Origin: Corynebacterium aurimucosum ATCC 700975
Lineage (GTDB): Bacteria; Actinomycetota; Actinomycetes; Mycobacteriales; Mycobacteriaceae
NCBI RefSeq assembly: GCF_007672725.1
Contig: NZ_VDTC01000007.1
Span: forward strand, 41,255 to 105,254
Direction of reading: 5' to 3'
Length of the DNA: 64,000 bases
Below the pieces are notes generated by a model. That model made no database searches, had not been told where the DNA came from, and was given only the letters and a program-made list of their open reading frames with translations. Shown one piece after another: positions 1 to 64,000 of the stretch. The translations under genes and the position numbers were made by a program. Each line of letters starts with the position of its first letter. Position 1 is the first letter of the stretch.

Positions 1-2300
1 CGCTCGAGCTCGCGCTCCAGTTCGCTCTTATCCTCCGAAGTCACCAGCGCGTAGCCCACGCCCAGTACGGAAAGAACAACGAGGACGGGAACGGCAGGCC
101 ACATGGCCTTGCCAAAACCATCTTTGACCTCTTGCGCGCTGGGGCGTGCAGCCCAGTAGGCGTGCCACGTAGGGCGGAATCCGGCGCGGCGGAAGGGATT
201 TTCTACAAACTGGTAGGTCACCTCAGCCAGCACGCAGCTCAGCGGAAGCGAAAGGAGGCCTAGGAGCCAGGAGGGGGCGTCGGACAGCGCGTGGACAATC
301 ATTACCACCGGCCAGTGCCAGAGGTAGAGGGAGAAGGAGCGCTGGCCCAGCCACCGCATCACACGGGTGCGGAAGATCCACGTGAGGGGGCCAGATTCGC
401 GCACCACTGCCCAAATCATTGCCGCGCCGAGGACGCTGGTAAGGACGAGGCCGCCGCGGTAGGTGAAATCCCGATCTGCGCCCATCCACACCAATTGCGC
501 GAGGTAACCAACTAATGCGAAGGAACCAACGGTTCCGGCGAGTATGCCCTTGTTTGCGGCCGGCCAAGAATCCGCGTCCATGTCCTTGTCAGTGGAGGTC
601 ATGAGGAGGGACAGCATCGCGCCGATGAGGAGACCGAACGCGTGGGTATCGGTGCCGTAGTACACACGCGTGGGATCCTCGCCTGGGCTATAGAGCAGTG
701 CCATGGCGACGGCCGACGCACATGCGAGGATGAGCGATACGGCGATGGGCAGGCGCTTGGGCTTGCGGCGGGAAATGGCAAAGACGCCAAGCATCAACAG
801 CGGCCAGATCAGGTAGAACTGTTCCTCGACAGCCAAGGACCAATAGTGGGCGAAAACTTGTACTTCATTAGGCGCAAAATAGGTTTGGCTCGTGGCGATT
901 TGGGTCCAGTTGTTGACAAAGAAGAACGTGCCCAAGAATTGTTCGCGGATGCCAACGGCCAGGTCCCCACCAATGAGCGACACTATCGCTGTGCATATGG
1001 ACAGGACTATGAGTGCGGCCGGGAGGATTCGCCGGAAGCGGCGGAGCCAAAAGCCTTTGAGGCTGATGCGTCCAGTGACGTTGAACTCGCGAACAAGCAG
1101 CGAGGTGATGAGGAACCCGGAAAGGACAAAGAACATGTCCACACCGAGGTAGCCGCCGGGGAGAATATCCCCGAAGAAGTGGTAGATCACCACGGCGAGA
1201 ACCGCTAGACCGCGCAGACCATCCAGGCCCGGCACTTGGCGCAGGCGGGCGCGCGCACGGCGCTTTGAGCCAGCGGGGGCAGTGGGGCCAGAGGCGGTTG
1301 CGTTGCGGGCGGATGCAGAAGCAGCTGCTGGAGCTGCGGCGGCTGTGCCCGCCGCGACGGTTGCGGTTGCAGGGGCGGCTGCAGCGGCGGCAGTGGGGGA
1401 AGCCTGTGCTACTCGCCGCTTTTCTGATCGGCGTTTTTCCTGCTTGGCGCTTAACGCCCCGACGGATTGCGAGCGGCGGGCCAGAGCACGCGAAATCTCG
1501 TTCTCGGTGCCGGGTGAAGCCTTCTTCTCAGGTTGCTTGGATTCCCCGGTTCCTTTGCTCTTTTGGGGCGTTGTGGTTTCCCGGGGCTTTGCGGCCGCCT
1601 CGGTCTTTGTCTCCTCGTTGGCCTTTGCAGTCGCCGGGGCTTTCTTGGGTTTCGGGGCCGTCGCGGCCTTTTCGGCTCCTTCTTGCCGCTTGGGGTGTGC
1701 TGGAGCCGGGGAAGGAGACTGTGCTTTGTCGCCGTGTGCAGGTGGCTGCTTCGCAGCGGGCTGAGTTTGTGATGGCTTGGTTGTTGAAGCCTTGTCGGCG
1801 CTGGGCGTTGCAGGTGCCTGGCGTCGTTGGGCGGGAGCCTGCGGGTTCGGGTGCCGCGGAATGGCCCGACGTGGGCCGCGTCGACCGGCCGAAGCTACTT
1901 CGGCCTCTTCGCGGGCTTTAACTAGTTTGGCCTTTTTCACCGCCGAGGCTTTGGGAAGTGCATCCGGAGTCAGATCTAGAGTGAAGTCTTCAGCCGAACG
2001 TGGGCGTACGCGGCCAGGCCGAGAGGCAGGACGCTGGGCATTACGGGGTCCGTGCCCAGTGGGTGCTGGTGGAGTCTTAGGGGCGCTTGCCTTAGCAGGC
2101 TTATCGTTCGCGGTAGGCGCGGTGGACTTAGCAGGTGGCGGGGACTGAGAAGGCGTAGCAGGCGCAGTGCGCGCGGAAGTTGCAGCGGGTGAAGGCGAGG
2201 TAGTTTTCGAGGAATCCGCCGAGGAGGACGGAGCGGGACTCGATGCAGACGACTCGCCCTTTGCCAAACGTGACATCATCGACCGCAAAAACTTCTTCAC
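1..2300 (-). CDS. Acyltransferase-3 family membrane protein, 3'-truncated, long disordered N-terminus
   Basis: Likely transfers acyl groups to an envelope glycan or lipid at the membrane. The C-terminal part beyond the window edge is missing. The N-terminal signature GLDGLRGLAVLAVVIYH lies near 1229-1180, followed by LGVDMFFVLSGFLI and WSLAVEEQFYLIWP, which are classic acyltransferase-3 (OatA/OafA) motifs. Membrane segments run to the window start, where the last visible one (AVPVLVVLSVLGVGYALV) precedes a charged stretch. About 355 residues rich in Ala, Pro, Lys and Ser precede the enzyme domain; they look disordered and cytoplasmic. I chose the GTG at 2300 because GGAG lies 6 nt upstream; in-frame ATGs at 2279 and 2276 are alternatives. 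Family membership is secure; the substrate is unknown. Confidence 0.85.
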   Translation of the reverse strand, partial: MKKFLRSMMSRLAKGESSASSPAPSSSADSSKTTSPSPAATSARTAPATPSQSPPPAKSTAPTANDKPAKASAPKTPPAPTGHGPRNAQRPASRPGRVRPRSAEDFTLDLTPDALPKASAVKKAKLVKAREEAEVASAGRRGPRRAIPRHPNPQAPAQRRQAPATPSADKASTTKPSQTQPAAKQPPAHGDKAQSPSPAPAHPKRQEGAEKAATAPKPKKAPATAKANEETKTEAAAKPRETTTPQKSKGTGESKQPEKKASPGTENEISRALARRSQSVGALSAKQEKRRSEKRRVAQASPTAAAAAAPATATVAAGTAAAAPAAASASARNATASGPTAPAGSKRRARARLRQVPGLDGLRGLAVLAVVIYHFFGDILPGGYLGVDMFFVLSGFLITSLLVREFNVTGRISLKGFWLRRFRRILPAALIVLSICTAIVSLIGGDLAVGIREQFLGTFFFVNNWTQIATSQTYFAPNEVQVFAHYWSLAVEEQFYLIWPLLMLGVFAISRRKPKRLPIAVSLILACASAVAMALLYSPGEDPTRVYYGTDTHAFGLLIGAMLSLLMTSTDKDMDADSWPAANKGILAGTVGSFALVGYLAQLVWMGADRDFTYRGGLVLTSVLGAAMIWAVVRESGPLTWIFRTRVMRWLGQRSFSLYLWHWPVVMIVHALSDAPSWLLGLLSLPLSCVLAEVTYQFVENPFRRAGFRPTWHAYWAARPSAQEVKDGFGKAMWPAVPVLVVLSVLGVGYALVTSEDKSELERELE

Positions 2301-2330
2301 TACACACTCCGCAGGTAGACACCGGGGTTC

Positions 2331-2387
2331 GGGTACTGAGGCTCAGTAACCCGAGTAATCCTACTCTGTGCGTACGGGCTACTCGGG
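2331..2387. repeat. Two adjacent inverted repeats upstream of the acyltransferase
   Basis: The first is a near-palindrome (GGGTACTGA, then TCAGTAACCC) at 2331-2352. The second pairs CCCGAGTA (2350-2357) with TACTCGGG (2380-2387). They overlap, so they could be alternative structures in the transcript between the HAD gene and the acyltransferase, or regulator sites. No U-run follows, so a classical terminator is not supported. Confidence 0.4.
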
Positions 2388-2407
2388 CAAGGCTGCGGGG
2401 GAGCGTG

Positions 2408-3205
2408 TTAGGTGCGCAAAAGCTGGCGAAGGACGGTGCTAACCCCGTTGTTGGTATTAGCTGGGGCGATGATATCTGCGATTTCCTTCAGCTGAGGATG
2501 CGCGTTTTCCATGGCCACAGCCGTCCCGGCGGCGCGCAGCATCTCGAAATCATTGAGGTAGTCACCGAAGGCGACAGTGGCTGCGATCGGAATACCGGCG
2601 AGCTCAGCGAGCTTGGCCAGCGCCGTACCTTTTTCCACGCCGCGGGCCATCACATCGAGCCAGACCTTGCCGGATACCGCGACATTGTCCTCCGGGACGG
2701 CGCGGACGATGGGATCGTAAATGTGCGCCTCAGAACCAGATTCGCAGAAAATAGCAATCTTGATGATGTTGCTATCCGGCACTGCATCCAAGTCATCGAC
2801 CCAAGTGACCGCCTTGTAGTACTTTGCAATCTCTGTACGTGCCGCGTCTGACACATCCCGTGCAACGTAGGCGGTCTCCGGGGAACATAGAACTACGGTA
2901 TGTTCCACGCCGATGGCCGCAGTAGCCTCCCGTGCCGCGTGCACGGTGGATTCCGCAAGCGGGAATGCCGCGATGATCTCACCGCCGCGCATGATGACTG
3001 AGCCGTTTTCGGCGATAAACGTTTCGCCTTTCGGGAACATGTCCTTCAAGGTGGCCAGTTGGCGCCCCGAGGCCGGAACCAGCTCGCAGCCGCGGGCAGT
3101 GGCTAGGTCCTGGAGCTCCGAAAAGTCTGCAGGGAGTTGGCCATGCGCGTCGAGGAGCGTGCCGTCCATATCAAGGGCAACAAGTTGTGGGAGCAAGTAA
3201 GTCAC
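2408..3205 (-). CDS. Cof-type HAD-IIB hydrolase (sugar/nucleotide phosphatase)
   Basis: A 265-residue cytoplasmic phosphatase of the haloacid dehalogenase superfamily. Motif I is LVALDMDGTLLD near residues 8-19 (both Asp present). The C-terminal motif AFGDYLNDFEML carries the acidic residues of motif IV. The large cap between them (about residues 90-190) is the C2B type, as in Cof/YbiV/YidA phosphatases. The in vivo substrate cannot be read from sequence. It is transcribed toward the acyltransferase with about 100 bp between them, and diverges from the hydratase-like gene on the right. Confidence 0.85.
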   Translation of the reverse strand: MTYLLPQLVALDMDGTLLDAHGQLPADFSELQDLATARGCELVPASGRQLATLKDMFPKGETFIAENGSVIMRGGEIIAAFPLAESTVHAAREATAAIGVEHTVVLCSPETAYVARDVSDAARTEIAKYYKAVTWVDDLDAVPDSNIIKIAIFCESGSEAHIYDPIVRAVPEDNVAVSGKVWLDVMARGVEKGTALAKLAELAGIPIAATVAFGDYLNDFEMLRAAGTAVAMENAHPQLKEIADIIAPANTNNGVSTVLRQLLRT

Positions 3206-3304
3206 ACCAATCTAAAAGTGTTGGGCTAGAGGCGGGGAACCATGTCCAACGTAGCGCCAAGAAATAGGTGGCTGAAACTTTTGTGATATGGAACACTGGT
3301 GCGC

Positions 3305-4339
3305 ATGACTACGACTGATCCAGTACTCGTTTCCGTGCGCAACCACACAGGAGTCCTCGAACTCAACCGGCCGAAGGCCCTGAACTCTTTGAACCCGGAC
3401 ATGATTGACATCATCCGCCGCTCCCTCGAAGCGTGGGCGCAGGATGACGACATCGAGCAGGTCCTTATTTACTCCAACAGTCCCAAGGCATTCTGCGCTG
3501 GCGGCGATGTGCGTCACGCGCGGGAGGGAATCGCGGAAGGCAAGCTGGACGAGGTCGATGCCTTCTTCGCCAGCGAGTACCTCACCAACGGCGATATCGC
3601 CGAGTTTCCGAAGTCCTACATCGCCGTCATCGACGGCGTCGTCATGGGCGGTGGATTGGGCATTTCCCTGCACGGTTCGCACCGCGTGGTGACGGAAAAG
3701 GCCTTCGCTTCGATGCCCGAGATGAATATCGGCTACGTCACGGACGTCGGAGTAGCTTATGCGGCCCAGCGCATGGTGGGCACCCGCGGCGTAGCTTCGC
3801 CGGGTTTGGCAAAGTTTTGGGGGCTGAGCGGGTACCGCATGTATGCCGCCGACATGCTGTGGACGGGCGTGGCAACCCACGTGGTCAAGGATGCCGCCGA
3901 GCTGATTGAAGCCGCTATCGAGCGCGGTATTGATGCCGCACTGGAAGAGCTGGCCCTACCCGCGCCACAGCAGCCAGCACCGCTCGAGCAGGTGGCTCAA
4001 GACCTGGAGGAGACCTTCGCGCTGCCCACGTGGGAGGAGATTTCCGCGGAGCTGGACAAGCGCCCGCAGATCGCCGGCGAGGTGCGTCGCCTCATGGCAG
4101 CCGCGTGCCCAGCCGCCATCATCGCGGCCAATGAGCTCTATGAGGCGGAAGCCGCTGTCGACGATATCCGTGAGGCGCTCCTGCTAGAACTCAAACTGGG
4201 CATGCACATGTATCGCCGCCCTGACTTTTCCGAAGGCGTGCGTGCGGTACTGGTGGATAAGACCCAAGATGCAGCGTTTAACCCGGCGACCACGGAGGAC
4301 GTTGACGTCGAAGAATTCCGCGCGGTGCTGAGCTCCTAG
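3305..4339 (+). CDS. 3-hydroxyisobutyryl-CoA hydrolase-like crotonase
   Basis: A 344-residue crotonase-fold protein of the HIBYL-CoA hydrolase branch. It shows LELNRPKALNSLN near residues 18-30, the oxyanion-hole segments FCAGGDVRHA (63-72) and GVVMGGGLGIS (111-121), and SMPEMNIGYVTDVGVAY. That last segment places Glu139 and Asp147 eight residues apart, as the catalytic Glu/Asp pair of HIBCH. After the Asp it has VGVAY where the family, including the paralogue at 13844, has GGSY or GGGY, so substrate preference may differ. A GTG at 3299 is an alternative start. It lies next to the convergent unknown gene of the sulfolipid operon, about 8 kb from the main branched-chain genes. Confidence 0.8.
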   Translation: MTTTDPVLVSVRNHTGVLELNRPKALNSLNPDMIDIIRRSLEAWAQDDDIEQVLIYSNSPKAFCAGGDVRHAREGIAEGKLDEVDAFFASEYLTNGDIAEFPKSYIAVIDGVVMGGGLGISLHGSHRVVTEKAFASMPEMNIGYVTDVGVAYAAQRMVGTRGVASPGLAKFWGLSGYRMYAADMLWTGVATHVVKDAAELIEAAIERGIDAALEELALPAPQQPAPLEQVAQDLEETFALPTWEEISAELDKRPQIAGEVRRLMAAACPAAIIAANELYEAEAAVDDIREALLLELKLGMHMYRRPDFSEGVRAVLVDKTQDAAFNPATTEDVDVEEFRAVLSS

Positions 4340-4342
4340 CAG

Positions 4343-5479
4343 CTATATAGGGCGTGCTCGCTGGTATGCGGCGCGCGCCCGCTGCTCATCCACTCCCGCC
4401 GGCACCGCAACATTGAGCGTGGCCTGCGCGGCGGCCCGTGACGGCGCAGGCAGGTGAAACGCGGGGGCGTCAGAAAGCGCCAGGCCTTGGCGGCCGTCGG
4501 GTAGCTGCACTGGCAGCAGGGTCCACAGCCCCAGAATTGGCATGGCTAGCTGCGGCAAGCGCAGAGAGTGTGCCTCGGGGATGGGTACGCGGGCGCGAAT
4601 CAGTTCGGGGATGGCATTGTCATATCCGAAGCGGCGCAGGTTCGCCGCGGCGTGGGCGGACATGGAACCGGAGAGCTCGTCCGCCCATGCCCACGTAAAG
4701 GTGTTCGTTGTGGCGTTGAGGGTGGCGATGAGATGGGAGGGAACCGTAAGCGAACCATAATCAGAGTTCACCACGGTGCGCGACGTGTCAGGGTCAAGGT
4801 CAGCCCACAGGTTGGGGAATCGGGCCTCCAGGAAGAAATTGTGCTCGGTGGCCATAAAGTGGGCGTCGGCCAGCACATCGCGTGCGCTGAGCCCGCCGCG
4901 GCCCAAGGGATGGGGGAGAGCCGTGATCCGGGCGCCGTGGAAGTGCGCGAGGCCTTGTACAACATCTGGTGCCACGCCCACATAGGAGGCGAGCTCGGCG
5001 GTGGCGAGGTGTTCGTCGACGCCTCCCTCAATATCCCCCGTATGCTCAAGCCCGGCCAGGATGCTGACACGGGGATCGGGGTGGATCTCCGCGAAGTTGA
5101 CGGCGACGAGCGCCTCGCCCTCGCCCTGCGGGACGCGGATGACTGGGCGGTCACCCACGAGCCGCCGCGCCAAGCCGCGGAGCAGGGCGGAATCGGGTTG
5201 CGGGCCGTGGAACTCCGGTTGCGGCGCGTGTTCCGTCAACCCCGTAGACCAGTGCAAGCGGCCATCCTGGATTGTGGCTAGGCGCAGGCCATCGAAGTCA
5301 TAGGTCCCAGAGGCGGTAGTAAAACGCACCACTGCGCGCTGATCGGTGGCGGGCTCGGAGTCGGAAGATGCAAAGTTCACCTCGACGTCGCGCACGTCGC
5401 CCAAGCGTGAGGAGAACGCGGCGTCGATGCCGGCTTGAATGAAGGCGCCAGCGGAGTACAGGTCCTGGGCTGAGTCCAT
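4343..5479 (-). CDS. Protein of unknown function, last gene of the sulfolipid-type operon
   Basis: 378 residues, soluble, with no signal peptide or membrane segment. I do not recognise a family with confidence. It is rich in His, Trp and acidic residues; the middle contains SDYGSLTVPSHLIATLNAT and TFTWAWADELSG, resembling uncharacterised actinobacterial proteins with a WxWA motif. It starts 20 bp after the stop of the sqdX-like gene on the same strand, so it is probably cotranscribed with sqdX and sqdB. That suggests, without proving, a role linked to the same glycolipid. It converges with the crotonase gene, with only 3 bp between the stops. Confidence 0.7.
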   Translation of the reverse strand: MDSAQDLYSAGAFIQAGIDAAFSSRLGDVRDVEVNFASSDSEPATDQRAVVRFTTASGTYDFDGLRLATIQDGRLHWSTGLTEHAPQPEFHGPQPDSALLRGLARRLVGDRPVIRVPQGEGEALVAVNFAEIHPDPRVSILAGLEHTGDIEGGVDEHLATAELASYVGVAPDVVQGLAHFHGARITALPHPLGRGGLSARDVLADAHFMATEHNFFLEARFPNLWADLDPDTSRTVVNSDYGSLTVPSHLIATLNATTNTFTWAWADELSGSMSAHAAANLRRFGYDNAIPELIRARVPIPEAHSLRLPQLAMPILGLWTLLPVQLPDGRQGLALSDAPAFHLPAPSRAAAQATLNVAVPAGVDEQRARAAYQRARPI

Positions 5480-5499
5480 TAGTGCTCCTTGACTTGGTT

Positions 5500-6642
5500 T
5501 TATTCCCTGAAGAAGGGATGCTCGATAGCCTCCTCATATGCCTGAAGGAGGGCTTGGGTGGATTCTACCCAGGAATACTTTTCGGCTTCGCGGCGGGCGG
5601 CAGCACCCATCGTCTCCCGACGCGTGGCGTCACGAAGAAGATTGACGGTAGCGCTGGCCCAGGCCTCATCATCGGCATCGGGTTCGATGAGATGTCCTGT
5701 AACGCCTTCCTCAATGACGAAGGGAATACCGCCGGCATTCGTGCCGATGACCGGCACACCCGAGGCGAAGGACTCTAGCGCCACAAGGCCCAGTGTCTCC
5801 GTGGCGGAGGGGAAGAGGAAGACATCTCCGACAGCGAAGGCAGCGGCGAGCTCCTCGCCGGACAAGTAACCGGTGAACACGGTGTGCGAAGGATCGAAGT
5901 TGGCCTTGAGCTCCTCCAGCGCAGGGCCATCGCCGACGACGGCAAGGCGGGCGTCACCAAGCTCTGTCCGCACCAGGTGCATTACGTGGTCGAGGCGCTC
6001 CAAGTCCTTTTCCTTGGAGACCCTCCCGATATAGGTCACCAGCGGGGAGTCCGGGTTACCACCGGTGAGGCGCTCGCGCATCTGCGCGGTGGCGCGGCTG
6101 GGGTGGTAGGCCTGCGTATCGACAGCCTTGGGCCACAGGTGCACGTTGTGGATCCCCACCTCCCGAGCCTTATCCACCATGGGGCCTGAGGTGCATAGGT
6201 TCACCGCAGCCTGGTTGTGCAGGTACTTCAGAGCGGCCTCAGTCAGCGGGCGGGTCCACCCGATGCCCAGTGCATCGACGTATTCAGGCACGTTGGTGTG
6301 GAAGCTAGCCACCAGCGGCACGGCATCGCGCTGCGCGGCAAAGACACCGAGCGCCGCTGTCCAAATGGGATTGACCGCGTGGATGACATCGGGATCGAAA
6401 TCCCTGATTTCCTTGAAGAACTTCCACGAAGGCAAGCCGAATTTGATTTCCGGGTAGACCCACAGCGACAAGCTGGGTATGCGGGTGACCTCGAAGCCGG
6501 CGTAGGTTGCAGGGGCCTTGCCCGTGGCAAAAATCCGGACCTCATGGCCCATCGCGGCCAGCTGGTCCAGAGTGCGCGTCAGGCGCGTGACCACGCCGTC
6601 GATCTTGGGGAGGAAGACCTCGGTAACGATTGCGATGCGCAC
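5500..6642 (-). CDS. sqdX: GT4 glycosyltransferase, SqdX/SQD2-like sulfoquinovosyltransferase
   Basis: A 380-residue GT-B enzyme that should transfer a sugar from a nucleotide donor to diacylglycerol or a related acceptor at the cytoplasmic membrane face. The N-terminal MRIAIVTEVFLPKIDGVVTR and the stretch HNQAAVNLCTSGPMV followed by LWPKAVDTQAYHPS read like cyanobacterial SqdX. The C-terminal donor-binding domain has YIGRVSKEKDLERL and the EX7E-type segment SATETLGLVALESFASG. Its start lies 6 bp downstream of the sqdB stop, so the two are surely one operon, which supports UDP-sulfoquinovose as donor. The main alternative is a GDP-mannose-dependent lipid mannosyltransferase such as MgtA, a close corynebacterial relative. 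Confidence 0.75.
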   Translation of the reverse strand: MRIAIVTEVFLPKIDGVVTRLTRTLDQLAAMGHEVRIFATGKAPATYAGFEVTRIPSLSLWVYPEIKFGLPSWKFFKEIRDFDPDVIHAVNPIWTAALGVFAAQRDAVPLVASFHTNVPEYVDALGIGWTRPLTEAALKYLHNQAAVNLCTSGPMVDKAREVGIHNVHLWPKAVDTQAYHPSRATAQMRERLTGGNPDSPLVTYIGRVSKEKDLERLDHVMHLVRTELGDARLAVVGDGPALEELKANFDPSHTVFTGYLSGEELAAAFAVGDVFLFPSATETLGLVALESFASGVPVIGTNAGGIPFVIEEGVTGHLIEPDADDEAWASATVNLLRDATRRETMGAAARREAEKYSWVESTQALLQAYEEAIEHPFFRE

Positions 6643-6648
6643 GGAGGA

Positions 6649-7845
6649 CTAGGCCTCCGTGGAGGGGACGCCGGCGTGCTGCTGGCGCGTCCACAGCGAT
6701 TGCGCCGGAATCTTGGAGCGGTCAGCGCGGTCGGCGTACTTGCGTGCGACTTCCTCCACCTCGTGCAGCAGCCCTTCAGACAAGGTGGTCGGTTCCAGCC
6801 CCAGGTTGAGGAAGGTGTCGTTGGTGACGTGGAGCTCATTTTCCGCGGATTCCTTGCGCGGGTTCGGCACGTAGGCCACCTCTGCGCCAGAGATCTTCGC
6901 AACCAACTCCGCTAAGTCACGTACGCGGTGGGTTTCCGTCATCTGGTTGATGATCTTGACGCGCTCACCGCGCGCCGGCGGGTTCTGCAAAGCTAGCTCG
7001 ATGCAGCGCACCATGTCCCGGATGTGGATAAAAGCGCGGGTCTGGCCACCGGTGCCGTGCACGGTCAGTGGGTAGTCGATGCCGGCTTGGATGAGGAAGC
7101 GGTTGAGCACCGTGCCGTAGTCACCGTCATAATCAAAGCGGTTGATAAGGCGCTCGTCCTTCTGGGTCTGCTCCGTGTGCGTGCCCCAAATGATGCCCTG
7201 GTGCAGATCGGTGATGCGCAGCTCATCGTTCTTGGCGTAGTAGGCAAACAGGTGCTGGTCCAGCACCTTCGTCATGTGGTAGACCGAGCCCGGGTTGGAG
7301 GGGTACAGGATCTGCTGCTTGACGACGCCCCCCTCACCCGCATCCACCTGCACGTCCAGGTAGCCTTCCGGGATCTTCATTCCGGCGGTGCCGTAGCCGT
7401 AGACACCCATGGTTCCCAAGTGAGCGACGTGGATATCCTGCTCAGATTCCACGATGGCGGCGAGCAGGTTGTGGGTGGCGTTGATGTTGTTATCCACCGT
7501 GTAGCGCTTGGTGCGCGAATTTTTCATGGAATAGGGGGCGGCGCGCTGCTCAGCGAAGTGCACCACGGCATCCGGGCGTTCGGTATTCAGGAACTCGAGC
7601 AGGTCGTCGTAGTCCTGGGCCACGTCGAGGTTGCGGAAGCCAATGGTCTTGCCGGAAACCTCGGTCCACGCAGCCAGGCGTTCCTCAATGGAGGCGATGG
7701 GTGTTAAGGATTCCGCGCCCAACTCCTCATCGATGGCGCGCCGGGAGAGGTTATCCACGATGATGACGTCATGGCCTTGGTCGGAGAGATAAAGGGAAGC
7801 GGGCCACCCACAGAAGCCGTCTCCGCCGAGAATCGCTACCTTCAT
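6649..7845 (-). CDS. sqdB: UDP-sulfoquinovose synthase (SQD1/SqdB)
   Basis: A 398-residue extended short-chain dehydrogenase that converts UDP-glucose and sulfite to UDP-sulfoquinovose. It has the N-terminal NAD site GGDGFCGWPASLYL, then family-specific segments close to plant SQD1: SLTPIASIEERL, DAVVHFAEQRAAPYSM, HLGTMGVYGYG and GTVLNRFLIQAGIDYPLTV. The catalytic triad is visible as the Thr of LGTMGVYG and the Tyr/Lys of SVYHMTKVLD (YxxxK). These segments separate it from ordinary NAD-epimerases. It is the first gene of the operon with the sqdX-like gene. A large palindrome lies 93-133 bp upstream of the start. Confidence 0.9.
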   Translation of the reverse strand: MKVAILGGDGFCGWPASLYLSDQGHDVIIVDNLSRRAIDEELGAESLTPIASIEERLAAWTEVSGKTIGFRNLDVAQDYDDLLEFLNTERPDAVVHFAEQRAAPYSMKNSRTKRYTVDNNINATHNLLAAIVESEQDIHVAHLGTMGVYGYGTAGMKIPEGYLDVQVDAGEGGVVKQQILYPSNPGSVYHMTKVLDQHLFAYYAKNDELRITDLHQGIIWGTHTEQTQKDERLINRFDYDGDYGTVLNRFLIQAGIDYPLTVHGTGGQTRAFIHIRDMVRCIELALQNPPARGERVKIINQMTETHRVRDLAELVAKISGAEVAYVPNPRKESAENELHVTNDTFLNLGLEPTTLSEGLLHEVEEVARKYADRADRSKIPAQSLWTRQQHAGVPSTEA

Positions 7846-7938
7846 TACTTATCTCTCCACATCACTGTCGGGGGCACGAGCTACGGCGCCGCCGACGATG
7901 GGGAAACCCCGTCGCGGCGGCAAGCACTTTTCAATACC

Positions 7939-7978
7939 TTACCGTTGACGGCCCTCACATGAGGGCCCTTAACGGTAA
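7939..7978. promoter_or_regulatory. 40-bp bipartite palindrome between divergent sqdB and the GAP-like gene
   Basis: Outer arms TTACCGTT (7939-7946) and AACGGTAA (7971-7978) enclose inner arms GGCCCTC (7950-7956) and GAGGGCC (7961-7967). The mismatched triplets between outer and inner arms are symmetric, and the loop is 4 nt. It sits between divergent genes, so it cannot terminate a converging pair; an operator or a structured 5' leader of sqdB is more likely. Confidence 0.5.
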
Positions 7979-8078
7979 ACAGTGAGTGAATGTTTCCTCG
8001 GGCTGCACCACTAGAGCAAAGCATGGTGCAGGGCGCAGGAGGCTCGGTGTCCAGAGTAAGTTCTGCAAACGCGCCCTG

Positions 8079-8084
8079 TACACT
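8079..8084 (+). promoter_or_regulatory. Candidate -10 box, leaderless start of the GAP-like gene
   Basis: TACACT fits the corynebacterial TANNNT consensus and ends 7 nt before the ATG at 8092. There is no ribosome-binding site in between, which supports a leaderless mRNA and this start over the upstream in-frame ATG at 7990. Confidence 0.45.
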
Positions 8085-8091
8085 GGCCCGC

Positions 8092-8748
8092 ATGCTTGAA
8101 GCCGTGCTCAATGCCTTTGCCGATTCCGTCAACGCCCTACTGATCGGAATCCTGGTGGCTATCGGCATCATGCTTCCGCGGGGGAGCTACCGCAAGATTG
8201 CGGCCCTCGTCATCGTCGGCGATTGGTTCGGTGTGCTCACCGCAGCCGCCGTGGTGATGTTCGTATTCGTCGGTATCCAGGACAAGGTTGCCGCGGCCTT
8301 GGAATCGCCTCTGCTGGGGTGGGGGCTGGTAGTCATTGGCCTTGCTCTGGGACTTCTAGCCTGGCGCTCCCAGGGCGAACCCAACGATATGGTGCAGAAA
8401 CTGCTCGGCCCGCTGCGCACTCCTTCGGCTAAGACCGTTGTGGTGGGCTATGCCATGGGCGTTATCCAGTCCTTGACCTCCGTGCCCTTTTTCTATGGCC
8501 TGATGCACCTAGCGGCCGGGGACTTTAGCAATACCGTTAAGTATGGTGGCCTCTTTTTCTACGCCACGTTTGCGCTCTCGCTGCCGACGGTGTGCGGATT
8601 ATTCATCGCCCTTGTGCGGGCGAAGCCACAGTCCTGGGCCGGACGCGCCTTTGCGTGGGCCCGGGAGAACTCCACCACCGTGACATTGTGGAGCGGCTAC
8701 GGCGTGGCCGCTTTCCTGGTGGTCATGGGCATCTTCGCTCTGCTTTAG
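8092..8748 (+). CDS. Small polytopic membrane protein, GAP/LysE-like
   Basis: 218 residues with about six hydrophobic segments. It opens with AFADSVNALLIGILVAIGIML, similar in layout to GAP (glycolipid-addressing) and LysE-type membrane proteins, where an N-terminal D-x-x-N-P/A motif lies in the first helix. In mycobacteria GAP-family proteins are linked to getting glycolipids to the cell surface. That makes its position head-to-head with the sulfolipid-type operon suggestive, but assignment here rests on topology and a short motif. I set the start by the leaderless -10 box. The end is convergent with the gamma-carbonic anhydrase gene. Confidence 0.65.
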   Translation: MLEAVLNAFADSVNALLIGILVAIGIMLPRGSYRKIAALVIVGDWFGVLTAAAVVMFVFVGIQDKVAAALESPLLGWGLVVIGLALGLLAWRSQGEPNDMVQKLLGPLRTPSAKTVVVGYAMGVIQSLTSVPFFYGLMHLAAGDFSNTVKYGGLFFYATFALSLPTVCGLFIALVRAKPQSWAGRAFAWARENSTTVTLWSGYGVAAFLVVMGIFALL

Positions 8749-8798
8749 GGGCTTGCCTTCAAGGCGACTCGGCAGCTGTCCTAGCTTCGCGGTGGTGG

Positions 8799-8869
8799 AA
8801 CTGCCCTAGTTGCCAAAATTCTGGCCAGATCGTGCGGCAGGCTCGGGAGTTTTGGCAACAACGGCAGTT
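8799..8869. repeat. Long bipartite inverted repeat between convergent genes
   Basis: Left arm is AACTGCC, 4 nt, TTGCCAAAA (8799-8818); right arm is TTTTGGCAA, 4 nt, GGCAGTT (8850-8869). All 16 paired positions match, with symmetric internal loops. Position between convergent stop codons suggests a two-way terminator, although no long T-run follows on either strand. Confidence 0.5.
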
Positions 8870-8876
8870 GCGACTG

Positions 8877-9422
8877 CTAGTCGTAGAGGACGGCGTCGAG
8901 AGGGAGGGCGTCGCCAAGCAGCGCCTGATTTTTTGAAATTTCGACGTAGCGCGCGGCGTGCGGTATGAAGGCGGCGGATTCCTCAGGGCTCAGCTCGCGC
9001 CGCACCTTGGCTGGAACCCCGGCGGCTAGTGTGCCGGCGGGAATGTCCTGGCCTTCGAGCACCACCGCGCCGGCGGCGATGAGAGAGCCAGGGCCCACGG
9101 TGGAGCCGGAGAGCAAGGTGGCTTTCATCCCGACGAGCGTGCCCGCACCCACCCGCGTGCCGTGGAGCATGGCCATGTGGCCCACGGTGACATCATCCTT
9201 CAGCACACACGGCTCGGTGGATTCAACGTGGATGACGCAGTTGTCCTGGATATTGACGCGGGCGCCTAGACGGATGGAACCAACGTCCCCGCGCAGCACG
9301 GAGCCATAAAACACGGAGGAGTCAGGGCCGATGGTGACGTCACCGATGATGGTGGCATTCGGGGCGATCCAGGCGCTGCGGTGGATGCGGGGAGTGCGTC
9401 CTTGGAAGGGAAGGATGAGCAT
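8877..9422 (-). CDS. Gamma-carbonic anhydrase family hexapeptide-repeat protein
   Basis: 181 residues with repeated [LIV]-G-x4 units from about residue 20 to 135, giving a left-handed beta helix that trimerises. Three histidines occupy the metal positions of gamma-carbonic anhydrases: His65 in CVIHVES, and His82 and His87 in VGHMAMLHG. Zinc or iron binding and CO2 hydration are therefore plausible. Many bacterial members (YrdA, PaaY) have low or unknown activity, some being CoA-thioesterases. It is followed upstream by a short unknown gene 6 bp away on the same strand, so the two are probably cotranscribed. Confidence 0.85.
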   Translation of the reverse strand: MLILPFQGRTPRIHRSAWIAPNATIIGDVTIGPDSSVFYGSVLRGDVGSIRLGARVNIQDNCVIHVESTEPCVLKDDVTVGHMAMLHGTRVGAGTLVGMKATLLSGSTVGPGSLIAAGAVVLEGQDIPAGTLAAGVPAKVRRELSPEESAAFIPHAARYVEISKNQALLGDALPLDAVLYD

Positions 9423-9428
9423 GGCAGG

Positions 9429-9836
9429 CTAGCTTTCTTCAGGGGTGGTTTCGATGGAGACCGCAAGCGACTCGGAGACTTCATAATCGCCGGGCGTGGC
9501 GCTGATCTGGGCCAGCATGTCCCGTTCCGCAGGGGATAGCGGGATGGCCCAGCCCCGCTTGGGATCATGGACCGGACGCTGTGCCTTCGTCGTGGGGGAA
9601 AGATGCACCGTGGTCTTAGAGCCACTTAAGCGCGCGGGCTCGCCGGAGCGCGCCACCTCACTGAGTACCTGTGCGCCGGCTGGGGAGGTAACCAGGATGA
9701 TGAGGCCGCCGGCCGTGTGGACGGACAGGTGGTCTACGGAGACCTCGACGGCGTGGGGATCCGGGGAGGCCAAGCGGACGGTGGGGGAGCCGCCGAGCTT
9801 ATCGACGATATCCTTTACCGCGGAAAACAAACTCAT
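9429..9836 (-). CDS. Hypothetical 135-residue protein
   Basis: Short soluble protein beginning MSLFSAVKDIVDKLGG, with a central segment HTAGGLIILVTSPAGAQVLSEVA and an acidic C-terminus. I do not recognise a domain. It is the first gene of a two-gene unit with the gamma-carbonic anhydrase (6 bp gap) and diverges from the patatin gene with about 35 bp between starts. Codon use and length are consistent with a real gene, and both neighbours respect its borders. Confidence 0.65.
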   Translation of the reverse strand: MSLFSAVKDIVDKLGGSPTVRLASPDPHAVEVSVDHLSVHTAGGLIILVTSPAGAQVLSEVARSGEPARLSGSKTTVHLSPTTKAQRPVHDPKRGWAIPLSPAERDMLAQISATPGDYEVSESLAVSIETTPEES

Positions 9837-9871
9837 GGCGCGATCCTAGCGCGGGGGTACCATCGTGCAGT

Positions 9872-10741
9872 GTGATTGACGCGAAAGATACAGCACTCGT
9901 CATTGAAGGCGGCGGTATGCGCAATTCCTATACCGCCGCGTGCATCGTCAAACTCCTAAAGGAGGAGGTGGAATTCGGCTGGGTCGGAGGCGTGTCCGCG
10001 GGCTCCTCGCACACCGTGAACTTCCTTTCCCGCGATGTGGTTCGCTCCGAGGAATCCTTCGTGGACTTTGCCAAGAACCCCAGCTTCGGCGGCCTGGGCT
10101 CACTGTTGCGCGGTAGCGGCTACTTCAATGCGGAGTTCATCTACGAGAAGGCTGCGGACCAGGACATGCCCTTTGACTGGGAAGCCTTTGACGCTAACCC
10201 GGCGCAGGTGTGCATTTCCGCCGCGCGCGCAGATACGGGGGAGAGCGTGTATTGGGGGCGTGAAGACATCAAGACGCAGGAAGACCTGATGGTGCGTGTG
10301 CGCGCCTCCTCGACGCTGCCGTTGATCATGCCGATGCGCGTCATCGACGGTGCGCCGTATGTCGACGGCGCCATGGGGGAATCCGGCGGCATCCTCATCG
10401 AGCAGGCGGAGAAGGCCGGGTTTGAGAAGTTCCTGTTCCTGGGGTCGAAACCGCGTGGCTACGTGCGGCCTGAGGTGGGGCGGCCGGCGGCGCTGCGACG
10501 AATCTTCCGAAAGTACCCTGCCGTAGCGGAGGCGATGATTGCTCGGCCGGCCCGGTACAACGCCTCCAAGGACCGGCTTCTGGAGCTGGAAAAGGAGGGG
10601 AGCGCACAGCTTTTCTTCCCGGAGGATATGCAGGTGGCATCGACTGAGCGTTCTGTGACAAAGCTGCGCTCCAACTATGAGGCTGGGCGCGCGCAGACCT
10701 ATGCCGAATGGCCGGCGTGGAAGGAATTCCTCAGCAGCTAG
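9872..10741 (+). CDS. Patatin-like phospholipase/acyl hydrolase
   Basis: 289 residues with the full patatin dyad layout. The glycine-rich oxyanion loop EGGGMRN is at residues 12-18, the nucleophile Ser42 lies in GVSAGS, and the catalytic Asp166 lies in VDGAMGE. This resembles RssA/YjjU-type bacterial patatins that cleave lipid esters. There is no signal peptide, so it should act inside the cell. The start is a GTG. A TACCAT box at 9858-9863 ends 8 nt upstream with no ribosome-binding site, again suggesting a leaderless transcript. Confidence 0.88.
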   Translation: MIDAKDTALVIEGGGMRNSYTAACIVKLLKEEVEFGWVGGVSAGSSHTVNFLSRDVVRSEESFVDFAKNPSFGGLGSLLRGSGYFNAEFIYEKAADQDMPFDWEAFDANPAQVCISAARADTGESVYWGREDIKTQEDLMVRVRASSTLPLIMPMRVIDGAPYVDGAMGESGGILIEQAEKAGFEKFLFLGSKPRGYVRPEVGRPAALRRIFRKYPAVAEAMIARPARYNASKDRLLELEKEGSAQLFFPEDMQVASTERSVTKLRSNYEAGRAQTYAEWPAWKEFLSS

Positions 10742-10760
10742 TGAGCTCAGCGGGGTCGTG

Positions 10761-10795
10761 CGCGACTCACTTTTGCCAACACGGTGTGAGTCGCG
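10761..10795 (+). terminator. Hairpin after the patatin gene
   Basis: A perfect 10-bp stem (CGCGACTCAC at 10761-10770 with GTGAGTCGCG at 10786-10795) lies 20 bp after the patatin stop and 69 bp before the AspT-like gene. The loop is 15 nt and no T-run follows, so it may be a Rho-type or weak terminator. Confidence 0.45.
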
Positions 10796-10863
10796 CCTCC
10801 TCTAGGGAGGAGAAGCGGACCCATGCATGGAGTTTTCTGAGTGTTTTCTTACAATGATTTCCC

Positions 10864-12429
10864 GTGTTGGCACTATTTGATGGAAATATTTGGCTGAGCA
10901 TTTTCTTTATTGCTTTGCTCGGCACGTTATTTGGCATGATTCCTTTTGGCCCGCTGCGCTTCGGCGCAGCCGGCACCTTGTTCGTGGGATTGGCCATCGG
11001 CGCCTTTATCGATCTCGACGGCACGATTTTAAGCAGCCTGCAGGAGATGGGCCTTGGCCTCTTCATCTATATGCAGGGCTTGTCTGCCGGCGAGCGCTTC
11101 TTCAAAGGCTTCTCTGAACAGCTCAAGCACATGATTACTGCCGCGATAGCGGTGGTGGGTGCTGCCGCCGTGGCACTTCTCGCGGGCGGCTGGTTGGGAC
11201 TGTCGCCCTTGCTCTCCGTGGGCGTGTTCTCCGGTGCGACGACCTCGACGGCATCGCTTGCCGTGGCGCAACAGCAAACGGGCGAGGAACTGCCCGCCGT
11301 GGGCTACTCCTTGGGCTATCCGGTAGGCGTGGCCGTCGCTATCCTCCTGGTAGCTTTTCTGCTCAAGCAGTCCTGGCCGGCCACTAAGGACAAGGACAAT
11401 TCCGCGGAGGAGGTCTTTCGCTCCCGGACTATTCGGGTGACCAAGGACATCACCTACGAGGAGCTGGTGGAGCGATTCGAGGATCAGTTTGTTATCGCCA
11501 CGATTCGCCGCGGCAATATCCGAACCGTGGCCGGGGACCATCCGGAGATTCGCAAGGGTGACATCCTGCGCGTACTCGTGACGAAGGCGAAAAGGCACGA
11601 GCTTACCGCTGCCCTAGGCAAGCGTCAGCCTCAAGTGCCCTTCGTGGACAAGCGTTTGGTCATTGAAACCGTGGTGGTGTCGAACTCCGATATTGCTGGT
11701 CGAACCGTGGAGGACCTCAACCTCTTCAAGCGCTACGGTGGCCGCATTGTCCACGTGCAACGCGGTGATGAAGAGTTCCTGGCTAGCTTCGATACGCACC
11801 TCGATGCAGGCGACCGGGTGACGGTGATTGTGGATCAGGACCGCCTGGGTGATATTCGCGATTACTTCGGTGACTCGGTTCAGGGTTACTCGCAGCTGAA
11901 CTGGGTTGCTGTCGGTGGTGGTCTGTTCCTGGGCTACCTCATCGCGCTCATTGTGGTTCCACTACCGGGTGGCACGTCCTTCGAGCTTGGCTTTGCGCTG
12001 GGCCCATTGATTACCGGACTTGTTCTCGGAGCTCTGCACCGCACGCGCCGCGTGCCCTGGAAGGTTCCGGCTTCTATCAATCTGGCTCTTCAGCAGTGGG
12101 GCCTGGTTATCTTCTTGGCTTCGGTGGGCTTGGCCTCAAGTGAAGCTTTCCAGTCCACGGCATTCTCCTGGATGGGCCTGAAATGCATGGCTCTCGCCGC
12201 CATCATTACCGTGGTTGTCGTCGTCCTCTTCGCTGTGGCTAACAGGTTCCTCGGCCAGTCAGAAACCCGCACCGCGGGCGGCGTTTCCGGCATCTTTGGC
12301 CAGCCTGCCGTGGTCGACTACGCCACAGGAATCAGCACGGATTCCCGCATTATGACTGGCTACGCGGCCACCATTGTGGTGGCGCAGATAGTCAAAATCG
12401 TGGTCATTCCGTTGATGCTCACGGTCTAA
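10864..12429 (+). CDS. AspT/YidE-type transporter with two RCK-C (TrkA-C) domains
   Basis: 521-residue inner-membrane protein of the aspartate:alanine exchanger family. About five hydrophobic helices (residues 5-165) are followed by a soluble region with two TrkA-C-like domains (about 180-345), then five or six more helices. Family signatures include GVFSGATTSTASLAVAQQ in the first half and the equivalent GVSGIFGQPAVVDYATG near the C-terminus, each forming a re-entrant loop. Such proteins exchange carboxylates or amino acids; the substrate is not predictable here. I used the GTG at 10864; a TTG at 10867 is possible. A strong hairpin terminator follows. Confidence 0.85.
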   Translation: MLALFDGNIWLSIFFIALLGTLFGMIPFGPLRFGAAGTLFVGLAIGAFIDLDGTILSSLQEMGLGLFIYMQGLSAGERFFKGFSEQLKHMITAAIAVVGAAAVALLAGGWLGLSPLLSVGVFSGATTSTASLAVAQQQTGEELPAVGYSLGYPVGVAVAILLVAFLLKQSWPATKDKDNSAEEVFRSRTIRVTKDITYEELVERFEDQFVIATIRRGNIRTVAGDHPEIRKGDILRVLVTKAKRHELTAALGKRQPQVPFVDKRLVIETVVVSNSDIAGRTVEDLNLFKRYGGRIVHVQRGDEEFLASFDTHLDAGDRVTVIVDQDRLGDIRDYFGDSVQGYSQLNWVAVGGGLFLGYLIALIVVPLPGGTSFELGFALGPLITGLVLGALHRTRRVPWKVPASINLALQQWGLVIFLASVGLASSEAFQSTAFSWMGLKCMALAAIITVVVVVLFAVANRFLGQSETRTAGGVSGIFGQPAVVDYATGISTDSRIMTGYAATIVVAQIVKIVVIPLMLTV

Positions 12430-12444
12430 TCTGCCACGAAAACT

Positions 12445-12477
12445 GCTGCGGGGAGCCTAGTCAGTGCTCCCCGCAGC
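12445..12477 (+). terminator. Strong hairpin terminator after the AspT-like gene
   Basis: GCTGCGGGGAGC (12445-12456) pairs perfectly with GCTCCCCGCAGC (12466-12477) across a 9-nt loop. TGGCCGTTTT follows. It separates the transporter from the thiolase operon. Confidence 0.75.
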
Positions 12478-12627
12478 TGGCCGTTTTGGAGCCTTCACCG
12501 CACTTCAAACTGTTTTGTGTCGTGCTGCTTTGGGATTGTGCGAGCATACATTGATGCAAAAGGGTGGCGCGGCACACAATCCAGCGGTACGATTCTGGTT
12601 AACTTCGTACAGTTTGGAGAGCGAAAT

Positions 12628-13806
12628 ATGGACATCGTTATTGCGGGCGCTGCCCGCACGCCTTTCGGCAAGTTGCTTGGTTCCCTTGCACCCTTGTCTG
12701 CAACGGAGCTTGGCTCCCGCGCCATCGCTGCCGCACTCGAGCAGGCACAGGTTCACCCTGACGACGTCGATGCCGTGATGTGTGGCCAGGTTCTGCAGGC
12801 TGGTGTGGGGCAGAATCCCACGAAGCAAGCAGCACTCGGGGCAGGGATTTCTCCGAACGCGCACACCGCAACGGTCAACAAGGTCTGTTTGTCTGGTTTG
12901 ACCGCGATTATCGACGCCTCCCGGCTCCTTCGCTCCGGTGAGGCCACGGTGGTGGTCGCTGGGGGAATGGAGTCGATGTCAAACGCGCCGCACCTACTGC
13001 CGCAGTCACGCAGTGGGAAGAAGTTCGGTACCGTCGAACTGCTCGATCATATGGAACACGATGGCTTGCGCGCGGCCGACCTGGGGATTTCGATGGGCTC
13101 GCTGTCAGAGAAATATGCCGAACGCTATCCCGCAACCCGCCAAGAGCAAGATCGCTGTGCCGCGTTGTCCCACCAGCGCGCTGTGCAAGCGAGTGAGGAG
13201 GGGGCCTTCGACAAGGAGATCGCTCCCATAACGGTATCGAGCAAGCGCGGCGAGGTCCTCATCTCACGCGATGAAGGAATTCGGGAAGGGGTTACTGAAG
13301 AAACCTTGGCCGGGTTGCGACCAGCTTTTCAGAGCGATGGGAGTATTACCGCTGGCAATTCCTCACCCATCACGGATGGGGCGGCTGCAGTAGTTCTCAC
13401 CACACGTGAGCACGCGGAAAAGGAAGGACTGCCGGTCATGGCGGTCCTACGTGCGCCAGGGCAGGTAGCCGGTCCGGATTCATCCTTGCAGGAGCAACCC
13501 GCTCGGGCTCTCCTCGCAGCCCTTGAGCGCCAAGGCTGGGGCATTGCTGATCTCGATCACATTGAGATCAATGAGGCTTTCGCCGCAGTGGTGGTTCATT
13601 CTGCCAAGGTCCTCGGTATCAATCCCGATGATGTGAACCCGCAGGGCGGTGCGATTGCCCTGGGGCATCCTATCGGTGCATCCGGTGCCCGGCTCGTAGC
13701 CCATGCGGCGCATCGCCTTGCGAGCGGCCAGGCCCATCGCGCGGGTGTCACTTTGTGCGGCGGCGGTGGCCAGGGTGAAGCGCTGTTGCTTGAAGCTCCA
13801 CACTAG
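12628..13806 (+). CDS. Acetyl-CoA acyltransferase (thiolase)
   Basis: 392-residue thiolase that cleaves 3-oxoacyl-CoA with CoA, or condenses acetyl-CoA in reverse. The acyl-accepting Cys87 lies in VNKVCLSG, the His in GHPIGASGARLV, and the second Cys in VTLCGGGGQG, so all catalytic residues are intact. The start at 12628 follows GGAGA 7 nt upstream; the longer reading frame back to 12517 lacks family-like sequence. It opens a three-gene unit with HIBYL-CoA hydrolase and enoyl-CoA hydratase. That context suggests 2-methylacetoacetyl-CoA from isoleucine, or acetoacetyl-CoA, as substrate. Confidence 0.9.
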   Translation: MDIVIAGAARTPFGKLLGSLAPLSATELGSRAIAAALEQAQVHPDDVDAVMCGQVLQAGVGQNPTKQAALGAGISPNAHTATVNKVCLSGLTAIIDASRLLRSGEATVVVAGGMESMSNAPHLLPQSRSGKKFGTVELLDHMEHDGLRAADLGISMGSLSEKYAERYPATRQEQDRCAALSHQRAVQASEEGAFDKEIAPITVSSKRGEVLISRDEGIREGVTEETLAGLRPAFQSDGSITAGNSSPITDGAAAVVLTTREHAEKEGLPVMAVLRAPGQVAGPDSSLQEQPARALLAALERQGWGIADLDHIEINEAFAAVVVHSAKVLGINPDDVNPQGGAIALGHPIGASGARLVAHAAHRLASGQAHRAGVTLCGGGGQGEALLLEAPH

Positions 13807-13843
13807 AACGCGCCCGATTGTCCATAAAGAGGAGGAATAGACG

Positions 13844-14902
13844 ATGACGAATGAAATTATCCACGACATCCGCGGCCATGCTGGTGTTCTTACGCTAAAC
13901 CGGCCCAAGGCCATTAACGCGCTAAATCAGACAATGATTGATGAGATGACGTCAGTTTTGAAGGACTGGCAGGACGATGATCGCGTCAAGCTCGTTATCC
14001 TCCGGGGCGCGGGTGATCGTGGGCTGTGTGCTGGTGGCGATGTTGCGGCCTTGTACCACGATGCACTGGAGGGCGGCACGGCAGGCGCCCATTTCTGGAA
14101 GACGGAATATGAACTGAACTATTTAATCTCCACCTATTCCAAGCCCTATGCGGCGCTCATGGAAGGCATCGTGCTGGGCGGCGGAATTGGTGTCTCAGCG
14201 CACGCCTCACACCGCATTGTTTGCGAGGATTCGCGCATTGGAATGCCGGAGGTTGGGATTGGGTATTCGCCCGATGCCGGTGGGTCCTATCTTCTGTCCC
14301 GAGCTGCGGATCGTCTTGGCCGGCACTTGGCGTATACCGCGATCCACGTGGGGGCCGCGGAGGCGATCGATACCGGCTTCGCGGACTACTTCGTGCCCAA
14401 GGACAAGCTCGATGCTCTCGTTGAGCAGCTGGTGGAGACGGGCGACCCAGCCGATATTGAGAAGTTCACTGAGTCAGTGGGCCCAGGCTTCGGTAAGGAC
14501 CGCGCCGAAATGGTGGACGTCTACGCCGCAGACACCGCTGAAGAGACCCTTGCCCGCCTGCAAGAACGTGCAGCAGCAGGCGGCGACGGGCATTGGGCGG
14601 CGAAGGCCGCCAAGCGGATGAGCTTGAATTCCCCGCTGGGCATTCGCGTCACCGAGGAATCCTTAAATCGCAATGCGACGATGAGCTTCGCGGAGACCTT
14701 GACCCAGGAGTTCTGGATGTCCGTGAACATGCAAAAACACAAGGAATTTGTGGAGGGAATTCGCGCGCAAATCGTGGATAAGGACCGCAATCCCTCCTGG
14801 GAATATGAGTCCATCGGCGCCGTCCCCGACGACGTGGTGGCTTCTGTCCTTGAACCCATCGAGGGCAGCGTGGAAGCCCCAGAATTCAACGATCACCACT
14901 GA
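13844..14902 (+). CDS. 3-hydroxyisobutyryl-CoA hydrolase (valine pathway)
   Basis: 352-residue crotonase-fold hydrolase that releases free 3-hydroxyisobutyrate from its CoA ester. Evidence: VLTLNRPKAINALN near residue 15, LCAGGDVAAL (61-70), GIVLGGGIGVS (108-118), and MPEVGIGYSPDAGGSY with catalytic Glu136 and Asp144 eight residues apart. The C-terminal HIBCH extension is present. A GAGGAGGAA ribosome-binding site precedes the ATG. Its product feeds MmsB at 26762. It is cotranscribed with the thiolase (37 bp) and the enoyl-CoA hydratase (40 bp). Confidence 0.9.
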   Translation: MTNEIIHDIRGHAGVLTLNRPKAINALNQTMIDEMTSVLKDWQDDDRVKLVILRGAGDRGLCAGGDVAALYHDALEGGTAGAHFWKTEYELNYLISTYSKPYAALMEGIVLGGGIGVSAHASHRIVCEDSRIGMPEVGIGYSPDAGGSYLLSRAADRLGRHLAYTAIHVGAAEAIDTGFADYFVPKDKLDALVEQLVETGDPADIEKFTESVGPGFGKDRAEMVDVYAADTAEETLARLQERAAAGGDGHWAAKAAKRMSLNSPLGIRVTEESLNRNATMSFAETLTQEFWMSVNMQKHKEFVEGIRAQIVDKDRNPSWEYESIGAVPDDVVASVLEPIEGSVEAPEFNDHH

Positions 14903-14942
14903 TTAAATACCAATCAAGAACCACAGGAAGGACACTATTACC

Positions 14943-15707
14943 ATGGCAATTCTTAGCGAGAAGCGCGGCCGCGTCGCACTCATCACGCTCAATCGTCCGG
15001 AGGCGCTTAATGCCCTGAACAACGACACCATGCTTGAAGTTACCCAGGCAGTTCAGGAATTCGACGCCGATGCAGAAGTAGGGGCAATCGTCATTACCGG
15101 TTCAGAGAAAGCGTTTGCGGCCGGTGCAGATATCAAGGAAATGTCTTCGAAGTCGGCGACAGAGATGTACACCGCGGATTGGTTCGCAGGTTGGGACGTC
15201 CTCACACGAGCCCGCACGCCGATCATCGCTGCAGTGAACGGATACGCGCTCGGTGGAGGTTGCGAGCTGGCTATGATGTGTGACTTCATCATCGCTGGCG
15301 ACAAGGCCAAGTTTGGCCAGCCGGAAGTCAACTTGGGAGTCACGCCAGGCATGGGAGGATCCCAGCGACTGACCCGAGCTATCGGAAAGGCGAAGGCCAT
15401 GGAGATGTGCCTGACTGGCCGCATGATGGCAGCCGAGGAAGCAGAACGCTCCGGCTTGGTAGCACGCGTGGTTCCTGCCGGTGAGCTCCTTGACTCGGCG
15501 CTGGAGACGGCGAAGCTCATCGCTTCAAAGTCCTTCGTGGCAACGTCTCAAATCAAAGAGCAAGTCAATGCGGTTGATGAACTCTCATTGTCCCAAGGTA
15601 TCCAGTTCGAGCGCCGTACCTTCCACGCTTTGTTCTCTTCTCATGATCAGAAGGAAGGCATGGCAGCCTTTGTAGAGAAGCGCGACCCGGAGTTTAAGCA
15701 CGCTTAA
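14943..15707 (+). CDS. Enoyl-CoA hydratase
   Basis: 254-residue crotonase that adds water to 2-enoyl-CoA. Catalytic Glu108 ([11 protein letters not shown]) and Glu128 ([16 protein letters not shown]) are both present, 20 residues apart as in the classical enzyme. The oxyanion segments [10 protein letters not shown] and ALGGGCELA are intact. In this operon likely substrates are methacrylyl-CoA and tiglyl-CoA, by inference. An AGGAAGG site lies before the ATG. The downstream MarR gene converges on it. Confidence 0.9.
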
Positions 15708-15784
15708 ACCCTTAACCGCGAGTTAGCCTTTTTGGCTTCTTCGGTCGCATGCGCGTGGGGGCACGCGTCTGAAAGAACAGATGG

Positions 15785-16285
15785 CTACTGAGCGTCGGAC
15801 TCCTCGACATCTTCGCCTGCTGCGCGACGGATGCGGTTGGCAGCAGCAATGATGCGGTCTTGCTCGCCAGTAGAAAGCGCAACGGAAGCAAAATAGCGAT
15901 CAAGAGCAGGCCCCGCCGCCGAGGCCAACACGATGCCTTGGTCGGTGACCATGACCAAGGTTGAGCGTTTGTCTTTTGGATCGCTGACACGCTCGATAAG
16001 TTCGTCCTTCTCAAGTTTGCGCACCGTGTGAGTGAGTGACGCCGGTGGAAGCTGAAGCCGAGCGCTGATTTTAGACATGGGCATGCTTCCCGCACGTGAC
16101 CACATGAGCACAGCGAGGACCTCAAACTGGTTGTAGCTTACCCCATAAGGAGCCAGCACATCTTCGGCGCCATTACGCAAAATGTGTGCGGCACGTTCGA
16201 AGGAGGATACCGTGGCGAGGCCACGAGCAGAGCGCGCGGAATAACGCTTCGTCCACTGACGGCGTGCTTCAGCGATGATATCCAT
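15785..16285 (-). CDS. MarR-family transcriptional regulator
   Basis: 166-residue winged-helix regulator. The recognition helix and wing read RLQLPPASLTHTVRKLEKDELIERV followed by DPKDKRSTLVMVTDQG, the MarR signature, at about residues 78-118. Helices on both sides supply the dimer interface. It converges with the thiolase-hydrolase-hydratase operon and is a natural candidate to control it, perhaps sensing an acyl-CoA or aromatic acid. No clear operator can be assigned by eye. Confidence 0.85.
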   Translation of the reverse strand: MDIIAEARRQWTKRYSARSARGLATVSSFERAAHILRNGAEDVLAPYGVSYNQFEVLAVLMWSRAGSMPMSKISARLQLPPASLTHTVRKLEKDELIERVSDPKDKRSTLVMVTDQGIVLASAAGPALDRYFASVALSTGEQDRIIAAANRIRRAAGEDVEESDAQ

Positions 16286-16427
16286 GAGCGGAAAAGGACC
16301 TCCTTGCGGTACGTGAGATAACTATAAATGAGAGCTTCGCTGTTCTAAGTACCCGACCACACGCATCGCGGATAGGGCCGCAGACGGGGGAGAGCTACCG
16401 GGGGATTATGGCGTCGCAGATGCGAAA

Positions 16428-16448
16428 GCCCCAGCAGTGGGCTGGGGC
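16428..16448 (-). terminator. Terminator after the acyl-CoA synthetase gene
   Basis: GCCCCAGC (16428-16435) pairs with GCTGGGGC (16441-16448) across a 5-nt loop. Read on the minus strand, the stem is followed by CTTTCGC. It lies 25 bp after the synthetase stop. Confidence 0.65.
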
Positions 16449-16472
16449 CTGCGTTGCTGAAGGGCGGTGGGG

Positions 16473-18203
16473 TTAACCCTTTAGAGCTGGAAAGTCGGAA
16501 TCCGCGTATTCCGTCGATGCTTTCGTCTCGCCGCCGTCAGCGGAGTGGATCTCGTTTTCGCGCTTGCGCAGATCTACACGGCGGATCTTGCCGGAGACGG
16601 TCTTCGGAAGTTCATAGAACTCGAGGCGGCGGATGCGCTTGTAGGGGGCCAACCCATCGCGGCAGTGCTTAAGGATGGACTCGGCGGTCTCCGCTGTCGG
16701 CTCGTAGCCGCCGGCGAGAGCGACGTAGGCCTTTGGCACGGCGAGGCGGATGGGATCCGGGGAGGGTACCACCGCTACCTCGGCAACTGCCGGGTGTTCA
16801 ATGACGACGGATTCGAGTTCGAAAGGGGATAGACGGTAGTCGGAGGCCTTGAAGACATCGTCGGCGCGGCCAATGTAGAAAATGTAGCCGTCCTCATCGC
16901 GCTCCGCGGTGTCTCCCGTGTGGTAGTAGCCATCGCGGAAGACTTCCGCGTTCTTGTCTGGCTCATTGAAATAACCCACAGTCAGGCCGACTGGGCGGGG
17001 ATCGAGCTTCAAGCAGATTTCTCCGGTATCCCCAATCTCATCAGTAGCGGGATCCTTGAGCACGACTTCCCAGCCTGGCAGCGGACGCCCCATCGAGCCT
17101 GGCCTCACCTTTTGCTCTGGGGTATTGGCAATCTGCAGCGTCGTCTCCGTCTGCCCGAAACCATCGCGAACGTTTGTGTTCCAGGCCTTGGCAATGGTGC
17201 TGATGAGCTCGGGGTTGAGCGGCTCGCCAGCCGCAACCAGCTTCTTCGGTGGGGTCTTCATACGGCCCAGGTCTGCTTGGACGAGCATGCGCCAGACCGT
17301 TGGGGGCGCGCAGAAGCTGGTGACGCCTTCTTCTTCCATCTTGTCCATGAGCGCAGCGGCATCGAAGCGCGCATAGTTATATAGGAAGATGGTGGCCCCG
17401 GCGATCCACGGCGCGAAGAAGTTCGACCATGCGTGCTTAGCCCAGCCGGGAGCGGCAACGTTGAGATGGACGTCGCCAGGCGCCAAGCCAATCCAGTACA
17501 TCGTGGTCAGGTGACCCACTGGATAGGACGTGTGAGTGTGCTCGACGAGCTTCGCCTTCGACGTAGTGCCGGAAGTGAAATACAGCAGGAGAGTCTCATC
17601 AGCCTTGGTTTCCTGCTTCGGCGTGTACTCTTCCGAGCCAGTAAAAGAATCCGAATAGCGCAGGGTGGGGTGCGCTGTCTGTGCATCTGGTTCATCACCG
17701 ACCTGGATCAGGGTGAAGTCACCGCTGACGTCTTGGAATTTGGCGGCGTCCTCGGCATTGGCCACAACCCAGGAAATATTGGCTCGGTCAGTGCGGTCCT
17801 GCAGATCAGCCGCGCCAAGCATTGCGGTCGCCGGGTTAAGAACGAAGCCTGCCTTGATGCAGGCCAGCATGCACTCCCACAGCTCTACTTGATTGTTGAG
17901 CATGAGCATGACGCGATCGCCGCGCTGGACGCCCTGGGCCTCCAGCCAGTTGGCCAATTGTGCCGAGCGGGCTGACATCTCAGCAAAGGTACGGCGGGTG
18001 CTGCTGCCATCTGTCTCACAGATGACGAGAGCCTCGCGGTTCTTCGACTCTTCCGCAGTGGCGAGGTGATCAAACCAATCAAGTGCGAAGTTGAAGTGCT
18101 CGAAGCGCGGCCATTCGAAGTTGCTGCGGGCTGCTTCATAATCAGTCTGATAAGAAACCAGCAGGTCGCGGGCTGCTTGGAATTGTTCGGTCACCGTGGT
18201 CAT
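16473..18203 (-). CDS. AMP-forming acyl-CoA synthetase (short/medium chain)
   Basis: 576-residue ANL-family ligase that activates a carboxylic acid to acyl-CoA through an acyl-AMP. Seen: the P-loop LLLYFTSGTTSKAKLVEH near residue 205, DGFGQTETT (A5 motif), YHTGDTAERDEDGYIFYIGRADD (A7-A8), and the C-terminal lysine motif LPKTVSGKIRR near residue 546. That lysine is the residue reversibly acetylated in this family, and a pat-acuC pair lies 3-7 kb away. Length and motifs fit AcsM/medium-chain ligases better than acetyl-CoA synthetase. A perfect palindrome lies 101-120 bp upstream. Confidence 0.88.
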   Translation of the reverse strand: MTTVTEQFQAARDLLVSYQTDYEAARSNFEWPRFEHFNFALDWFDHLATAEESKNREALVICETDGSSTRRTFAEMSARSAQLANWLEAQGVQRGDRVMLMLNNQVELWECMLACIKAGFVLNPATAMLGAADLQDRTDRANISWVVANAEDAAKFQDVSGDFTLIQVGDEPDAQTAHPTLRYSDSFTGSEEYTPKQETKADETLLLYFTSGTTSKAKLVEHTHTSYPVGHLTTMYWIGLAPGDVHLNVAAPGWAKHAWSNFFAPWIAGATIFLYNYARFDAAALMDKMEEEGVTSFCAPPTVWRMLVQADLGRMKTPPKKLVAAGEPLNPELISTIAKAWNTNVRDGFGQTETTLQIANTPEQKVRPGSMGRPLPGWEVVLKDPATDEIGDTGEICLKLDPRPVGLTVGYFNEPDKNAEVFRDGYYHTGDTAERDEDGYIFYIGRADDVFKASDYRLSPFELESVVIEHPAVAEVAVVPSPDPIRLAVPKAYVALAGGYEPTAETAESILKHCRDGLAPYKRIRRLEFYELPKTVSGKIRRVDLRKRENEIHSADGGETKASTEYADSDFPALKG

Positions 18204-18303
18204 TGGTTCTCCTCTAGCTTGTGCTCAAATGGGGAAGGACGGCGCACTGGCTATGGCCCGTGTCCCAAACCGTTCGTCTCTGTGACGTGGGTCGCAGCCT
18301 ACT

Positions 18304-18323
18304 TTACTTCGAGTTCGAAGTAA
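18304..18323. promoter_or_regulatory. Perfect palindromic operator upstream of the acyl-CoA synthetase
   Basis: TTACTTCGA, GT, TCGAAGTAA: 9-bp arms around a 2-bp centre. The site lies between the TetR gene stop (18363) and the synthetase start (18203), on the synthetase's promoter side. Size and symmetry fit a TetR-family operator; the TetR protein encoded next door is the obvious candidate. Confidence 0.6.
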
Positions 18324-18362
18324 TGGCTAGAGATTTTCTGAACTGCCTTTGAAAGATGCAGG

Positions 18363-18923
18363 TTAGCGTAGTGAAATTCCGTGGAGAATGAGCTGGCCAA
18401 GGGTGTGGTAGGCCTCTGCTGGGGCCAGGGTGTCTGAGTAAAAGCCCTGCTGAATATCACTCATTGAGCGCTGGATAAGGCGGGAGACAAAGTCGGTGTA
18501 CTCGGCGGTGAATTCCCCAGCCTCGACGCCCTGGCTGAGTAGCTTGTGGATAGTCTCGGTAGCTCTCCTCGTGTTGAGGCTATACACCTCCTGAGCGGCG
18601 GGTTCAGAGGCGAGGTCGCGCATGAACTCAGGGCTCGCGGGTTCCAGGGCAATGGTCATCGAGGAGAAGTATTTCTCAAGAGCTTGGGCGTATGTGGGCG
18701 CTGTGGTGACTGCGGTGCGACGGGTGATTTCTTTGAAGAAGCTGACCAGTACGCGGCGAATGATCGCGTCTCTGGATGGGCCTAATGCGTACATGGTCGA
18801 TTTTGAGCATTGGTAGCGCTTCGTTGCGCCGTCGATGGTAAAGGATTCGAAGCCCTCGGCTAGAAAGTCCTGCAAGAGGGCATTGAACAGCTCGCGTTGT
18901 CGTGGCGTGAGTGGTTGGGTCAT
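18363..18923 (-). CDS. TetR-family transcriptional regulator
   Basis: About 186 residues. The N-terminal helix-turn-helix is RQRELFNALLQDFLAEGFE, then FTIDGATKRYQCSKSTMYAL, in the first 50 residues; the rest is a helical ligand domain. I placed the start at the ATG at 18923 because the family begins close to the helix-turn-helix; the frame is open to 19004. It lies between the acyl-CoA synthetase (same strand) and the acyl-CoA dehydrogenase operon (divergent), so it probably controls one or both. Candidate operators are at 18304-18323 and 19021-19048. Confidence 0.85.
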   Translation of the reverse strand: MTQPLTPRQRELFNALLQDFLAEGFESFTIDGATKRYQCSKSTMYALGPSRDAIIRRVLVSFFKEITRRTAVTTAPTYAQALEKYFSSMTIALEPASPEFMRDLASEPAAQEVYSLNTRRATETIHKLLSQGVEAGEFTAEYTDFVSRLIQRSMSDIQQGFYSDTLAPAEAYHTLGQLILHGISLR

Positions 18924-19020
18924 GAGTCTTTCTGCCTCTCGGTGGTCCTGGCTATGTGGGGTATTTGTGTGCGTTCTCCCCAGTCTGTTGCGCACAATGA
19001 TCATAGAACACGGCGCGTAA

Positions 19021-19048
19021 GAGTACGGAAAGATGTATATTCGTACTC
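19021..19048. promoter_or_regulatory. Inverted repeat in the divergent promoter of tetR and the dehydrogenase
   Basis: GAGTACG (19021-19027) and CGTACTC (19042-19048) form 7-bp arms around 14 bp that includes a TATATT -10-like box. It could be the operator of the divergent promoter region. It differs from the palindrome at 18304, so the same protein need not bind both. Confidence 0.4.
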
Positions 19049-19152
19049 ATTCAATGTGAAGAGCCCATTGATGCCTGAGTCCAAGAGTTTGTATGTGGCC
19101 TGGAGAAAGCCCATACAGCGACCTTAAAACCCAGCTAGAAAGGTAGAAAGCT

Positions 19153-20361
19153 ATGCCGCCGATTCTTAGTTCGCAACACCCCAGCGGGAAACATTTGGAG
19201 AGCATTAAGTACCCCCACGCTGATATTTTCGCGGTGGCAGATCGTCTCGTCCCAGAGGAACAGGCGCGGTTAGCAGAGATCCACGAGTTCTTGCAGACGG
19301 AGATTCGCCCTGTCGTAGGCGAATACTGGGACCGTGAGGAGCTGCCATTCGATCTTCTTCCCCGCATGGCGGAGATGGGCTTGGGCGAAATTGAACTCAC
19401 GGATACCTCGCGCCTTTACCGCGGGCTGGTGTACGCGGAAGTAACCCGCGCGGACGTGTCCTTGTCTGCCCTGGTGGGCATTCACAACGAGCTGGTCCTC
19501 GGACTCATCGACAAACTGGGCTCGCCAGAGCAAAAGGACACCTGGCTAGCAGGTTTGCGCCAATTCACCAAGGTGGGTTGCTTTGCGTTGACCGAACCGG
19601 AGCACGGCTCCGATATCGCCGGCGGCCTTGCCACCACAGCAGAGCGCACCGCTGAAGGCTGGCTCATCAATGGAGCGAAACGTTGGATCGGGGCCGGCAC
19701 CTTCGCCGATTTTGCTATCACCTTCGCACGGGATAAAGCAGACAATGAGATTAAGGCCTTCATCGTTGAACTCGACCGCGAGGGCGTAACGCGCAGCAAG
19801 ATTTCGCGCAAGATGGGCCTGCGCATCATGCAGAATGCGGACCTTAAGTTCGACAACGTCCTCATCCCACACGAGAACCTGATTCCGGGTGCGGAATCCT
19901 TTGCCAACGTCAATGACTTCCTGTGTTACTCGCGCGCCTGGGTGGGCTGGCAGGGAGCCGGCTTGCAACTAGGCATCTTCGACAAGGCCCGCGAGTACGC
20001 GGTCAAGCGCCAGCAGTTTGGCAGGCCAATCGCCAAATTCCAGTTGGTCCAGGAGCAGCTTTCTCGTATCCTCGGCAACGCCACCGCGTCACTCGCCATG
20101 ATGGCGCAGCTGGCAGAGATTCAAGAACAAGGAAAGCTGGAAATGCCTTTTGCTGCCTTGGCAAAGGCAACCACCACCCGCCTGGCGCGCGAATCCGCCG
20201 CGGCGGGCCGCAACATCGGCGGAGGAAACGGCATCCTGACCGAATACGACTTGTCGAAGATGATGGATGATGCCGAGATTCTCTTCACCTACGAGGGAAC
20301 CTACGACATCAACTCGCTCATCGTCGGCCGCGCTGTCACCGGCGTTTCCGCTTTCGTTTAA
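19153..20361 (+). CDS. Acyl-CoA dehydrogenase
   Basis: 402-residue FAD flavoenzyme making a 2,3-double bond in acyl-CoA. Seen: CFALTEPEHGSDIAG (flavin and substrate loop), GWLINGAKRWIGAG, RQQFGRPIAKFQLVQEQL, and a C-terminal YEGTYDINSLIVGRAVTG containing the catalytic Glu in the glutaryl-CoA-dehydrogenase-like position. No decarboxylation-specific residue can be judged by eye. In this setting isobutyryl-CoA or 2-methylbutyryl-CoA are likely substrates, by inference. It heads a two-gene unit with the dehydrogenase at 20411. Confidence 0.88.
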   Translation: MPPILSSQHPSGKHLESIKYPHADIFAVADRLVPEEQARLAEIHEFLQTEIRPVVGEYWDREELPFDLLPRMAEMGLGEIELTDTSRLYRGLVYAEVTRADVSLSALVGIHNELVLGLIDKLGSPEQKDTWLAGLRQFTKVGCFALTEPEHGSDIAGGLATTAERTAEGWLINGAKRWIGAGTFADFAITFARDKADNEIKAFIVELDREGVTRSKISRKMGLRIMQNADLKFDNVLIPHENLIPGAESFANVNDFLCYSRAWVGWQGAGLQLGIFDKAREYAVKRQQFGRPIAKFQLVQEQLSRILGNATASLAMMAQLAEIQEQGKLEMPFAALAKATTTRLARESAAAGRNIGGGNGILTEYDLSKMMDDAEILFTYEGTYDINSLIVGRAVTGVSAFV

Positions 20362-20410
20362 ACAGCCCTGTCAAACCCCACACCCCACGGTGATTAAAGG
20401 AGAAAACACC

Positions 20411-21160
20411 ATGAACCTGCACGAAGCATCCGCCGTCGTTACCGGCGGTGCATCCGGCCTCGGGGCCGCAACGGCCGCAGAACTCGCGGAGCACGGAGCC
20501 ACGGTCACCGTGCTCGATCTGTCCGTCCCGGAGGAGAAACAAAACGGAATCAATTACACGGCAGTTGACGTCACCGATGCAGCCGCAGTACGCGAAGCGG
20601 TTCTCGCCGCATCCAAGCAAAAGCCTTTGCGCGTGGCGGTGAATTGCGCAGGCATCTGCCCTTCAGCACGCATCTTCGGGCGAAAAGGCCCCCACGACCC
20701 GGAGCTGTTTTCTAAGACGATCAACGTTAACCTCATGGGAACCTTCCACGTCATGACCGCAGCCGCCGAGGCGATGGCCCAGGCAGAACCACTCGACGAG
20801 GACGGCCAGCGCGGAGTCATCATCAACACCGCTTCCGTCGCGGCCTTCGAAGGGCAGGTTGGCCAGGCGGCCTACGCGGCGTCGAAGGGCGCGGTGGCTG
20901 CCCTGTCGATTACCGGAGCACGGGATCTCGCCTCGTTGGGAATCCGTGTCAATGCCATCGCGCCGGGCGTCGTAGCTACCCCGATGATGGAACAAATCAC
21001 TCCGGAGTTCCGCGAACAGCTCGAGGCCACCGTGCCTTTCCCCGCAAGGCTGGCAAAGCCGGAGGAATTCGCCGCCCTAGCTGTGTCCATTACCGAGAAC
21101 CCTTATATCAATGGCGAAACGATTCGCTTGGATGGTGCGCTGCGTATGCCGCCACGCTAA
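20411..21160 (+). CDS. Short-chain dehydrogenase, 3-hydroxyacyl-CoA dehydrogenase type II (HSD17B10-like)
   Basis: 249-residue classical SDR. It has the TGGASGLGAATAAEL nucleotide site (residues 12-26), NCAGI near 80, a catalytic Ser in INTASVAAFEGQ and YAASKGAVAAL (YxxxK), and the GVVATPM segment typical of type II 3-hydroxyacyl-CoA dehydrogenases. Homologues oxidise 2-methyl-3-hydroxybutyryl-CoA in isoleucine breakdown. The start at 20411 is preceded by AAGGAGA; the frame upstream overlaps the acyl-CoA dehydrogenase and is not family-like. Only 49 bp separate it from the upstream gene. Confidence 0.88.
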   Translation: MNLHEASAVVTGGASGLGAATAAELAEHGATVTVLDLSVPEEKQNGINYTAVDVTDAAAVREAVLAASKQKPLRVAVNCAGICPSARIFGRKGPHDPELFSKTINVNLMGTFHVMTAAAEAMAQAEPLDEDGQRGVIINTASVAAFEGQVGQAAYAASKGAVAALSITGARDLASLGIRVNAIAPGVVATPMMEQITPEFREQLEATVPFPARLAKPEEFAALAVSITENPYINGETIRLDGALRMPPR

Positions 21161-21232
21161 GGGCCTCATCACGAGAATCAACCCTCAGAAACCCATCACG
21201 CGCGCATTGTCGACGCCCCTCCGATACGGGGC

Positions 21233-22366
21233 CTAGCCATAAGCCGGCAGGCCCCAACAGGGAAAGACTGCGCGCGTAGTCTGCACCAGCGCTGCGTGCG
21301 GCTTTTCAGCCATGACCTTGGTGGGATCGAAACCCCCAATGGCGGCGCACGCACCCTCATCACCCAAGGTGGGCGAGCCCTCCCAGCCGTTCGGCATCCG
21401 TTCCGAAGCTGCGAGCTCAACGTCGGCGACTGCGGCCAGCACCTGGGTCCACGCGCGGGCAACGGCGTCGACGTGATATCCGCCGCCGCCAAGCGCGACC
21501 CATCGCCCACCCGCAAACTGTTTCGCCCATACCGCCACTGAGCGATAAGCCCGCGCCATCGCGTCGATGGTGAGTTCCAGATCCGCGAGGGGATCGGAAC
21601 GGTGTGGGTCCGCACCGTGCTGGGAAATGATGAAGTCGGGGCGGAACTTCTTGAGAAGCGGCGGGACGACCGCGTGGATGACTTGCAGCCATTCCTCGTC
21701 ACTTACCCCGCGGGGCAGGGCCACGTTAACCGCGGTCCCTTCCGCGCCTTGACCACCAATCTCGTGTGCATAACCAGTCCCGGGGAAGAGATAGAGTCCC
21801 GATTCGTGTACCGAGACGGTGAGCACGTTGGGGTCATCCCAAAAAATCTTTTCGACGCCGTCACCGTGGTGGGCATCTAAGTCCAGGTACACCACGCGTT
21901 GGGCGCCATTTGCCTTAAGCCAACGGATGGCAATCGCAGCATCGTTGTACATGCAAAAGCCTGACATGGAATCGGCGAAGGCGTGGTGCAACCCGCCGGA
22001 AAGGTTAACGGCGCGCTGCGCACGGCCCTCCCACACAGCGCGCGCGGCCGCTAGGGTGCCACCGGCGATGCGCGCGGCGACCGTCGATAAGCCGTGGCTA
22101 ATCGGGTTGTCTTCAGTGCCCAAGCCATAGTGAGCGGAAGGCACCTCGGCGCGGGTGGCGGCGATGTAATCAGGACTGTGAACGAGCTCCAAGTGGGAGG
22201 TATTCAACGGGGCGGGACATTCGATGTCGAATTCTTCCAGCACACCAAAGTGTTTGGCCAGCGACAGTGCTGCGGCGACTCGGTCCGGTCCCATCGGATG
22301 CCCAGGGCCCAGCGAATAGCGGTGCATCTCCTCGGAGGCAAAAAGAAGAGGCTTCGTCTGGTTCAT
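21233..22366 (-). CDS. acuC: Acetoin utilization protein AcuC, class I histone deacetylase family
   Basis: 377-residue zinc-dependent protein lysine deacetylase. The catalytic core is present: SGGLHHAFADSMSGFCMYND (His pair), LDLDAHHGDGVE (zinc Asp and His), and QHGADPHRSDPL (second zinc Asp). AcuC proteins remove acetyl groups from AMP-forming acetyl-CoA synthetase and so reactivate it. Its start overlaps the 3' end of the acetyltransferase gene by 4 bp, so writer and eraser are translationally coupled. Confidence 0.92.
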   Translation of the reverse strand: MNQTKPLLFASEEMHRYSLGPGHPMGPDRVAAALSLAKHFGVLEEFDIECPAPLNTSHLELVHSPDYIAATRAEVPSAHYGLGTEDNPISHGLSTVAARIAGGTLAAARAVWEGRAQRAVNLSGGLHHAFADSMSGFCMYNDAAIAIRWLKANGAQRVVYLDLDAHHGDGVEKIFWDDPNVLTVSVHESGLYLFPGTGYAHEIGGQGAEGTAVNVALPRGVSDEEWLQVIHAVVPPLLKKFRPDFIISQHGADPHRSDPLADLELTIDAMARAYRSVAVWAKQFAGGRWVALGGGGYHVDAVARAWTQVLAAVADVELAASERMPNGWEGSPTLGDEGACAAIGGFDPTKVMAEKPHAALVQTTRAVFPCWGLPAYG

Positions 22367-25002
22367 GACAAGGACCTCGCGAGAGGATCGCGGACATCAC
22401 CGAGCGGTGCGATGCGCATTCGAGCCCCCACCACAACAGTGTGCGCTACCCCGGCGATGACAGGGGAAAGCTCAATATCGACGAGTGCAGCAATGTCGTC
22501 CTTGAGCTGTGCCAGCTGCATCATGACCTCTTCGACACGGTGCAGTTTGGCGGCTTTGGTGCCGCGGTAACCAGCAAGAAGGGGAGAAGCTTTGAGGCAG
22601 CTGAGCATGTCGAGTGCATCGGTGCGACGAAGCGGGGGCACGCGCCACTCGACGTCTCCCAAAAGATCCGAGGGTAGACCGGAGAAACCGGCGGAAATCA
22701 TGGGCCCAACAACAGGATCTTCGATGGCGCGCACAGTGAGAGAGGCGCCAGCTGTGACCATGCGTTGCACGACTGGGATGAGAATGGCCGGATCCTCGCC
22801 CAAGTGGAGATCGCGCGTGAGCTGGGTGATGGTAGTCCACGCGCGCACCATGGATTCTTCGTCATGGATGCTGCGCACGACGGTGGGCAGCTCCGAACGG
22901 CCCCGCACCATCTGCGAGCTGCACTTGAGGACGACATCCCAGCCGTAATCGCGACCGGCCGCGATTGCTTCGTCGAGGGTGCGCACCGGGGCCCAAGGGA
23001 CGATCTCTATGCCATAAGCCCTAAGGATTCGCGCGCACTCCTCGTCGGTGGCCCAGCGTCCCGTGGGGGAATCAGTCAGAACCTCCGCGACCACACCGCG
23101 CGCTTCTGCAAGGCCCGTGCTGTTGGCGAACTCATCGGAAGGATTGGGACGTGCTAGGGTGCGGCGGCGTTCATTATCGATGATGGTGGCCAAAGCCTCA
23201 ATGGCGTCGGCGTAGGTGCCAAACACGGGAAGTTGGCCGGGTGCCTCTGGGCCCTCGGCGGTGCGGAAATCGGGGATATCAAAACCCACGAAGCTGGCGA
23301 TGAGCGGGGTATCCGTCGTCGTTGCCGCCAACTGGGACAGATTTACGTAGGCCTCCTTGAGGATGAACTCACCAACTTCCACGACGGCGCACAGCACCGC
23401 GTCGATACCCGGATCTTCTAGGGCGCGCCGGGCCTGCTCCGTGATGGCGGGGGCGGGGTCATCGACGACGGTGGTGGCGTGCGGGCGCAGCCCGAAGCGC
23501 CAGGCTGCCTGTTCCATCTGCGCGGTGAGGCCGGAGGAATTCGACATCACTGCGATGCGACGGCCCTGCGGAACGGGTTGGCGCGCGAGGAGCTGGGCGA
23601 TGTCGAGCATGGCATCGCGGCGGGTGACCACCATTGCCCCGGTGCAGTGAATGATCTCGTCGAGCGCAGCCGGGCTCGCCGCCGATAGTCCCTCCACCGC
23701 GTAGTGGCGGGCCGACTTCAGAGCCCGGGAGGGCAAGAAAACGACGACGTGCTTGTCCAGCGCTAGGCGGCGCAGCACCCGGAAGAATTTGCGCGGGTTA
23801 CCAATCGAGTCGAGGGAGAGCAAACAAATTCGTGTGGTCTCATCTTGGCTCCAGAATTGCATGACGTCATTGCCTGTGACGTCAGCGAAGGAACCGGCGG
23901 CAATGAAATTGCTGAGGCCGCACCCGAGCTGCAGTGCATGGGACAGAGCTAGCGTCGCCACACCTGCAGACTGCGTAAACAAGCCCACTTGCCCGGAGCG
24001 CGGCATGGGGGCCGGGCTGGCGTTGAGGCGAACAGCCGCGTCTGTGTTGATAAGGCCCAGCGCAGCTGGGCCGAGGGCTCGTAGTCCGTAGTCCCTAGCT
24101 GCGAGCACGATGTCGCGAGCCTGGTCGGGGGAGAGGTTGGGGTTCTGGCTGCGGGAGATGAGGACCACTCCCTTGGCGCCGGCAGCGGCAGCAGCCTGCA
24201 TAGCCTCGGTTCCGCCGTGGCCTTGGAACTCGATGACGACGAGATCCACCGGTTTATCAAGGTCATAGAGCTCATCGACGCTGTGCAGGTTGTGCAGTGA
24301 ACCGTTGAAACCGGCGCTGGCCAGTTGCCGGCTGGAGAGCGTGCCCACCACCGCCACTGAGCGTGGGTTGAGCAAACGGTGGATCGAGTTGGCCTCTGCG
24401 CGCAGCTCGCGGCGCTCCATGACATCGCGGGAGTTCTCATTCGGCGCAATTCGGAAATCCACCCGAATGAAACCATCCTCGAGCTCCGGCTTCGCGGAAT
24501 ACCCCGCGCGTACGAAAACCTGCACCATCCTGCGGTTCTGCGTCAGCATCTCCGCGAAGAAGCGCTCCACTTTTCCCTCGCGTCCAATCTCTGCGAGGTG
24601 CTCGAGCAGGATATTAGCCACGCCTTTTCCGTGGTGGGAATCTTGGACAAGGAAGGAGACATCGCCCACCCGCGCGGGCAGGAAGTGTTCGACAATGGAG
24701 TATCCGGCGACGGCCACGACATTGCCGCGTTCCACCATGACGAGGGTGACTTTGTCATAGCCATCCGTGTGGAGCCAACGGTCCAGGTCATCGTCGGTCA
24801 GCGTGGGGTGCGTGCCGAAGAAGCGTAGGTACTTCGATTGATCTGAGACGCGGTCGTAAAAGGCGCGGATGGCGTCGCGGTCGGCGGGCGTGATGGGGCG
24901 CAGCGTAGCGATGTCGCCGTCGTTGAGGATGACATCGGCTTCCCAATTCTGCGGCTCGGGGCCGGTAGGCGCGGTAGACGTGGGCTGCTCCATGTGGTCC
25001 AT
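22363..25002 (-). CDS. pat: Pat-type protein lysine acetyltransferase (N-terminal GNAT plus acyl-CoA synthetase-like domains)
   Basis: 879 residues. An N-terminal GNAT domain (about 30-190, acetyl-CoA loop HHGKGVANILLEHL) is followed by a CoA-binding domain (NPRSVAVVGTLS, about 212), succinyl-CoA-ligase-like domains and an ATP-grasp domain to the C-terminus. This order is the reverse of E. coli PatZ and matches the actinobacterial type with GNAT first. At the place where active ADP-forming synthetases have the SHTGALAG phosphohistidine loop I read EGLSAASPAALDE, with no histidine. The synthetase part is therefore probably regulatory. It heads the operon with acuC. Confidence 0.85.
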   Translation of the reverse strand: MDHMEQPTSTAPTGPEPQNWEADVILNDGDIATLRPITPADRDAIRAFYDRVSDQSKYLRFFGTHPTLTDDDLDRWLHTDGYDKVTLVMVERGNVVAVAGYSIVEHFLPARVGDVSFLVQDSHHGKGVANILLEHLAEIGREGKVERFFAEMLTQNRRMVQVFVRAGYSAKPELEDGFIRVDFRIAPNENSRDVMERRELRAEANSIHRLLNPRSVAVVGTLSSRQLASAGFNGSLHNLHSVDELYDLDKPVDLVVIEFQGHGGTEAMQAAAAAGAKGVVLISRSQNPNLSPDQARDIVLAARDYGLRALGPAALGLINTDAAVRLNASPAPMPRSGQVGLFTQSAGVATLALSHALQLGCGLSNFIAAGSFADVTGNDVMQFWSQDETTRICLLSLDSIGNPRKFFRVLRRLALDKHVVVFLPSRALKSARHYAVEGLSAASPAALDEIIHCTGAMVVTRRDAMLDIAQLLARQPVPQGRRIAVMSNSSGLTAQMEQAAWRFGLRPHATTVVDDPAPAITEQARRALEDPGIDAVLCAVVEVGEFILKEAYVNLSQLAATTTDTPLIASFVGFDIPDFRTAEGPEAPGQLPVFGTYADAIEALATIIDNERRRTLARPNPSDEFANSTGLAEARGVVAEVLTDSPTGRWATDEECARILRAYGIEIVPWAPVRTLDEAIAAGRDYGWDVVLKCSSQMVRGRSELPTVVRSIHDEESMVRAWTTITQLTRDLHLGEDPAILIPVVQRMVTAGASLTVRAIEDPVVGPMISAGFSGLPSDLLGDVEWRVPPLRRTDALDMLSCLKASPLLAGYRGTKAAKLHRVEEVMMQLAQLKDDIAALVDIELSPVIAGVAHTVVVGARMRIAPLGDVRDPLARSLS

Positions 25003-25040
25003 GTCATCACCTTAGCCAACGCTACGTCGAGCTCAGGACA

Positions 25041-25057
25041 GGTGAACAGCATTCACC
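25041..25057. promoter_or_regulatory. Short inverted repeat between divergent pat and mmsA
   Basis: GGTGAA (25041-25046) and TTCACC (25052-25057) are separated by 5 bp, 39 bp upstream of the pat start. Possible regulator site. The rest of the 232-bp divergent region holds no other clear element except AT-rich -10-like stretches. Confidence 0.3.
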
Positions 25058-25234
25058 CCACCGGGCTTTGGGGAGGGCATCCACAAAAGCACTGGACAGT
25101 ATATGTACGGCACATCACTGCAGGGGGTGAATCGTGTTCTGTATCTCAATTTCTATGGCGGGCGGTTGTTATTCAACGTTAGTGTGTGACCCAAGCCATA
25201 CAGGGAGCCGGAGGTTCCAGGAAGGAGACGCGCC

Positions 25235-26749
25235 ATGCGCACTGTGTATCACTACGTCAACGGAGAAACGTTTGAAGGGACGTCGGGCAATACCCAGCCC
25301 GTGCTGAATCCTTCGACCGGCAAGGAGCAGGCCGCGGTGGCCTTGGCGAACAAGGCCGACGTGGACAGCGTCATTGCGGAATCCGCTAAGGCCCAGCCGG
25401 GTTGGGCGGCGCTGAACCCGCAGAAGCGCATCCGCATCATCATGGAGTGGATCCGCCTCATCCATGCCAACATGGATGAGCTGGCCACCCAGCTCTCCCT
25501 CGAGCACGGCAAGACTTTCCCGGATGCCAAGGGAGACGTGCTGCGCGGCGTCGACGTGCTGGAATTCGCGCTTGGCGCCCCGCACCAGCTCAAGGGCGAG
25601 TACTCCTCGGAGGTTGGCACCGGCATCGATACTTACTCGCTGCGCCAGCCGCTCGGCGTGGTAGCGGGAATCACCCCGTTCAATTTCCCGGCCATGATTC
25701 CGCTGTGGAAGGCAGGCCCCGCCCTGGCGGCGGGCAATGCCTTCGTGCTTAAACCCTCCGAGCGCGACCCCTCCGTACCGGTTCGCCTGGCGGAGCTCTT
25801 CATTGAGGCCGGTGGCCCCGCTGGAGTTCTCAACGTTGTGCACGGCGGAAAGGAGGCCGTCGATGCCATCCTTGATTCCGACACGATCAAGGCCGTGGGC
25901 TTCGTTGGTTCCACGCCGATTGCACAGTACATCTACGAGCGCTGCGCGGCGACAGGCAAGCGCGCCCAGTGCTTCGGCGGCGCAAAGAACCACGCCATTG
26001 TGCTTCCCGACGCCGACATCGACGCCACCGCCGACGCCATCGTGGGCGCTGCCTTCGGCTCCGCCGGTGAGCGCTGCATGGCGCTGTCCGTCGTGGTTCC
26101 GGTGGGGCAGGAGACGGCAGACCGCCTGCGCGATGCCATCCTGGCAAAGATTCCGGAGCTCAAGGTGGGCCACTGCCTCGACCCAGAGGCCGACTACGGC
26201 CCATTGGTCACCGCGGAGGCGCGCGACCGTGTCCACCGCCTTATTGCGGAGGGCGTGGAAGCAGGCGCAACATTGCTTACCGACGGCCGCGAGTTGGACA
26301 TGTCTGACAAGACTTTCAACGAGGATTCTCTCGCGGATGGCTTCTATTCCGGTCCGAGTTTCTTCGACAACGTCACCGCCGACATGTCTATCTACAGCGA
26401 GGAGATCTTCGGCCCTGTGCTGGTCATGGTCCGCGCCGAAACTCTGGAAGAGGCTGTTTCTTACCCGAATGACCATATGTACGGCAACGGCGTCGCCATC
26501 TTCACCCAGAACGGTGGCGCGGCCCGCGACTTCTGCAAGAACGTTCAGGTTGGCATGGTGGGCGTCAACGTCCCGATTCCGGTGCCGATTGCCTACCACA
26601 CCTTTGGTGGCTGGAAGGCCTCTGGTTTCGGCGACCTCAACCAGCACGGTCCGGATTCCTTCCGCTTCTACACCAAGACTAAGACCGTCACCTCGCGCTG
26701 GCCTAGTGATGACTCCGCAGGTCCCCAGTTCACCATGCCGGTCATGTAA
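25235..26749 (+). CDS. mmsA: Methylmalonate-semialdehyde dehydrogenase (CoA-acylating)
   Basis: 504-residue aldehyde dehydrogenase that turns methylmalonate or malonate semialdehyde into propionyl- or acetyl-CoA, CO2 and NADH. The MMSDH hallmarks are present: GITPFNFPAMIPLWK, LKPSERDPSVP, and the catalytic Cys in GSAGERCMALSV. The C-terminal GVNVPIPVPIAYHTFGGWKASGFG segment is typical of this subfamily. A GAAGGAGA site lies before the ATG. It is cotranscribed with mmsB (12 bp gap), completing the end of valine breakdown. Confidence 0.94.
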   Translation: MRTVYHYVNGETFEGTSGNTQPVLNPSTGKEQAAVALANKADVDSVIAESAKAQPGWAALNPQKRIRIIMEWIRLIHANMDELATQLSLEHGKTFPDAKGDVLRGVDVLEFALGAPHQLKGEYSSEVGTGIDTYSLRQPLGVVAGITPFNFPAMIPLWKAGPALAAGNAFVLKPSERDPSVPVRLAELFIEAGGPAGVLNVVHGGKEAVDAILDSDTIKAVGFVGSTPIAQYIYERCAATGKRAQCFGGAKNHAIVLPDADIDATADAIVGAAFGSAGERCMALSVVVPVGQETADRLRDAILAKIPELKVGHCLDPEADYGPLVTAEARDRVHRLIAEGVEAGATLLTDGRELDMSDKTFNEDSLADGFYSGPSFFDNVTADMSIYSEEIFGPVLVMVRAETLEEAVSYPNDHMYGNGVAIFTQNGGAARDFCKNVQVGMVGVNVPIPVPIAYHTFGGWKASGFGDLNQHGPDSFRFYTKTKTVTSRWPSDDSAGPQFTMPVM

Positions 26750-26761
26750 GGAGAGAACACA

Positions 26762-27649
26762 ATGACGACTATCGCTTTCATCGGATTGGGAAATATGGGC
26801 GGCCCCATGGCCGCCAACCTGGCGAAGGCTGGGCACGAGGTTCGCGGCTTCGACGTCGTGGAAGAAGCCCGGGACCGTGCCGCCGAGCAAGGGATCACCA
26901 TCATCGAAACCGCGGAAGAAGCCGCGAAAGGCGCCGAGGTAGTGTTTACCAGCTTGCCCAACGGTGGGCTGGTCAAGCAGGTGCTCGAATCGGTCCTCGC
27001 AGCAAACGAGGACGCGAAGACCTACGTTGATGTCTCCACCATCGCGGTCGCGGAAGCTCGCGAGCTCGCGGACACCGTGAGCAAGGCAGGCTCCGCCTTC
27101 CTTGATGCACCGGTCTCCGGTGGCATCGCCGGTGCCGCCGCGGGAACGCTTGCCTTCATGGTCGGCGGCACAGCCGAAGACTTTGGGAAGGTCAAGCCGC
27201 TGCTCGACATCATGGGCAAGTCCGTCACCCACTGCGGTGACATCGGCAACGGCCAAGCAGTCAAGGCATGCAACAACATGATCCTCGCGGTCCAGCAAAT
27301 TGTGTTGGCTGAAGCCCTCGTCCTCGGCGAGCGCTTGGGCCTAGATCACCAAGCCTTCTACGACGTCGTTTCCAACGCCACCGGAAACTCGTGGTCGCTG
27401 TCCGTCAACGCCCCCGTCCCGGATATCGTGCCGAGCTCGCCGGCCAACAATGACTTTAAACCCGGCTTCGCCTCTGCCCTCATGCTTAAGGATCTCAAGC
27501 TGGCCATGGCCGCGGCGGAAGACACCAAGACCGACACCGTCCTGGGCCGGATTGCGGAGGAGCAGTACGCCTCCTTCGTGGATGAAGGCCATGGCGGACT
27601 TGATTTCTCCGCCATCATCTCCGAGGTCCGTTCCAAGGGTGCCTCTTAG
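26762..27649 (+). CDS. mmsB: 3-hydroxyisobutyrate dehydrogenase
   Basis: 295-residue beta-hydroxyacid dehydrogenase oxidising 3-hydroxyisobutyrate to methylmalonate semialdehyde. It has the N-terminal NAD motif IGLGNMGGPMAANLAKAGH, the substrate motif DAPVSGGIAGAAAGTLAFMVGG (about 115-136), and the catalytic lysine in GNGQAVKACNNM. It receives the product of the hydrolase at 13844 and passes it to MmsA next door. The gene ends 4 bp before the convergent TetR gene. Confidence 0.93.
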   Translation: MTTIAFIGLGNMGGPMAANLAKAGHEVRGFDVVEEARDRAAEQGITIIETAEEAAKGAEVVFTSLPNGGLVKQVLESVLAANEDAKTYVDVSTIAVAEARELADTVSKAGSAFLDAPVSGGIAGAAAGTLAFMVGGTAEDFGKVKPLLDIMGKSVTHCGDIGNGQAVKACNNMILAVQQIVLAEALVLGERLGLDHQAFYDVVSNATGNSWSLSVNAPVPDIVPSSPANNDFKPGFASALMLKDLKLAMAAAEDTKTDTVLGRIAEEQYASFVDEGHGGLDFSAIISEVRSKGAS

Positions 27650-27653
27650 AAAA

Positions 27654-28235
27654 CTAGGGCGCTGGGTTGCCATCAAGGATGCCTTGCAACAGCGGGGCAT
27701 AGTACTCGATGAGCTCCTCGGTTGAGAAGGCCGCGAACTCGGTATCACCGAAGCGCCGCATGAAGGACAAGCCCATGAGTAGGGCCAGCGCGGATTGGGC
27801 TCGCAGCTCTGGCGAAGGTGAGTGGCGTCCGGATTCTTCACGAATCCGCGAGGCCAAGACCTCCAGCAAGTCGGATTTAATTCTCTTACCAATGGCTCCG
27901 AGCGTCTGATAGTCCCCGCTTGCGACCGAAATCGTACGGGCCATGGAGTATGGGGCGTTATGCGGCGCGGTGAGGGTCTCCACCACCGCGGTGCGGCCTA
28001 GCTCGCTGAAAGGGCCGGCAAAGAGCGCCGCCGAGGAAGCGGTGAAATCCACCGTTGCCTCAAAAAGCCCTTCCTTGTTGTGGAAGTGCTTCACGATCAG
28101 CGCGACGGACACTTCCGCTTTTTCGGCGATGTCCTTCATCGACACCTGGGAGAAGGACCGCTCACTGAAAAGCTCGCGTGAGCACTCGAGAATCCTCTCC
28201 CGCGTCGAGGCTGCTTTCTCTTCCATAGGGGACAT
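27654..28235 (-). CDS. TetR-family transcriptional regulator
   Basis: 193 residues with a helix-turn-helix at about 12-58 (RERILECSRELFSERSF, MKDIAEKAEVSVALIVKHFHNKEGLF). The C-terminal part is a helical effector domain. It lies between mmsAB (convergent) and the GntP permease (divergent, 75 bp), so it probably represses the permease and perhaps mmsAB. ATG starts at 28235 and 28226 are both possible. Confidence 0.85.
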   Translation of the reverse strand: MSPMEEKAASTRERILECSRELFSERSFSQVSMKDIAEKAEVSVALIVKHFHNKEGLFEATVDFTASSAALFAGPFSELGRTAVVETLTAPHNAPYSMARTISVASGDYQTLGAIGKRIKSDLLEVLASRIREESGRHSPSPELRAQSALALLMGLSFMRRFGDTEFAAFSTEELIEYYAPLLQGILDGNPAP

Positions 28236-28310
28236 GGTACCGGCGCCGCATGCGCAGGAAGGGCGATTCGTCCTCTTGCCTCAGATGACCAAGACTGTGA
28301 GGTAGAAACA

Positions 28311-29810
28311 ATGGTTATCTCATTCATCGGGGTGATTCTCTCCCTGATTTTCCTCGTCGTGATGGCCTATCGCGGGCACTCCGTGGTGGTCGTCGCTCCC
28401 TTCGCGGCGCTGATCGCGGTGCTCTTTTCCGGCGAGCCTATCCTGGCCACCTATACCCAGATCTTTATGCCGGCAGCCGGAAACTTCGTGACCAAGTATT
28501 TCCCGCTCTTCCTCTTCGGGGCAATTTTTGGGTACCTAATGACATCCACAGGGCTGGCCCGCTACCTAGCGCGCGGGATTACCGCGTTGTTTGGGCCTAA
28601 GCGAGCGATGTTCTCGACGGTCGTCGCCACCGCATTGCTTACCTACGGCGGTGTGTCCGCGTGGGTTGTGGCTTTCACCATCGTGCCCATCGCAACGGCA
28701 CTGTTTAAGGAATCCGGGATCCCCAAACGGCTCATGCCCGGAGCGATTGCCTTGGGAACCATCACCTTCGCGCTGGCCGGACTTCCCGGTTCGCCGCAGA
28801 TCCATAACGCCATCCCTACTAGTTATTTCGGCACCAACGTCTACGCGGCGCCGCTCTTCGGCCTCATTTCTTCCGCCCTCATGCTGGCGGCGGGAACCGC
28901 GTGGCTCGAATACCGCGTGCGAACCCTCCGCGCGAAAGGTGAGACGTTTGAGCCGCTCGATGCCGACGGGAAGGTCATCGAAACACCCGAGGGAATCGGC
29001 GACAGCGGGGAAGAAGCAAGTGTAGAAATCGGTGGTGAATCCTTCGACACCAACTCCGGTGGCCGGGTAGCCACCCACGCCAGGGCTGAAACCGAGCCTT
29101 CTGTCCAGGTGCAGGGTTTGCTGGGTCTGGTGCCCATCGCCGTTGTCATCGCGGTCAACTTCGCCATGGTCTACGGGGTGTCGAAAGTGCTGGACACCTC
29201 CTACTTAGCCGAAGAGAAATACGGCGAGACCAACCTCGATGCGCTGTTGGGCATCTGGTCACCGACGGTCGCTTTGGCCTGCGCGGTGTTCGTCATCGTG
29301 GCGATGTTCCCCAAGCGCGCCGCCGAGTCCATTAAGGAATTCTCCGATGGCGCCAAGAACGCAATCCTTCCGTGCCTCACCACCGCCTCGGAGGTTGGCT
29401 ATGGCGCGGTGATTGCCGCACTGGCTGTCTTTAGCGTGGTCAAAAGCAACATGATGGGAATCTCCGATAACGCCTTGGTGGTTTCCACAGTGTCCACCGC
29501 CGTCATCTCCGGCATCACAGGTTCCTCCTCAGGTGGTCTATCCATCACGATGCAGACCTTGGGAGACCAGCTCGCCCAGCTAGCGACGGAACAGGGCATC
29601 AGTCTTGAGTTGATGCACCGCGTGACCGCGATGGCCTCGGTATCTTTCGACTCCATGCCGCACAACGGCGCGGTGCTTACCATGCTGATTGTCTGCGGCA
29701 TGACGCACCGACTGTCCTATAAGGATGTTGCCGTGGTGACCATCATCATTCCGCTGGCAACGCTGGCGTTGATGCTCGGCGTCAACGCGCTCATCCCCGG
29801 CCTGAGCTAG
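28311..29810 (+). CDS. GntP-family permease
   Basis: 499-residue transporter with about twelve hydrophobic segments. GntP signatures include the N-terminal MVISFIGVILSLIFLVVMAY and C-terminal GITGSSSGGLSITMQTLGD followed by SFDSMPHNGAVLTML. A hydrophilic, acidic loop of about 60 residues sits mid-protein (about 215-275). Family members carry gluconate, hydroxybutyrate or other hydroxy-acids with protons. Beside mmsAB the likely cargo is 3-hydroxyisobutyrate or a similar acid, by inference. It ends 4 bp inside the convergent racemase gene. Confidence 0.85.
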   Translation: MVISFIGVILSLIFLVVMAYRGHSVVVVAPFAALIAVLFSGEPILATYTQIFMPAAGNFVTKYFPLFLFGAIFGYLMTSTGLARYLARGITALFGPKRAMFSTVVATALLTYGGVSAWVVAFTIVPIATALFKESGIPKRLMPGAIALGTITFALAGLPGSPQIHNAIPTSYFGTNVYAAPLFGLISSALMLAAGTAWLEYRVRTLRAKGETFEPLDADGKVIETPEGIGDSGEEASVEIGGESFDTNSGGRVATHARAETEPSVQVQGLLGLVPIAVVIAVNFAMVYGVSKVLDTSYLAEEKYGETNLDALLGIWSPTVALACAVFVIVAMFPKRAAESIKEFSDGAKNAILPCLTTASEVGYGAVIAALAVFSVVKSNMMGISDNALVVSTVSTAVISGITGSSSGGLSITMQTLGDQLAQLATEQGISLELMHRVTAMASVSFDSMPHNGAVLTMLIVCGMTHRLSYKDVAVVTIIIPLATLALMLGVNALIPGLS

Positions 29811-30817
29811 AGAAAGCGCGGGGCCGCGCTAGGCTCCGTGTGGCCCGCGCTTTCCACATAGGTTTCTCGCGCGGCAAGGTGCGGGTGCGCCAGAACGTCC
29901 TCGGGGGAGACGACCTCCGTGACGCAGGCGTCGCTGCCGCGGAAGATATCGATCCATTCCGCTTGTGTCTTTTCCGCGAAGCGCTGCGCGATGATCTCCT
30001 TCATGGCCGGCCAGGCATCGCGGTCATCTTGTTCGTAGCCGCTTAGTTCCTGTTCAAGCCCCAGGCCTTTCACCATGAGCGCATAAAACTGCGGTTCGAT
30101 GGCGCCGGCGGCCATCCACTTTTCATCAGCTGTGCGGTAGACGCTATAAAACGGTGCACCTCCGTCTAGAAGGTTGGTCCCGCGTTCCTGCCATTGGCCT
30201 TCGGCACGGAAGGCATGCAGCATGGCGGTGAGGTTGGCCGCGCCGTCGACAATAGCGGCATCCACCACGCAACCACGGCCGGTGTTCTTCGCCTGCAGGA
30301 CGCCCGCGAGAAGGCCTGTCACCAGGTACATCGAGCCGCCGCCAAAGTCCCCGAGAAAGTTAACCGGTGGAACGGGAGTGCCGTCGCTGCCAGCGATGGG
30401 ATGCAGCGCACCGGAGACCGCGATGTAGTTGATGTCGTGACCGGCGGTGTGGGCCAGCGGGCCGGATTGGCCCCAACCGGTGATGCGTCCGTAGACCAGC
30501 GCCGGGTTTATCGCCTGCGCCTCCTTAGGGCCTAGGCCTAAGCGCTCAGCCACGCCGGGGCGGAAGCCTTCGATGAGGATGTCCGTTGTGGTCAAAGTTT
30601 CGCGCAGCTTGTCGACGTCCACCGGGTCCTTAAGGTCCGCCTCTAGAACCTCTTGCCCGCGGTAGAGGATGCTGTGCGGGACCGCGGCGGGAGGATTACC
30701 TGGGCGGACCACGCGGGTGACCTGTGCACCCATGTCCGCAAGCATCATCGCAGCGAAGGGGCCGGGGCCGATGCCGCCGAGGAAAAGGACTGAAATGCCG
30801 GTGAGGGGAGAGCTCAT
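29807..30817 (-). CDS. Alpha-methylacyl-CoA racemase (CaiB/BaiF family), short at the C-terminus
   Basis: 336 residues. It epimerises the 2-methyl centre of acyl-CoAs. Seen: VLFLGGIGPGPFAAMMLADMGA at the N-terminus, VYGRITGWGQSGPLAHTAGHDINYIA containing the His-Asp of the racemase site, and NFLGDFGGGSMYLVTG. The protein stops at APRFL, while the family usually continues for roughly 25 residues after this point. The truncation coincides with the 4-bp overlap with the convergent permease. Racemisation would make both stereoisomers of methyl-branched acyl-CoA usable by the neighbouring pathway. Confidence 0.85.
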   Translation of the reverse strand: MSSPLTGISVLFLGGIGPGPFAAMMLADMGAQVTRVVRPGNPPAAVPHSILYRGQEVLEADLKDPVDVDKLRETLTTTDILIEGFRPGVAERLGLGPKEAQAINPALVYGRITGWGQSGPLAHTAGHDINYIAVSGALHPIAGSDGTPVPPVNFLGDFGGGSMYLVTGLLAGVLQAKNTGRGCVVDAAIVDGAANLTAMLHAFRAEGQWQERGTNLLDGGAPFYSVYRTADEKWMAAGAIEPQFYALMVKGLGLEQELSGYEQDDRDAWPAMKEIIAQRFAEKTQAEWIDIFRGSDACVTEVVSPEDVLAHPHLAARETYVESAGHTEPSAAPRFL

Positions 30818-30875
30818 GGTGACCTACCTAAAGGTGTACGGATTTCTGGCCAATCGTACCGTGAGGTGGGTCACC
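30818..30875. repeat. Inverted repeat flanking the 5' leader of the racemase gene
   Basis: GGTGACCTACCT (30818-30829) and AGGTGGGTCACC (30864-30875) pair at 11 of 12 positions, 34 bp apart, directly before the racemase start. It could be an operator pair or a leader stem. Confidence 0.4.
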
Positions 30876-30892
30876 CGACAAGGGCGTGAAAA

Positions 30893-32524
30893 CTAATCCG
30901 CCACAAGTGTTTCGATGGTCAGCTCCGGGTGCTCCTTCTCAATGAAGGCCAGTTTCCACTTATCACCAAAGAGCGCGATGAGCTCGCCGTCGGTGCGGGT
31001 AAAGATCTCTACGCCGCGCTGGCGGCCCAGTTCGGGCGCGGATTCGGCGTCGGTACGGCGGGCCACCGAGTAGGGGATGGGCTCGGTGATGGTCTCCACG
31101 TTGTACTCGACCTCCATGCGAGCCTGCATGACCTCGAACTGCATGGGGCCCACCGCAGCCATGACCGGGGCGGCATCGCCACGCGTATCGTTGCGCAGAA
31201 TCTGGACCACGCCTTCCGCAGCCAGCTGGTCCAAGCCCTTGCGGAAGGCTTTGTAATCACCCAAAGACTTCGCGCGCAGGATGCGGAATGCCTCCGGCGC
31301 GAACTGCGGCATGGGCTTGAACTGCACCTTCTTGCCCGTGTAAATCGTGTCACCTGGTGCCAAGGAACCGGCATTGACCAAGCCCACAATGTCACCCGGG
31401 TACGCCGTGTCCACGGTGTCACGCGTGCGGCCGAAGACCGTCAGGGCGTACTTAGTGGAGAAGCTGCGCCCAGACTGCGCATGGTTGACCTGCATACCGC
31501 GCTCAAACTCGCCGGAGACCACGCGCATGAAGGCCAAGTTATCGCGGTGCTTGCGGTCCATGCCCGCCTGCACCTTGAAGATGACGCCCGCGAAGTCATC
31601 GGTGACCTCACGTACCTCGTCGATGGCGGAGGTAGCGGCCTCGATGGCCTGGGGATCTGACTCGCGCGAGCGCGGAGCCGGGGCGATGGCGCACAGCGTA
31701 TCCAGGATCTGGTGCACGCCGAAGTTCAGCATCGCGGAGGCGAAGATGAGCGGGGAGGTAACACACTGCTCGAAGAGCTCCTGGTCGTGCAGAGCGCCAT
31801 CGGCTGCCAGCAGCTCTGCTTCCTCCACGGCTGTCTCCCAGGCGTCCTCTTCCTTCGCGGCTGCATCCTCGGGCGCGTAGTGCTCCTCCGGGGCGATGGT
31901 GGAACCGCCGGCGGTGCGCAGGAAGTGCACGTATTCATCGGCCTCGCCGTCATCGTTGATGTGGGCCAAGCCGCGGAAGTCGCCGGCAATACCCACCGGC
32001 CAGTACAGCGGGGTGGGCTGCAGCTGGATTTCGTTGACGATTTCGTCGACAAGCTCCAGCGGCTCCCGTCCCACGCGGTCCCACTTGTTGATCACCGTGA
32101 TGATAGGCAGGCCGCGGGCCTTACACACGCGAAACAGCTTGAGGGTCTGGGGCTCGAGGCCCTTGGCGGCGTCGATAAGCATGACGGCAGCATCCACCGC
32201 CGTGAGCACGCGGTAGGTATCCTCCGAAAAGTCCGCGTGGCCCGGGGTGTCCACCAGGTTGATCATGTAGGGCTCGCCCTCGTGACCCTCGGGCGCGTAC
32301 TCGAACTGCAGGGCCGAGGAGGCCACGGAAATGCCGCGTTCCTTCTCCATCTCCATCCAGTCAGAGACCGTGGACTTGCGGTTGCCCTTGCCGTGCACCG
32401 CGCCAGCTTCGTTGATGACGTGCGCGTGAAGTGCCAGCGCCTCCGTCAGCGTGGACTTACCAGCATCCGGGTGGGCGATGACAGCGAATGTGCGGCGGCG
32501 GGAAGCTTCGGAGGCAATACTCAT
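30893..32524 (-). CDS. prfC: Peptide chain release factor 3
   Basis: 543-residue translational GTPase that recycles release factors 1 and 2 from the ribosome. G1 is AHPDAGKST (residues 17-25), G2 KERGISVASS, G3 DTPGHADFSEDTYR and G4 NKWDR. The RF3-specific RNDTRGDAAPVMAAVGPMQFEV segment lies in domain III. Length matches the family (about 530). It precedes the racemase with 75 bp between; the SDR gene upstream ends 24 bp before its start. Confidence 0.95.
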   Translation of the reverse strand: MSIASEASRRRTFAVIAHPDAGKSTLTEALALHAHVINEAGAVHGKGNRKSTVSDWMEMEKERGISVASSALQFEYAPEGHEGEPYMINLVDTPGHADFSEDTYRVLTAVDAAVMLIDAAKGLEPQTLKLFRVCKARGLPIITVINKWDRVGREPLELVDEIVNEIQLQPTPLYWPVGIAGDFRGLAHINDDGEADEYVHFLRTAGGSTIAPEEHYAPEDAAAKEEDAWETAVEEAELLAADGALHDQELFEQCVTSPLIFASAMLNFGVHQILDTLCAIAPAPRSRESDPQAIEAATSAIDEVREVTDDFAGVIFKVQAGMDRKHRDNLAFMRVVSGEFERGMQVNHAQSGRSFSTKYALTVFGRTRDTVDTAYPGDIVGLVNAGSLAPGDTIYTGKKVQFKPMPQFAPEAFRILRAKSLGDYKAFRKGLDQLAAEGVVQILRNDTRGDAAPVMAAVGPMQFEVMQARMEVEYNVETITEPIPYSVARRTDAESAPELGRQRGVEIFTRTDGELIALFGDKWKLAFIEKEHPELTIETLVAD

Positions 32525-32548
32525 GCGGGCTAGTTTAGCCGCTGGCTG

Positions 32549-33406
32549 TTACCACTCCACATTGAGCTGGCGGCCCAAATCATCGAAGACGCGCCGCGCC
32601 ACCGAGAGCTTCTTCGCAATCGGCCTCTGCAGGCCTGGCTTGCGCTTGTTGTTGTAGTACTCGCCGGAATTGAAATGGATGCCCGGAGTGCCGCTGAGGA
32701 AATAAGCAAGGTTCTCGCCGCCCTTGTCCGCCTTGCCCAAGAAATGCTTGGCTGCAGTGGTCGAATACAGCTTGCTCGTCCTACTCGTTGAGTTCTGCCC
32801 GAAGCCAGTATTCAACACGCCCGGGTGGAAGGCCACGGAGGTCAGACCGTGCGAGTCGAGGTAGCGGGTCAGAAGAATATCGCCCAACTTGGCATTGCCG
32901 TAAGCGCGCTCCGCGGTGAATTTTTCAAAGGTGTTTGGGTCACCGGGATCGAAAGCGGAATACAGGACGTTGGCCAAAGAGGCGGTCTGCACCACGGTGG
33001 CATCGCTGGCCCGCAGGGTATCGCGCAATAAAGAGGTCAGAAGAAAAGGCGCCACAACGTTGATCTGCCACGTGCGCTCGAAGCCATCGGCGGTGGCGAA
33101 GGGGCCGTCGAACATGCCGCCGGCGTTATTGCCCAAGGCATCGATCTGCGAGTACTGGCTTAGCTCTTCCGCGAGACGGCGAACTTGGCCCAAAGACTCG
33201 TAGTTGGCCACGTGAAAGGCCGCACCAACTTCTTCGGCTACGGCCTGCGTCTTTTCCGGGTTCCGGCCCACGAGCACGAGCGAATCCTGCGGGCGGCGCT
33301 GGTGAAGGATGCGGGCAGCGGCCGCGCCCACCCCGCTCGAAGCACCGGTAATGACAATTGTTCGAGGGTCATGATTAGAAGGCAGGTTCTTGCTCGCGCG
33401 GCTCAT
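32549..33406 (-). CDS. Short-chain dehydrogenase/reductase
   Basis: 285-residue Rossmann oxidoreductase with TGASSGVGAAAARIL (residues 19-33) for cofactor binding, NNAGGMFDGPFAT in place of NNAG, and an ERAYGNAKLGDIL segment as YxxxK. The Arg/His-rich cofactor site suggests NADP. The pattern resembles retinol-dehydrogenase-like actinobacterial SDRs. Substrate unknown. Same strand as prfC and pth, but with gaps of 24 and 41 bp. Confidence 0.8.
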   Translation of the reverse strand: MSRASKNLPSNHDPRTIVITGASSGVGAAAARILHQRRPQDSLVLVGRNPEKTQAVAEEVGAAFHVANYESLGQVRRLAEELSQYSQIDALGNNAGGMFDGPFATADGFERTWQINVVAPFLLTSLLRDTLRASDATVVQTASLANVLYSAFDPGDPNTFEKFTAERAYGNAKLGDILLTRYLDSHGLTSVAFHPGVLNTGFGQNSTSRTSKLYSTTAAKHFLGKADKGGENLAYFLSGTPGIHFNSGEYYNNKRKPGLQRPIAKKLSVARRVFDDLGRQLNVEW

Positions 33407-33447
33407 ACTTGGACAGTGTAGGGCGTTGAGCGCGGCCGCGCCGGGGT

Positions 33448-34125
33448 TTATTTCGACCGGGAATGGATTTCCTGCTGGGCCTTGTTGAGGCCCTCAGCCA
33501 CGATGAGGCGTGCAGCCTCGGCGGCGGTAGCGATGGTGGAATCGAGCTCAGCGCTGGCGTCGACAGGCGCGAGCACCCAGTCCGGGATGGAGCCACCCTT
33601 GGGCGGGCGCCCGATACCCACACGCACACGCAGGTAATCGCGCGTGCCCAAGCGCTCGCTCAGCGACTTCAAACCGTTATGGCCATTCTCGTTGCCGCCC
33701 TTCTTAATGCGCACCTTGCCGGCGGGTAGGTCGAGCTCGTCATGGATGACGATGATGTTTTCTGCCGCAACCCCCAACTGCGCGGCCAAGGGTGCGATGG
33801 GATCGCCGGAGAGATTCATGTAGGTGTGTGAACGCAAAGCCACGACCTTCGTGCCCCCGAGCTCGAGCTGTGCGACGCTGAGCTGGTGCCCGGTGACGGG
33901 TTCAAGCATGTCGCCAGATTCGGCGAGGAGATCATCCACCGCCATGTACCCCACGTTGTGACGGGTCGCGGCGTATTTCGCGCCGGGATTGCCTAAGCCT
34001 ACGATGAGCCACTTAGCGCTTAAATCGGCTGGATTTAGTCCAGGGGTGACTGCCTTTTTCGTCTTCTTCGGCGCAGCCTCAGCGCTGCCAAAGAGGCGGG
34101 TGAAAAAGTCACGGATGGCGGACAC
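33448..34125 (-). CDS. pth: Peptidyl-tRNA hydrolase, copy 1, N-terminally extended
   Basis: 225 residues; the enzyme core begins near residue 38 (KWLIVGLGNPGAKYAATRHNVG). It cuts peptidyl-tRNA ester bonds to recycle tRNA. The catalytic His is in TRHNVG. Asn in MNLSG, Asp in HDELDLP and GNENGHNGLKS complete the site. About 37 basic residues precede the core and are absent from the second copy at 43514. It diverges from the nitronate monooxygenase gene. Confidence 0.92.
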   Translation of the reverse strand: MSAIRDFFTRLFGSAEAAPKKTKKAVTPGLNPADLSAKWLIVGLGNPGAKYAATRHNVGYMAVDDLLAESGDMLEPVTGHQLSVAQLELGGTKVVALRSHTYMNLSGDPIAPLAAQLGVAAENIIVIHDELDLPAGKVRIKKGGNENGHNGLKSLSERLGTRDYLRVRVGIGRPPKGGSIPDWVLAPVDASAELDSTIATAAEAARLIVAEGLNKAQQEIHSRSK

Positions 34126-34164
34126 AACAACTCCCTTGATGGTTTTTCTTTAGGCTGGGGGACC

Positions 34165-35148
34165 ATGAGTCAACTTCTTGAGGCTATCACCTGTCCCGTC
34201 CTACCTGCCCCGATGGCCGGTGGGCCCACCACGCCTGAACTGGTTGCCGCCGCTGAGGCCGCCGGTTCCTTTGGCACGCTGGGCCTGGGGAGCTCTTCAG
34301 TAGACGCCGCGCGGGAGGCCATCGCTGCGTGCGCCGACACGCGCTTCGGCGTCAACCTCTTTTATCCGCAGAGGGAGCTGACAGAATCGGAACTCGCGGC
34401 TGCACGGTCCCTTGCCGCAGAAGAGGACGCCGTGCTTGGCGACGTCCCCCTGGACTTCGGATGGCAGGACAAGCTCGACGCCGCACTAGATGGTGGGGCA
34501 GCGGTGCTGTGGTCGATGTTCGGGGTGTTTGAGGAGGCGGACGTAGCGCGCATACACGCCGCTGGGGCAGAGGCGTGGACCACGGTCACTACCCCTGAGG
34601 AGGCGCAGGCTGCGGCCGCGCGAGGCGTCGATGTGTTGTGTGTGCAAGGGCCTGAAGCCGGGGGACACCGCGGAGTGTGGGACCCGAGTGCGGAACCCGA
34701 TCCGCGCCCGCTCAAAGAACTTGTTGCGGCGGTGCATCAAGTCACGGGCATTCCGCTCATTGCCGCGGGTGGGCTGCGCACCGCGGAGGATGTCGCCGAG
34801 GCCTTGGCGTGGCCGGGGGTAGAGGCAGTCAGCTGTGGCTCTGCCTTCTTGCTGTCCGATGAAGCCGGAACGAGTGAGCACAACCGTGGCCTTCTGCGCC
34901 GCGGCGGCCGGACGGTGTCGACCCGCGCGTTCTCCGGGCGCTACGCCCGCGGGCTGGAGACTGCCTACACACGGGTACACCCGGACCTGCCTTTGGTCTA
35001 CCCCTATCTCAACGCGTTGCTGAAACCGCGTCGTGCGCAGCTCGACGCCGACGTGGACTATTGCCTCGTGGGCGTCGACGTGGAGAAAATCGGCGGGGGT
35101 AGTGTGGCGGAGATCCTCGCGCAACTACACCCAAACGGGCATGAATAG
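34165..35148 (+). CDS. Nitronate monooxygenase-like FMN oxidoreductase
   Basis: 327-residue TIM-barrel flavoprotein of the 2-nitropropane dioxygenase family. The FMN site begins PVLPAPMAGGPTTPELVAAA near residue 10. QGPEAGGHRG (about 158-167) contains the catalytic His, and the phosphate loop is PLIAAGGLRTAEDVAEAL. Members detoxify propionate 3-nitronate or alkyl nitronates, or are enoyl reductases in related branches. Monocistronic by appearance; gapB follows after 64 bp with its own -10 box. Confidence 0.85.
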   Translation: MSQLLEAITCPVLPAPMAGGPTTPELVAAAEAAGSFGTLGLGSSSVDAAREAIAACADTRFGVNLFYPQRELTESELAAARSLAAEEDAVLGDVPLDFGWQDKLDAALDGGAAVLWSMFGVFEEADVARIHAAGAEAWTTVTTPEEAQAAAARGVDVLCVQGPEAGGHRGVWDPSAEPDPRPLKELVAAVHQVTGIPLIAAGGLRTAEDVAEALAWPGVEAVSCGSAFLLSDEAGTSEHNRGLLRRGGRTVSTRAFSGRYARGLETAYTRVHPDLPLVYPYLNALLKPRRAQLDADVDYCLVGVDVEKIGGGSVAEILAQLHPNGHE

Positions 35149-35153
35149 GGGTT

Positions 35154-35159
35154 AAGATT
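35154..35159 (+). promoter_or_regulatory. Candidate -10 box of gapB
   Basis: TAAGAT fits TANNNT and lies 53 bp upstream of the GTG start of gapB, leaving a leader of about 45 nt with an AAAGGA ribosome-binding site. The -35 is not clear. Confidence 0.4.
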
Positions 35160-35212
35160 TACGAATGGACATAGTTTTACACCCTTTTTGACGAGTAAAG
35201 GATACAAAGTAC

Positions 35213-36667
35213 GTGACTTCGAACGCGCACATTGGGCACGAGGATTGGAACGAGCGCCTGGAGCTGGCCCAAGAGATGATCCCGCTCATCCACCAGCTGC
35301 ACCGCAATAACAACGTTGTCACCTCTATCTACGGCCGCCTGCTCATCGGTGTGACCGATATCGACATCATCAAGGCGCACCGCTACGCCCGCCGCATCGC
35401 TGAGCGTGAGCTTTCCACCGCAGAGACCCTGCCCATCCTCAAGGAACTGTGCTCGATGAACCTGGGCACCGCTTCCATCGACTTGGGCCGCCTGGCCACT
35501 GGCTTCGAGGAATCCGGCTCCGATAACCTGCGCAACTACCTCGAGGAGACCCTCGTGGATCTCGTCGGCGCTGGTGTTGACAAGGAATCCACCGACGTCG
35601 TTCTTTACGGCTTCGGCCGCATCGGCCGCCTGCTGGCCCGCATTCTGATTGCCCGTGAGGCTGCCTATGGTGGCGTGCGCCTGCGCGCCATCGTCGTTCG
35701 CAAGAAGGGTGACATTGACATCTTCAAGCGCGCCTCCCTCCTGCGCCGCGACTCCGTCCACGGTGCCTTCAACGGCACCATCGCCGTCGACGAGGAGAAC
35801 GAGGTCATCTGGGCCAACGGCACCAAGATCCAGATGATCTACGCCAACAACCCCGCGGAGATCGACTACACCCAGTACGGCATCGACAACGCCATCGTCG
35901 TGGACAACACCGGTGTGTGGCGCGACCGCGAGGGCCTGTCCCAGCACCTGCAGTCCAAGGGTGTGGCTCGCGTGCTGCTGACCGCTCCGGGCAAGGGCGA
36001 CCTGAAGAACATCGTCTACGGCATCAACCACGGCGATATCGAGGATTCCGACCAGATCCTCTCCGCCGCATCCTGCACCACCAACGGTATTACCCCGGTG
36101 CTCAAGGTCATCAACGACCGCTACGGCGTGGTCCACGGCCACGTGGAGACCGCACACTCCTTCACCAATGACCAGAACCTTATTGATAACTTCCACAAGG
36201 GTGACCGCCGCGGCCGCGCAGCCGGCCTGAACATGGTGCTTACGGAGACTGGTGCCGCCAAGGCTGTGGCCAAGGCTGTCCCGGAATTCGCTGGCAAGCT
36301 CACCGGTAACGCCATCCGCGTTCCTACCCCGGATGTCTCCATGGCTGTGCTCAACCTCGAGCTGGAGAAGGAGGCCGACCGCGACGAGGTCAACGAATTC
36401 CTGCGCAATGTCTCCCTGCACTCTGACCTGCGCCAGCAGATCTCCTACATTGCCTCCCCGGAGGTTGTGTCCTCTGACTTCGTGGGCTCTACCCACGCTG
36501 GTGTGGTCGATGGTCTGGCAACCATCTCCTCCGGCAAGCACCTCGTGCTCTACGTGTGGTACGACAACGAGTTTGGCTACTCCAACCAGGTCATCCGCAT
36601 CGTCGAGGAAATCGCCGGTGCCCGTCCGGTGGTCTACCCGAAGCGCGTCGATGTTTCTGAGCTCTAA
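35213..36667 (+). CDS. gapB: Glyceraldehyde-3-phosphate dehydrogenase, GapB type with N-terminal extension
   Basis: 484 residues against about 335 for a standard GAPDH. The first 120-125 residues are a helical extension found in the corynebacterial GapB. The dehydrogenase starts at DVVLYGFGRIGRLLARIL. The catalytic Cys lies in SAASCTTNGITPVLK and the His in the following HSFTND segment. The enzyme probably serves gluconeogenesis with NADP, as reported for C. glutamicum GapB. The GTG start at 35213 follows AAAGGA. Codon use is very biased, so it is well expressed. A strong terminator follows. Confidence 0.93.
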   Translation: MTSNAHIGHEDWNERLELAQEMIPLIHQLHRNNNVVTSIYGRLLIGVTDIDIIKAHRYARRIAERELSTAETLPILKELCSMNLGTASIDLGRLATGFEESGSDNLRNYLEETLVDLVGAGVDKESTDVVLYGFGRIGRLLARILIAREAAYGGVRLRAIVVRKKGDIDIFKRASLLRRDSVHGAFNGTIAVDEENEVIWANGTKIQMIYANNPAEIDYTQYGIDNAIVVDNTGVWRDREGLSQHLQSKGVARVLLTAPGKGDLKNIVYGINHGDIEDSDQILSAASCTTNGITPVLKVINDRYGVVHGHVETAHSFTNDQNLIDNFHKGDRRGRAAGLNMVLTETGAAKAVAKAVPEFAGKLTGNAIRVPTPDVSMAVLNLELEKEADRDEVNEFLRNVSLHSDLRQQISYIASPEVVSSDFVGSTHAGVVDGLATISSGKHLVLYVWYDNEFGYSNQVIRIVEEIAGARPVVYPKRVDVSEL

Positions 36668-36680
36668 GAGCTAGATAGCT

Positions 36681-36714
36681 AACACCGCTCTCGCCACATG
36701 GCGCGGGCGGTGTT
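36681..36714 (+). terminator. gapB terminator
   Basis: AACACCGC (36681-36688) pairs with GCGGTGTT (36707-36714); a second stem CGCC/GGCG lies inside. TCGTTGTTTTG follows. Position 14 bp after the gapB stop. The remaining 130 bp to the next gene show no other clear element. Confidence 0.75.
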
Positions 36715-36845
36715 TCGTTGTTTTGGGGTCGTTATCGATTCATTCCTAAACTTGCCAGGATGCTTCACACGCACAACTGCCCGATCTGCCAAAAGTAGGG
36801 GCTGGGATTGAAAAATCTAGACTGTTTTCGTCAGATTGGTCAGTT

Positions 36846-38378
36846 TTAGCGGGAAGACAGCGCTCGAGTATGGAGTAAATGTCGTGCGCGCAATGTTGCG
36901 GCCACACCAAGCACTGCGGCCAACAGCACAGCGACGGCATAGCGCAAAGGTGAGTGCGCAACCAAAGGCCAGGCGGGGAAGGCGAGTACCCACAGACCGG
37001 TATCTGCCAAGACATCGCCGCCCAAGGTGACGGAGACAATCGTCCCTACGATTGCGAGAGCGATAGCGCTCACAGTGCCGAAGCGAATCACCAGAATGAG
37101 TGATACAGCTGCGATGACATAGCCCACCCCAACCGCAAGGGGCAAAGCGGAAAACTGTGCAGCGCCATCACCACCTGCGAGCGCACTGGCCAGGTATGCG
37201 GCAGCGCAAACCGCCACGATGACGGACAAAAACCACATGAGGATTCCGGATGTGCCGAACCGTGTTTCCATATACACCAGCGGCCACGAATCTGACATGC
37301 GCGGCCATACGAGGACAGGCAAAATACCTGCGCCGACCGGCAGCAGAAAGAAGTAAAAGAAACCTTCGACGTAGTTAGCAGGATATTGCAGGGCGACAAA
37401 GCCTAGCGCCAGAATGCTGAGCATCAGGCAAGAGAAAACCGCTGGGCTAAAAGCTGCACGGTGGAGTCCTAGCAGCGTAGACCACAGCGAGGACTGTGCC
37501 GCCGCACGTGGGTGGTTCGTTGGCTGCCATACTTGGGCTTTTTCCACGGTGGTATCAGCCACGTCGGCGTCAGCCTGGGCCGTTGCAGATCGCGCGAAAC
37601 GGTGTCGCAGCGAGAGCTTAGGCCGGTATCGTCGCGGCGTGTAGACCGCGGCTAGTGCTCCGAGCACGGCGAGGATGACGCACAATATGAAAGCCGGTAG
37701 TGGACTGCTGTTTAGAAGTGGGTCGTGTGGTTCAAGAGGCACCGAGTTCTGGTGAATACGCAATGCGCGTAAAAGCAGTCGTTGTGGCCATGCTGGGGGA
37801 AAGGCCCACCACTTGCCTGATTCAACAGTGTTCGGAAGGATGCTGAGTATTTGCCACAGGGCCGCAGCAACCAGTGTATAGGCGAAGCCCAGTCTGCGGG
37901 CACAGGCAGCGGAAAGCCCGGCAATGCCAAGTGCACCAAGGAAAGAATAAAGCCCGGCTATGAGGATAAGCTCGTGGTTCTCGCGCCCCTGGATGGCGAC
38001 AGCGAGCCAGGAACCACCAAAGTTCAGCATGTGGAATAGCGCAATGCTGGCAATGACGACGAGAAGCCGGACAGCGTTCTCCCGACGCGGGTTGAGGTTT
38101 CTCCACTGCGTCCCGCCGCTGCGGGTAACAACTTCACGGTGTTCTGGGACCGCAGCGAATAGCGCAACAAGTGGGGCGTACATGCCGGTAACAAATAAGG
38201 ATTGCCAAGCCAAGACGCCTGTGGCATCACTGTGCACCGATGCCATAGATGAAAAGATCACCGTCATGATGACCAGCGGTAGAGCAAGTAAAGGCAACCA
38301 CTGTAAGGTGCTTCCACGGCTGCGCAGTAGTTCTGCTGAAAGGTAACTCGGGCGAGGATCAGTAGTGTGCTTAGGCAT
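36846..38378 (-). CDS. ABC transporter permease, two six-helix halves
   Basis: About 510 residues with roughly twelve hydrophobic helices in two halves, joined by a long cytoplasmic linker (about 265-310). The start is the ATG at 38378, preceded by GGAGAG and overlapping the ATPase gene by 8 bp, which couples their translation. The pairing with a single ATPase and an adjacent two-component system is the layout of bacteriocin/lantibiotic or bacitracin-type resistance exporters. I cannot name the drug or peptide. Confidence 0.8.
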   Translation of the reverse strand: MPKHTTDPRPSYLSAELLRSRGSTLQWLPLLALPLVIMTVIFSSMASVHSDATGVLAWQSLFVTGMYAPLVALFAAVPEHREVVTRSGGTQWRNLNPRRENAVRLLVVIASIALFHMLNFGGSWLAVAIQGRENHELILIAGLYSFLGALGIAGLSAACARRLGFAYTLVAAALWQILSILPNTVESGKWWAFPPAWPQRLLLRALRIHQNSVPLEPHDPLLNSSPLPAFILCVILAVLGALAAVYTPRRYRPKLSLRHRFARSATAQADADVADTTVEKAQVWQPTNHPRAAAQSSLWSTLLGLHRAAFSPAVFSCLMLSILALGFVALQYPANYVEGFFYFFLLPVGAGILPVLVWPRMSDSWPLVYMETRFGTSGILMWFLSVIVAVCAAAYLASALAGGDGAAQFSALPLAVGVGYVIAAVSLILVIRFGTVSAIALAIVGTIVSVTLGGDVLADTGLWVLAFPAWPLVAHSPLRYAVAVLLAAVLGVAATLRARHLLHTRALSSR

Positions 38379-39114
38379 GTGACTCTCCTCCCCGGTTGGT
38401 AGGCGCTTGGGAGGGGTGGCCAGGTGAGGTAAGTCGGAAGAATTCCTCCTCCAACTGACCACGTGGAGCTAGCTCGTGCAGGGAACCGGAATAGCGAATC
38501 GTACCCTCGGCCAAGACGGTGATGTCATGGGCAAGGTGCAGGACCTCTCCAAGCTGGTGGGAGCTGACGATAACGGTGTGCCCAGCCGCGGCTAGTTGTT
38601 GTAGTAGCTCTCGCAATTCCATGATGCCTTGGGGATCGAGGCCATTCTGGGGCTCATCAAGAACAAGTACCTCTGGATCACCGAGGAGAGCTTGCGCTAA
38701 CGCCAGGCGGGCCTTCATACCAGTGGAAAAGGATTTCGCCTTCTTGGAGCCAACGCCGTTGAGCCCAGCGCTGGAGAGAACCCGGTCAATCTCGGAATCA
38801 GGAAGGCCCAGAAGTCGAGCGTGAACGCGAAGATTCGCCGAGGCAGACAGATGGCCATAAAAGGCTGGCCCGTTCACTGAGGCACCAATGCGGCGAAGCA
38901 CATTGCGGCTCCATGGTTGGCCCGCCACGTTGATGGAGCCTGAGTCAGGTGGCAGGAGACCTAAGAGGATGGAAAAGAGCGTCGATTTTCCTGCCCCGTT
39001 GCGCCCGAGGAGCGCATGCACGCGGCCAGGGGAGATGTGGAAGGAAACATCATCGAGGACTCGTTGCCGACCGAAAGATTTCGAGATGTGCTCAAAAGAG
39101 ATATCGCAATTCAT
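38371..39114 (-). CDS. ABC transporter ATP-binding protein
   Basis: 247 residues. Walker A is GRNGAGKSTLFS (about 38-49), the Q-loop region is short, the signature is degenerate (KSFSTGMKARLALAQAL in place of LSGGQ), Walker B is VLVLDEPQNGLDP, and the H-loop is VIVSSHQLGE. This FSTGM signature is usual in CcmA/bacitracin-type exporters. It partners with the permease overlapping its 3' end. The gene starts 87 bp downstream of the response regulator on the same strand. Confidence 0.9.
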   Translation of the reverse strand: MNCDISFEHISKSFGRQRVLDDVSFHISPGRVHALLGRNGAGKSTLFSILLGLLPPDSGSINVAGQPWSRNVLRRIGASVNGPAFYGHLSASANLRVHARLLGLPDSEIDRVLSSAGLNGVGSKKAKSFSTGMKARLALAQALLGDPEVLVLDEPQNGLDPQGIMELRELLQQLAAAGHTVIVSSHQLGEVLHLAHDITVLAEGTIRYSGSLHELAPRGQLEEEFFRLTSPGHPSQAPTNRGGESHA

Positions 39115-39200
39115 AGAATGCAGTATCGCCGGGGCTCATCATAAAGGAATCCGCCTGCATGATGGTCTTCAGCGAGCAGACCTCCTACCGTGGTAGGAGC

Positions 39201-39872
39201 TTAGGCAACCCCAGCACGCTGCGCTAAGAGAACGAGGGCCACTCGGTCACGTGCGGCGAGTTTAGACATGAGCGCGGAGACGTGAGTTTTCACCGTGGTT
39301 TCTGCGATGACCATGTCGGCGGCTATCTCCGCATTTGTAGCACCACGCGCGATGAGTGAAAGCACTTCCATCTCGCGGCGCGTTACGAGGCTGAGTCCTT
39401 GGCGTTCCTGGGCGCTGAGGGTATCGCGTGTCAGCGCTGAGCGATAAGCCTCTAGCACTGGGCCGGTTACCTCGGCGGCCAGCACCGATTCTCCTTGCGC
39501 CACGTTGCGAACGGCGGTCACAAGGACCTCTGGGTCGGCATCCTTCAGCAGGAAGCCGTGGGCGCCAGCGGAGATGGACCGCGCCACGAGTTCTTCATCA
39601 TTGAATGTGGTGAGCATGATGATGCGGCACTCGGGCTTGCGCTCGAGTATGGCTTGAGCCGCTGCAATGCCGTCCATGCCGGGCATGCGAATGTCGAGGA
39701 TCGCCACATCAATGTGGTGGCTCAGCGCTGCTGTCACGGCGTCCGCCCCCGTGGCAGCGGTTGCCGCGACCTCGATGTCTTCTTGCGCAGTGAGGATGGT
39801 AGCCAGTGCTGAGAGCAGCATTGCTTGATCATCGGCCAATAAGACGCGGATTCTAGAGCTGCTGGGTTGCAT
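39201..39872 (-). CDS. NarL/LuxR-type response regulator
   Basis: 223 residues. The receiver domain has DD near residues 14-15, the phosphoacceptor in VAILDIRMPGMDG (about Asp57), Thr in IIMLTTFND, and Lys in FLLKDADPE. The output helix-turn-helix is TRREMEVLSLIARGATNAEIA, then ETTVKTHVSALMSKL. It overlaps the 3' end of the sensor kinase gene by 20 bp and probably controls the following ABC exporter. Confidence 0.92.
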   Translation of the reverse strand: MQPSSSRIRVLLADDQAMLLSALATILTAQEDIEVAATAATGADAVTAALSHHIDVAILDIRMPGMDGIAAAQAILERKPECRIIMLTTFNDEELVARSISAGAHGFLLKDADPEVLVTAVRNVAQGESVLAAEVTGPVLEAYRSALTRDTLSAQERQGLSLVTRREMEVLSLIARGATNAEIAADMVIAETTVKTHVSALMSKLAARDRVALVLLAQRAGVA

Positions 39873-41058
39873 CCTTGGTCTCCTTCATCGGTATCTGTGC
39901 GTGCAAGGAAAAGGAATGAGCATCGCCGGAATAGTCGAGGCGACCGCCGAGCGAACGAGCTCGTTCCGCTACTCCGACTAAGCCCACGCCGCTGCCCGCG
40001 ACGTTGCTTGGCGTGGGATGAGGATTGGTGGAGGTGAGGGTGAGCGCGGCGGCGTCATCAAGTACAAGCTCAACCACGACATGCGTGCCGACGCCCTGAT
40101 GGCGCAGAGCATTCGTCAAGCCCTCCGTGGTAATGCGCACCAATGCCATCTGCACCAACGACGGCACGGCGTATTCAGCTGGGAGGTTTGCGTCGACTTT
40201 CAGCCCAGCAGCGCGGAAGCCTTCGAGGATTCCTTCGATGTGCTCAAGTTGTTGAGCAGGCTCCAGAGCCGTGGGTCGGGGTGAGCGCAAGGCAGCGACG
40301 ATTCCGCGAACCTCGCGCAGGGCGGTATCCGCATTATCGCGGATCGAAAGAAGTGCTTCTTCAGCCGCGCCGGAGTCCGCAGTCGCTGCAATGATGCCTG
40401 CATTAGCCTGAACCTTAATCAGGGTGAGGGAATGGGCAAGGACATCGTGAAGTTCCCGTGCAATGAGGAGGCGTTCTTCTTCTTGTGCTTGGTGGAAGCG
40501 CTCGCGCGCTAGTATCTCCCGTTGGCGATCACGGTCAAAATACCGGGCAGCGATGAAATACGTGCTTCCCAGCACCGCCCAGTGAGCCACCACCATGGCA
40601 AGGAAGGGTGTGTCGACCTCATAGCGCAGAAGGTAGGTCTCAGTGTCGATGCGCCACATGAAGGGGGAGATAAAGGTACCGATCACGGTGATGAACAGAA
40701 CCACCCGCGGAATCAGCCTCTGGGTGATGTACCGCGAGGTGGTGTACACGGCCATGGGGGCGGTCAGCGCCCACGGGGGCAGGCCGCTATTGGCAGGGAG
40801 CTGGCTCAGCCAGATTACAGCCCAGGCCAGGAGAAGAACTAAGAAGCCTGTTGCGCTTACGATTGGCCTCGAACGCCACACGAGGAAGAACGGTATGAAC
40901 AGCAGTGACAAGAGAGCCTGGAGTACTTCCACCGTTCCGGAAGAGGAAAACGCCAAGGCACAATAAAAGGCCGCTACGAGCCCCGCGACTCCTGCGAGTA
41001 GCGCGTCCCCCAAATGCACCGAGGACAGGAAGGTACGCGCGGTGCGGGAAGAGCTCAT
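39853..41058 (-). CDS. Membrane sensor histidine kinase (HisKA_3 type)
   Basis: 401 residues. Five or so hydrophobic segments fill the first 180 residues with almost no outside loop, so it may sense a ligand in or at the membrane. The phosphoacceptor His is in ARELHDVLAHSLTLIKVQ. The ATPase domain has EGLTNALRHQG and GSGVGLVGVAERARSLGG. It forms an operon with the regulator at 39201. Five-helix kinases beside an ABC exporter commonly respond to cell-wall antibiotics, by analogy. Confidence 0.9.
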   Translation of the reverse strand: MSSSRTARTFLSSVHLGDALLAGVAGLVAAFYCALAFSSSGTVEVLQALLSLLFIPFFLVWRSRPIVSATGFLVLLLAWAVIWLSQLPANSGLPPWALTAPMAVYTTSRYITQRLIPRVVLFITVIGTFISPFMWRIDTETYLLRYEVDTPFLAMVVAHWAVLGSTYFIAARYFDRDRQREILARERFHQAQEEERLLIARELHDVLAHSLTLIKVQANAGIIAATADSGAAEEALLSIRDNADTALREVRGIVAALRSPRPTALEPAQQLEHIEGILEGFRAAGLKVDANLPAEYAVPSLVQMALVRITTEGLTNALRHQGVGTHVVVELVLDDAAALTLTSTNPHPTPSNVAGSGVGLVGVAERARSLGGRLDYSGDAHSFSLHAQIPMKETKDATQQL

Positions 41059-41088
41059 AGACGGCCATGGTAGTACATGCCGAAAGTA

Positions 41089-41994
41089 CTACTTCTTTTT
41101 CTTGTCCTTCTTGCCCTTCTTTTTCTTTCCCTGCTTCTTGCCGGAGCCGTTGCCGTTGACCTTGTCGCGCTCCAAATCGGCGGCGACATCCGGGACGTAG
41201 GCAAATTCGTTGCGCGGCGGGCGGACGTACTCGGCTTCGAGCTCGGGGCGATCCGGGATCTCAGGGACATCCTGCTCTACGTGCTGGTACGGAACCATCT
41301 TGAGGATGTGGTTGATCACGTTGATGCGCGAGCGCTTCTTGTCCTCGGATTCCACGGTGTACCACGGGGAGGACGGGGTATCGGTGTGGACGAACATCTC
41401 ATCCTTGGCGCGCGAGTAGTCTTCCCAACGAGTAATGGACTGCAAGTCCATGGGGGAGAGCTTCCAGCGGCGCAGCGGATCGTTGCGGCGGGACTTAAAG
41501 CGTGCGAGCTGCTCCTCATCAGAAACGGAGAACCAGTACTTAAGAAGGATGACGCCATCCTCGATGAGCATGTGCTCCAGCAACGGAGCCTGGTGGAGGA
41601 AGCGCACGTATTCTTGCTGGGAACAGAAGCCCATGACACGCTCCACGCCGGCGCGGTTGTACCACGAGCGGTCGAAGATGACGATCTCGCCTGCGGTGGG
41701 CAGCTTCTCAATGTAGCGCTGGAAATACCACTGGCCCGCCTCGCGGTCGGTGGGCTTCGGCAGCGCCTCGATGCGGCAGGTACGCGGGTTCAGGTATTGC
41801 GTAATGCGCTTGATGGCGGAACCCTTGCCGGCGGCGTCGCGGCCTTCCATGATGATGACCACGCGGGCGCCGGTCTCAACGACCCACTGCTGCATCTCGA
41901 CGAGCTCTGCTTGGAGGCGCTTGAGCTCGTCCTCATAGGCTTGCTTATCTAGCTTCGGCGGCTTGGTGGCAGACTTCTTAGACTGTGAACTCAT
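41089..41994 (-). CDS. ppk2: Polyphosphate kinase 2
   Basis: 301 residues. PPK2 transfers phosphate between polyphosphate and nucleoside diphosphates. Walker A is MEGRDAAGKGSAIK near residue 50, the lid is PKPTDREAGQWYFQRY, and Walker B is IFDRSWYNRAGVERVMGF. The last 20 or so residues are almost all Lys with Gly spacers (KKQGKKKKGKKDKKKK), a basic tail outside the enzyme domain that could bind polyphosphate. A terminator for the upstream PepSY gene lies 31 bp before its start. Confidence 0.93.
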   Translation of the reverse strand: MSSQSKKSATKPPKLDKQAYEDELKRLQAELVEMQQWVVETGARVVIIMEGRDAAGKGSAIKRITQYLNPRTCRIEALPKPTDREAGQWYFQRYIEKLPTAGEIVIFDRSWYNRAGVERVMGFCSQQEYVRFLHQAPLLEHMLIEDGVILLKYWFSVSDEEQLARFKSRRNDPLRRWKLSPMDLQSITRWEDYSRAKDEMFVHTDTPSSPWYTVESEDKKRSRINVINHILKMVPYQHVEQDVPEIPDRPELEAEYVRPPRNEFAYVPDVAADLERDKVNGNGSGKKQGKKKKGKKDKKKK

Positions 41995-42024
41995 ACCTCT
42001 AAATTTACCGCTTAGCTGGGAAAA

Positions 42025-42047
42025 TACCTAACCGCGGGGGTTAGGTA
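42025..42047 (-). terminator. Terminator after the PepSY lipoprotein gene
   Basis: A perfect 9-bp stem: TACCTAACC (42025-42033) with GGTTAGGTA (42039-42047), 5-nt loop. On the minus strand TTTTCCC follows. It lies 22 bp after the lipoprotein stop. Confidence 0.75.
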
Positions 42048-42069
42048 AGTGGGGCGAATTGGGAGGTAT

Positions 42070-42534
42070 TTAGTCAACCTCGTGTTGCGTCACCGCGCCG
42101 CTGGCGGCGTCGACGTCGAGTTCATGTTCCTGGCCATTAGCCTTGAATTCAATCTCCCAGTGCGGGCCCTTGCCGTCATCACCATCGTCGTAGTCGACTT
42201 CCTTCTCCGTGACGGCCTGGGCATCAACGCCGGCATGGGCTAAAGCTTTCTCGAATGCGTCATCGCCGGTGAGCTTCCCGGAATTCTCTGCATTTCCGGC
42301 GTCCCCGGCAGCAGCCGTGTCTGCAGGCAGCTGGGCGTCGTCATCGCGGTCATCGTCGTCATCAACATCGCCCTGGTCCGCGCCAGTTGCAACGGCTGTT
42401 TCCGTCACGGTTTCCACAGACGCGGGAGTCGGCGTCGGGGCGGGATCGGCCTCTTTATCTGAAGAGCACGCAACCAGCGCGGTGCTGGCGCATAGTGCGA
42501 GGCCGGCGGCGGTGAAGCGGGAGCAAAGAGTCAT
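42070..42534 (-). CDS. PepSY-domain lipoprotein
   Basis: 154 residues. The signal peptide ends in a lipobox, STALVACSS, so Cys23 should be lipidated and the protein held on the outer membrane face. A linker rich in Ala, Thr, Asp and Glu follows, including a DDDDDRDDD run. The C-terminal 65 residues form a PepSY-like unit (DDAFEKALAHAGVDA, then HWEIEFKANGQEHELDVDAASGAV). PepSY domains are thought to inhibit or chaperone extracellular proteins. Stands alone between two terminators or gaps. Confidence 0.85.
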   Translation of the reverse strand: MTLCSRFTAAGLALCASTALVACSSDKEADPAPTPTPASVETVTETAVATGADQGDVDDDDDRDDDAQLPADTAAAGDAGNAENSGKLTGDDAFEKALAHAGVDAQAVTEKEVDYDDGDDGKGPHWEIEFKANGQEHELDVDAASGAVTQHEVD

Positions 42535-42629
42535 TGAGGCTCATCCTCCTTGGTCAGTCGGGCACGTGTGGTGCCCCACCCTAACGAAACCTGTCAGTTT
42601 TCGCTGAAGATCCTGGATACGGCTGAATG

Positions 42630-43508
42630 TTAACGGCCGTGACAGATACAGCCTTCGCCGCAGCCCCCGGCAGCGGGAGGTTCGCCGAAGCGCGTGGTGT
42701 TCTCAATCGCGCCGAGCCCTTCGATACTGATGCGGGTGCGGGAGCCGTCGCCAAGCAGTGCTTCCTCGCCGCGCGCGAAGCCCACGCCTTCCGGGGTGCC
42801 GGTGGCAATAACATCGCCTGGATTGAGAGGGTAGAGGGAGGAACAGAAGGCGATGAGCTCGGCCACGGAGAAGATGAGGTCATCGGTGTTATCGTCCTGG
42901 CGGACTTCACCATCGACGGTCGTGACTAGCCGCGCGGCCTTGCCCGGGGCCCATTCATCAGTCGTGGTCAACCACGGTCCGAAGCCGGCGGTGCGGTAGA
43001 AGGATTTACCGGCGTGGAACTGCGTGGTAGCGCGCTGATAATCGCGCAAAGTGTAGTCATTCATGATGGCATAGCCAGCCACGTGCCCGAGTGCCTCCGC
43101 TACCGGAACGCGATGGGCGCGGCGCCCAATGACCACGGCGAGCTCTCCTTCATAGTCCAGCTTCTTCGTGGCATAGTCCGGGACATAGACGTCATCGAAG
43201 GGGCCTGTCAGGGCTTCTGGAAATTTGATGAAGAGCGTGGGCTGCGTGGGAAGTTCGCGCCCCATTTCCCGGGCATGCTTGGCGTAGTTAACACCGACGC
43301 AGATAATCTTGCCCGGGTTCGGGACGACGGGAGCCAAGTCGGCATCGTCGAAAACCACGGGCTCGCCAGAAAGCTGTGCGGCCTTGCGCCAGTCGGGACT
43401 ACTAAGTAATTCTCCTACATCTTCATAATCCAGCTCCGTGCCCACGTTGGGGCCATCGATGCGGATAGCGCAGGTGCCAAAACTGGTGCGAAGAGTAGCG
43501 AGCTTCAT
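42630..43508 (-). CDS. Fumarylacetoacetate hydrolase family protein
   Basis: 292 residues with a small N-terminal domain and the FAH fold. Metal-binding acidic residues appear in KLDYEGELAVVIGRRAHRV, and FIKFPEALTGPFDDVYVPD and MNDYTLRDYQRA are family segments. Actinobacterial members are acylpyruvate hydrolases, oxaloacetate decarboxylases or OPET decarboxylases; I cannot choose. The C-terminus is Cys-rich (GCGEGCICHGR), which is unusual for the family. The pth gene ends 5 bp upstream of its start, so they are cotranscribed. Confidence 0.85.
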   Translation of the reverse strand: MKLATLRTSFGTCAIRIDGPNVGTELDYEDVGELLSSPDWRKAAQLSGEPVVFDDADLAPVVPNPGKIICVGVNYAKHAREMGRELPTQPTLFIKFPEALTGPFDDVYVPDYATKKLDYEGELAVVIGRRAHRVPVAEALGHVAGYAIMNDYTLRDYQRATTQFHAGKSFYRTAGFGPWLTTTDEWAPGKAARLVTTVDGEVRQDDNTDDLIFSVAELIAFCSSLYPLNPGDVIATGTPEGVGFARGEEALLGDGSRTRISIEGLGAIENTTRFGEPPAAGGCGEGCICHGR

Positions 43509-43513
43509 GCCGG

Positions 43514-44062
43514 CTAGTCTAACGCGCGAAGAATCTCATCGACCGCATCAGCACAGATGATGGGAATCTCTTGGGTTTCCTGTTTGCTCCATGGCTTGAG
43601 AACAAACGCGGCTGGGTCCATGCGTCCAGGTGGGCGGCCGATGCCCACCGAAAGCCGCTGATAGTCCTTGGTGCCCAAAGACTTCGTGGTGGAGCGCAGG
43701 CCATTGTGGCCGTGGTCTCCGCCGCCGAGGCGTCGCTTGATGGTGGCGAAGTCGAGCTCCAGCTCATCGTGGACAACGATGATGTGATCATGAGGAACGT
43801 TGAAGTATTGGGCGAGGGCCTTGATGGGTCCGCCGGATAGGTTCATGAAGCTGCGCGGCTTGGCGACGATCACCTTGGTGTCCCCACGCCGCGCTTCGGC
43901 TATATCGGTGTTTGTCTTCTTATGAACGGAAAAGGAAGCGAACAGCTCACGGGCCAGCTCATCAGCCACGTCAAAGCCGATGTTGTGGCGGGTGCCGGCG
44001 TACTTCGGGCCGGGGTTGCCCAGCCCCACGACGAGGAAAGAAGATTGAGTCACGCTGCCCAT
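43514..44062 (-). CDS. pth: Peptidyl-tRNA hydrolase, copy 2
   Basis: 182 residues, close to the standard length. The catalytic His is in GTRHNIGFDVADEL; FMNLSG, VVHDELELDF and GGDHGHNGLRS complete the active site. It lies downstream of rplY on the same strand (usual pairing of L25 and Pth) and upstream of the FAH gene. Being in the conserved context it is probably the housekeeping copy, with 33448 as the second. Confidence 0.93.
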   Translation of the reverse strand: MGSVTQSSFLVVGLGNPGPKYAGTRHNIGFDVADELARELFASFSVHKKTNTDIAEARRGDTKVIVAKPRSFMNLSGGPIKALAQYFNVPHDHIIVVHDELELDFATIKRRLGGGDHGHNGLRSTTKSLGTKDYQRLSVGIGRPPGRMDPAAFVLKPWSKQETQEIPIICADAVDEILRALD

Positions 44063-44092
44063 TCTAAACAGCGTAGGGGCGAAAACGGCGAA

Positions 44093-44128
44093 CCGCGCCC
44101 GTCCCCAGAAAGCTGGGGGCAGGCGCGG
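44093..44128 (-). terminator. Terminator after rplY
   Basis: Two nested stems: CCGCGCC (44093-44099) with GGCGCGG (44122-44128), and CCCCAG (44103-44108) with CTGGGG (44113-44118). It separates rplY from pth. The U-run on the minus strand is broken (TTCGCCGTTTT). Confidence 0.65.
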
Positions 44129-44152
44129 TGCGTTAGATAGGTGAGGGGAGGT

Positions 44153-44809
44153 TTACTCCTCGTCCTTCTTCTCCTCGGAAGCGGACTCGTCGGCGGACTC
44201 GGCGCCAGCCTCAGCGCCGCCTTCCTCAGCAGCCTCAGCGGCAGCCTCGACGTCCTCATCAACCTCCGGCTCGGAGATGGAGACGATGACGGTGTCTTCC
44301 TCGGCAGCAAGGGTGGTGCCCTCCGGCAGGGAAACCTCGCCAGCGGTGACAACGGTGCCGTCCTCGAGACCCTCGATGGACACGACGATCTCTTCCGGAA
44401 TGTTGAGCACGTCTGCCTCGACGAGGAGGACGTCGGCATCCTGGATGGACATGAGGCCCGGAGCCGGCTCGCCCTCGAGGACAACCGGAACCTCGACCTC
44501 AACCTTCTCGCCACGCTTAATGGAGAGCAGGTCGATGTGGTCGATGTTGAAGGTCAGGACGTTCTGGTCAATGTGCTTGACCATGACCAGGTGCTGCTCG
44601 CCCTCGAGCTCCAGCTCGAACACGGCGTTGACGCCGTGGTTACGGACCAGTGCGGTCATTTCCAGGCGGTCAACCGCGAAGTGCAGAACGTCGACGGCGT
44701 GGCCGTAGACGACGCCCGGGATCTTGCCTGCAGCGCGCAGACGGCGAGCGAAGCCCTTGCCGAACTCGGAACGGACTTCAGCCTTCAATACGGGGCGCTC
44801 AGAAGCCAT
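44153..44809 (-). CDS. rplY: 50S ribosomal protein L25 / general stress protein Ctc
   Basis: 218 residues of the long L25/TL5 type. The N-terminal 5S-rRNA-binding domain covers about residues 1-95 (VRSEFGKGFARRLRAAGKIPGVVYG); the beta-rich TL5 domain runs to about 180. The last 35 residues are an acidic Glu/Ala tail. It sits between the prs-glmU genes and pth, as in other corynebacteria. Confidence 0.93.
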   Translation of the reverse strand: MASERPVLKAEVRSEFGKGFARRLRAAGKIPGVVYGHAVDVLHFAVDRLEMTALVRNHGVNAVFELELEGEQHLVMVKHIDQNVLTFNIDHIDLLSIKRGEKVEVEVPVVLEGEPAPGLMSIQDADVLLVEADVLNIPEEIVVSIEGLEDGTVVTAGEVSLPEGTTLAAEEDTVIVSISEPEVDEDVEAAAEAAEEGGAEAGAESADESASEEKKDEE

Positions 44810-44874
44810 AAGTAAATCTCCTTAAAGTATCGTTGTGCGGCAAGGGCTCATGAAGAACCGTGTAGATACGACAA

Positions 44875-44915
44875 AAGCCTGCCGATGGACGTCTTGGACG
44901 AGTCATCGCAGGCTT
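44875..44915 (-). terminator. Terminator between prs and rplY
   Basis: AAGCCTG plus CGATG (44875-44887) pairs with CATCG plus CAGGCTT (44904-44915), with one bulged base. On the minus strand TTTTG follows, so it ends the glmU-prs transcript. The rest of this 209-bp gap shows no tRNA or other gene that I can recognise. Confidence 0.7.
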
Positions 44916-45018
44916 AATACAAGATTCACTGCTTAACTTGTGCTATCGCGTCGATAACGGATTTCTCCCTCGCCGAGACGCACAAGATTTTAGCAGCAGC
45001 GTTGTCGCAGAACCAAAT

Positions 45019-45993
45019 CTAGTGAGTCTCGAAGAGGGTAGTCACGGAACCGTTCTCGAAGATCTCGTGGATGGTGCGAGCCAGCAGCGGGGCGATGGAC
45101 AGGACCGTGAGGTTGTCCCAGCCCTCGGTGGACTGCGGCAGGGTATCGGTCGTGATGACCTCGACAGCACCGCACTCGGACAGGCGCTCGCGGGCCGGGT
45201 CGGAGAAGACACCGTGGGTACACGCAATAACCACGGACTTGGCGCCGGCTTCCTTGAGCACGCGGACAGCGCCCGCGATGGTGCCGCCGGTATCAATCAT
45301 GTCATCGAGCAGGATGCAGTCCTTGCCCTCGACGTCACCGACGACGCGGTTGGACACCGTCTTGTTGGCCTCGGTAGTGGAGCGGGTCTTGTGAACGAAG
45401 GAGAGCGGGGCGTCGCCAAGCTCGTGCGCCCACTTCTCCGCCACCTTCACGCGGCCAGCATCGGGGGAGACCACAGCGAGGTTGTCCAGCGGGTACTTGG
45501 ACTTGATGTAGTCCACCAAGATCGGCATCGCGTGCATGTGGTCGACCGGGCCATCGAAGAAGCCCTGAATCTGGTCGGTGTGCAGGTCCACGGACACGAT
45601 GCGGTCGGCACCAGCAGCGGCCAGCAAGTCTGCAACCAGGCGGGCGGAAATAGGCTCGCGTCCCAGGTGCTTCTTGTCTTGGCGTGCGTATGGGTAGAAG
45701 GGCAGGATGGCGGTGATGCGCTTAGCGGAGCCGCGCTTGAGCGCGTCGATCATGATGAGCTGCTCTACCAGCCACTTGTTGAGCGGCTGGGTGTGGGACT
45801 GCATCACGAAGCAGTCTGCACCACGGACGGACTCCTCGAAGCGAATGAAGATCTCACCGTTGGCGAAATCGCGCGCGGTGGTTGGAACCAGATCGGTCTT
45901 GAGCTCCTTGGCCACAGCCTCAGCCAACGCTGGGTGAGCGCGCCCAGTGAAGAGCATCATGTTCTTGCTGCTGCCGGTAACCTTGCCAGTCAT
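45019..45993 (-). CDS. prs: Ribose-phosphate pyrophosphokinase
   Basis: 324 residues. It makes PRPP from ribose 5-phosphate and ATP for nucleotides, His, Trp and arabinan precursors. Signatures: PYARQDKKHLGREPISARLVA (ATP loop), SVDLHTDQIQGFFDGPVDHM, and the PRPP-binding loop ILLDDMIDTGGTIAGA. Length is standard. It follows glmU by 36 bp on the same strand. Confidence 0.96.
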   Translation of the reverse strand: MTGKVTGSSKNMMLFTGRAHPALAEAVAKELKTDLVPTTARDFANGEIFIRFEESVRGADCFVMQSHTQPLNKWLVEQLIMIDALKRGSAKRITAILPFYPYARQDKKHLGREPISARLVADLLAAAGADRIVSVDLHTDQIQGFFDGPVDHMHAMPILVDYIKSKYPLDNLAVVSPDAGRVKVAEKWAHELGDAPLSFVHKTRSTTEANKTVSNRVVGDVEGKDCILLDDMIDTGGTIAGAVRVLKEAGAKSVVIACTHGVFSDPARERLSECGAVEVITTDTLPQSTEGWDNLTVLSIAPLLARTIHEIFENGSVTTLFETH

Positions 45994-46029
45994 AGGTAGA
46001 TATCCCTTTACTTGTCGTTAGTTAGTGGT

Positions 46030-47481
46030 CTATTCGTCAGCCTCGGCGTCCTGTGCCTTGCCGGCGGCTTCTGCTGCCGGCGTGCCCGGACGCTTCTTTT
46101 GCACCCAACCTTCGATGTTGCGCTGCTTGCCGCCGGAGACCGCGAGCGCTCCCGCAGGAACGTCGTCCTTAATCACTGTACCCGCACCGGAGTAAGCGCC
46201 ATCACCGACGGTGACGGGGGCGATGAACATGGTGTCCGATCCGGTGCGCACGTGGCTGCCGATGGTGGTGTGGTGCTTGTTGACGCCGTCGTAGTTGACG
46301 AAGACGGAGGAAGCACCAATGTTGGAATAATCGCCCACGGTGGCGTCACCGATATACGTCAGGTGAGGCACCTTGGTGCCGCGGCCGATCTGTGCCTTCT
46401 TTGCCTCGACGAAGCCTCCCAGCTTGCCCTCTTCACCCACGATGACGCCGGGGCGGATGTAGGTAAACGGGCCAATCTGCGCGTTGCCGCCAATGACGGA
46501 GTCGAAGCCGTGCGTGCGCACCACATGTGCGCCTTCACCAACCTGCATGTTGGTCAGCGTGGTGTCGGGGCCGATTTCGGCGCCATCGGCGATAGTCGTG
46601 GCACCCCACAGCTGGGTGTTGGGGTGAATGGTGACGTCCTGGCCAATGGTCACGTTGACGCCGATCCAGGTGGTGTCGGGGTCCACGATGGTGGCGCCGC
46701 CGCGCATGGCTTCCTCAACTACGCGGCGGTTGAGCAGGCGGCCGGCTTGAGCTAACTGCACGCGGTCGTTGACGCCGGAGAGCTCCTCCGGATCGGCGGC
46801 GACGTGCGCACCAACGCGGTGGCCGTCTTCGCGGGCAATCTCCAACACATCGGTGATGTAGAGCTCGCCCTGGGCGTTATCGGAGTTGAGCTTCGTCAAA
46901 GCGTCGCGAAGCACGGCACCGTCGAACGCAAAGACGCCGGAGTTGACCTCGCGCACCTTTCGTTGTTCCTCAGAGGCGTCCTTCTGCTCCACGATGGCGG
47001 TGACGGATCCATCCTCGGCGCGCAGCACGCGGCCGTAACCGGTGGGATCCTCCAGCGTCATGGACAGAACTGTTACGGCATTGCCCTCGCCGGTATGGGC
47101 CTCCTGCAGCTGGCGCAAAGTCTCCGGACGCAGAAGTGGAACGTCACCGTTAGTCACGATGACGGTTCCGTTAAAGTCCGGTAGAGCGCTCAAGCCGCAC
47201 TGCACGGCGTGGCCGGTACCGTTCTGCTCCTCCTGAACCGCCTGGGATACTGCGCAATCCAGTTCTTCGGCGATGGCATCGACAGCAGGGGAAACCTGGT
47301 CGCGCTGGTGGCCCACGACGACCACGAGGTGCTCCGGATTCAGGCCGGCGGCTGCGTGGAGGGCGTGGCCGAGAAGTGACCTCCCGCCAATCTCATGCAA
47401 CGTCTTTTGGGTTGAGGATTTCATGCGGGTACCTGCGCCTGCTGCCAGGACAATGGCGGCGCAGTCAGTTACTTCAGCCAC
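46030..47481 (-). CDS. glmU: Bifunctional UDP-GlcNAc pyrophosphorylase / glucosamine-1-phosphate acetyltransferase
   Basis: 483 residues. The N-terminal uridylyltransferase has [20 protein letters not shown] (residues 11-30) and VTNGDVPLL. The C-terminal part is a left-handed beta helix of hexapeptide repeats ending in the acetyl-CoA site ([22 protein letters not shown]). It makes UDP-GlcNAc for peptidoglycan and other envelope polymers. It starts 64 bp downstream of the MFS gene on the same strand. Confidence 0.95.
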
Positions 47482-47545
47482 GAGTGTGTGCTTCTCCTGT
47501 GATTGGGGGTCAGGACTTACTGTGTTTCATCATAACGCGTGCTGC

Positions 47546-48787
47546 CTACTTCCCGTGTGACACCTCCGGGAGCGCTCGGGCACGCCATGCGCCAATCAGT
47601 CCGATGCACGCTAAGAACAGGATGGCCGCCGAGGGGCCCGCGAGTGCAATGACGGCGGAGATACCGCCGACGACGAGGAGGATGACGCCCATCATGGTGT
47701 TTGCGGCCCCGACGTAGCGGGTGCGCTTATCCTCACCAGCCATGTCCACCACATAAGTCTTGCGAGCCACGCGGATGGCGGCGTGCGCCAGGTTGACCAG
47801 GAAGAAGCCGAGGGGAAGCGCCCACATGCTCACAGCCGTCGGCGCCCACGCGGCACAGGCCACGATGGCCAGCAAGATGAATGCCGCGGCACCCGCGGCC
47901 CAGGACATGACCAAGCGGGAGGACTTATCGGACAACACACCGGAAACCCGGCCGCCGACGAGGCTGGCTAAGCCTGAAGCTAGGACAAAGCCGCCGAGCC
48001 CACTAAGCGCCTGCGAGCCGATGTTCTGCGAAAGCACCACGATGAAAGAAGTGGACAGGGCAGACACCAGCAGCAGGGCGCGGACGTTGACGAAGCAACG
48101 GAAGCGGACATCCTGGGTGTATAGCTGCCAGGTGTCCTTCCACCAGCTGTGGTTAATGCCCTTCTGACCGGAGCTCTCCGGCACAGGCTCCTCGATGGTG
48201 CGAAAGACCGCTGCAGCAAGGAACCACGTGGCCGCGCCGATGGCCAACAATAGTGCCAGACCCCAGCGTGGGAGCTCGCCCAGAGCGGCGAGGATGCCAC
48301 CGGTAATCAGGGTGACCGCCCCGCCGAGCTGCGTGGCCCGGCCGGTCACCACGCCGCGGCGTCCCTTGGAGATGGTGCGGCCCTGGACGTCCTTGCCGGT
48401 GAGCGAACACAGCGCCCGGAGCACAGCAAGAACAGCAAGCGCGAGGCAGACAATGAGGCCGAGGAGGGGGCCGCGAACAAGCACAGCAGCCGCCGCGATA
48501 ATCGCCGCGCACATACCCTGGCCCACCGAGCCCAGCACCCACAGGCGCTTGCGGGCGGGATGGGACACCACCCACGGGGTCAGGGCCGCCTGCGGGAGCA
48601 TGGAGCCGGACTCGCGCAAGGGGACCAGTAGGCCTGTGAAGAAGCCCGGCACCCCTGCCGCACTGAACAGCCAGGGGAGGACGGTCTTGCCGGAGAGCAA
48701 TTGATCGCCCACGCCTTGCAGGCCGTTCGACCACACGAAGCGGCGGGCATTGGCGGATTCCTGGGAGGGTGACGAGCTCTGAGTCAT
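47546..48787 (-). CDS. MFS transporter
   Basis: 413 residues with about twelve membrane helices. The N-terminal half carries FFTGLLVPLRESGSMLPQ and a basic loop (GRTISKGRRGVVTGRATQLGG) between helices, and the C-terminal half has GRVSGVLSDKSSRLVMSWAAG, a typical MFS loop 8-9. Cargo cannot be predicted. Same strand as glmU; diverges from the multicopper oxidase. Confidence 0.82.
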   Translation of the reverse strand: MTQSSSPSQESANARRFVWSNGLQGVGDQLLSGKTVLPWLFSAAGVPGFFTGLLVPLRESGSMLPQAALTPWVVSHPARKRLWVLGSVGQGMCAAIIAAAAVLVRGPLLGLIVCLALAVLAVLRALCSLTGKDVQGRTISKGRRGVVTGRATQLGGAVTLITGGILAALGELPRWGLALLLAIGAATWFLAAAVFRTIEEPVPESSGQKGINHSWWKDTWQLYTQDVRFRCFVNVRALLLVSALSTSFIVVLSQNIGSQALSGLGGFVLASGLASLVGGRVSGVLSDKSSRLVMSWAAGAAAFILLAIVACAAWAPTAVSMWALPLGFFLVNLAHAAIRVARKTYVVDMAGEDKRTRYVGAANTMMGVILLVVGGISAVIALAGPSAAILFLACIGLIGAWRARALPEVSHGK

Positions 48788-48857
48788 GACTGTGATCTTA
48801 AGCCCGACTCGACCTTATCTGGGTCCTAAGGTTTGCCTGATCTCTATCCTGGAAAAC

Positions 48858-50492
48858 ATGTCTATCTCCGCTCGTCCCACAGTGTCCCGCCGTGTCTTCG
48901 TCCAAGGCTCCGTGCTCACCGTCGCCGGTGCCGCCGTGATGGGGTTGAGCTCATGCTCTGCATCGTCCTCGAAGAATCAGCCAGAGCCACAGGGCTATGA
49001 CGGTGAGCCGCGCGCCCTGCCCATCCCGCCGGTGGACGAGGGCGAAGTTATTGACGGAACGCGAGTTTTCAAGCTGACCGCGCAGGACGGTTACTCGGAG
49101 GTCCTCCCCGGCAACGACCGCACCAGGACATGGGGTTTCAACGGTCCCTTCTTAGGGCCCACCCTGCGCGCCCGGCGCGGTGAAAAAGTCCGCGCGGAAA
49201 TTACGAACAACCTCATTGAGATGACCACGGTGCACTGGCACGGCATGAAGCTGCCTGCCTACTCGGATGGCGGCCCGCACTCGCCAATTGAGGTGGGCAA
49301 GACCTGGAAACCCGAGTGGGAGATCACCCAGCTGGCCGCCACGCTGTGGTACCACCCGCACCCGCACATGGCCACGGCCACGCATGCCTACCGCGGGCTG
49401 GCGGGGATGTTCCTGATTGATGACGACGTGGCCTCAGATCTTGATCTGCCCCAGGACTACGGCGTGGATGATATCCCGGTGGTCATCATGGACGCGAAGT
49501 TCACCGAGGACGGACAGATCGATGAGAAAAGCGATAACACCCTGGGGCTTCTGGGGACCACGCCTCTGGTCAACGGCATTACCAACGCGCGCTTCGACGC
49601 CATCACGCGCCGGGTCCGCCTGCGTCTGCTCAACGGTGCCTCGATGCGCTTCTACACACTGGAGCTGAGCAACGGCCCCTTCCACGTCATTGCCACGGAC
49701 ACAGGGCTTCTCGACACCCCCGTGGAAGTCGACTCCCTCCTCTTCGGCCCGGGCGAGCGTGCCGAAATCATCGTGGATTTGGAGCCCGGCGAGGAAGTAC
49801 AGCTGCGCTCGGTGCCGCGCAAGGATAACTTTGGGGTGCCCAAGGACAAGGATGCGGCTGACTTTGGATTCCAGGATTCCTTTGACATTCTCACCATCTC
49901 CGGGCCTGCGGAGTCCGCGCCGGAGCCATCGGCCCTGCCGGCAACGCTTGACCCGGCCGCGGCGAAGACCCCATCAACGGATGGGCTCAAGGAGCGCGAG
50001 TTCGTGCTCAACACTTTCATGATTAATGGTGAGCAGATGGATATGGCGCGGGTGGATACCGTCATTGATCATGACGCCCCGGAAATCTGGACCGTGACCA
50101 ATGAGAACTCTGACTGGCCGCACAACTTCCACATCCACAATGCCCGCTTCAAGGTCCTGGACTGGGACGGTGATGAAAAGATGGAGGTGTTCAACTCCGG
50201 GTGGAAGGACATTGTGAACCTTCCGCCGAAGGCCACCGCGCGCCTGCTGGTGGAGTTCGGACACTTCCCGGACAAGACCATCCCGTACATGTACCACTGC
50301 CACATGTTGCTGCATGAGGATGAAGGAATGATGGGGCAGTACGTCATGGTCAATAAGGGTGAAAAGCCCGACGTGCGCGTGAAACCAGCCGCCTTAGTCT
50401 TCGACCAAACCGCCACCGCCCACTCCGCGCACAGCGGCCAGGTGGTGGATTCCTCCCGCAGCCCCTATGCGACGCCGGAGGCGAAGGGCTAA
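48858..50492 (+). CDS. Multicopper oxidase, Tat-exported, CueO-like
   Basis: 544 residues. The N-terminus SRRVFVQGSVLTVAGAAVMG is a twin-arginine signal, followed by LSSC, a lipobox, so the protein is probably folded inside, exported by Tat and lipid-anchored. All four copper motifs are present: HWHGMKL, WYHPHPHMATA, NFHIHNARF, and YHCHMLLHEDEGMMGQYVM. It likely oxidises Cu(I) or Fe(II) or phenols. The start is the ATG at 48858 so that the Tat motif is N-terminal; the frame is open to 48786. Ends 4 bp inside the convergent GIY-YIG gene. Confidence 0.9.
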   Translation: MSISARPTVSRRVFVQGSVLTVAGAAVMGLSSCSASSSKNQPEPQGYDGEPRALPIPPVDEGEVIDGTRVFKLTAQDGYSEVLPGNDRTRTWGFNGPFLGPTLRARRGEKVRAEITNNLIEMTTVHWHGMKLPAYSDGGPHSPIEVGKTWKPEWEITQLAATLWYHPHPHMATATHAYRGLAGMFLIDDDVASDLDLPQDYGVDDIPVVIMDAKFTEDGQIDEKSDNTLGLLGTTPLVNGITNARFDAITRRVRLRLLNGASMRFYTLELSNGPFHVIATDTGLLDTPVEVDSLLFGPGERAEIIVDLEPGEEVQLRSVPRKDNFGVPKDKDAADFGFQDSFDILTISGPAESAPEPSALPATLDPAAAKTPSTDGLKEREFVLNTFMINGEQMDMARVDTVIDHDAPEIWTVTNENSDWPHNFHIHNARFKVLDWDGDEKMEVFNSGWKDIVNLPPKATARLLVEFGHFPDKTIPYMYHCHMLLHEDEGMMGQYVMVNKGEKPDVRVKPAALVFDQTATAHSAHSGQVVDSSRSPYATPEAKG

Positions 50493-51505
50493 CCCTTCAC
50501 GATGCTCTCGTAGGCACGGCCCGCTAGCGCCGAGCTGTGCCAGCGGCGGAAGAGGTTGGATGGGCGGTTGCGCATCAAGGTGACTGCGAATTTACGTGCG
50601 TCAGAGATGACTTCAGGATTTAGAGCGTTGAAGGTTTCCTCTAGTTGGCCGATGGGGTAGTAATAAGCCTCAGTTGGCGTGACGTTGTAATCATGGGAAG
50701 AGACGAAGTGGTAAGGGGATTTGCTAAACCAAACGGTATCGGATTCTGCTTTCCAATCGCCGCCCTCGCGTGGAAGAAGGCTAAAGAATCCGGTGCCGAG
50801 GGTGTAGCCGTCAAGAAAACCCAAGTCTAAGTTAGTTGGATCAGTGATGACACTGCTACGCGGGAAGACAAGAAACTCAAGTATCCCGGTATTGAGGGTT
50901 GCATATCGGCCACCAGCGGTTGAAGGATAGTCCGACAACGTCCAGTACGTTTTCTCTGTTTCTGGCGCAACAGGGATGATGTGCTCGAGGGCGAAGACGA
51001 TGTCTTTGATTACGGCTTGAGAAACTTCTGGGGGTGCGTTCTTTTCCAGCTTTGTTGGCCCCGATGCTTCAGCGCCACGGACAAAAGCTGCGCGATCAAA
51101 CTGTGATGGTTCCCAATCCCCAAGGATCCAATGTTTTTGATCGGTGACGGTTATGACTAAATCGAGTGGGCTGGGGCCTTCGGAAGCTAATACACCGCTG
51201 CGATTGCGGAGTAAGACGCCGGCATCGAGTTGGTACTGGATCATTTGTTTTTCAAGGATGTCCAGCTCCAAAGGCGGTGCGGGCGCAAATGATAGTGCTA
51301 CGACATCGCCCCAGGATTCATGGTGGTTGGAACCATGAGTGTGATCTCTGAACCGCTTGACGACGTCGATGGATTGGCCCACGTACTTCGTGCCATCGTC
51401 GAACTCGATGACATAGATTCCACACCGCTCATTGGCGGGGAAGATGGGGCCGATGGGTGTGTTTGAGTCAAGTTCCAAGCGCTTGAAGTCGAGGGGAGAA
51501 GCCAT
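50489..51505 (-). CDS. GIY-YIG domain protein with large unknown C-terminal region
   Basis: 338 residues. Residues 28-85 are a GIY-YIG nuclease-like domain: CGIYVIEFDDGTKYVGQSIDV (GIY and YVG), then VVKRFRDHTHGSNHH (Arg and His) and a Glu near 79 (LELDILEKQM). The rest (about 250 residues) matches nothing I know. A TACGTT box 6 nt before the ATG suggests a leaderless start. It diverges from cas3 and lies just downstream of the predicted guide RNA, whose terminator insulates it. It may be a standalone nuclease; involvement with CRISPR is unproven. Confidence 0.75.
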   Translation of the reverse strand: MASPLDFKRLELDSNTPIGPIFPANERCGIYVIEFDDGTKYVGQSIDVVKRFRDHTHGSNHHESWGDVVALSFAPAPPLELDILEKQMIQYQLDAGVLLRNRSGVLASEGPSPLDLVITVTDQKHWILGDWEPSQFDRAAFVRGAEASGPTKLEKNAPPEVSQAVIKDIVFALEHIIPVAPETEKTYWTLSDYPSTAGGRYATLNTGILEFLVFPRSSVITDPTNLDLGFLDGYTLGTGFFSLLPREGGDWKAESDTVWFSKSPYHFVSSHDYNVTPTEAYYYPIGQLEETFNALNPEVISDARKFAVTLMRNRPSNLFRRWHSSALAGRAYESIVKG

Positions 51506-51570
51506 GATGACAACGTAGACGATGCCTGGGGCCCAGCGTCCGCAGATTGGGTGTTTCAGATAAAAGAAAG

Positions 51571-51591
51571 CCCCGCTGACGCGGGGAAGTG
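51571..51591 (-). repeat. Pseudo-repeat 2: CRISPR-repeat hairpin that also serves as terminator
   Basis: CCCCGC, GTCA, GCGGGG on the minus strand (51586-51571). The array repeat has the same 6-bp stem with loop GTGA, so 15 of 16 positions agree. The five preceding bases (CACTT) replace the array's GTGCT. The array's ATGAGCC 3' part is replaced here by CTTTCTTTT, converting the repeat into an intrinsic terminator. Confidence 0.8.
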
Positions 51592-51611
51592 ATGGTGTTA
51601 AGCATCAGCAA

Positions 51612-51638
51612 GGGCTCATCCCAGCAGCGCAGGGAAGT
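51612..51638 (-). repeat. Pseudo-repeat 1: degenerate CRISPR repeat with intact 5' handle
   Basis: The minus strand reads CCCTGC, GCT, GCTGGG, then ATGAGCCC. Compared with the array, each stem arm has one change (a C-G pair became T-T) and the loop lost one base. The eight bases that would form the crRNA 5' handle are identical, with C at the variable 29th position. Confidence 0.8.
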
Positions 51639-51699
51639 TAAATGGCCCATCATGAAGCCTACATTGCGATTGTTAAAGAACAATTTTCAGAAAACAATG

Positions 51700-51727
51700 A
51701 ACTTGCTAATGCTAACAATGCTATGCT
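51700..51727 (+). promoter_or_regulatory. cas3 promoter overlapping the predicted self-protospacer
   Basis: An extended -10 (TGC then TATGCT, 51719-51727) predicts a start near 51734 and a leader of about 25 nt. The -35 area overlaps the PAM AAC (51700-51702), and the protospacer (51703-51722) fills the space between -35 and -10. Cascade bound here would exclude RNA polymerase. Confidence 0.65.
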
Positions 51728-51758
51728 CGTTTTAAACCACTTCTTATGAAGGATGATC

Positions 51759-54569
51759 ATGGAAAAGACTGCTGGACAGGGACCGAACTCAAGTTTAATT
51801 CCGGACCGGACACGTGATTTTTGTCTTAGGGCTGATGGCTGGGCGCGAGAGCGTAGTCCGCAAGCTCAAAGTTTGTGGGCTAAATCAGGTGATGGCACAG
51901 ATTTCTTGACGCTGCCGCAGCATATGGTGGATTCGGCATGCGCTGCCTCTTTCTTGTATAACTCCTGGTTGGCTGCTTCTGTGAAGCGCTATCTTTCAGA
52001 AGGGCTGGGGGTCGATGAGTCTGGGGTTGAGGCGCTATATGTGTGGCTTGCGGGAGTCCATGATGTGGGAAAAGCAATACGCACGTTCCAGCGCCTACTC
52101 CTGGAAAGTGATAAAGCGTATCTCGTGCATGCCGTCTCAGATGCGGGTTTAGATATTGAACTCAGTGTTGATGAGGCCAACTTTGACAAGCTTCCGCATG
52201 GCGTTGCGTCAGGAGAGATTCTATCTCAGTGGTTATGTGCACGAGGTGTTCGTCTCCCAAAAGCTAACGCATTGGCGGCGGTTGTTAACGCACACCACGG
52301 CATCGCGAATAAACCCTCGAGGCAGGTGCGCGAACTTATTGAGGATTACCCCGATCCATGGAAGCGCGTGCACAAAGAACTGCTCGACGCTATGACGGAT
52401 CCCTGTGGTGCTGACTCAGTGATTGAGAAGGTTTGTCGTGGCAACAAGCTGCATCAAGGCGTGGCGGAAATTCTCACTGGGCTCGTGGTGATGGCGGACT
52501 GGATGGCTTCTAATGAGAACGCGTTCACACTGCACGTGAGCGGAACGCAGCTTGAGCGGGTCGAGGCAGCTGCCGCAACTATCGACGTAACGACGCCTTG
52601 GGAACCTGAAAGAGGGGACTGGCGGGATATTGACGCTCACTTTCGGCGCTCGTTTGACTGGCCGGGGGAGTATTGTGCCCGGCCGGTGCAGCGTGCAGTC
52701 GTCGAGGCAGCGCAACAGCTGGAAGGGCCAGCACTTGTTGTCATTGAGGCCGAAACTGGAGTTGGAAAGACTGAAGCAGCCCTTGCTGCTGCAGAAATCC
52801 TGGGGGCTAACAGTGCAGCGCAAGGAGTTTTCTTCGCGGCACCGACCATGGCAACGGCTAATGGGTTGTTGGAGCGCACTATTGAATGGGCCTCGAACAA
52901 TAGCGTTGACTCGGTGAGGAGCATGTACCTTGCGCACTCCAAGAACGATCTTTCGGAGCCGTACCGGCAGCTGAAATTCTCGCAAATTGGCAAGGACTCC
53001 GGCGAAGGCGGCGGAGTTATTGCGTCACAATGGATGTCTGGACGCCGTCTGGGGCTGTTGTCCAATTTTGTGGTCGGCACTGTGGACCAAGTCTTGATGA
53101 TGGCGCTTCAGCAGCGCTTCCACATGCTGCGGCACGTGGGTCTGGCGGGGAAGGTCATCATCTTTGACGAGGTGCATTCTTTCGACGTCTACACCAGTGA
53201 CTACCTCCAAAGAACCATTGAGTGGCTTGGTTATTACGGTGCCAGCGTCATTCTCATGTCAGCGACGCTTCCGCCAGATAAGCGACGTTCACTGGTACAG
53301 GCATACTCCAGCGCACCCTGGCCTGATGAAGAACCTACTGGGTATCCACTGCTTACGCTTGCAACTAGGGATTCCGTGGAGTTTCATTCGGTGCCGCCAA
53401 CGCCAACGAACTTAGAAGCACGCATTGAGTACCTAGACGATGACGCGGAGAAGCTCGTAAGCTTCGCGGATTATTACCTCAATGAAGGCGGCTGCGCACT
53501 CATCATCTGCAACACGATTGCCCGCGCACAAGAGGCATATCGCGTTTTAGAAGGCGTTTACGGCGACGAAGTACAGCTACACCATGCAGGCTTCGTTGCG
53601 TGGGAGCGCGTAGCGAAGGAAGATGGCCTTCGCGAGGAACTCGGACCTGATTCTCACCGGGGAAGTGGGCGTCCGCAGCGCAAGATTGTGATCGCAACCC
53701 AAGTGGCGGAGCAAAGCCTCGATATTGATGCTGATGTTCTTGTCACGGATATCGCACCGATGGATCTCATTATCCAGCGCATCGGACGTTTGCATCGCCA
53801 TGCGCGTCCAGCCACTGATCGACCGGAGAAGCTACAACAGCCACGGGTGATGATTCGAGGACTCCTTAAGCACGAACCCGTCCCTGAGTTTGATTCGGGA
53901 GCGGAGTTTATCTACGGCCAAACCCTGCTCCTATCGACGTATGCGATGCTTCCAGAACTCTTTCGACGCCCCGACGATATTGAAGGACTTGTCCGAGCAG
54001 CATATGACAAGAACTTTATGCCGCCGGAGGAGTGGGAAGAGGCGTGGGAGAACGCAAAAAATGACAGCGATTCGACCGAAGATAGAGCTCATACCCGATC
54101 ATCGACGCATCAGCTGCCGCGCCCGTGGCCCCGCGTCAAATACCACGATCTTTTCCAACAACTCATTAGCGATGACGCAGCATCGGGAGATGAACGCGGA
54201 GCTACTCAAGTCCGAGATGCTGAACCTTCGGTGGAAGTCATTCCAATTAGGAGCACTGAATACGGCTATCAGCCGTGGGGCTTTGAGGAAGAAGTACTTG
54301 ATGGCACCGAGCTGTCCTACAACGTTGCGTTCCATTTGGCTTCGAGCACGGTCCGTCTACCGACTCGTTTGACGAGGTGGGAATCTGATTTTGAGGCGGT
54401 CGTCAGCACTTTGGAAGAAGCTACGCCGGCACAATGGCGTTCGCATTTCCTTCTAAGGGGACAACTGGCATTGCTGCTCGACGATTCTGACACCGCACAG
54501 CTTGGGCGGTTTACCGTGACTTATTCCTCCGAGCTGGGTATCGAAATTCTTAGCGATGGAGGAGAGTGA
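51759..54569 (+). CDS. cas3: CRISPR-associated helicase-nuclease Cas3 (type I-E)
   Basis: 936 residues. It unwinds and degrades DNA marked by Cascade. The HD nuclease has LAGVHDVGKAIRTFQR near residue 100 and NAHHG further on. The helicase has Walker A EAETGVGKTEAAL (about 332), DEVH in IIFDEVHSFD (about 468) and motif VI QRIGRLHRH (about 672). I chose the ATG at 51759 because GAAGGA ends 5 nt before it; the ATG at 51753 lies inside that site. It is first in the cas operon and its promoter carries the predicted self-target. Base composition is less GC-rich than the housekeeping genes, in line with horizontal acquisition. Confidence 0.96.
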   Translation: MEKTAGQGPNSSLIPDRTRDFCLRADGWARERSPQAQSLWAKSGDGTDFLTLPQHMVDSACAASFLYNSWLAASVKRYLSEGLGVDESGVEALYVWLAGVHDVGKAIRTFQRLLLESDKAYLVHAVSDAGLDIELSVDEANFDKLPHGVASGEILSQWLCARGVRLPKANALAAVVNAHHGIANKPSRQVRELIEDYPDPWKRVHKELLDAMTDPCGADSVIEKVCRGNKLHQGVAEILTGLVVMADWMASNENAFTLHVSGTQLERVEAAAATIDVTTPWEPERGDWRDIDAHFRRSFDWPGEYCARPVQRAVVEAAQQLEGPALVVIEAETGVGKTEAALAAAEILGANSAAQGVFFAAPTMATANGLLERTIEWASNNSVDSVRSMYLAHSKNDLSEPYRQLKFSQIGKDSGEGGGVIASQWMSGRRLGLLSNFVVGTVDQVLMMALQQRFHMLRHVGLAGKVIIFDEVHSFDVYTSDYLQRTIEWLGYYGASVILMSATLPPDKRRSLVQAYSSAPWPDEEPTGYPLLTLATRDSVEFHSVPPTPTNLEARIEYLDDDAEKLVSFADYYLNEGGCALIICNTIARAQEAYRVLEGVYGDEVQLHHAGFVAWERVAKEDGLREELGPDSHRGSGRPQRKIVIATQVAEQSLDIDADVLVTDIAPMDLIIQRIGRLHRHARPATDRPEKLQQPRVMIRGLLKHEPVPEFDSGAEFIYGQTLLLSTYAMLPELFRRPDDIEGLVRAAYDKNFMPPEEWEEAWENAKNDSDSTEDRAHTRSSTHQLPRPWPRVKYHDLFQQLISDDAASGDERGATQVRDAEPSVEVIPIRSTEYGYQPWGFEEEVLDGTELSYNVAFHLASSTVRLPTRLTRWESDFEAVVSTLEEATPAQWRSHFLLRGQLALLLDDSDTAQLGRFTVTYSSELGIEILSDGGE

Positions 54570-54677
54570 ATGTCCGTCGCCCTTTGTACTCTGAGGGCAC
54601 CTCCTCTCAGAGGCTCCTCTACGAGAATCAACAACCCACAACAAGACAAAGAAAGGAGGCGAAAGAAGAATGACTGA
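54570..54677 (+). CDS. Possible 35-residue leader ORF between cas3 and cas8e
   Basis: The ATG directly follows the cas3 stop (TGAATG) and is preceded by GGAGGAG inside the end of cas3. The frame closes 8 nt inside cas8e (ATGACTGA). The peptide has a very basic tail (DKERRRKKND) and uses AGA/AGG arginine codons five times, partly because the cas8e ribosome-binding site AAAGGAGG lies in it. It may simply couple translation from cas3 to cas8e. A 7-bp hairpin (54589-54612) sits inside. No homologue known to me. Confidence 0.3.
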   Translation: MSVALCTLRAPPLRGSSTRINNPQQDKERRRKKND

Positions 54678-56415
54678 CACCTCAACGTTTAACCTTCTCG
54701 ATGAGCCATGGATCAAGTGCATGGATGGTACCAACCAGCCTGTAACCCTGAGCATCCGCGATATCTTTTCTGGCCGCGGTGACGCTTACAAAGTCGTTGG
54801 TGACTCACCAACTCAGGACTACGCGGTGCTTCGTGTGCTGCTGGCCATTTTTTGGCGGGCGCATGCTCTAGATCTTGTGGAGAGTTACGCGGGCAATAAT
54901 TGGGAAGACTTTGATTGGCCGGAATGGTTCGATGATCTGCGTGATCAGCTTGTAAACGAGAAGCGTGATGACGCGGTCCTTGACTACCTTGATGGCCTTG
55001 AAGATCGGTTCGATCTTCTTTCACCGATTGCTCCCTTCATGCAAGTCGCGGACTTGCATACGAAGTCAGGAGCCACAAAACCTGTAGCCTTCATTGTTCC
55101 GGAAGCTGCTGATGACTTCTTCACCATGCGTACAGCGGAAGGACGAGAATCTCTCGCTCTCGATGAGGCCGCTAGATGGCTGATCCATGCGCAGGCATTC
55201 GATTACTCGGGAATCAAGTCGGGTGCGGAAGGAGATCCCCGCGTTAAAGGCGGACGAGGCTACCCCATCGGAACTGGTTGGACCGGACGCACTGGCGGCA
55301 CGATTGTCCTAGGCGAAGGTGGGATTCTTGAGACTCTGATTCTCAATACCCCGCCGTCAGCGGTCTTGGATTCCCAAGAGGGAGGAGCTGTGAGCGCGGA
55401 TATTCCCGTCTGGGAACGTGACCCCGACACCGCAGCGCAGCGACCGGGATCAAGCGATGACATAGGCGCCGTCCCACACGGTGCGGTCGATCTTGCGACC
55501 TGGCAGGCACGGCGTATTCGCCTCTTCTTTGAAGGCGACCGCGCGGTTCAAGTATTGGTCTCGAACGGCGACCGTATTCCAGATGCAGGAAAGAACGTCA
55601 TGGGCGATCCCATGACCCCTTACCGCTACAGTCCGAATCAATCGAAGAAGGGGACACCTGCATATTATGCTCGCCCCTATGACCCGACTCGGACAATGTG
55701 GCGAGCACTCGATGCACTGATCGCATTGGAGGATGACCCCGGATTCGATAGTGGCAAGAACAAAGCTCCGAAGCGACCGAGAAATCTCTCCAACCTGGCG
55801 GCTCTCGAAGCGGATGGGTACTTGAACAAGAGCCTTCTCGATCTCGCATTGGTGTCGATGGAGTACGGCCCGCAGGAGTCGTCCGTGGCCTCGACGTTTA
55901 TCGCCACGATAGGTTTGCCACTCGTCGTACTGCGTGCCGATGAAACTGGACGCAAGGTGCGCAATGCCGTACGTACCTCCGCTGAGAAAACTGGCAAAGC
56001 TGCAATCAGCCTCGGCTGGTTTGCCGGTCAGTTGCTCGTCGCCGCTGGCGGTGACTATGAATTCGGAAGCAGTACTGCTGACCGTTTCTATGCTCGTCTT
56101 GAACCGCTCTTCCTGACATGGATGGCAGGGTTGAGCTCTGACAACGCTGAGGAATGGCAGATTGATTGGCAAAAGCAGGTCCGCGAACAGGTGCTTCGTG
56201 ATGCCCGCGAACTTCTTCGTGGTGCTGGAACAAAGGCCATCGTGGGCAGAGAAGTCGACGCCGGAGACAGCGGCAAGGGACGAATAGTTTCAGCCGGCTC
56301 GCTCTACCGACAACTGCATCGAAGGCTCGATAAAGACCTACCGTTGACGGCTTCTCTCACCATCCCAGACACAGGTGCCTTTGGAAACTCACACGAGGAT
56401 GACTCCGATGACTAA
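54670..56415 (+). CDS. cas8e: Cascade large subunit Cas8e (Cse1/CasA)
   Basis: 581 residues. The large subunit reads the PAM and recruits Cas3. The opening FNLLDEPWIKCMDGTNQPVTLSIRDIF is the typical Cse1 N-terminus, and GGRGYPIGTGWTGRTGGTIVLGEGGILETLI near residue 197 is another conserved block. The C-terminal helical bundle is present. An AAAGGAGG site lies 10 nt before the ATG. Its 3' end overlaps cse2 by 8 bp. Confidence 0.95.
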   Translation: MTDTSTFNLLDEPWIKCMDGTNQPVTLSIRDIFSGRGDAYKVVGDSPTQDYAVLRVLLAIFWRAHALDLVESYAGNNWEDFDWPEWFDDLRDQLVNEKRDDAVLDYLDGLEDRFDLLSPIAPFMQVADLHTKSGATKPVAFIVPEAADDFFTMRTAEGRESLALDEAARWLIHAQAFDYSGIKSGAEGDPRVKGGRGYPIGTGWTGRTGGTIVLGEGGILETLILNTPPSAVLDSQEGGAVSADIPVWERDPDTAAQRPGSSDDIGAVPHGAVDLATWQARRIRLFFEGDRAVQVLVSNGDRIPDAGKNVMGDPMTPYRYSPNQSKKGTPAYYARPYDPTRTMWRALDALIALEDDPGFDSGKNKAPKRPRNLSNLAALEADGYLNKSLLDLALVSMEYGPQESSVASTFIATIGLPLVVLRADETGRKVRNAVRTSAEKTGKAAISLGWFAGQLLVAAGGDYEFGSSTADRFYARLEPLFLTWMAGLSSDNAEEWQIDWQKQVREQVLRDARELLRGAGTKAIVGREVDAGDSGKGRIVSAGSLYRQLHRRLDKDLPLTASLTIPDTGAFGNSHEDDSDD

Positions 56416-57076
56416 CACTTCAACTAGCACTGATTACCCGAGCACGTCGTCAAGGCCAACCTTGCGCCAAGCAGTTGCTCGGACTGCGAACGACCTTCAG
56501 TTTGCTATCTTGCGCTCGCCAAACCATTCGCAAAGCGCACAGGCACGTGCAACGCTTGCGAGACTTCGCAAGTATGCTTCCGTGCCCCTCAACGACCAAC
56601 CTCTAGCTCTAGAGGAAGTCCTGCTGAGCCTTCATTCGCCTCTTAGCGAGAAGGAACTCGGCAGAGGAAACGCTCCTTCAGCGTCGGAGTCTGCAGCATT
56701 TCATGCCCTCGTCATGTTTGGCATTCACATGCAAAGTGCGACGACTGACGCCCACGTTGAAGGTCAAAGCTTTGCCCATGCATGTGGCCGCTTCTTTGCA
56801 CAGAGCGAATCGCAGTCCACAAAGCCCCGCTTCGATGCCATGCTCGTTTCACGCGATGAAGCATCTCGATTGATCCATATCCGCTCGCTCATCACGCTGC
56901 TTCGCGGCGCAAAGATTGGCTTTGACTATGGGCAATTTGCACAAGACCTCAGAATTCTCAGCGCTCGGACCTCCACCCAAGCTGATCAGAATCGCCGCCA
57001 AGGGGTTCTTTTGAGATGGGGGCGTGACTTTGCCGCTGGTGCTTTTGTCAAGAGCACGAAAGCTACTGAATCCTAA
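56408..57076 (+). CDS. cse2: Cascade small subunit Cse2 (CasB)
   Basis: 222 residues, mostly helical and basic, as expected for the small subunit that stabilises the displaced strand. Recognisable segments are TLARLRKYA in the first helices and ALVMFGIHMQS midway. The start at 56408 gives the usual ATGACTAA overlap with cas8e; upstream in-frame ATGs lie deeper in cas8e. Confidence 0.92.
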   Translation: MTNTSTSTDYPSTSSRPTLRQAVARTANDLQFAILRSPNHSQSAQARATLARLRKYASVPLNDQPLALEEVLLSLHSPLSEKELGRGNAPSASESAAFHALVMFGIHMQSATTDAHVEGQSFAHACGRFFAQSESQSTKPRFDAMLVSRDEASRLIHIRSLITLLRGAKIGFDYGQFAQDLRILSARTSTQADQNRRQGVLLRWGRDFAAGAFVKSTKATES

Positions 57077-57109
57077 ACAACAATCTTGAACTGAAAGGAA
57101 AAGTTCACC

Positions 57110-58264
57110 ATGTCCCTTGTTATTGATATCCACGCACTACAAACCCTGCCGCCGTCTCTGATCAACCGAGACGATACGGGTGCTCCCAAGTCCGCAATTT
57201 TTGGTGGGGTCCCGCGCCAGCGCGTGTCCTCACAATCCTGGAAGCGCGCAATTCGAAACTACTTTGAAAAGAACGTCGATCCTGAGTTCGTGGGGGACCG
57301 CTCAAAGCGCCTGCCAGAGAAGATCGCGAAACTCGTTGAGAACCACGATGGCTGGGATTCTAAGCGCGCTATCAAACAGGTTTCTGATCTTTTCAAGGCC
57401 GCAGGTATTTCGACCGAAGTCGATAGCAAGCGGATCAAGGAACTAGAAAAGTCCGACGCCGAGGACAAAGAGGAGCTCATTAAGGAAGCTAGCTATCCGC
57501 GAACTAAGTACCTCATCTTCTTGAGCCCGCAGCAGATTGATCGCGCAGTCCGAGCGATCGTCGATGCTGACGGAGAGAAGATCAAAAAGGCTGAGGCTAA
57601 AGAGATCCTCGATACGCAGCATTCTGTCGATATGGCGATGTTTGGTCGCATGATTGCTGATGACGCTGCCTTCAATGTTGATGCCGCAGTGCAGGTTGCT
57701 CATGCATTGGGTATCCACAGCAGCGCTCCAGAATTCGACTATTTCACTGCGGTCGATGATCTCGCAGAAGATGGTGAAGAGACGGGTGCTGGGATGATCG
57801 GCACGGTACAAATGATGTCTTCTACCCTGTACCGGTTCGCCACTGTGAACGTAGCTGGCCTTACAAAGAATCTCGACTCCGAAGAGAACGCAAAGCAGGC
57901 TGCGGTTCAGTTTGTCGACGCGTTCATCAAATCCATGCCCACCGGCAAGATCAATTCTTTTGCCAACCACACGCTGCCTGAGCTGGTCTATGTCACAGTG
58001 CGCGATACCCGTCCGGTCAGCCTTGTGACGGCGTTTGAAGAACCTGTCCAAGCCACCGACGACAAGAACTTGCGCTTAGCAGGTGCCGAAGCTCTGGCAA
58101 AGGAAGAAAGGGAGTTTGAGGAGAACTACGGTCTGAAGCCATTGGCTGCATTCGCGGTTGGTGTAAGCGTAGCGCGAGCACCGTTCGCTGACATCGCTGA
58201 GACCGTAACTTTGCCCGAACTAGCGGACCGTCTTGCCGCAGCGTTGAATTCCTCCCAATCCTAG
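57110..58264 (+). CDS. cas7e: Cascade backbone Cas7e (Cse4/CasC)
   Basis: 384 residues. Six copies normally coat the crRNA, each kinking one base out of pairing at every sixth position. The N-terminus VIDIHALQTLPPSLINRDDTGAPKSAIFGG followed by RQRVSSQSWKRAIRNYF is the Cas7e signature. The thumb region (about 60-190) is present. A GAAAGGAAAAG site precedes the ATG. Length is standard. Confidence 0.95.
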   Translation: MSLVIDIHALQTLPPSLINRDDTGAPKSAIFGGVPRQRVSSQSWKRAIRNYFEKNVDPEFVGDRSKRLPEKIAKLVENHDGWDSKRAIKQVSDLFKAAGISTEVDSKRIKELEKSDAEDKEELIKEASYPRTKYLIFLSPQQIDRAVRAIVDADGEKIKKAEAKEILDTQHSVDMAMFGRMIADDAAFNVDAAVQVAHALGIHSSAPEFDYFTAVDDLAEDGEETGAGMIGTVQMMSSTLYRFATVNVAGLTKNLDSEENAKQAAVQFVDAFIKSMPTGKINSFANHTLPELVYVTVRDTRPVSLVTAFEEPVQATDDKNLRLAGAEALAKEEREFEENYGLKPLAAFAVGVSVARAPFADIAETVTLPELADRLAAALNSSQS

Positions 58265-58280
58265 TGAAGGGAGTCCCCTC

Positions 58281-58997
58281 ATGACATCGAGCTTATTACT
58301 GTTGCTCAAGGCCCCCTTGCAGTCTTGGGGCAATGATTCGCGCTATGCGACGCGAACAACCTCGCAGATACCATCGAAATCCGGAGTGCTCGGTATGCTT
58401 GCCGCTGCGGAAGGTCGCCGGCGGACCGACGACATTGAGGACCTCGCCCGTCTTACTTTCGCTGTGCGGGTTGACCAGTCCGGTAGTCTGCTGCGTGATT
58501 ACCAGACCGCACAGAATTGGCAGCGGAATCCAAATGCATCCGCAAAATTGATTACGCGCTATTTCCTCTCTGATGCTGCCTTTGTTGCCGCCATCGAGGC
58601 AGAGGACCGCGGTTTGCTTGAAGGTTTGGCTGAGGCGCTGAACAAACCTGCATTCCCCATTTTCTTGGGACGACGTTCATGTCCGGCACCGCCAAATTTG
58701 GTGCAGGGAATCGACGGCAAACCCGCGGTTGAGTCGCTTCAAGCGCACTCTACGTGGCATGCCACAAAGGAGTACATGAAGACCTGTGGAGAGAAGGTAG
58801 CCCTGCCGATTTATCGCGATGCAAAGCCAGGTGAACTCGGGGAGTCGTTGCAAGACGTGCCCGTGTCGTTCGATCCGAGGCACCGAAAGTACTCCTGGCG
58901 CACGGTTGTTCAACGTGAGCGCGCCATGGTTGATAATCCCTTGGACGCATCGCAGCTACGGCCGGACCCATTCATGGAAGCGGTGATGAACGCGTGA
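58281..58997 (+). CDS. cas5e: Cascade subunit Cas5e (CasD)
   Basis: 238 residues. It caps the 5' handle of the crRNA. LLLLKAPLQSWGNDSRYATRTT and IPSKSGVLGMLAAAEGRRR at the N-terminus are the Cas5e RAMP signature. The gene overlaps cas6e by 4 bp (GTGA), implying coupled translation. Confidence 0.95.
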   Translation: MTSSLLLLLKAPLQSWGNDSRYATRTTSQIPSKSGVLGMLAAAEGRRRTDDIEDLARLTFAVRVDQSGSLLRDYQTAQNWQRNPNASAKLITRYFLSDAAFVAAIEAEDRGLLEGLAEALNKPAFPIFLGRRSCPAPPNLVQGIDGKPAVESLQAHSTWHATKEYMKTCGEKVALPIYRDAKPGELGESLQDVPVSFDPRHRKYSWRTVVQRERAMVDNPLDASQLRPDPFMEAVMNA

Positions 58998-59686
58998 CCA
59001 CGCTAACTAAGATCCTGATCAACCCTCAGTTGCGTCAAGGGCGGAAGCTCCTTACGAATCCACATGCCATGCACGCGGCAGTTAGTGCAGCTTTTCCGCC
59101 GGACATCGATACCGATGAAGCACGCTTGTTATGGCGGATTGATCGAAATAGTCACGAAAACGCTCTTTACATTGTTGGCCCCGAGAAACCGACGGCGTCT
59201 GGAATTGTAGAGCAGGCTGGCTACGACACACGGCCCGCCCAGTCTCTTGATTACACCCGCCTGCTGGGGTCATTGCAGAAGGGGCAGCGCTGGAGGTTTG
59301 AGCTGCTTGCAAACCCAACCTATTCTCAGTCCAACAACGGAAAACGTGGCAAAGTTAAAGCCCACGTTTCAGTAGAGCACCAGCTTGAGTGGCTCTATTC
59401 TCGGGCAGAAAAGGCTGGTTTTGCGTTGGCTCCGCGCGCCAATGACACGGTGCCTGCGAAAGAACGAGCGCGTTGGTCGGTAGAAGATGAAACAGCCATC
59501 GTGGAGAGGCAGACCCTCGATTTCCGCAAAGGCGAAAATCGACGTCACATCCGCATCGTAACGGCCCGCTATCGTGGCACCCTGCAGGTCACAGATTCTG
59601 CGCTCCTCCGCTCCACTCTTACTCACGGTATAGGGCGTGCTCGTGGTTATGGTTGTGGTCTGATGACGTTGGCGGCAGTTTCTTAA
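58994..59686 (+). CDS. cas6e: crRNA endonuclease Cas6e (CasE)
   Basis: 230 residues with two ferredoxin-like folds. It cuts 3' of the repeat hairpin. A His in NPHAMHAAVSAAF near residue 24-28 is a candidate catalytic residue, and the glycine-rich loop GIGRARGYGCGLMTL closes the C-terminus. Its target hairpin (CCCCGC/GCGGGG) occurs in the array and, conserved or slightly altered, in the guide RNA at 51562-51649. The GTG start overlaps cas5e. Confidence 0.94.
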   Translation: MTTLTKILINPQLRQGRKLLTNPHAMHAAVSAAFPPDIDTDEARLLWRIDRNSHENALYIVGPEKPTASGIVEQAGYDTRPAQSLDYTRLLGSLQKGQRWRFELLANPTYSQSNNGKRGKVKAHVSVEHQLEWLYSRAEKAGFALAPRANDTVPAKERARWSVEDETAIVERQTLDFRKGENRRHIRIVTARYRGTLQVTDSALLRSTLTHGIGRARGYGCGLMTLAAVS

Positions 59687-60624
59687 TGGCTACGCCACAT
59701 GAGGTCCCTATCGCACGCCAGGCTTTGGCGCGCGTAGGGGACCGGATCAGTTTTCTTTACGCCGAACGCTGTGTAGTGAATCGTGATGGCAATTCGCTCA
59801 CGATAATGGACCAACGGGGCATTGCTCATCTTCCAGCTACCCAAATCGCAGCTCTTCTATTGGGGCCGGGGACAAAGATTACCTATGCTGCGATGGCCCT
59901 GCTTGGCGACGCTGGCGTAAGCACCGTCTGGGTAGGAGAGCGCGGTGTGCGGTACTACGCACACGGCCGTCCGCCAGCAAAATCAAGCCGCATGGCAGAA
60001 ATCCAAGCGGAGGTAGTCACTCACCAACGCAAGAGATTGAATTGTGCACGTCGCATGTATGCCATGCGCTTTCCAGGTGAGGATGTGTCGGGTTTGACCA
60101 TGGCACAACTACGCGGCCGAGAAGGCGCGAGGATGAAGAAGGTCTATGAAGCGGAATCGAAACGAACCGGAGTCTATTGGAATCGGCGCTCCTATGATCC
60201 AAATGGTTTTGAATCCTCTGACCCGATTAATCAGGCACTGACTGCTGCAAGTGCAGCACTTTACGGAGTAGCTCACGCTGTCATCACTGCTTTAGGGTTC
60301 GTTCCCGCTTTAGGCGTTGTTCACACGGGAACTGACCGCGCCTTTGTTTATGACATCGCTGATTTGTATAAGGCAGAGATTTCAATTCCCGCTGCTTTTG
60401 ATACTGTCGCGGCTGCCAAAGGAAAGCCAACCGTAGAAGTTCGCCGTCACATTCGTGACTACGTTGTTTCACATAGACTCATGCCGCGCATGGTCAAAGA
60501 CCTTAAGTCGCTGTTCGATATCCCTGATGATGAGCTTGTGAGCGATGTCGAACTCATGCTGTGGAGTGAACTCGAAGTCATTGCTTCAGGAGTGAATTGG
60601 GCTGAAGAGGAGACACTTTCGTGA
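59686..60624 (+). CDS. cas1: CRISPR integrase Cas1 (type I-E)
   Basis: 312 residues. With Cas2 it inserts new spacers next to the leader. Candidate metal ligands are the Glu of RGREGARM (about residue 144), the His of GVVHTGTDRAFVYD and the following Asp residues of YDIADLYK. The start overlaps the cas6e stop (TAATG). A GTG-started cas2 overlaps its 3' end by 4 bp. Confidence 0.95.
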   Translation: MATPHEVPIARQALARVGDRISFLYAERCVVNRDGNSLTIMDQRGIAHLPATQIAALLLGPGTKITYAAMALLGDAGVSTVWVGERGVRYYAHGRPPAKSSRMAEIQAEVVTHQRKRLNCARRMYAMRFPGEDVSGLTMAQLRGREGARMKKVYEAESKRTGVYWNRRSYDPNGFESSDPINQALTAASAALYGVAHAVITALGFVPALGVVHTGTDRAFVYDIADLYKAEISIPAAFDTVAAAKGKPTVEVRRHIRDYVVSHRLMPRMVKDLKSLFDIPDDELVSDVELMLWSELEVIASGVNWAEEETLS

Positions 60625-60977
60625 TCGTTCTTGTCGTAACTGCATGCCCCGCTGGGCTTCGGGGCGACTTATCAAAATGGCTGATTGAACTAACATCGGG
60701 CGTCTTTGTCGGCCGCCCTTCCGCACGAATTCGTGACTTGTTGTGGGAGCGAACCGTTGAACTGTGTAAGGACGGAAGAGCATTACTAGTCTATTCGGCA
60801 GCAAACGAACAGGGTTTAGAATTCCGGACTCACCGGCATCATTGGCAGCCACAAGACTTTGATGGTGTCACGCTCATGGTTCGTCCTGCTCCTGGAAGCA
60901 AGAAAATTCAGAACAGGACTGGTTGGTCACAAGCCCGACGGATTCGTTCGGCATACCAGAAACAGAAACGAAAATAG
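60621..60977 (+). CDS. cas2: Cas2 (type I-E)
   Basis: 118 residues with the ferredoxin-like fold VLVVTACPAGLRGDLSKWLIELTSGVFVG typical of Cas2e, and a C-terminal tail of basic residues beyond the core. It forms the structural centre of the Cas1-Cas2 integrase. The start is GTG. It is the last cas gene; the leader and array follow directly. Confidence 0.94.
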   Translation: MIVLVVTACPAGLRGDLSKWLIELTSGVFVGRPSARIRDLLWERTVELCKDGRALLVYSAANEQGLEFRTHRHHWQPQDFDGVTLMVRPAPGSKKIQNRTGWSQARRIRSAYQKQKRK

Positions 60978-61068
60978 CTGAGGAACTCTAGACAGGTTCT
61001 GTGTCTCTTCCGAGAAGAAGCCGTATGTAAACTGAGGGTACGGCTCCTTTATACGCTGCTCAGCAAGT
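60978..61068 (+). promoter_or_regulatory. CRISPR leader
   Basis: 91 bp between cas2 and the first repeat. It holds a short inverted repeat AGACA/TGTCT (60990-61006), a 7-bp stem AGCCGTA (61019-61025) with TACGGCT (61039-61045), and an AT-rich TTTATACG just before the array that may be the -10 of the pre-crRNA. The stem could also end the cas transcript. Confidence 0.7.
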
Positions 61069-64000
61069 GTGCTCCCCGCGTGAGCGGGGATGAGCCGCCA
61101 TCCAATCCCACTTATTCGAGATCCAGTCCGTGCTCCCCGCGTGAGCGGGGATGAGCCCGGGACGATGACACTAAAGTCGGGGTTGCCGTAGTGCTCCCCG
61201 CGTGAGCGGGGATGAGCCGATTAGCGGGCCGGTGAGGGAACTCGCCACCCAGTGCTCCCCGCGTGAGCGGGGATGAGCCCCCGGCGCGTCGGGCGAGCTC
61301 ATTGATGACCGGGTGCTCCCCGCGTGAGCGGGGATGAGCCGTGAGACGCTACGAACCAGCAGATAACGAAGACGTGCTCCCCGCGTGAGCGGGGATGAGC
61401 CCCAGGTACATATTGCGCGCCGTTTGGAGAAGCTGTGCTCCCCGCGTGAGCGGGGATGAGCCGCCCACCATCCTCAAAGACCTCATCACCGGCCTGTGCT
61501 CCCCGCGTGAGCGGGGATGAGCCGCAGGTCACCAGCCGCCAGATGCCGCAGGTAATGTGCTCCCCGCGTGAGCGGGGATGAGCCCTTGAGCGCTACGCCA
61601 ACGGTGGCACACGTGAGGTGCTCCCCGCGTGAGCGGGGATGAGCCCGTCGGGGCAGTTGGTTAGCCCGCGTGAGGCGAGTGCTCCCCGCGTGAGCGGGGA
61701 TGAGCCCCTCACGGGATGAACCATTTACATCGCACCTCCGTGCTCCCCGCGTGAGCGGGGATGAGCCCACCCTGGACCGTAACGGCATGGGCGTGCCCGT
61801 GTGCTCCCCGCGTGAGCGGGGATGAGCCCCACACAATCGGGGCATTGGTGCCGCACTCCTCGTGCTCCCCGCGTGAGCGGGGATGAGCCGGCGGCACTAT
61901 CTACGGCATCGACATTAGCGAGGTGCTCCCCGCGTGAGCGGGGATGAGCCTCCTTATTCATCCAGGTCATTGTTGGGGTCCTTGTGCTCCCCGCGTGAGC
62001 GGGGATGAGCCCGGCGCGTGCCGTCCTCCAGCGTGGTGATGTAGGTGCTCCCCGCGTGAGCGGGGATGAGCCCACCCGCACCTCCTCCCTCTGGGCCAAC
62101 ACACTGTGCTCCCCGCGTGAGCGGGGATGAGCCGTTTGTAGGCCCCTGGGTAGGCCCCGAGTTGGGGTGCTCCCCGCGTGAGCGGGGATGAGCCGAATGC
62201 CGCCACCGCCAAGAAACCTACCCCCAGGTGCTCCCCGCGTGAGCGGGGATGAGCCGTACGGCAAGGGTGTGGAGGTTAGCGCTGTGGGGTGCTCCCCGCG
62301 TGAGCGGGGATGAGCCCACTATCCTCAATAAGGGCCACGCCGGACGGATGTGCTCCCCGCGTGAGCGGGGATGAGCCCAGGCCGACATACTGCCCGTGGG
62401 CTTGCATGACGTGCTCCCCGCGTGAGCGGGGATGAGCCGTGGCCCTGACCTGGTGCGGCCTGAGGGGATCGGTGCTCCCCGCGTGAGCGGGGATGAGCCC
62501 TGCCAGTCACCAGCACTGTCGAGACGAATATAGTGCTCCCCGCGTGAGCGGGGATGAGCCCGGCAAGGTATGGCGCGACGTGCTCGACCCCACGTGCTCC
62601 CCGCGTGAGCGGGGATGAGCCGCACGACGGCATCCTGGTCAAAGCTGGCGATAGGTGCTCCCCGCGTGAGCGGGGATGAGCCGGATTCGCATGAGTTCCG
62701 CATGGTCAATCGGTGGTGCTCCCCGCGTGAGCGGGGATGAGCCCGCAGCGAATTGCCCCAGATGATCACATCGACCGTGCTCCCCGCGTGAGCGGGGATG
62801 AGCCGGCGCGGTGTGGTATCTGAACACCCAAATCGGCGTGCTCCCCGCGTGAGCGGGGATGAGCCGTATGACCTGCAGGTACCGGAGGACATCGACCTGT
62901 GCTCCCCGCGTGAGCGGGGATGAGCCCGCCCACTAATCCCACGCCAGTCCCACAAAACGGTGCTCCCCGCGTGAGCGGGGATGAGCCCACAGCACCCACC
63001 GCATTCTGGGTGGTGGCCTGGTGCTCCCCGCGTGAGCGGGGATGAGCCCGTGGTGGCGACGATGCAGCAGGCAGAAGAAAGGTGCTCCCCGCGTGAGCGG
63101 GGATGAGCCGTTCTCCGGCCCGATGAACCCGTGGAACGTTTGGTGCTCCCCGCGTGAGCGGGGATGAGCCCATCTCATCACTCAGGGCATCAAAGTCCTG
63201 GTCGTGCTCCCCGCGTGAGCGGGGATGAGCCGTCGAAGTGGAATCGTGCCTGCACTTCTGGGCAGTGCTCCCCGCGTGAGCGGGGATGAGCCCCCTTACG
63301 TTATGCGCGGCGGGGCGTTGTCCCTGTGCTCCCCGCGTGAGCGGGGATGAGCCAGCAGAACCATTGCTATCAACGGTGACAGTCGTGGTGCTCCCCGCGT
63401 GAGCGGGGATGAGCCGGGTGATGAGGGGTCAGCTTCTAATGTGTCTAAGTGCTCCCCGCGTGAGCGGGGATGAGCCCTTCTTCGAGGGTGGTCGGGCCTG
63501 CGCTGAACCGTGCTCCCCGCGTGAGCGGGGATGAGCCGCCACCAAAATCACCCCCCGCCGTCATGACAGTGTGCTCCCCGCGTGAGCGGGGATGAGCCCG
63601 ATGTGCTTCATGATTATTGGGGCCAGAGACCGTGCTCCCCGCGTGAGCGGGGATGAGCCCGAGCTATTTATCAAGCTCAAAAAAGGACGAGCGTGCTCCC
63701 CGCGTGAGCGGGGATGAGCCCCAGAGGCGGGCCAGGGTGTCGCTCGTGTTGCTGTGCTCCCCGCGTGAGCGGGGATGAGCCGAGGGAGGACTTTCCGACT
63801 TGTGAGGCGTTTCCGTGCTCCCCGCGTGAGCGGGGATGAGCCCTTCTGCAAGGGTGGTCGGGCCTGCACTGAACCGTGCTCCCCGCGTGAGCGGGGATGA
63901 GCCCAGCTTCGGACAGCAAGCGGGCGGACTCACCCGGTGCTCCCCGCGTGAGCGGGGATGAGCCCAGCTTCGGACAGCAAGCGGGCGGACTCACCCGGTG
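61069..64000 (+). CRISPR. Type I-E CRISPR array, 48 full repeats plus start of a 49th, continues past the window
   Basis: The 28-nt core repeat begins GTGCTCCCCGCG at 61069, has a CCCCGC/GCGGGG stem with loop GTGA, and ends ATGAGCC; I saw no variant core repeat. Repeats recur every 61 bp, so spacers are 33 nt (32 if the G/C that follows in 46 of 48 cases is counted as repeat position 29). Spacer 38 (63354-63387) is 34 nt. Spacers 47 and 48 are identical, and spacers 40 and 46 differ at three positions. The leader is on the cas2 side, so low-numbered spacers are newest. Orientation agrees with the E. coli I-E repeat. Confidence 0.99.

Follow-up and report, generated by a model that had tools for sequence, protein, structure and literature searches.

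A two-repeat mini-CRISPR on the minus strand (51640-51562) adjoins the complete type I-E cas operon in the 64,000-nt stretch of Corynebacterium aurimucosum ATCC 700975 analyzed here (the window). This mini-array is very probably a type I-E CreR (Cas-regulating RNA), which likely represses cas3. We base this assignment on degenerate repeats with an intact handle, a PAM-flanked match upstream of cas3, the uniqueness of that match in the genome, the joint change of guide and promoter among relatives, and an unpaired base at every sixth position. An autorepressor of this kind had been proposed from the letters of this DNA (the sequence-only reading), and the joint divergence of guide and promoter described below argues for it.

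The operon lies on the plus strand. The helicase-nuclease gene cas3 spans 51753-54569 (NCBIfam cas3_core, E 1.2e-53; cas3_HD, 2.8e-16), and the ATG at 51759, with AAGGA ahead of it, is a likelier start than 51753. It is followed by cse1 (54670-56415), cse2 (56375-57076), cas7e (57110-58264), cas5e (58281-58997) and cas6e (58994-59686), each above the cut-off of its NCBIfam type I-E model, by the adaptation genes cas1e and cas2e (59653-60977; NCBIfam), and by a canonical CRISPR array with repeat GTGCTCCCCGCGTGAGCGGGGATGAGCC and a period of 61, which begins at 61069 and runs off the window at 64000. The mini-array is linked, as a CreR would be, to a complete type I-E operon (cas3, cse1, cse2, cas7, cas5, cas6, cas1 and cas2). 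Phage targets of the spacers of the window's array, sought for the PAM, gave no match. At the end of the array in the window (63815-63997), the final two complete spacers are identical, and the spacers at 63449 and 63815 are near copies, a sign of duplication inside the array or of assembly. On the other side of the operon, the mini-array is immediately followed, on its own strand, by a gene with a GIY-YIG nuclease domain (50489-51505, minus strand; Pfam E 3.2e-06).

The scan returned neither a promoter nor a terminator in the 100-nt gap between cas3 and cse1, so control at cas3 may affect the whole operon. The same gap contains a hairpin, ctctgag-GGCACCTCCT-ctcagag (54588-54611, plus strand), whose loop resembles an anti-Shine-Dalgarno sequence; some 45 nt further on comes the cse1 ribosome site AAAGGAGG. 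A CACCTCC motif was present in this gap in 10 of 11 loci of the window's clade, versus 1 of 68 other gaps examined. The hairpin might pair with the cse1 start signal.

In their best 28-nt placements, the first and second degenerate repeats of the mini-array, psi-R1 (51640-51613) and psi-R2 (51591-51564), are each identical to the array repeat at 17 of 28 positions. The 5' handle of psi-R1, ATGAGCC (51619-51613), is intact, and the stem-loop of psi-R2, CCCCGCGTCAGCGGGG (51586-51571), is identical to the hairpin of the array repeat at 15 of 16 positions; both features agree with the sequence-only reading. The same reading gave the pseudo-spacer a length of 20 nt. A short spacer does separate the repeats (51612-51592, beginning with C and TTGCTGATGCTTAACACCAT), but it measures about 21 nt, 12 nt under an array spacer, and the distance from the end of the handle to the second stem is 26 nt, versus 38 nt in the array. 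With repeats so divergent and a guide so short, the mini-array departs from a canonical array, which has near-identical repeats and full-length spacers; it is a crRNA-like unit with a repeat-derived handle outside an array, as a CreR is.

The U-run noted behind the unit corresponds to the T-rich tail CTTTCTTTTA (51570-51561; 7 T in the 10 nt past the stem), which makes the second hairpin a terminator-like site: the terminator scan predicted an intrinsic terminator fused to psi-R2. The putative promoter proposed in front, TTGTTC-16-TAGGCT, can be read from the letters (minus strand, 51683-51656), but it was absent from the output of the consensus promoter scan, which gave TTAACA-16-CATGAT (minus strand, 51676-51649). 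In the predicted lowest-energy fold of a 90-nt transcript, the handle and guide pair with the second repeat and the hairpin is not free; such a fold differs from a clean Cas6e substrate; in vivo it could make processing slower or have no bearing. An Rfam search of 51300-52000 gave no match at E <= 1.

Just 5' of cas3, the plus strand reads AAC TTGCTAATGCT, and the guide reads TTGCTGATGCT. The AAC (51700-51702) occupies the PAM position, and the target (51703-51723) starts about 50 nt before cas3. Within the seed (51703-51713), guide positions 1-5 and 7-11 are paired and position 6 is mismatched, as is position 12, just as had been described. The sequence TTGCTNATGCT occurs in the 64-kb window only in the guide and the target, AANTTGCTNATGCT is present in the whole genome as a single copy, at the target site, and a genome search found no second target of the guide. 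The earlier placement of the target, filling the spacer between the -35 and -10 of cas3, did not hold: the consensus scan returned no -35/-10 pair for cas3. Of the 11 loci in the window's clade, 9 have a TANNNT hexamer at protospacer positions 20-25, and its counterpart in the window, TATGCT (51722-51727), is the predicted -10 element of cas3, so that the PAM and seed would sit where a -35 would be. As in a CreR, the guide has PAM-flanked partial complementarity to its own cas promoter at this predicted position.

We then compared loci across the genus. Relatives of cas3 were present in 109 of 242 Corynebacterium genomes, and loci were taken from 80 of the other 108, leaving aside weak, fragmentary or short-contig matches and some others with about 35% identity; with the window, the set comprised 81 loci. 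Picking by architecture alone (handle and second stem) gave 56 mini-arrays in 55 of the 81 loci. Each was scored at 10 seed positions against plus-strand targets with its own mini-array masked, and the PAM AA was favored only as a tie-break between equal scores. Forty-five of the 56 matched their own cas3 upstream region at 9 or more of 10 positions, 32 of them at all 10. When guides were swapped to loci with unrelated guides, 30 of 4044 combinations reached 9 and none reached 10. A looser search of both strands gave 93 candidates in 60 of the 81 loci, some of them plain array units, with 37 at 10/10 and 12 at 9/10; its 6900 swaps gave 5 and 155, respectively, or 1 and 8 with an AA PAM. Chance similarity of guide and target was ruled out by these swap controls. 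The PAM was AAC in 40 of the 45 matched mini-arrays, AAG in three, AAA in one and AAT in one. The AAC first noted 5' of the match is therefore the usual PAM, and it agrees with the 'AC' given for Corynebacterium I-E in the PAM table of a separate survey, which lists AAC for Bifidobacterium (PMC8482600).

Among the 11 units that scored below 9, six were later matched: L085, L086 and L107 in a wider search; L077, whose target proved to lie farther downstream; and L054 and L095, with 8 of 10 positions plus 13-16 paired. Five of the 56 (L076, the second unit in L088, L092, L104 and L108) were unmatched after wider searches. No guide was supported in 26 of the 81 loci, among which L042 and L043 are fairly near relatives (60% cas3 identity), and a search with relaxed settings upstream of cas3 in L042, L043, L053, L056 and others found none. 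Either the loop has been lost repeatedly, or these loci use something that the search patterns miss. Many related loci (among them L044, L047, L050, L052, L055, L057-L059, L061, L063, L066 and L067) carry a second set of perfect repeats upstream of cas3; these array units sit beyond the mini-array. Six loci of a more distantly related I-E lineage in the genus (L099-L101, L106, L107 and L109) carry the mini-array on the opposite (plus) strand, with ATGTTCC or ATGATCC as the handle; three of them have a minus-strand target.

To the 45 loci picked by architecture alone we added seven from the looser search that were selected for an AA PAM, plus two picked manually (L054 and L095), giving 54 loci for analysis of pairing. 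At positions that had not been scored, pairing exceeded that of partner shuffles: 47 versus 21.2 at position 13, 37 versus 15.3 at 14, 31 versus 14.4 at 15 and 27 versus 13.7 at 16. The corresponding values were 19 versus 20.4 at position 6, 13 versus 10.1 at 12 and 7 versus 14.1 at 18. Across these sequences, positions 1-5, 7-11 and 13-16 retain pairing and the bases that Cascade flips out, 6, 12 and 18, lack it; the interpretation of the mismatches at 6 and 12 as flipped bases, made for the window, generalizes over the 54 loci. E. coli Cascade flips out every sixth base and can bind on a PAM plus only 5 seed nt, with 18-25 bp needed for interference (PMC5904413).

The 45 guides form 25 families, with any two families sharing fewer than 8 of 11 seed letters. 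For 18 locus pairs on non-overlapping paths of a Cas3 tree (78 of the 81 rows; quick method), the seed changes comprised 53 two-sided changes with pairing kept, 8 one-sided and 4 two-sided without it, a balance that is partly built in, since loci enter the set largely by seed match; the swap test is free of this bias. Of 22 changes at positions 6 and 12, pairing was kept in 1. The closest changed relative, L033 (79% Cas3 identity), has CT replaced by TC at seed positions 10-11 in guide and target alike. These comparisons of sequence indicate that guide and promoter co-evolve across the genus. Independent divergence of the two had been named in advance as the outcome that would speak against autorepression; we found the reverse, with both diverging together.

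Outside the genus, 40 loci were taken from 71 genomes with matches. Six of the 40 (L127, L138, L142, L143, L144 and L146) had a 10/10 seed with an AA PAM and three more (L115, L120 and L135) a 9/10 seed with an AA PAM, and 6903 swaps gave 0 and 15 such cases, respectively. Several of these targets lie on the minus strand, up to about 320 nt from cas3, which makes a role at the cas3 promoter less sure. The 10/10 matches of L125 and L130, without an AA PAM, proved to be plain matches to the array repeat. The pattern was repeated in 16 Corynebacterium loci of a further set of 80; many of the 16 share contigs with the main set and are not independent. Swaps in this further set gave 5 of 21251 at 10/10 with related guides left in. 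A seventeenth match, L222 (Streptomyces), is missing the second stem and is probably due to chance.

The guides come in two sizes. The distance from the end of the handle to the second stem is 25-26 nt in 35 of the 54 loci and 37-38 nt in 19, with none between, and in canonical arrays its mode is 38 (2132 of 4160 pattern hits, the remainder being partly pattern noise). Twelve nucleotides correspond to two Cas7 steps. The tree requires a minimum of 4 changes between the sizes, and of 13 between having and lacking a guide. Altered crRNAs are mentioned to give variable numbers of Cas7 (PMC6828817), and in type I-B a 24-bp spacer brought a gene down to 10.8%, with loss of both interference and priming (PMC10989794). 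This I-B result, together with a shortening by two Cas7 steps, suggests that short guides may be a safety feature; an E. coli study that reportedly found interference with shortened spacers counts against a strict length rule. We put forward only tentatively that the short class is a safety device, in which a four-Cas7 Cascade would silence the promoter and be incapable of calling Cas3, one gene set would yield two kinds of Cascade, and guide and promoter would form a lineage-private, drifting lock and key. Full-length guides would then rely on mismatches alone.

In the mechanism that we propose, transcription of the minus-strand mini-CRISPR would be followed by Cas6e cleavage at the first repeat, releasing a crRNA-like RNA predicted to start AUGAGCCC. 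Its 3' end would be set by the terminator or by a second cut, and the RNA would then be loaded into Cascade. Guided to the AAC-flanked 11-nt match just upstream of cas3, Cascade would cover the -35 side of the cas3 promoter and block RNA polymerase. The match is presumably too short to license Cas3, so the chromosome would be spared. As in published CreRs, repression would be eased when ordinary crRNAs or anti-CRISPR proteins draw Cascade away. Counting against this model are the 26 loci and five unmatched units described above, the predicted fold of the transcript, the absence of a cas3 promoter from the consensus scan, and the varied distance of the target from the estimated cas3 start in more distant relatives (-19 to -101).

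Other explanations can be weighed against the same data. A CreTA-type addiction module, with a small toxin RNA under repression by the guide and cas3 merely as its neighbor, would account for the two degenerate repeats and for pairing at 1-5 and 7-11, both of which are features of CreA guides (PMC8501985). We consider it improbable: a target about 50 nt before cas3, with a leader of about 25 nt behind the predicted -10, would leave no room for a linked toxin gene at whose promoter the guide could be aimed. Moreover, the target lies 19-101 nt upstream of the estimated cas3 start in the 45 loci. The terminator-like score of the second hairpin and its T-run, with 5 or more T in the 10 nt past the stem in 24 of the 54 loci, would also suit the remnant of a decayed CRISPR, matching the region upstream of cas3 by chance and retained for transcription termination alone. 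The unit is kept without such a T-run in the remaining 30 loci, and the swap controls, against which guides matched their own loci, strongly disfavor this view; the 53 paired changes also count against it, and its probability is very small.

If guide and target were two operator copies for a repressor protein, they would also appear as a pair of similar 11-mers some 90 nt apart. Some 25 dissimilar sequences that share no operator motif, next to a constant handle and PAM, make this just as hard to credit as the terminator view, and an unpaired base at every sixth position matches the behavior of Cascade, not that of any single DNA-binding protein. The small RNA predicted next to cas3 could also be an antisense RNA pairing with cas3 mRNA, the least credible of these possibilities. 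The guide is on the minus strand in 48 of the 54 loci and on the plus strand in three, all with the match on the plus strand, and the match is on the minus strand in the other three; having the sense of the cas3 strand, the guide of 51 of the 54 loci is unable to base-pair with the mRNA of cas3, which excludes antisense pairing for the window.

Read as a CreR, the mini-array predicts that type I-E immunity in much of Corynebacterium rests on a self-limiting RNA loop, one that would have to be reckoned with in expressing native I-E systems or editing with them. The 54 loci offer natural data on what Cascade needs at a regulatory target, with the flipped-base pattern brought out by evolution and not in the test tube. 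From two guide sizes that differ by 12 nt, a prediction on Cascade stoichiometry follows directly; if the reading of the short guides is true, they are exactly two Cas7 steps (12 nt) under immune spacers.

Among known systems, the natural single-guide tracr-L of Cas9, reportedly described by Workman et al. in 2021, is said to be alike in that the effector uses a short guide match to repress the operon encoding it, and to differ in belonging to Class 2, with a different RNA and no mini-array. CreA of the haloarchaeal CreTA resembles the mini-array in having a psi-R1 with a conserved handle, a degenerate psi-R2, a PAM, 1-5/7-11 pairing and, in some units, a terminator; it differs in its target, a toxin promoter in type I-B there versus cas3 in type I-E here (PMC8501985, PMC9458426). 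Among the largely open-access papers covered by our literature search, which took in Liu et al. 2023 only through papers citing it, we found no description of the Corynebacterium instance, of guide-promoter co-evolution across the genus, or of two guide sizes 12 nt apart. The novelty first claimed was nevertheless set too high: the instance itself was not found described, but autorepression by a type I-E CreR is in print (PMC13131331). CreRs (Cas-regulating RNAs; Liu et al. 2023, Cell Host Microbe, via PMC13131331, PMC12737573 and PMC12948488) autorepress through partial promoter complementarity in types I-B, I-E and V-A (PMC13131331, citing Liu et al. 2023). The mini-array shares with them a crRNA-like RNA, partial complementarity to its own cas promoter, a type that is among the three published, and the lack of a toxin; within what the citing papers say of CreRs, we see no difference in kind. 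The self-control circuit is thus already known, and the Corynebacterium mini-array is likely a new example of it.
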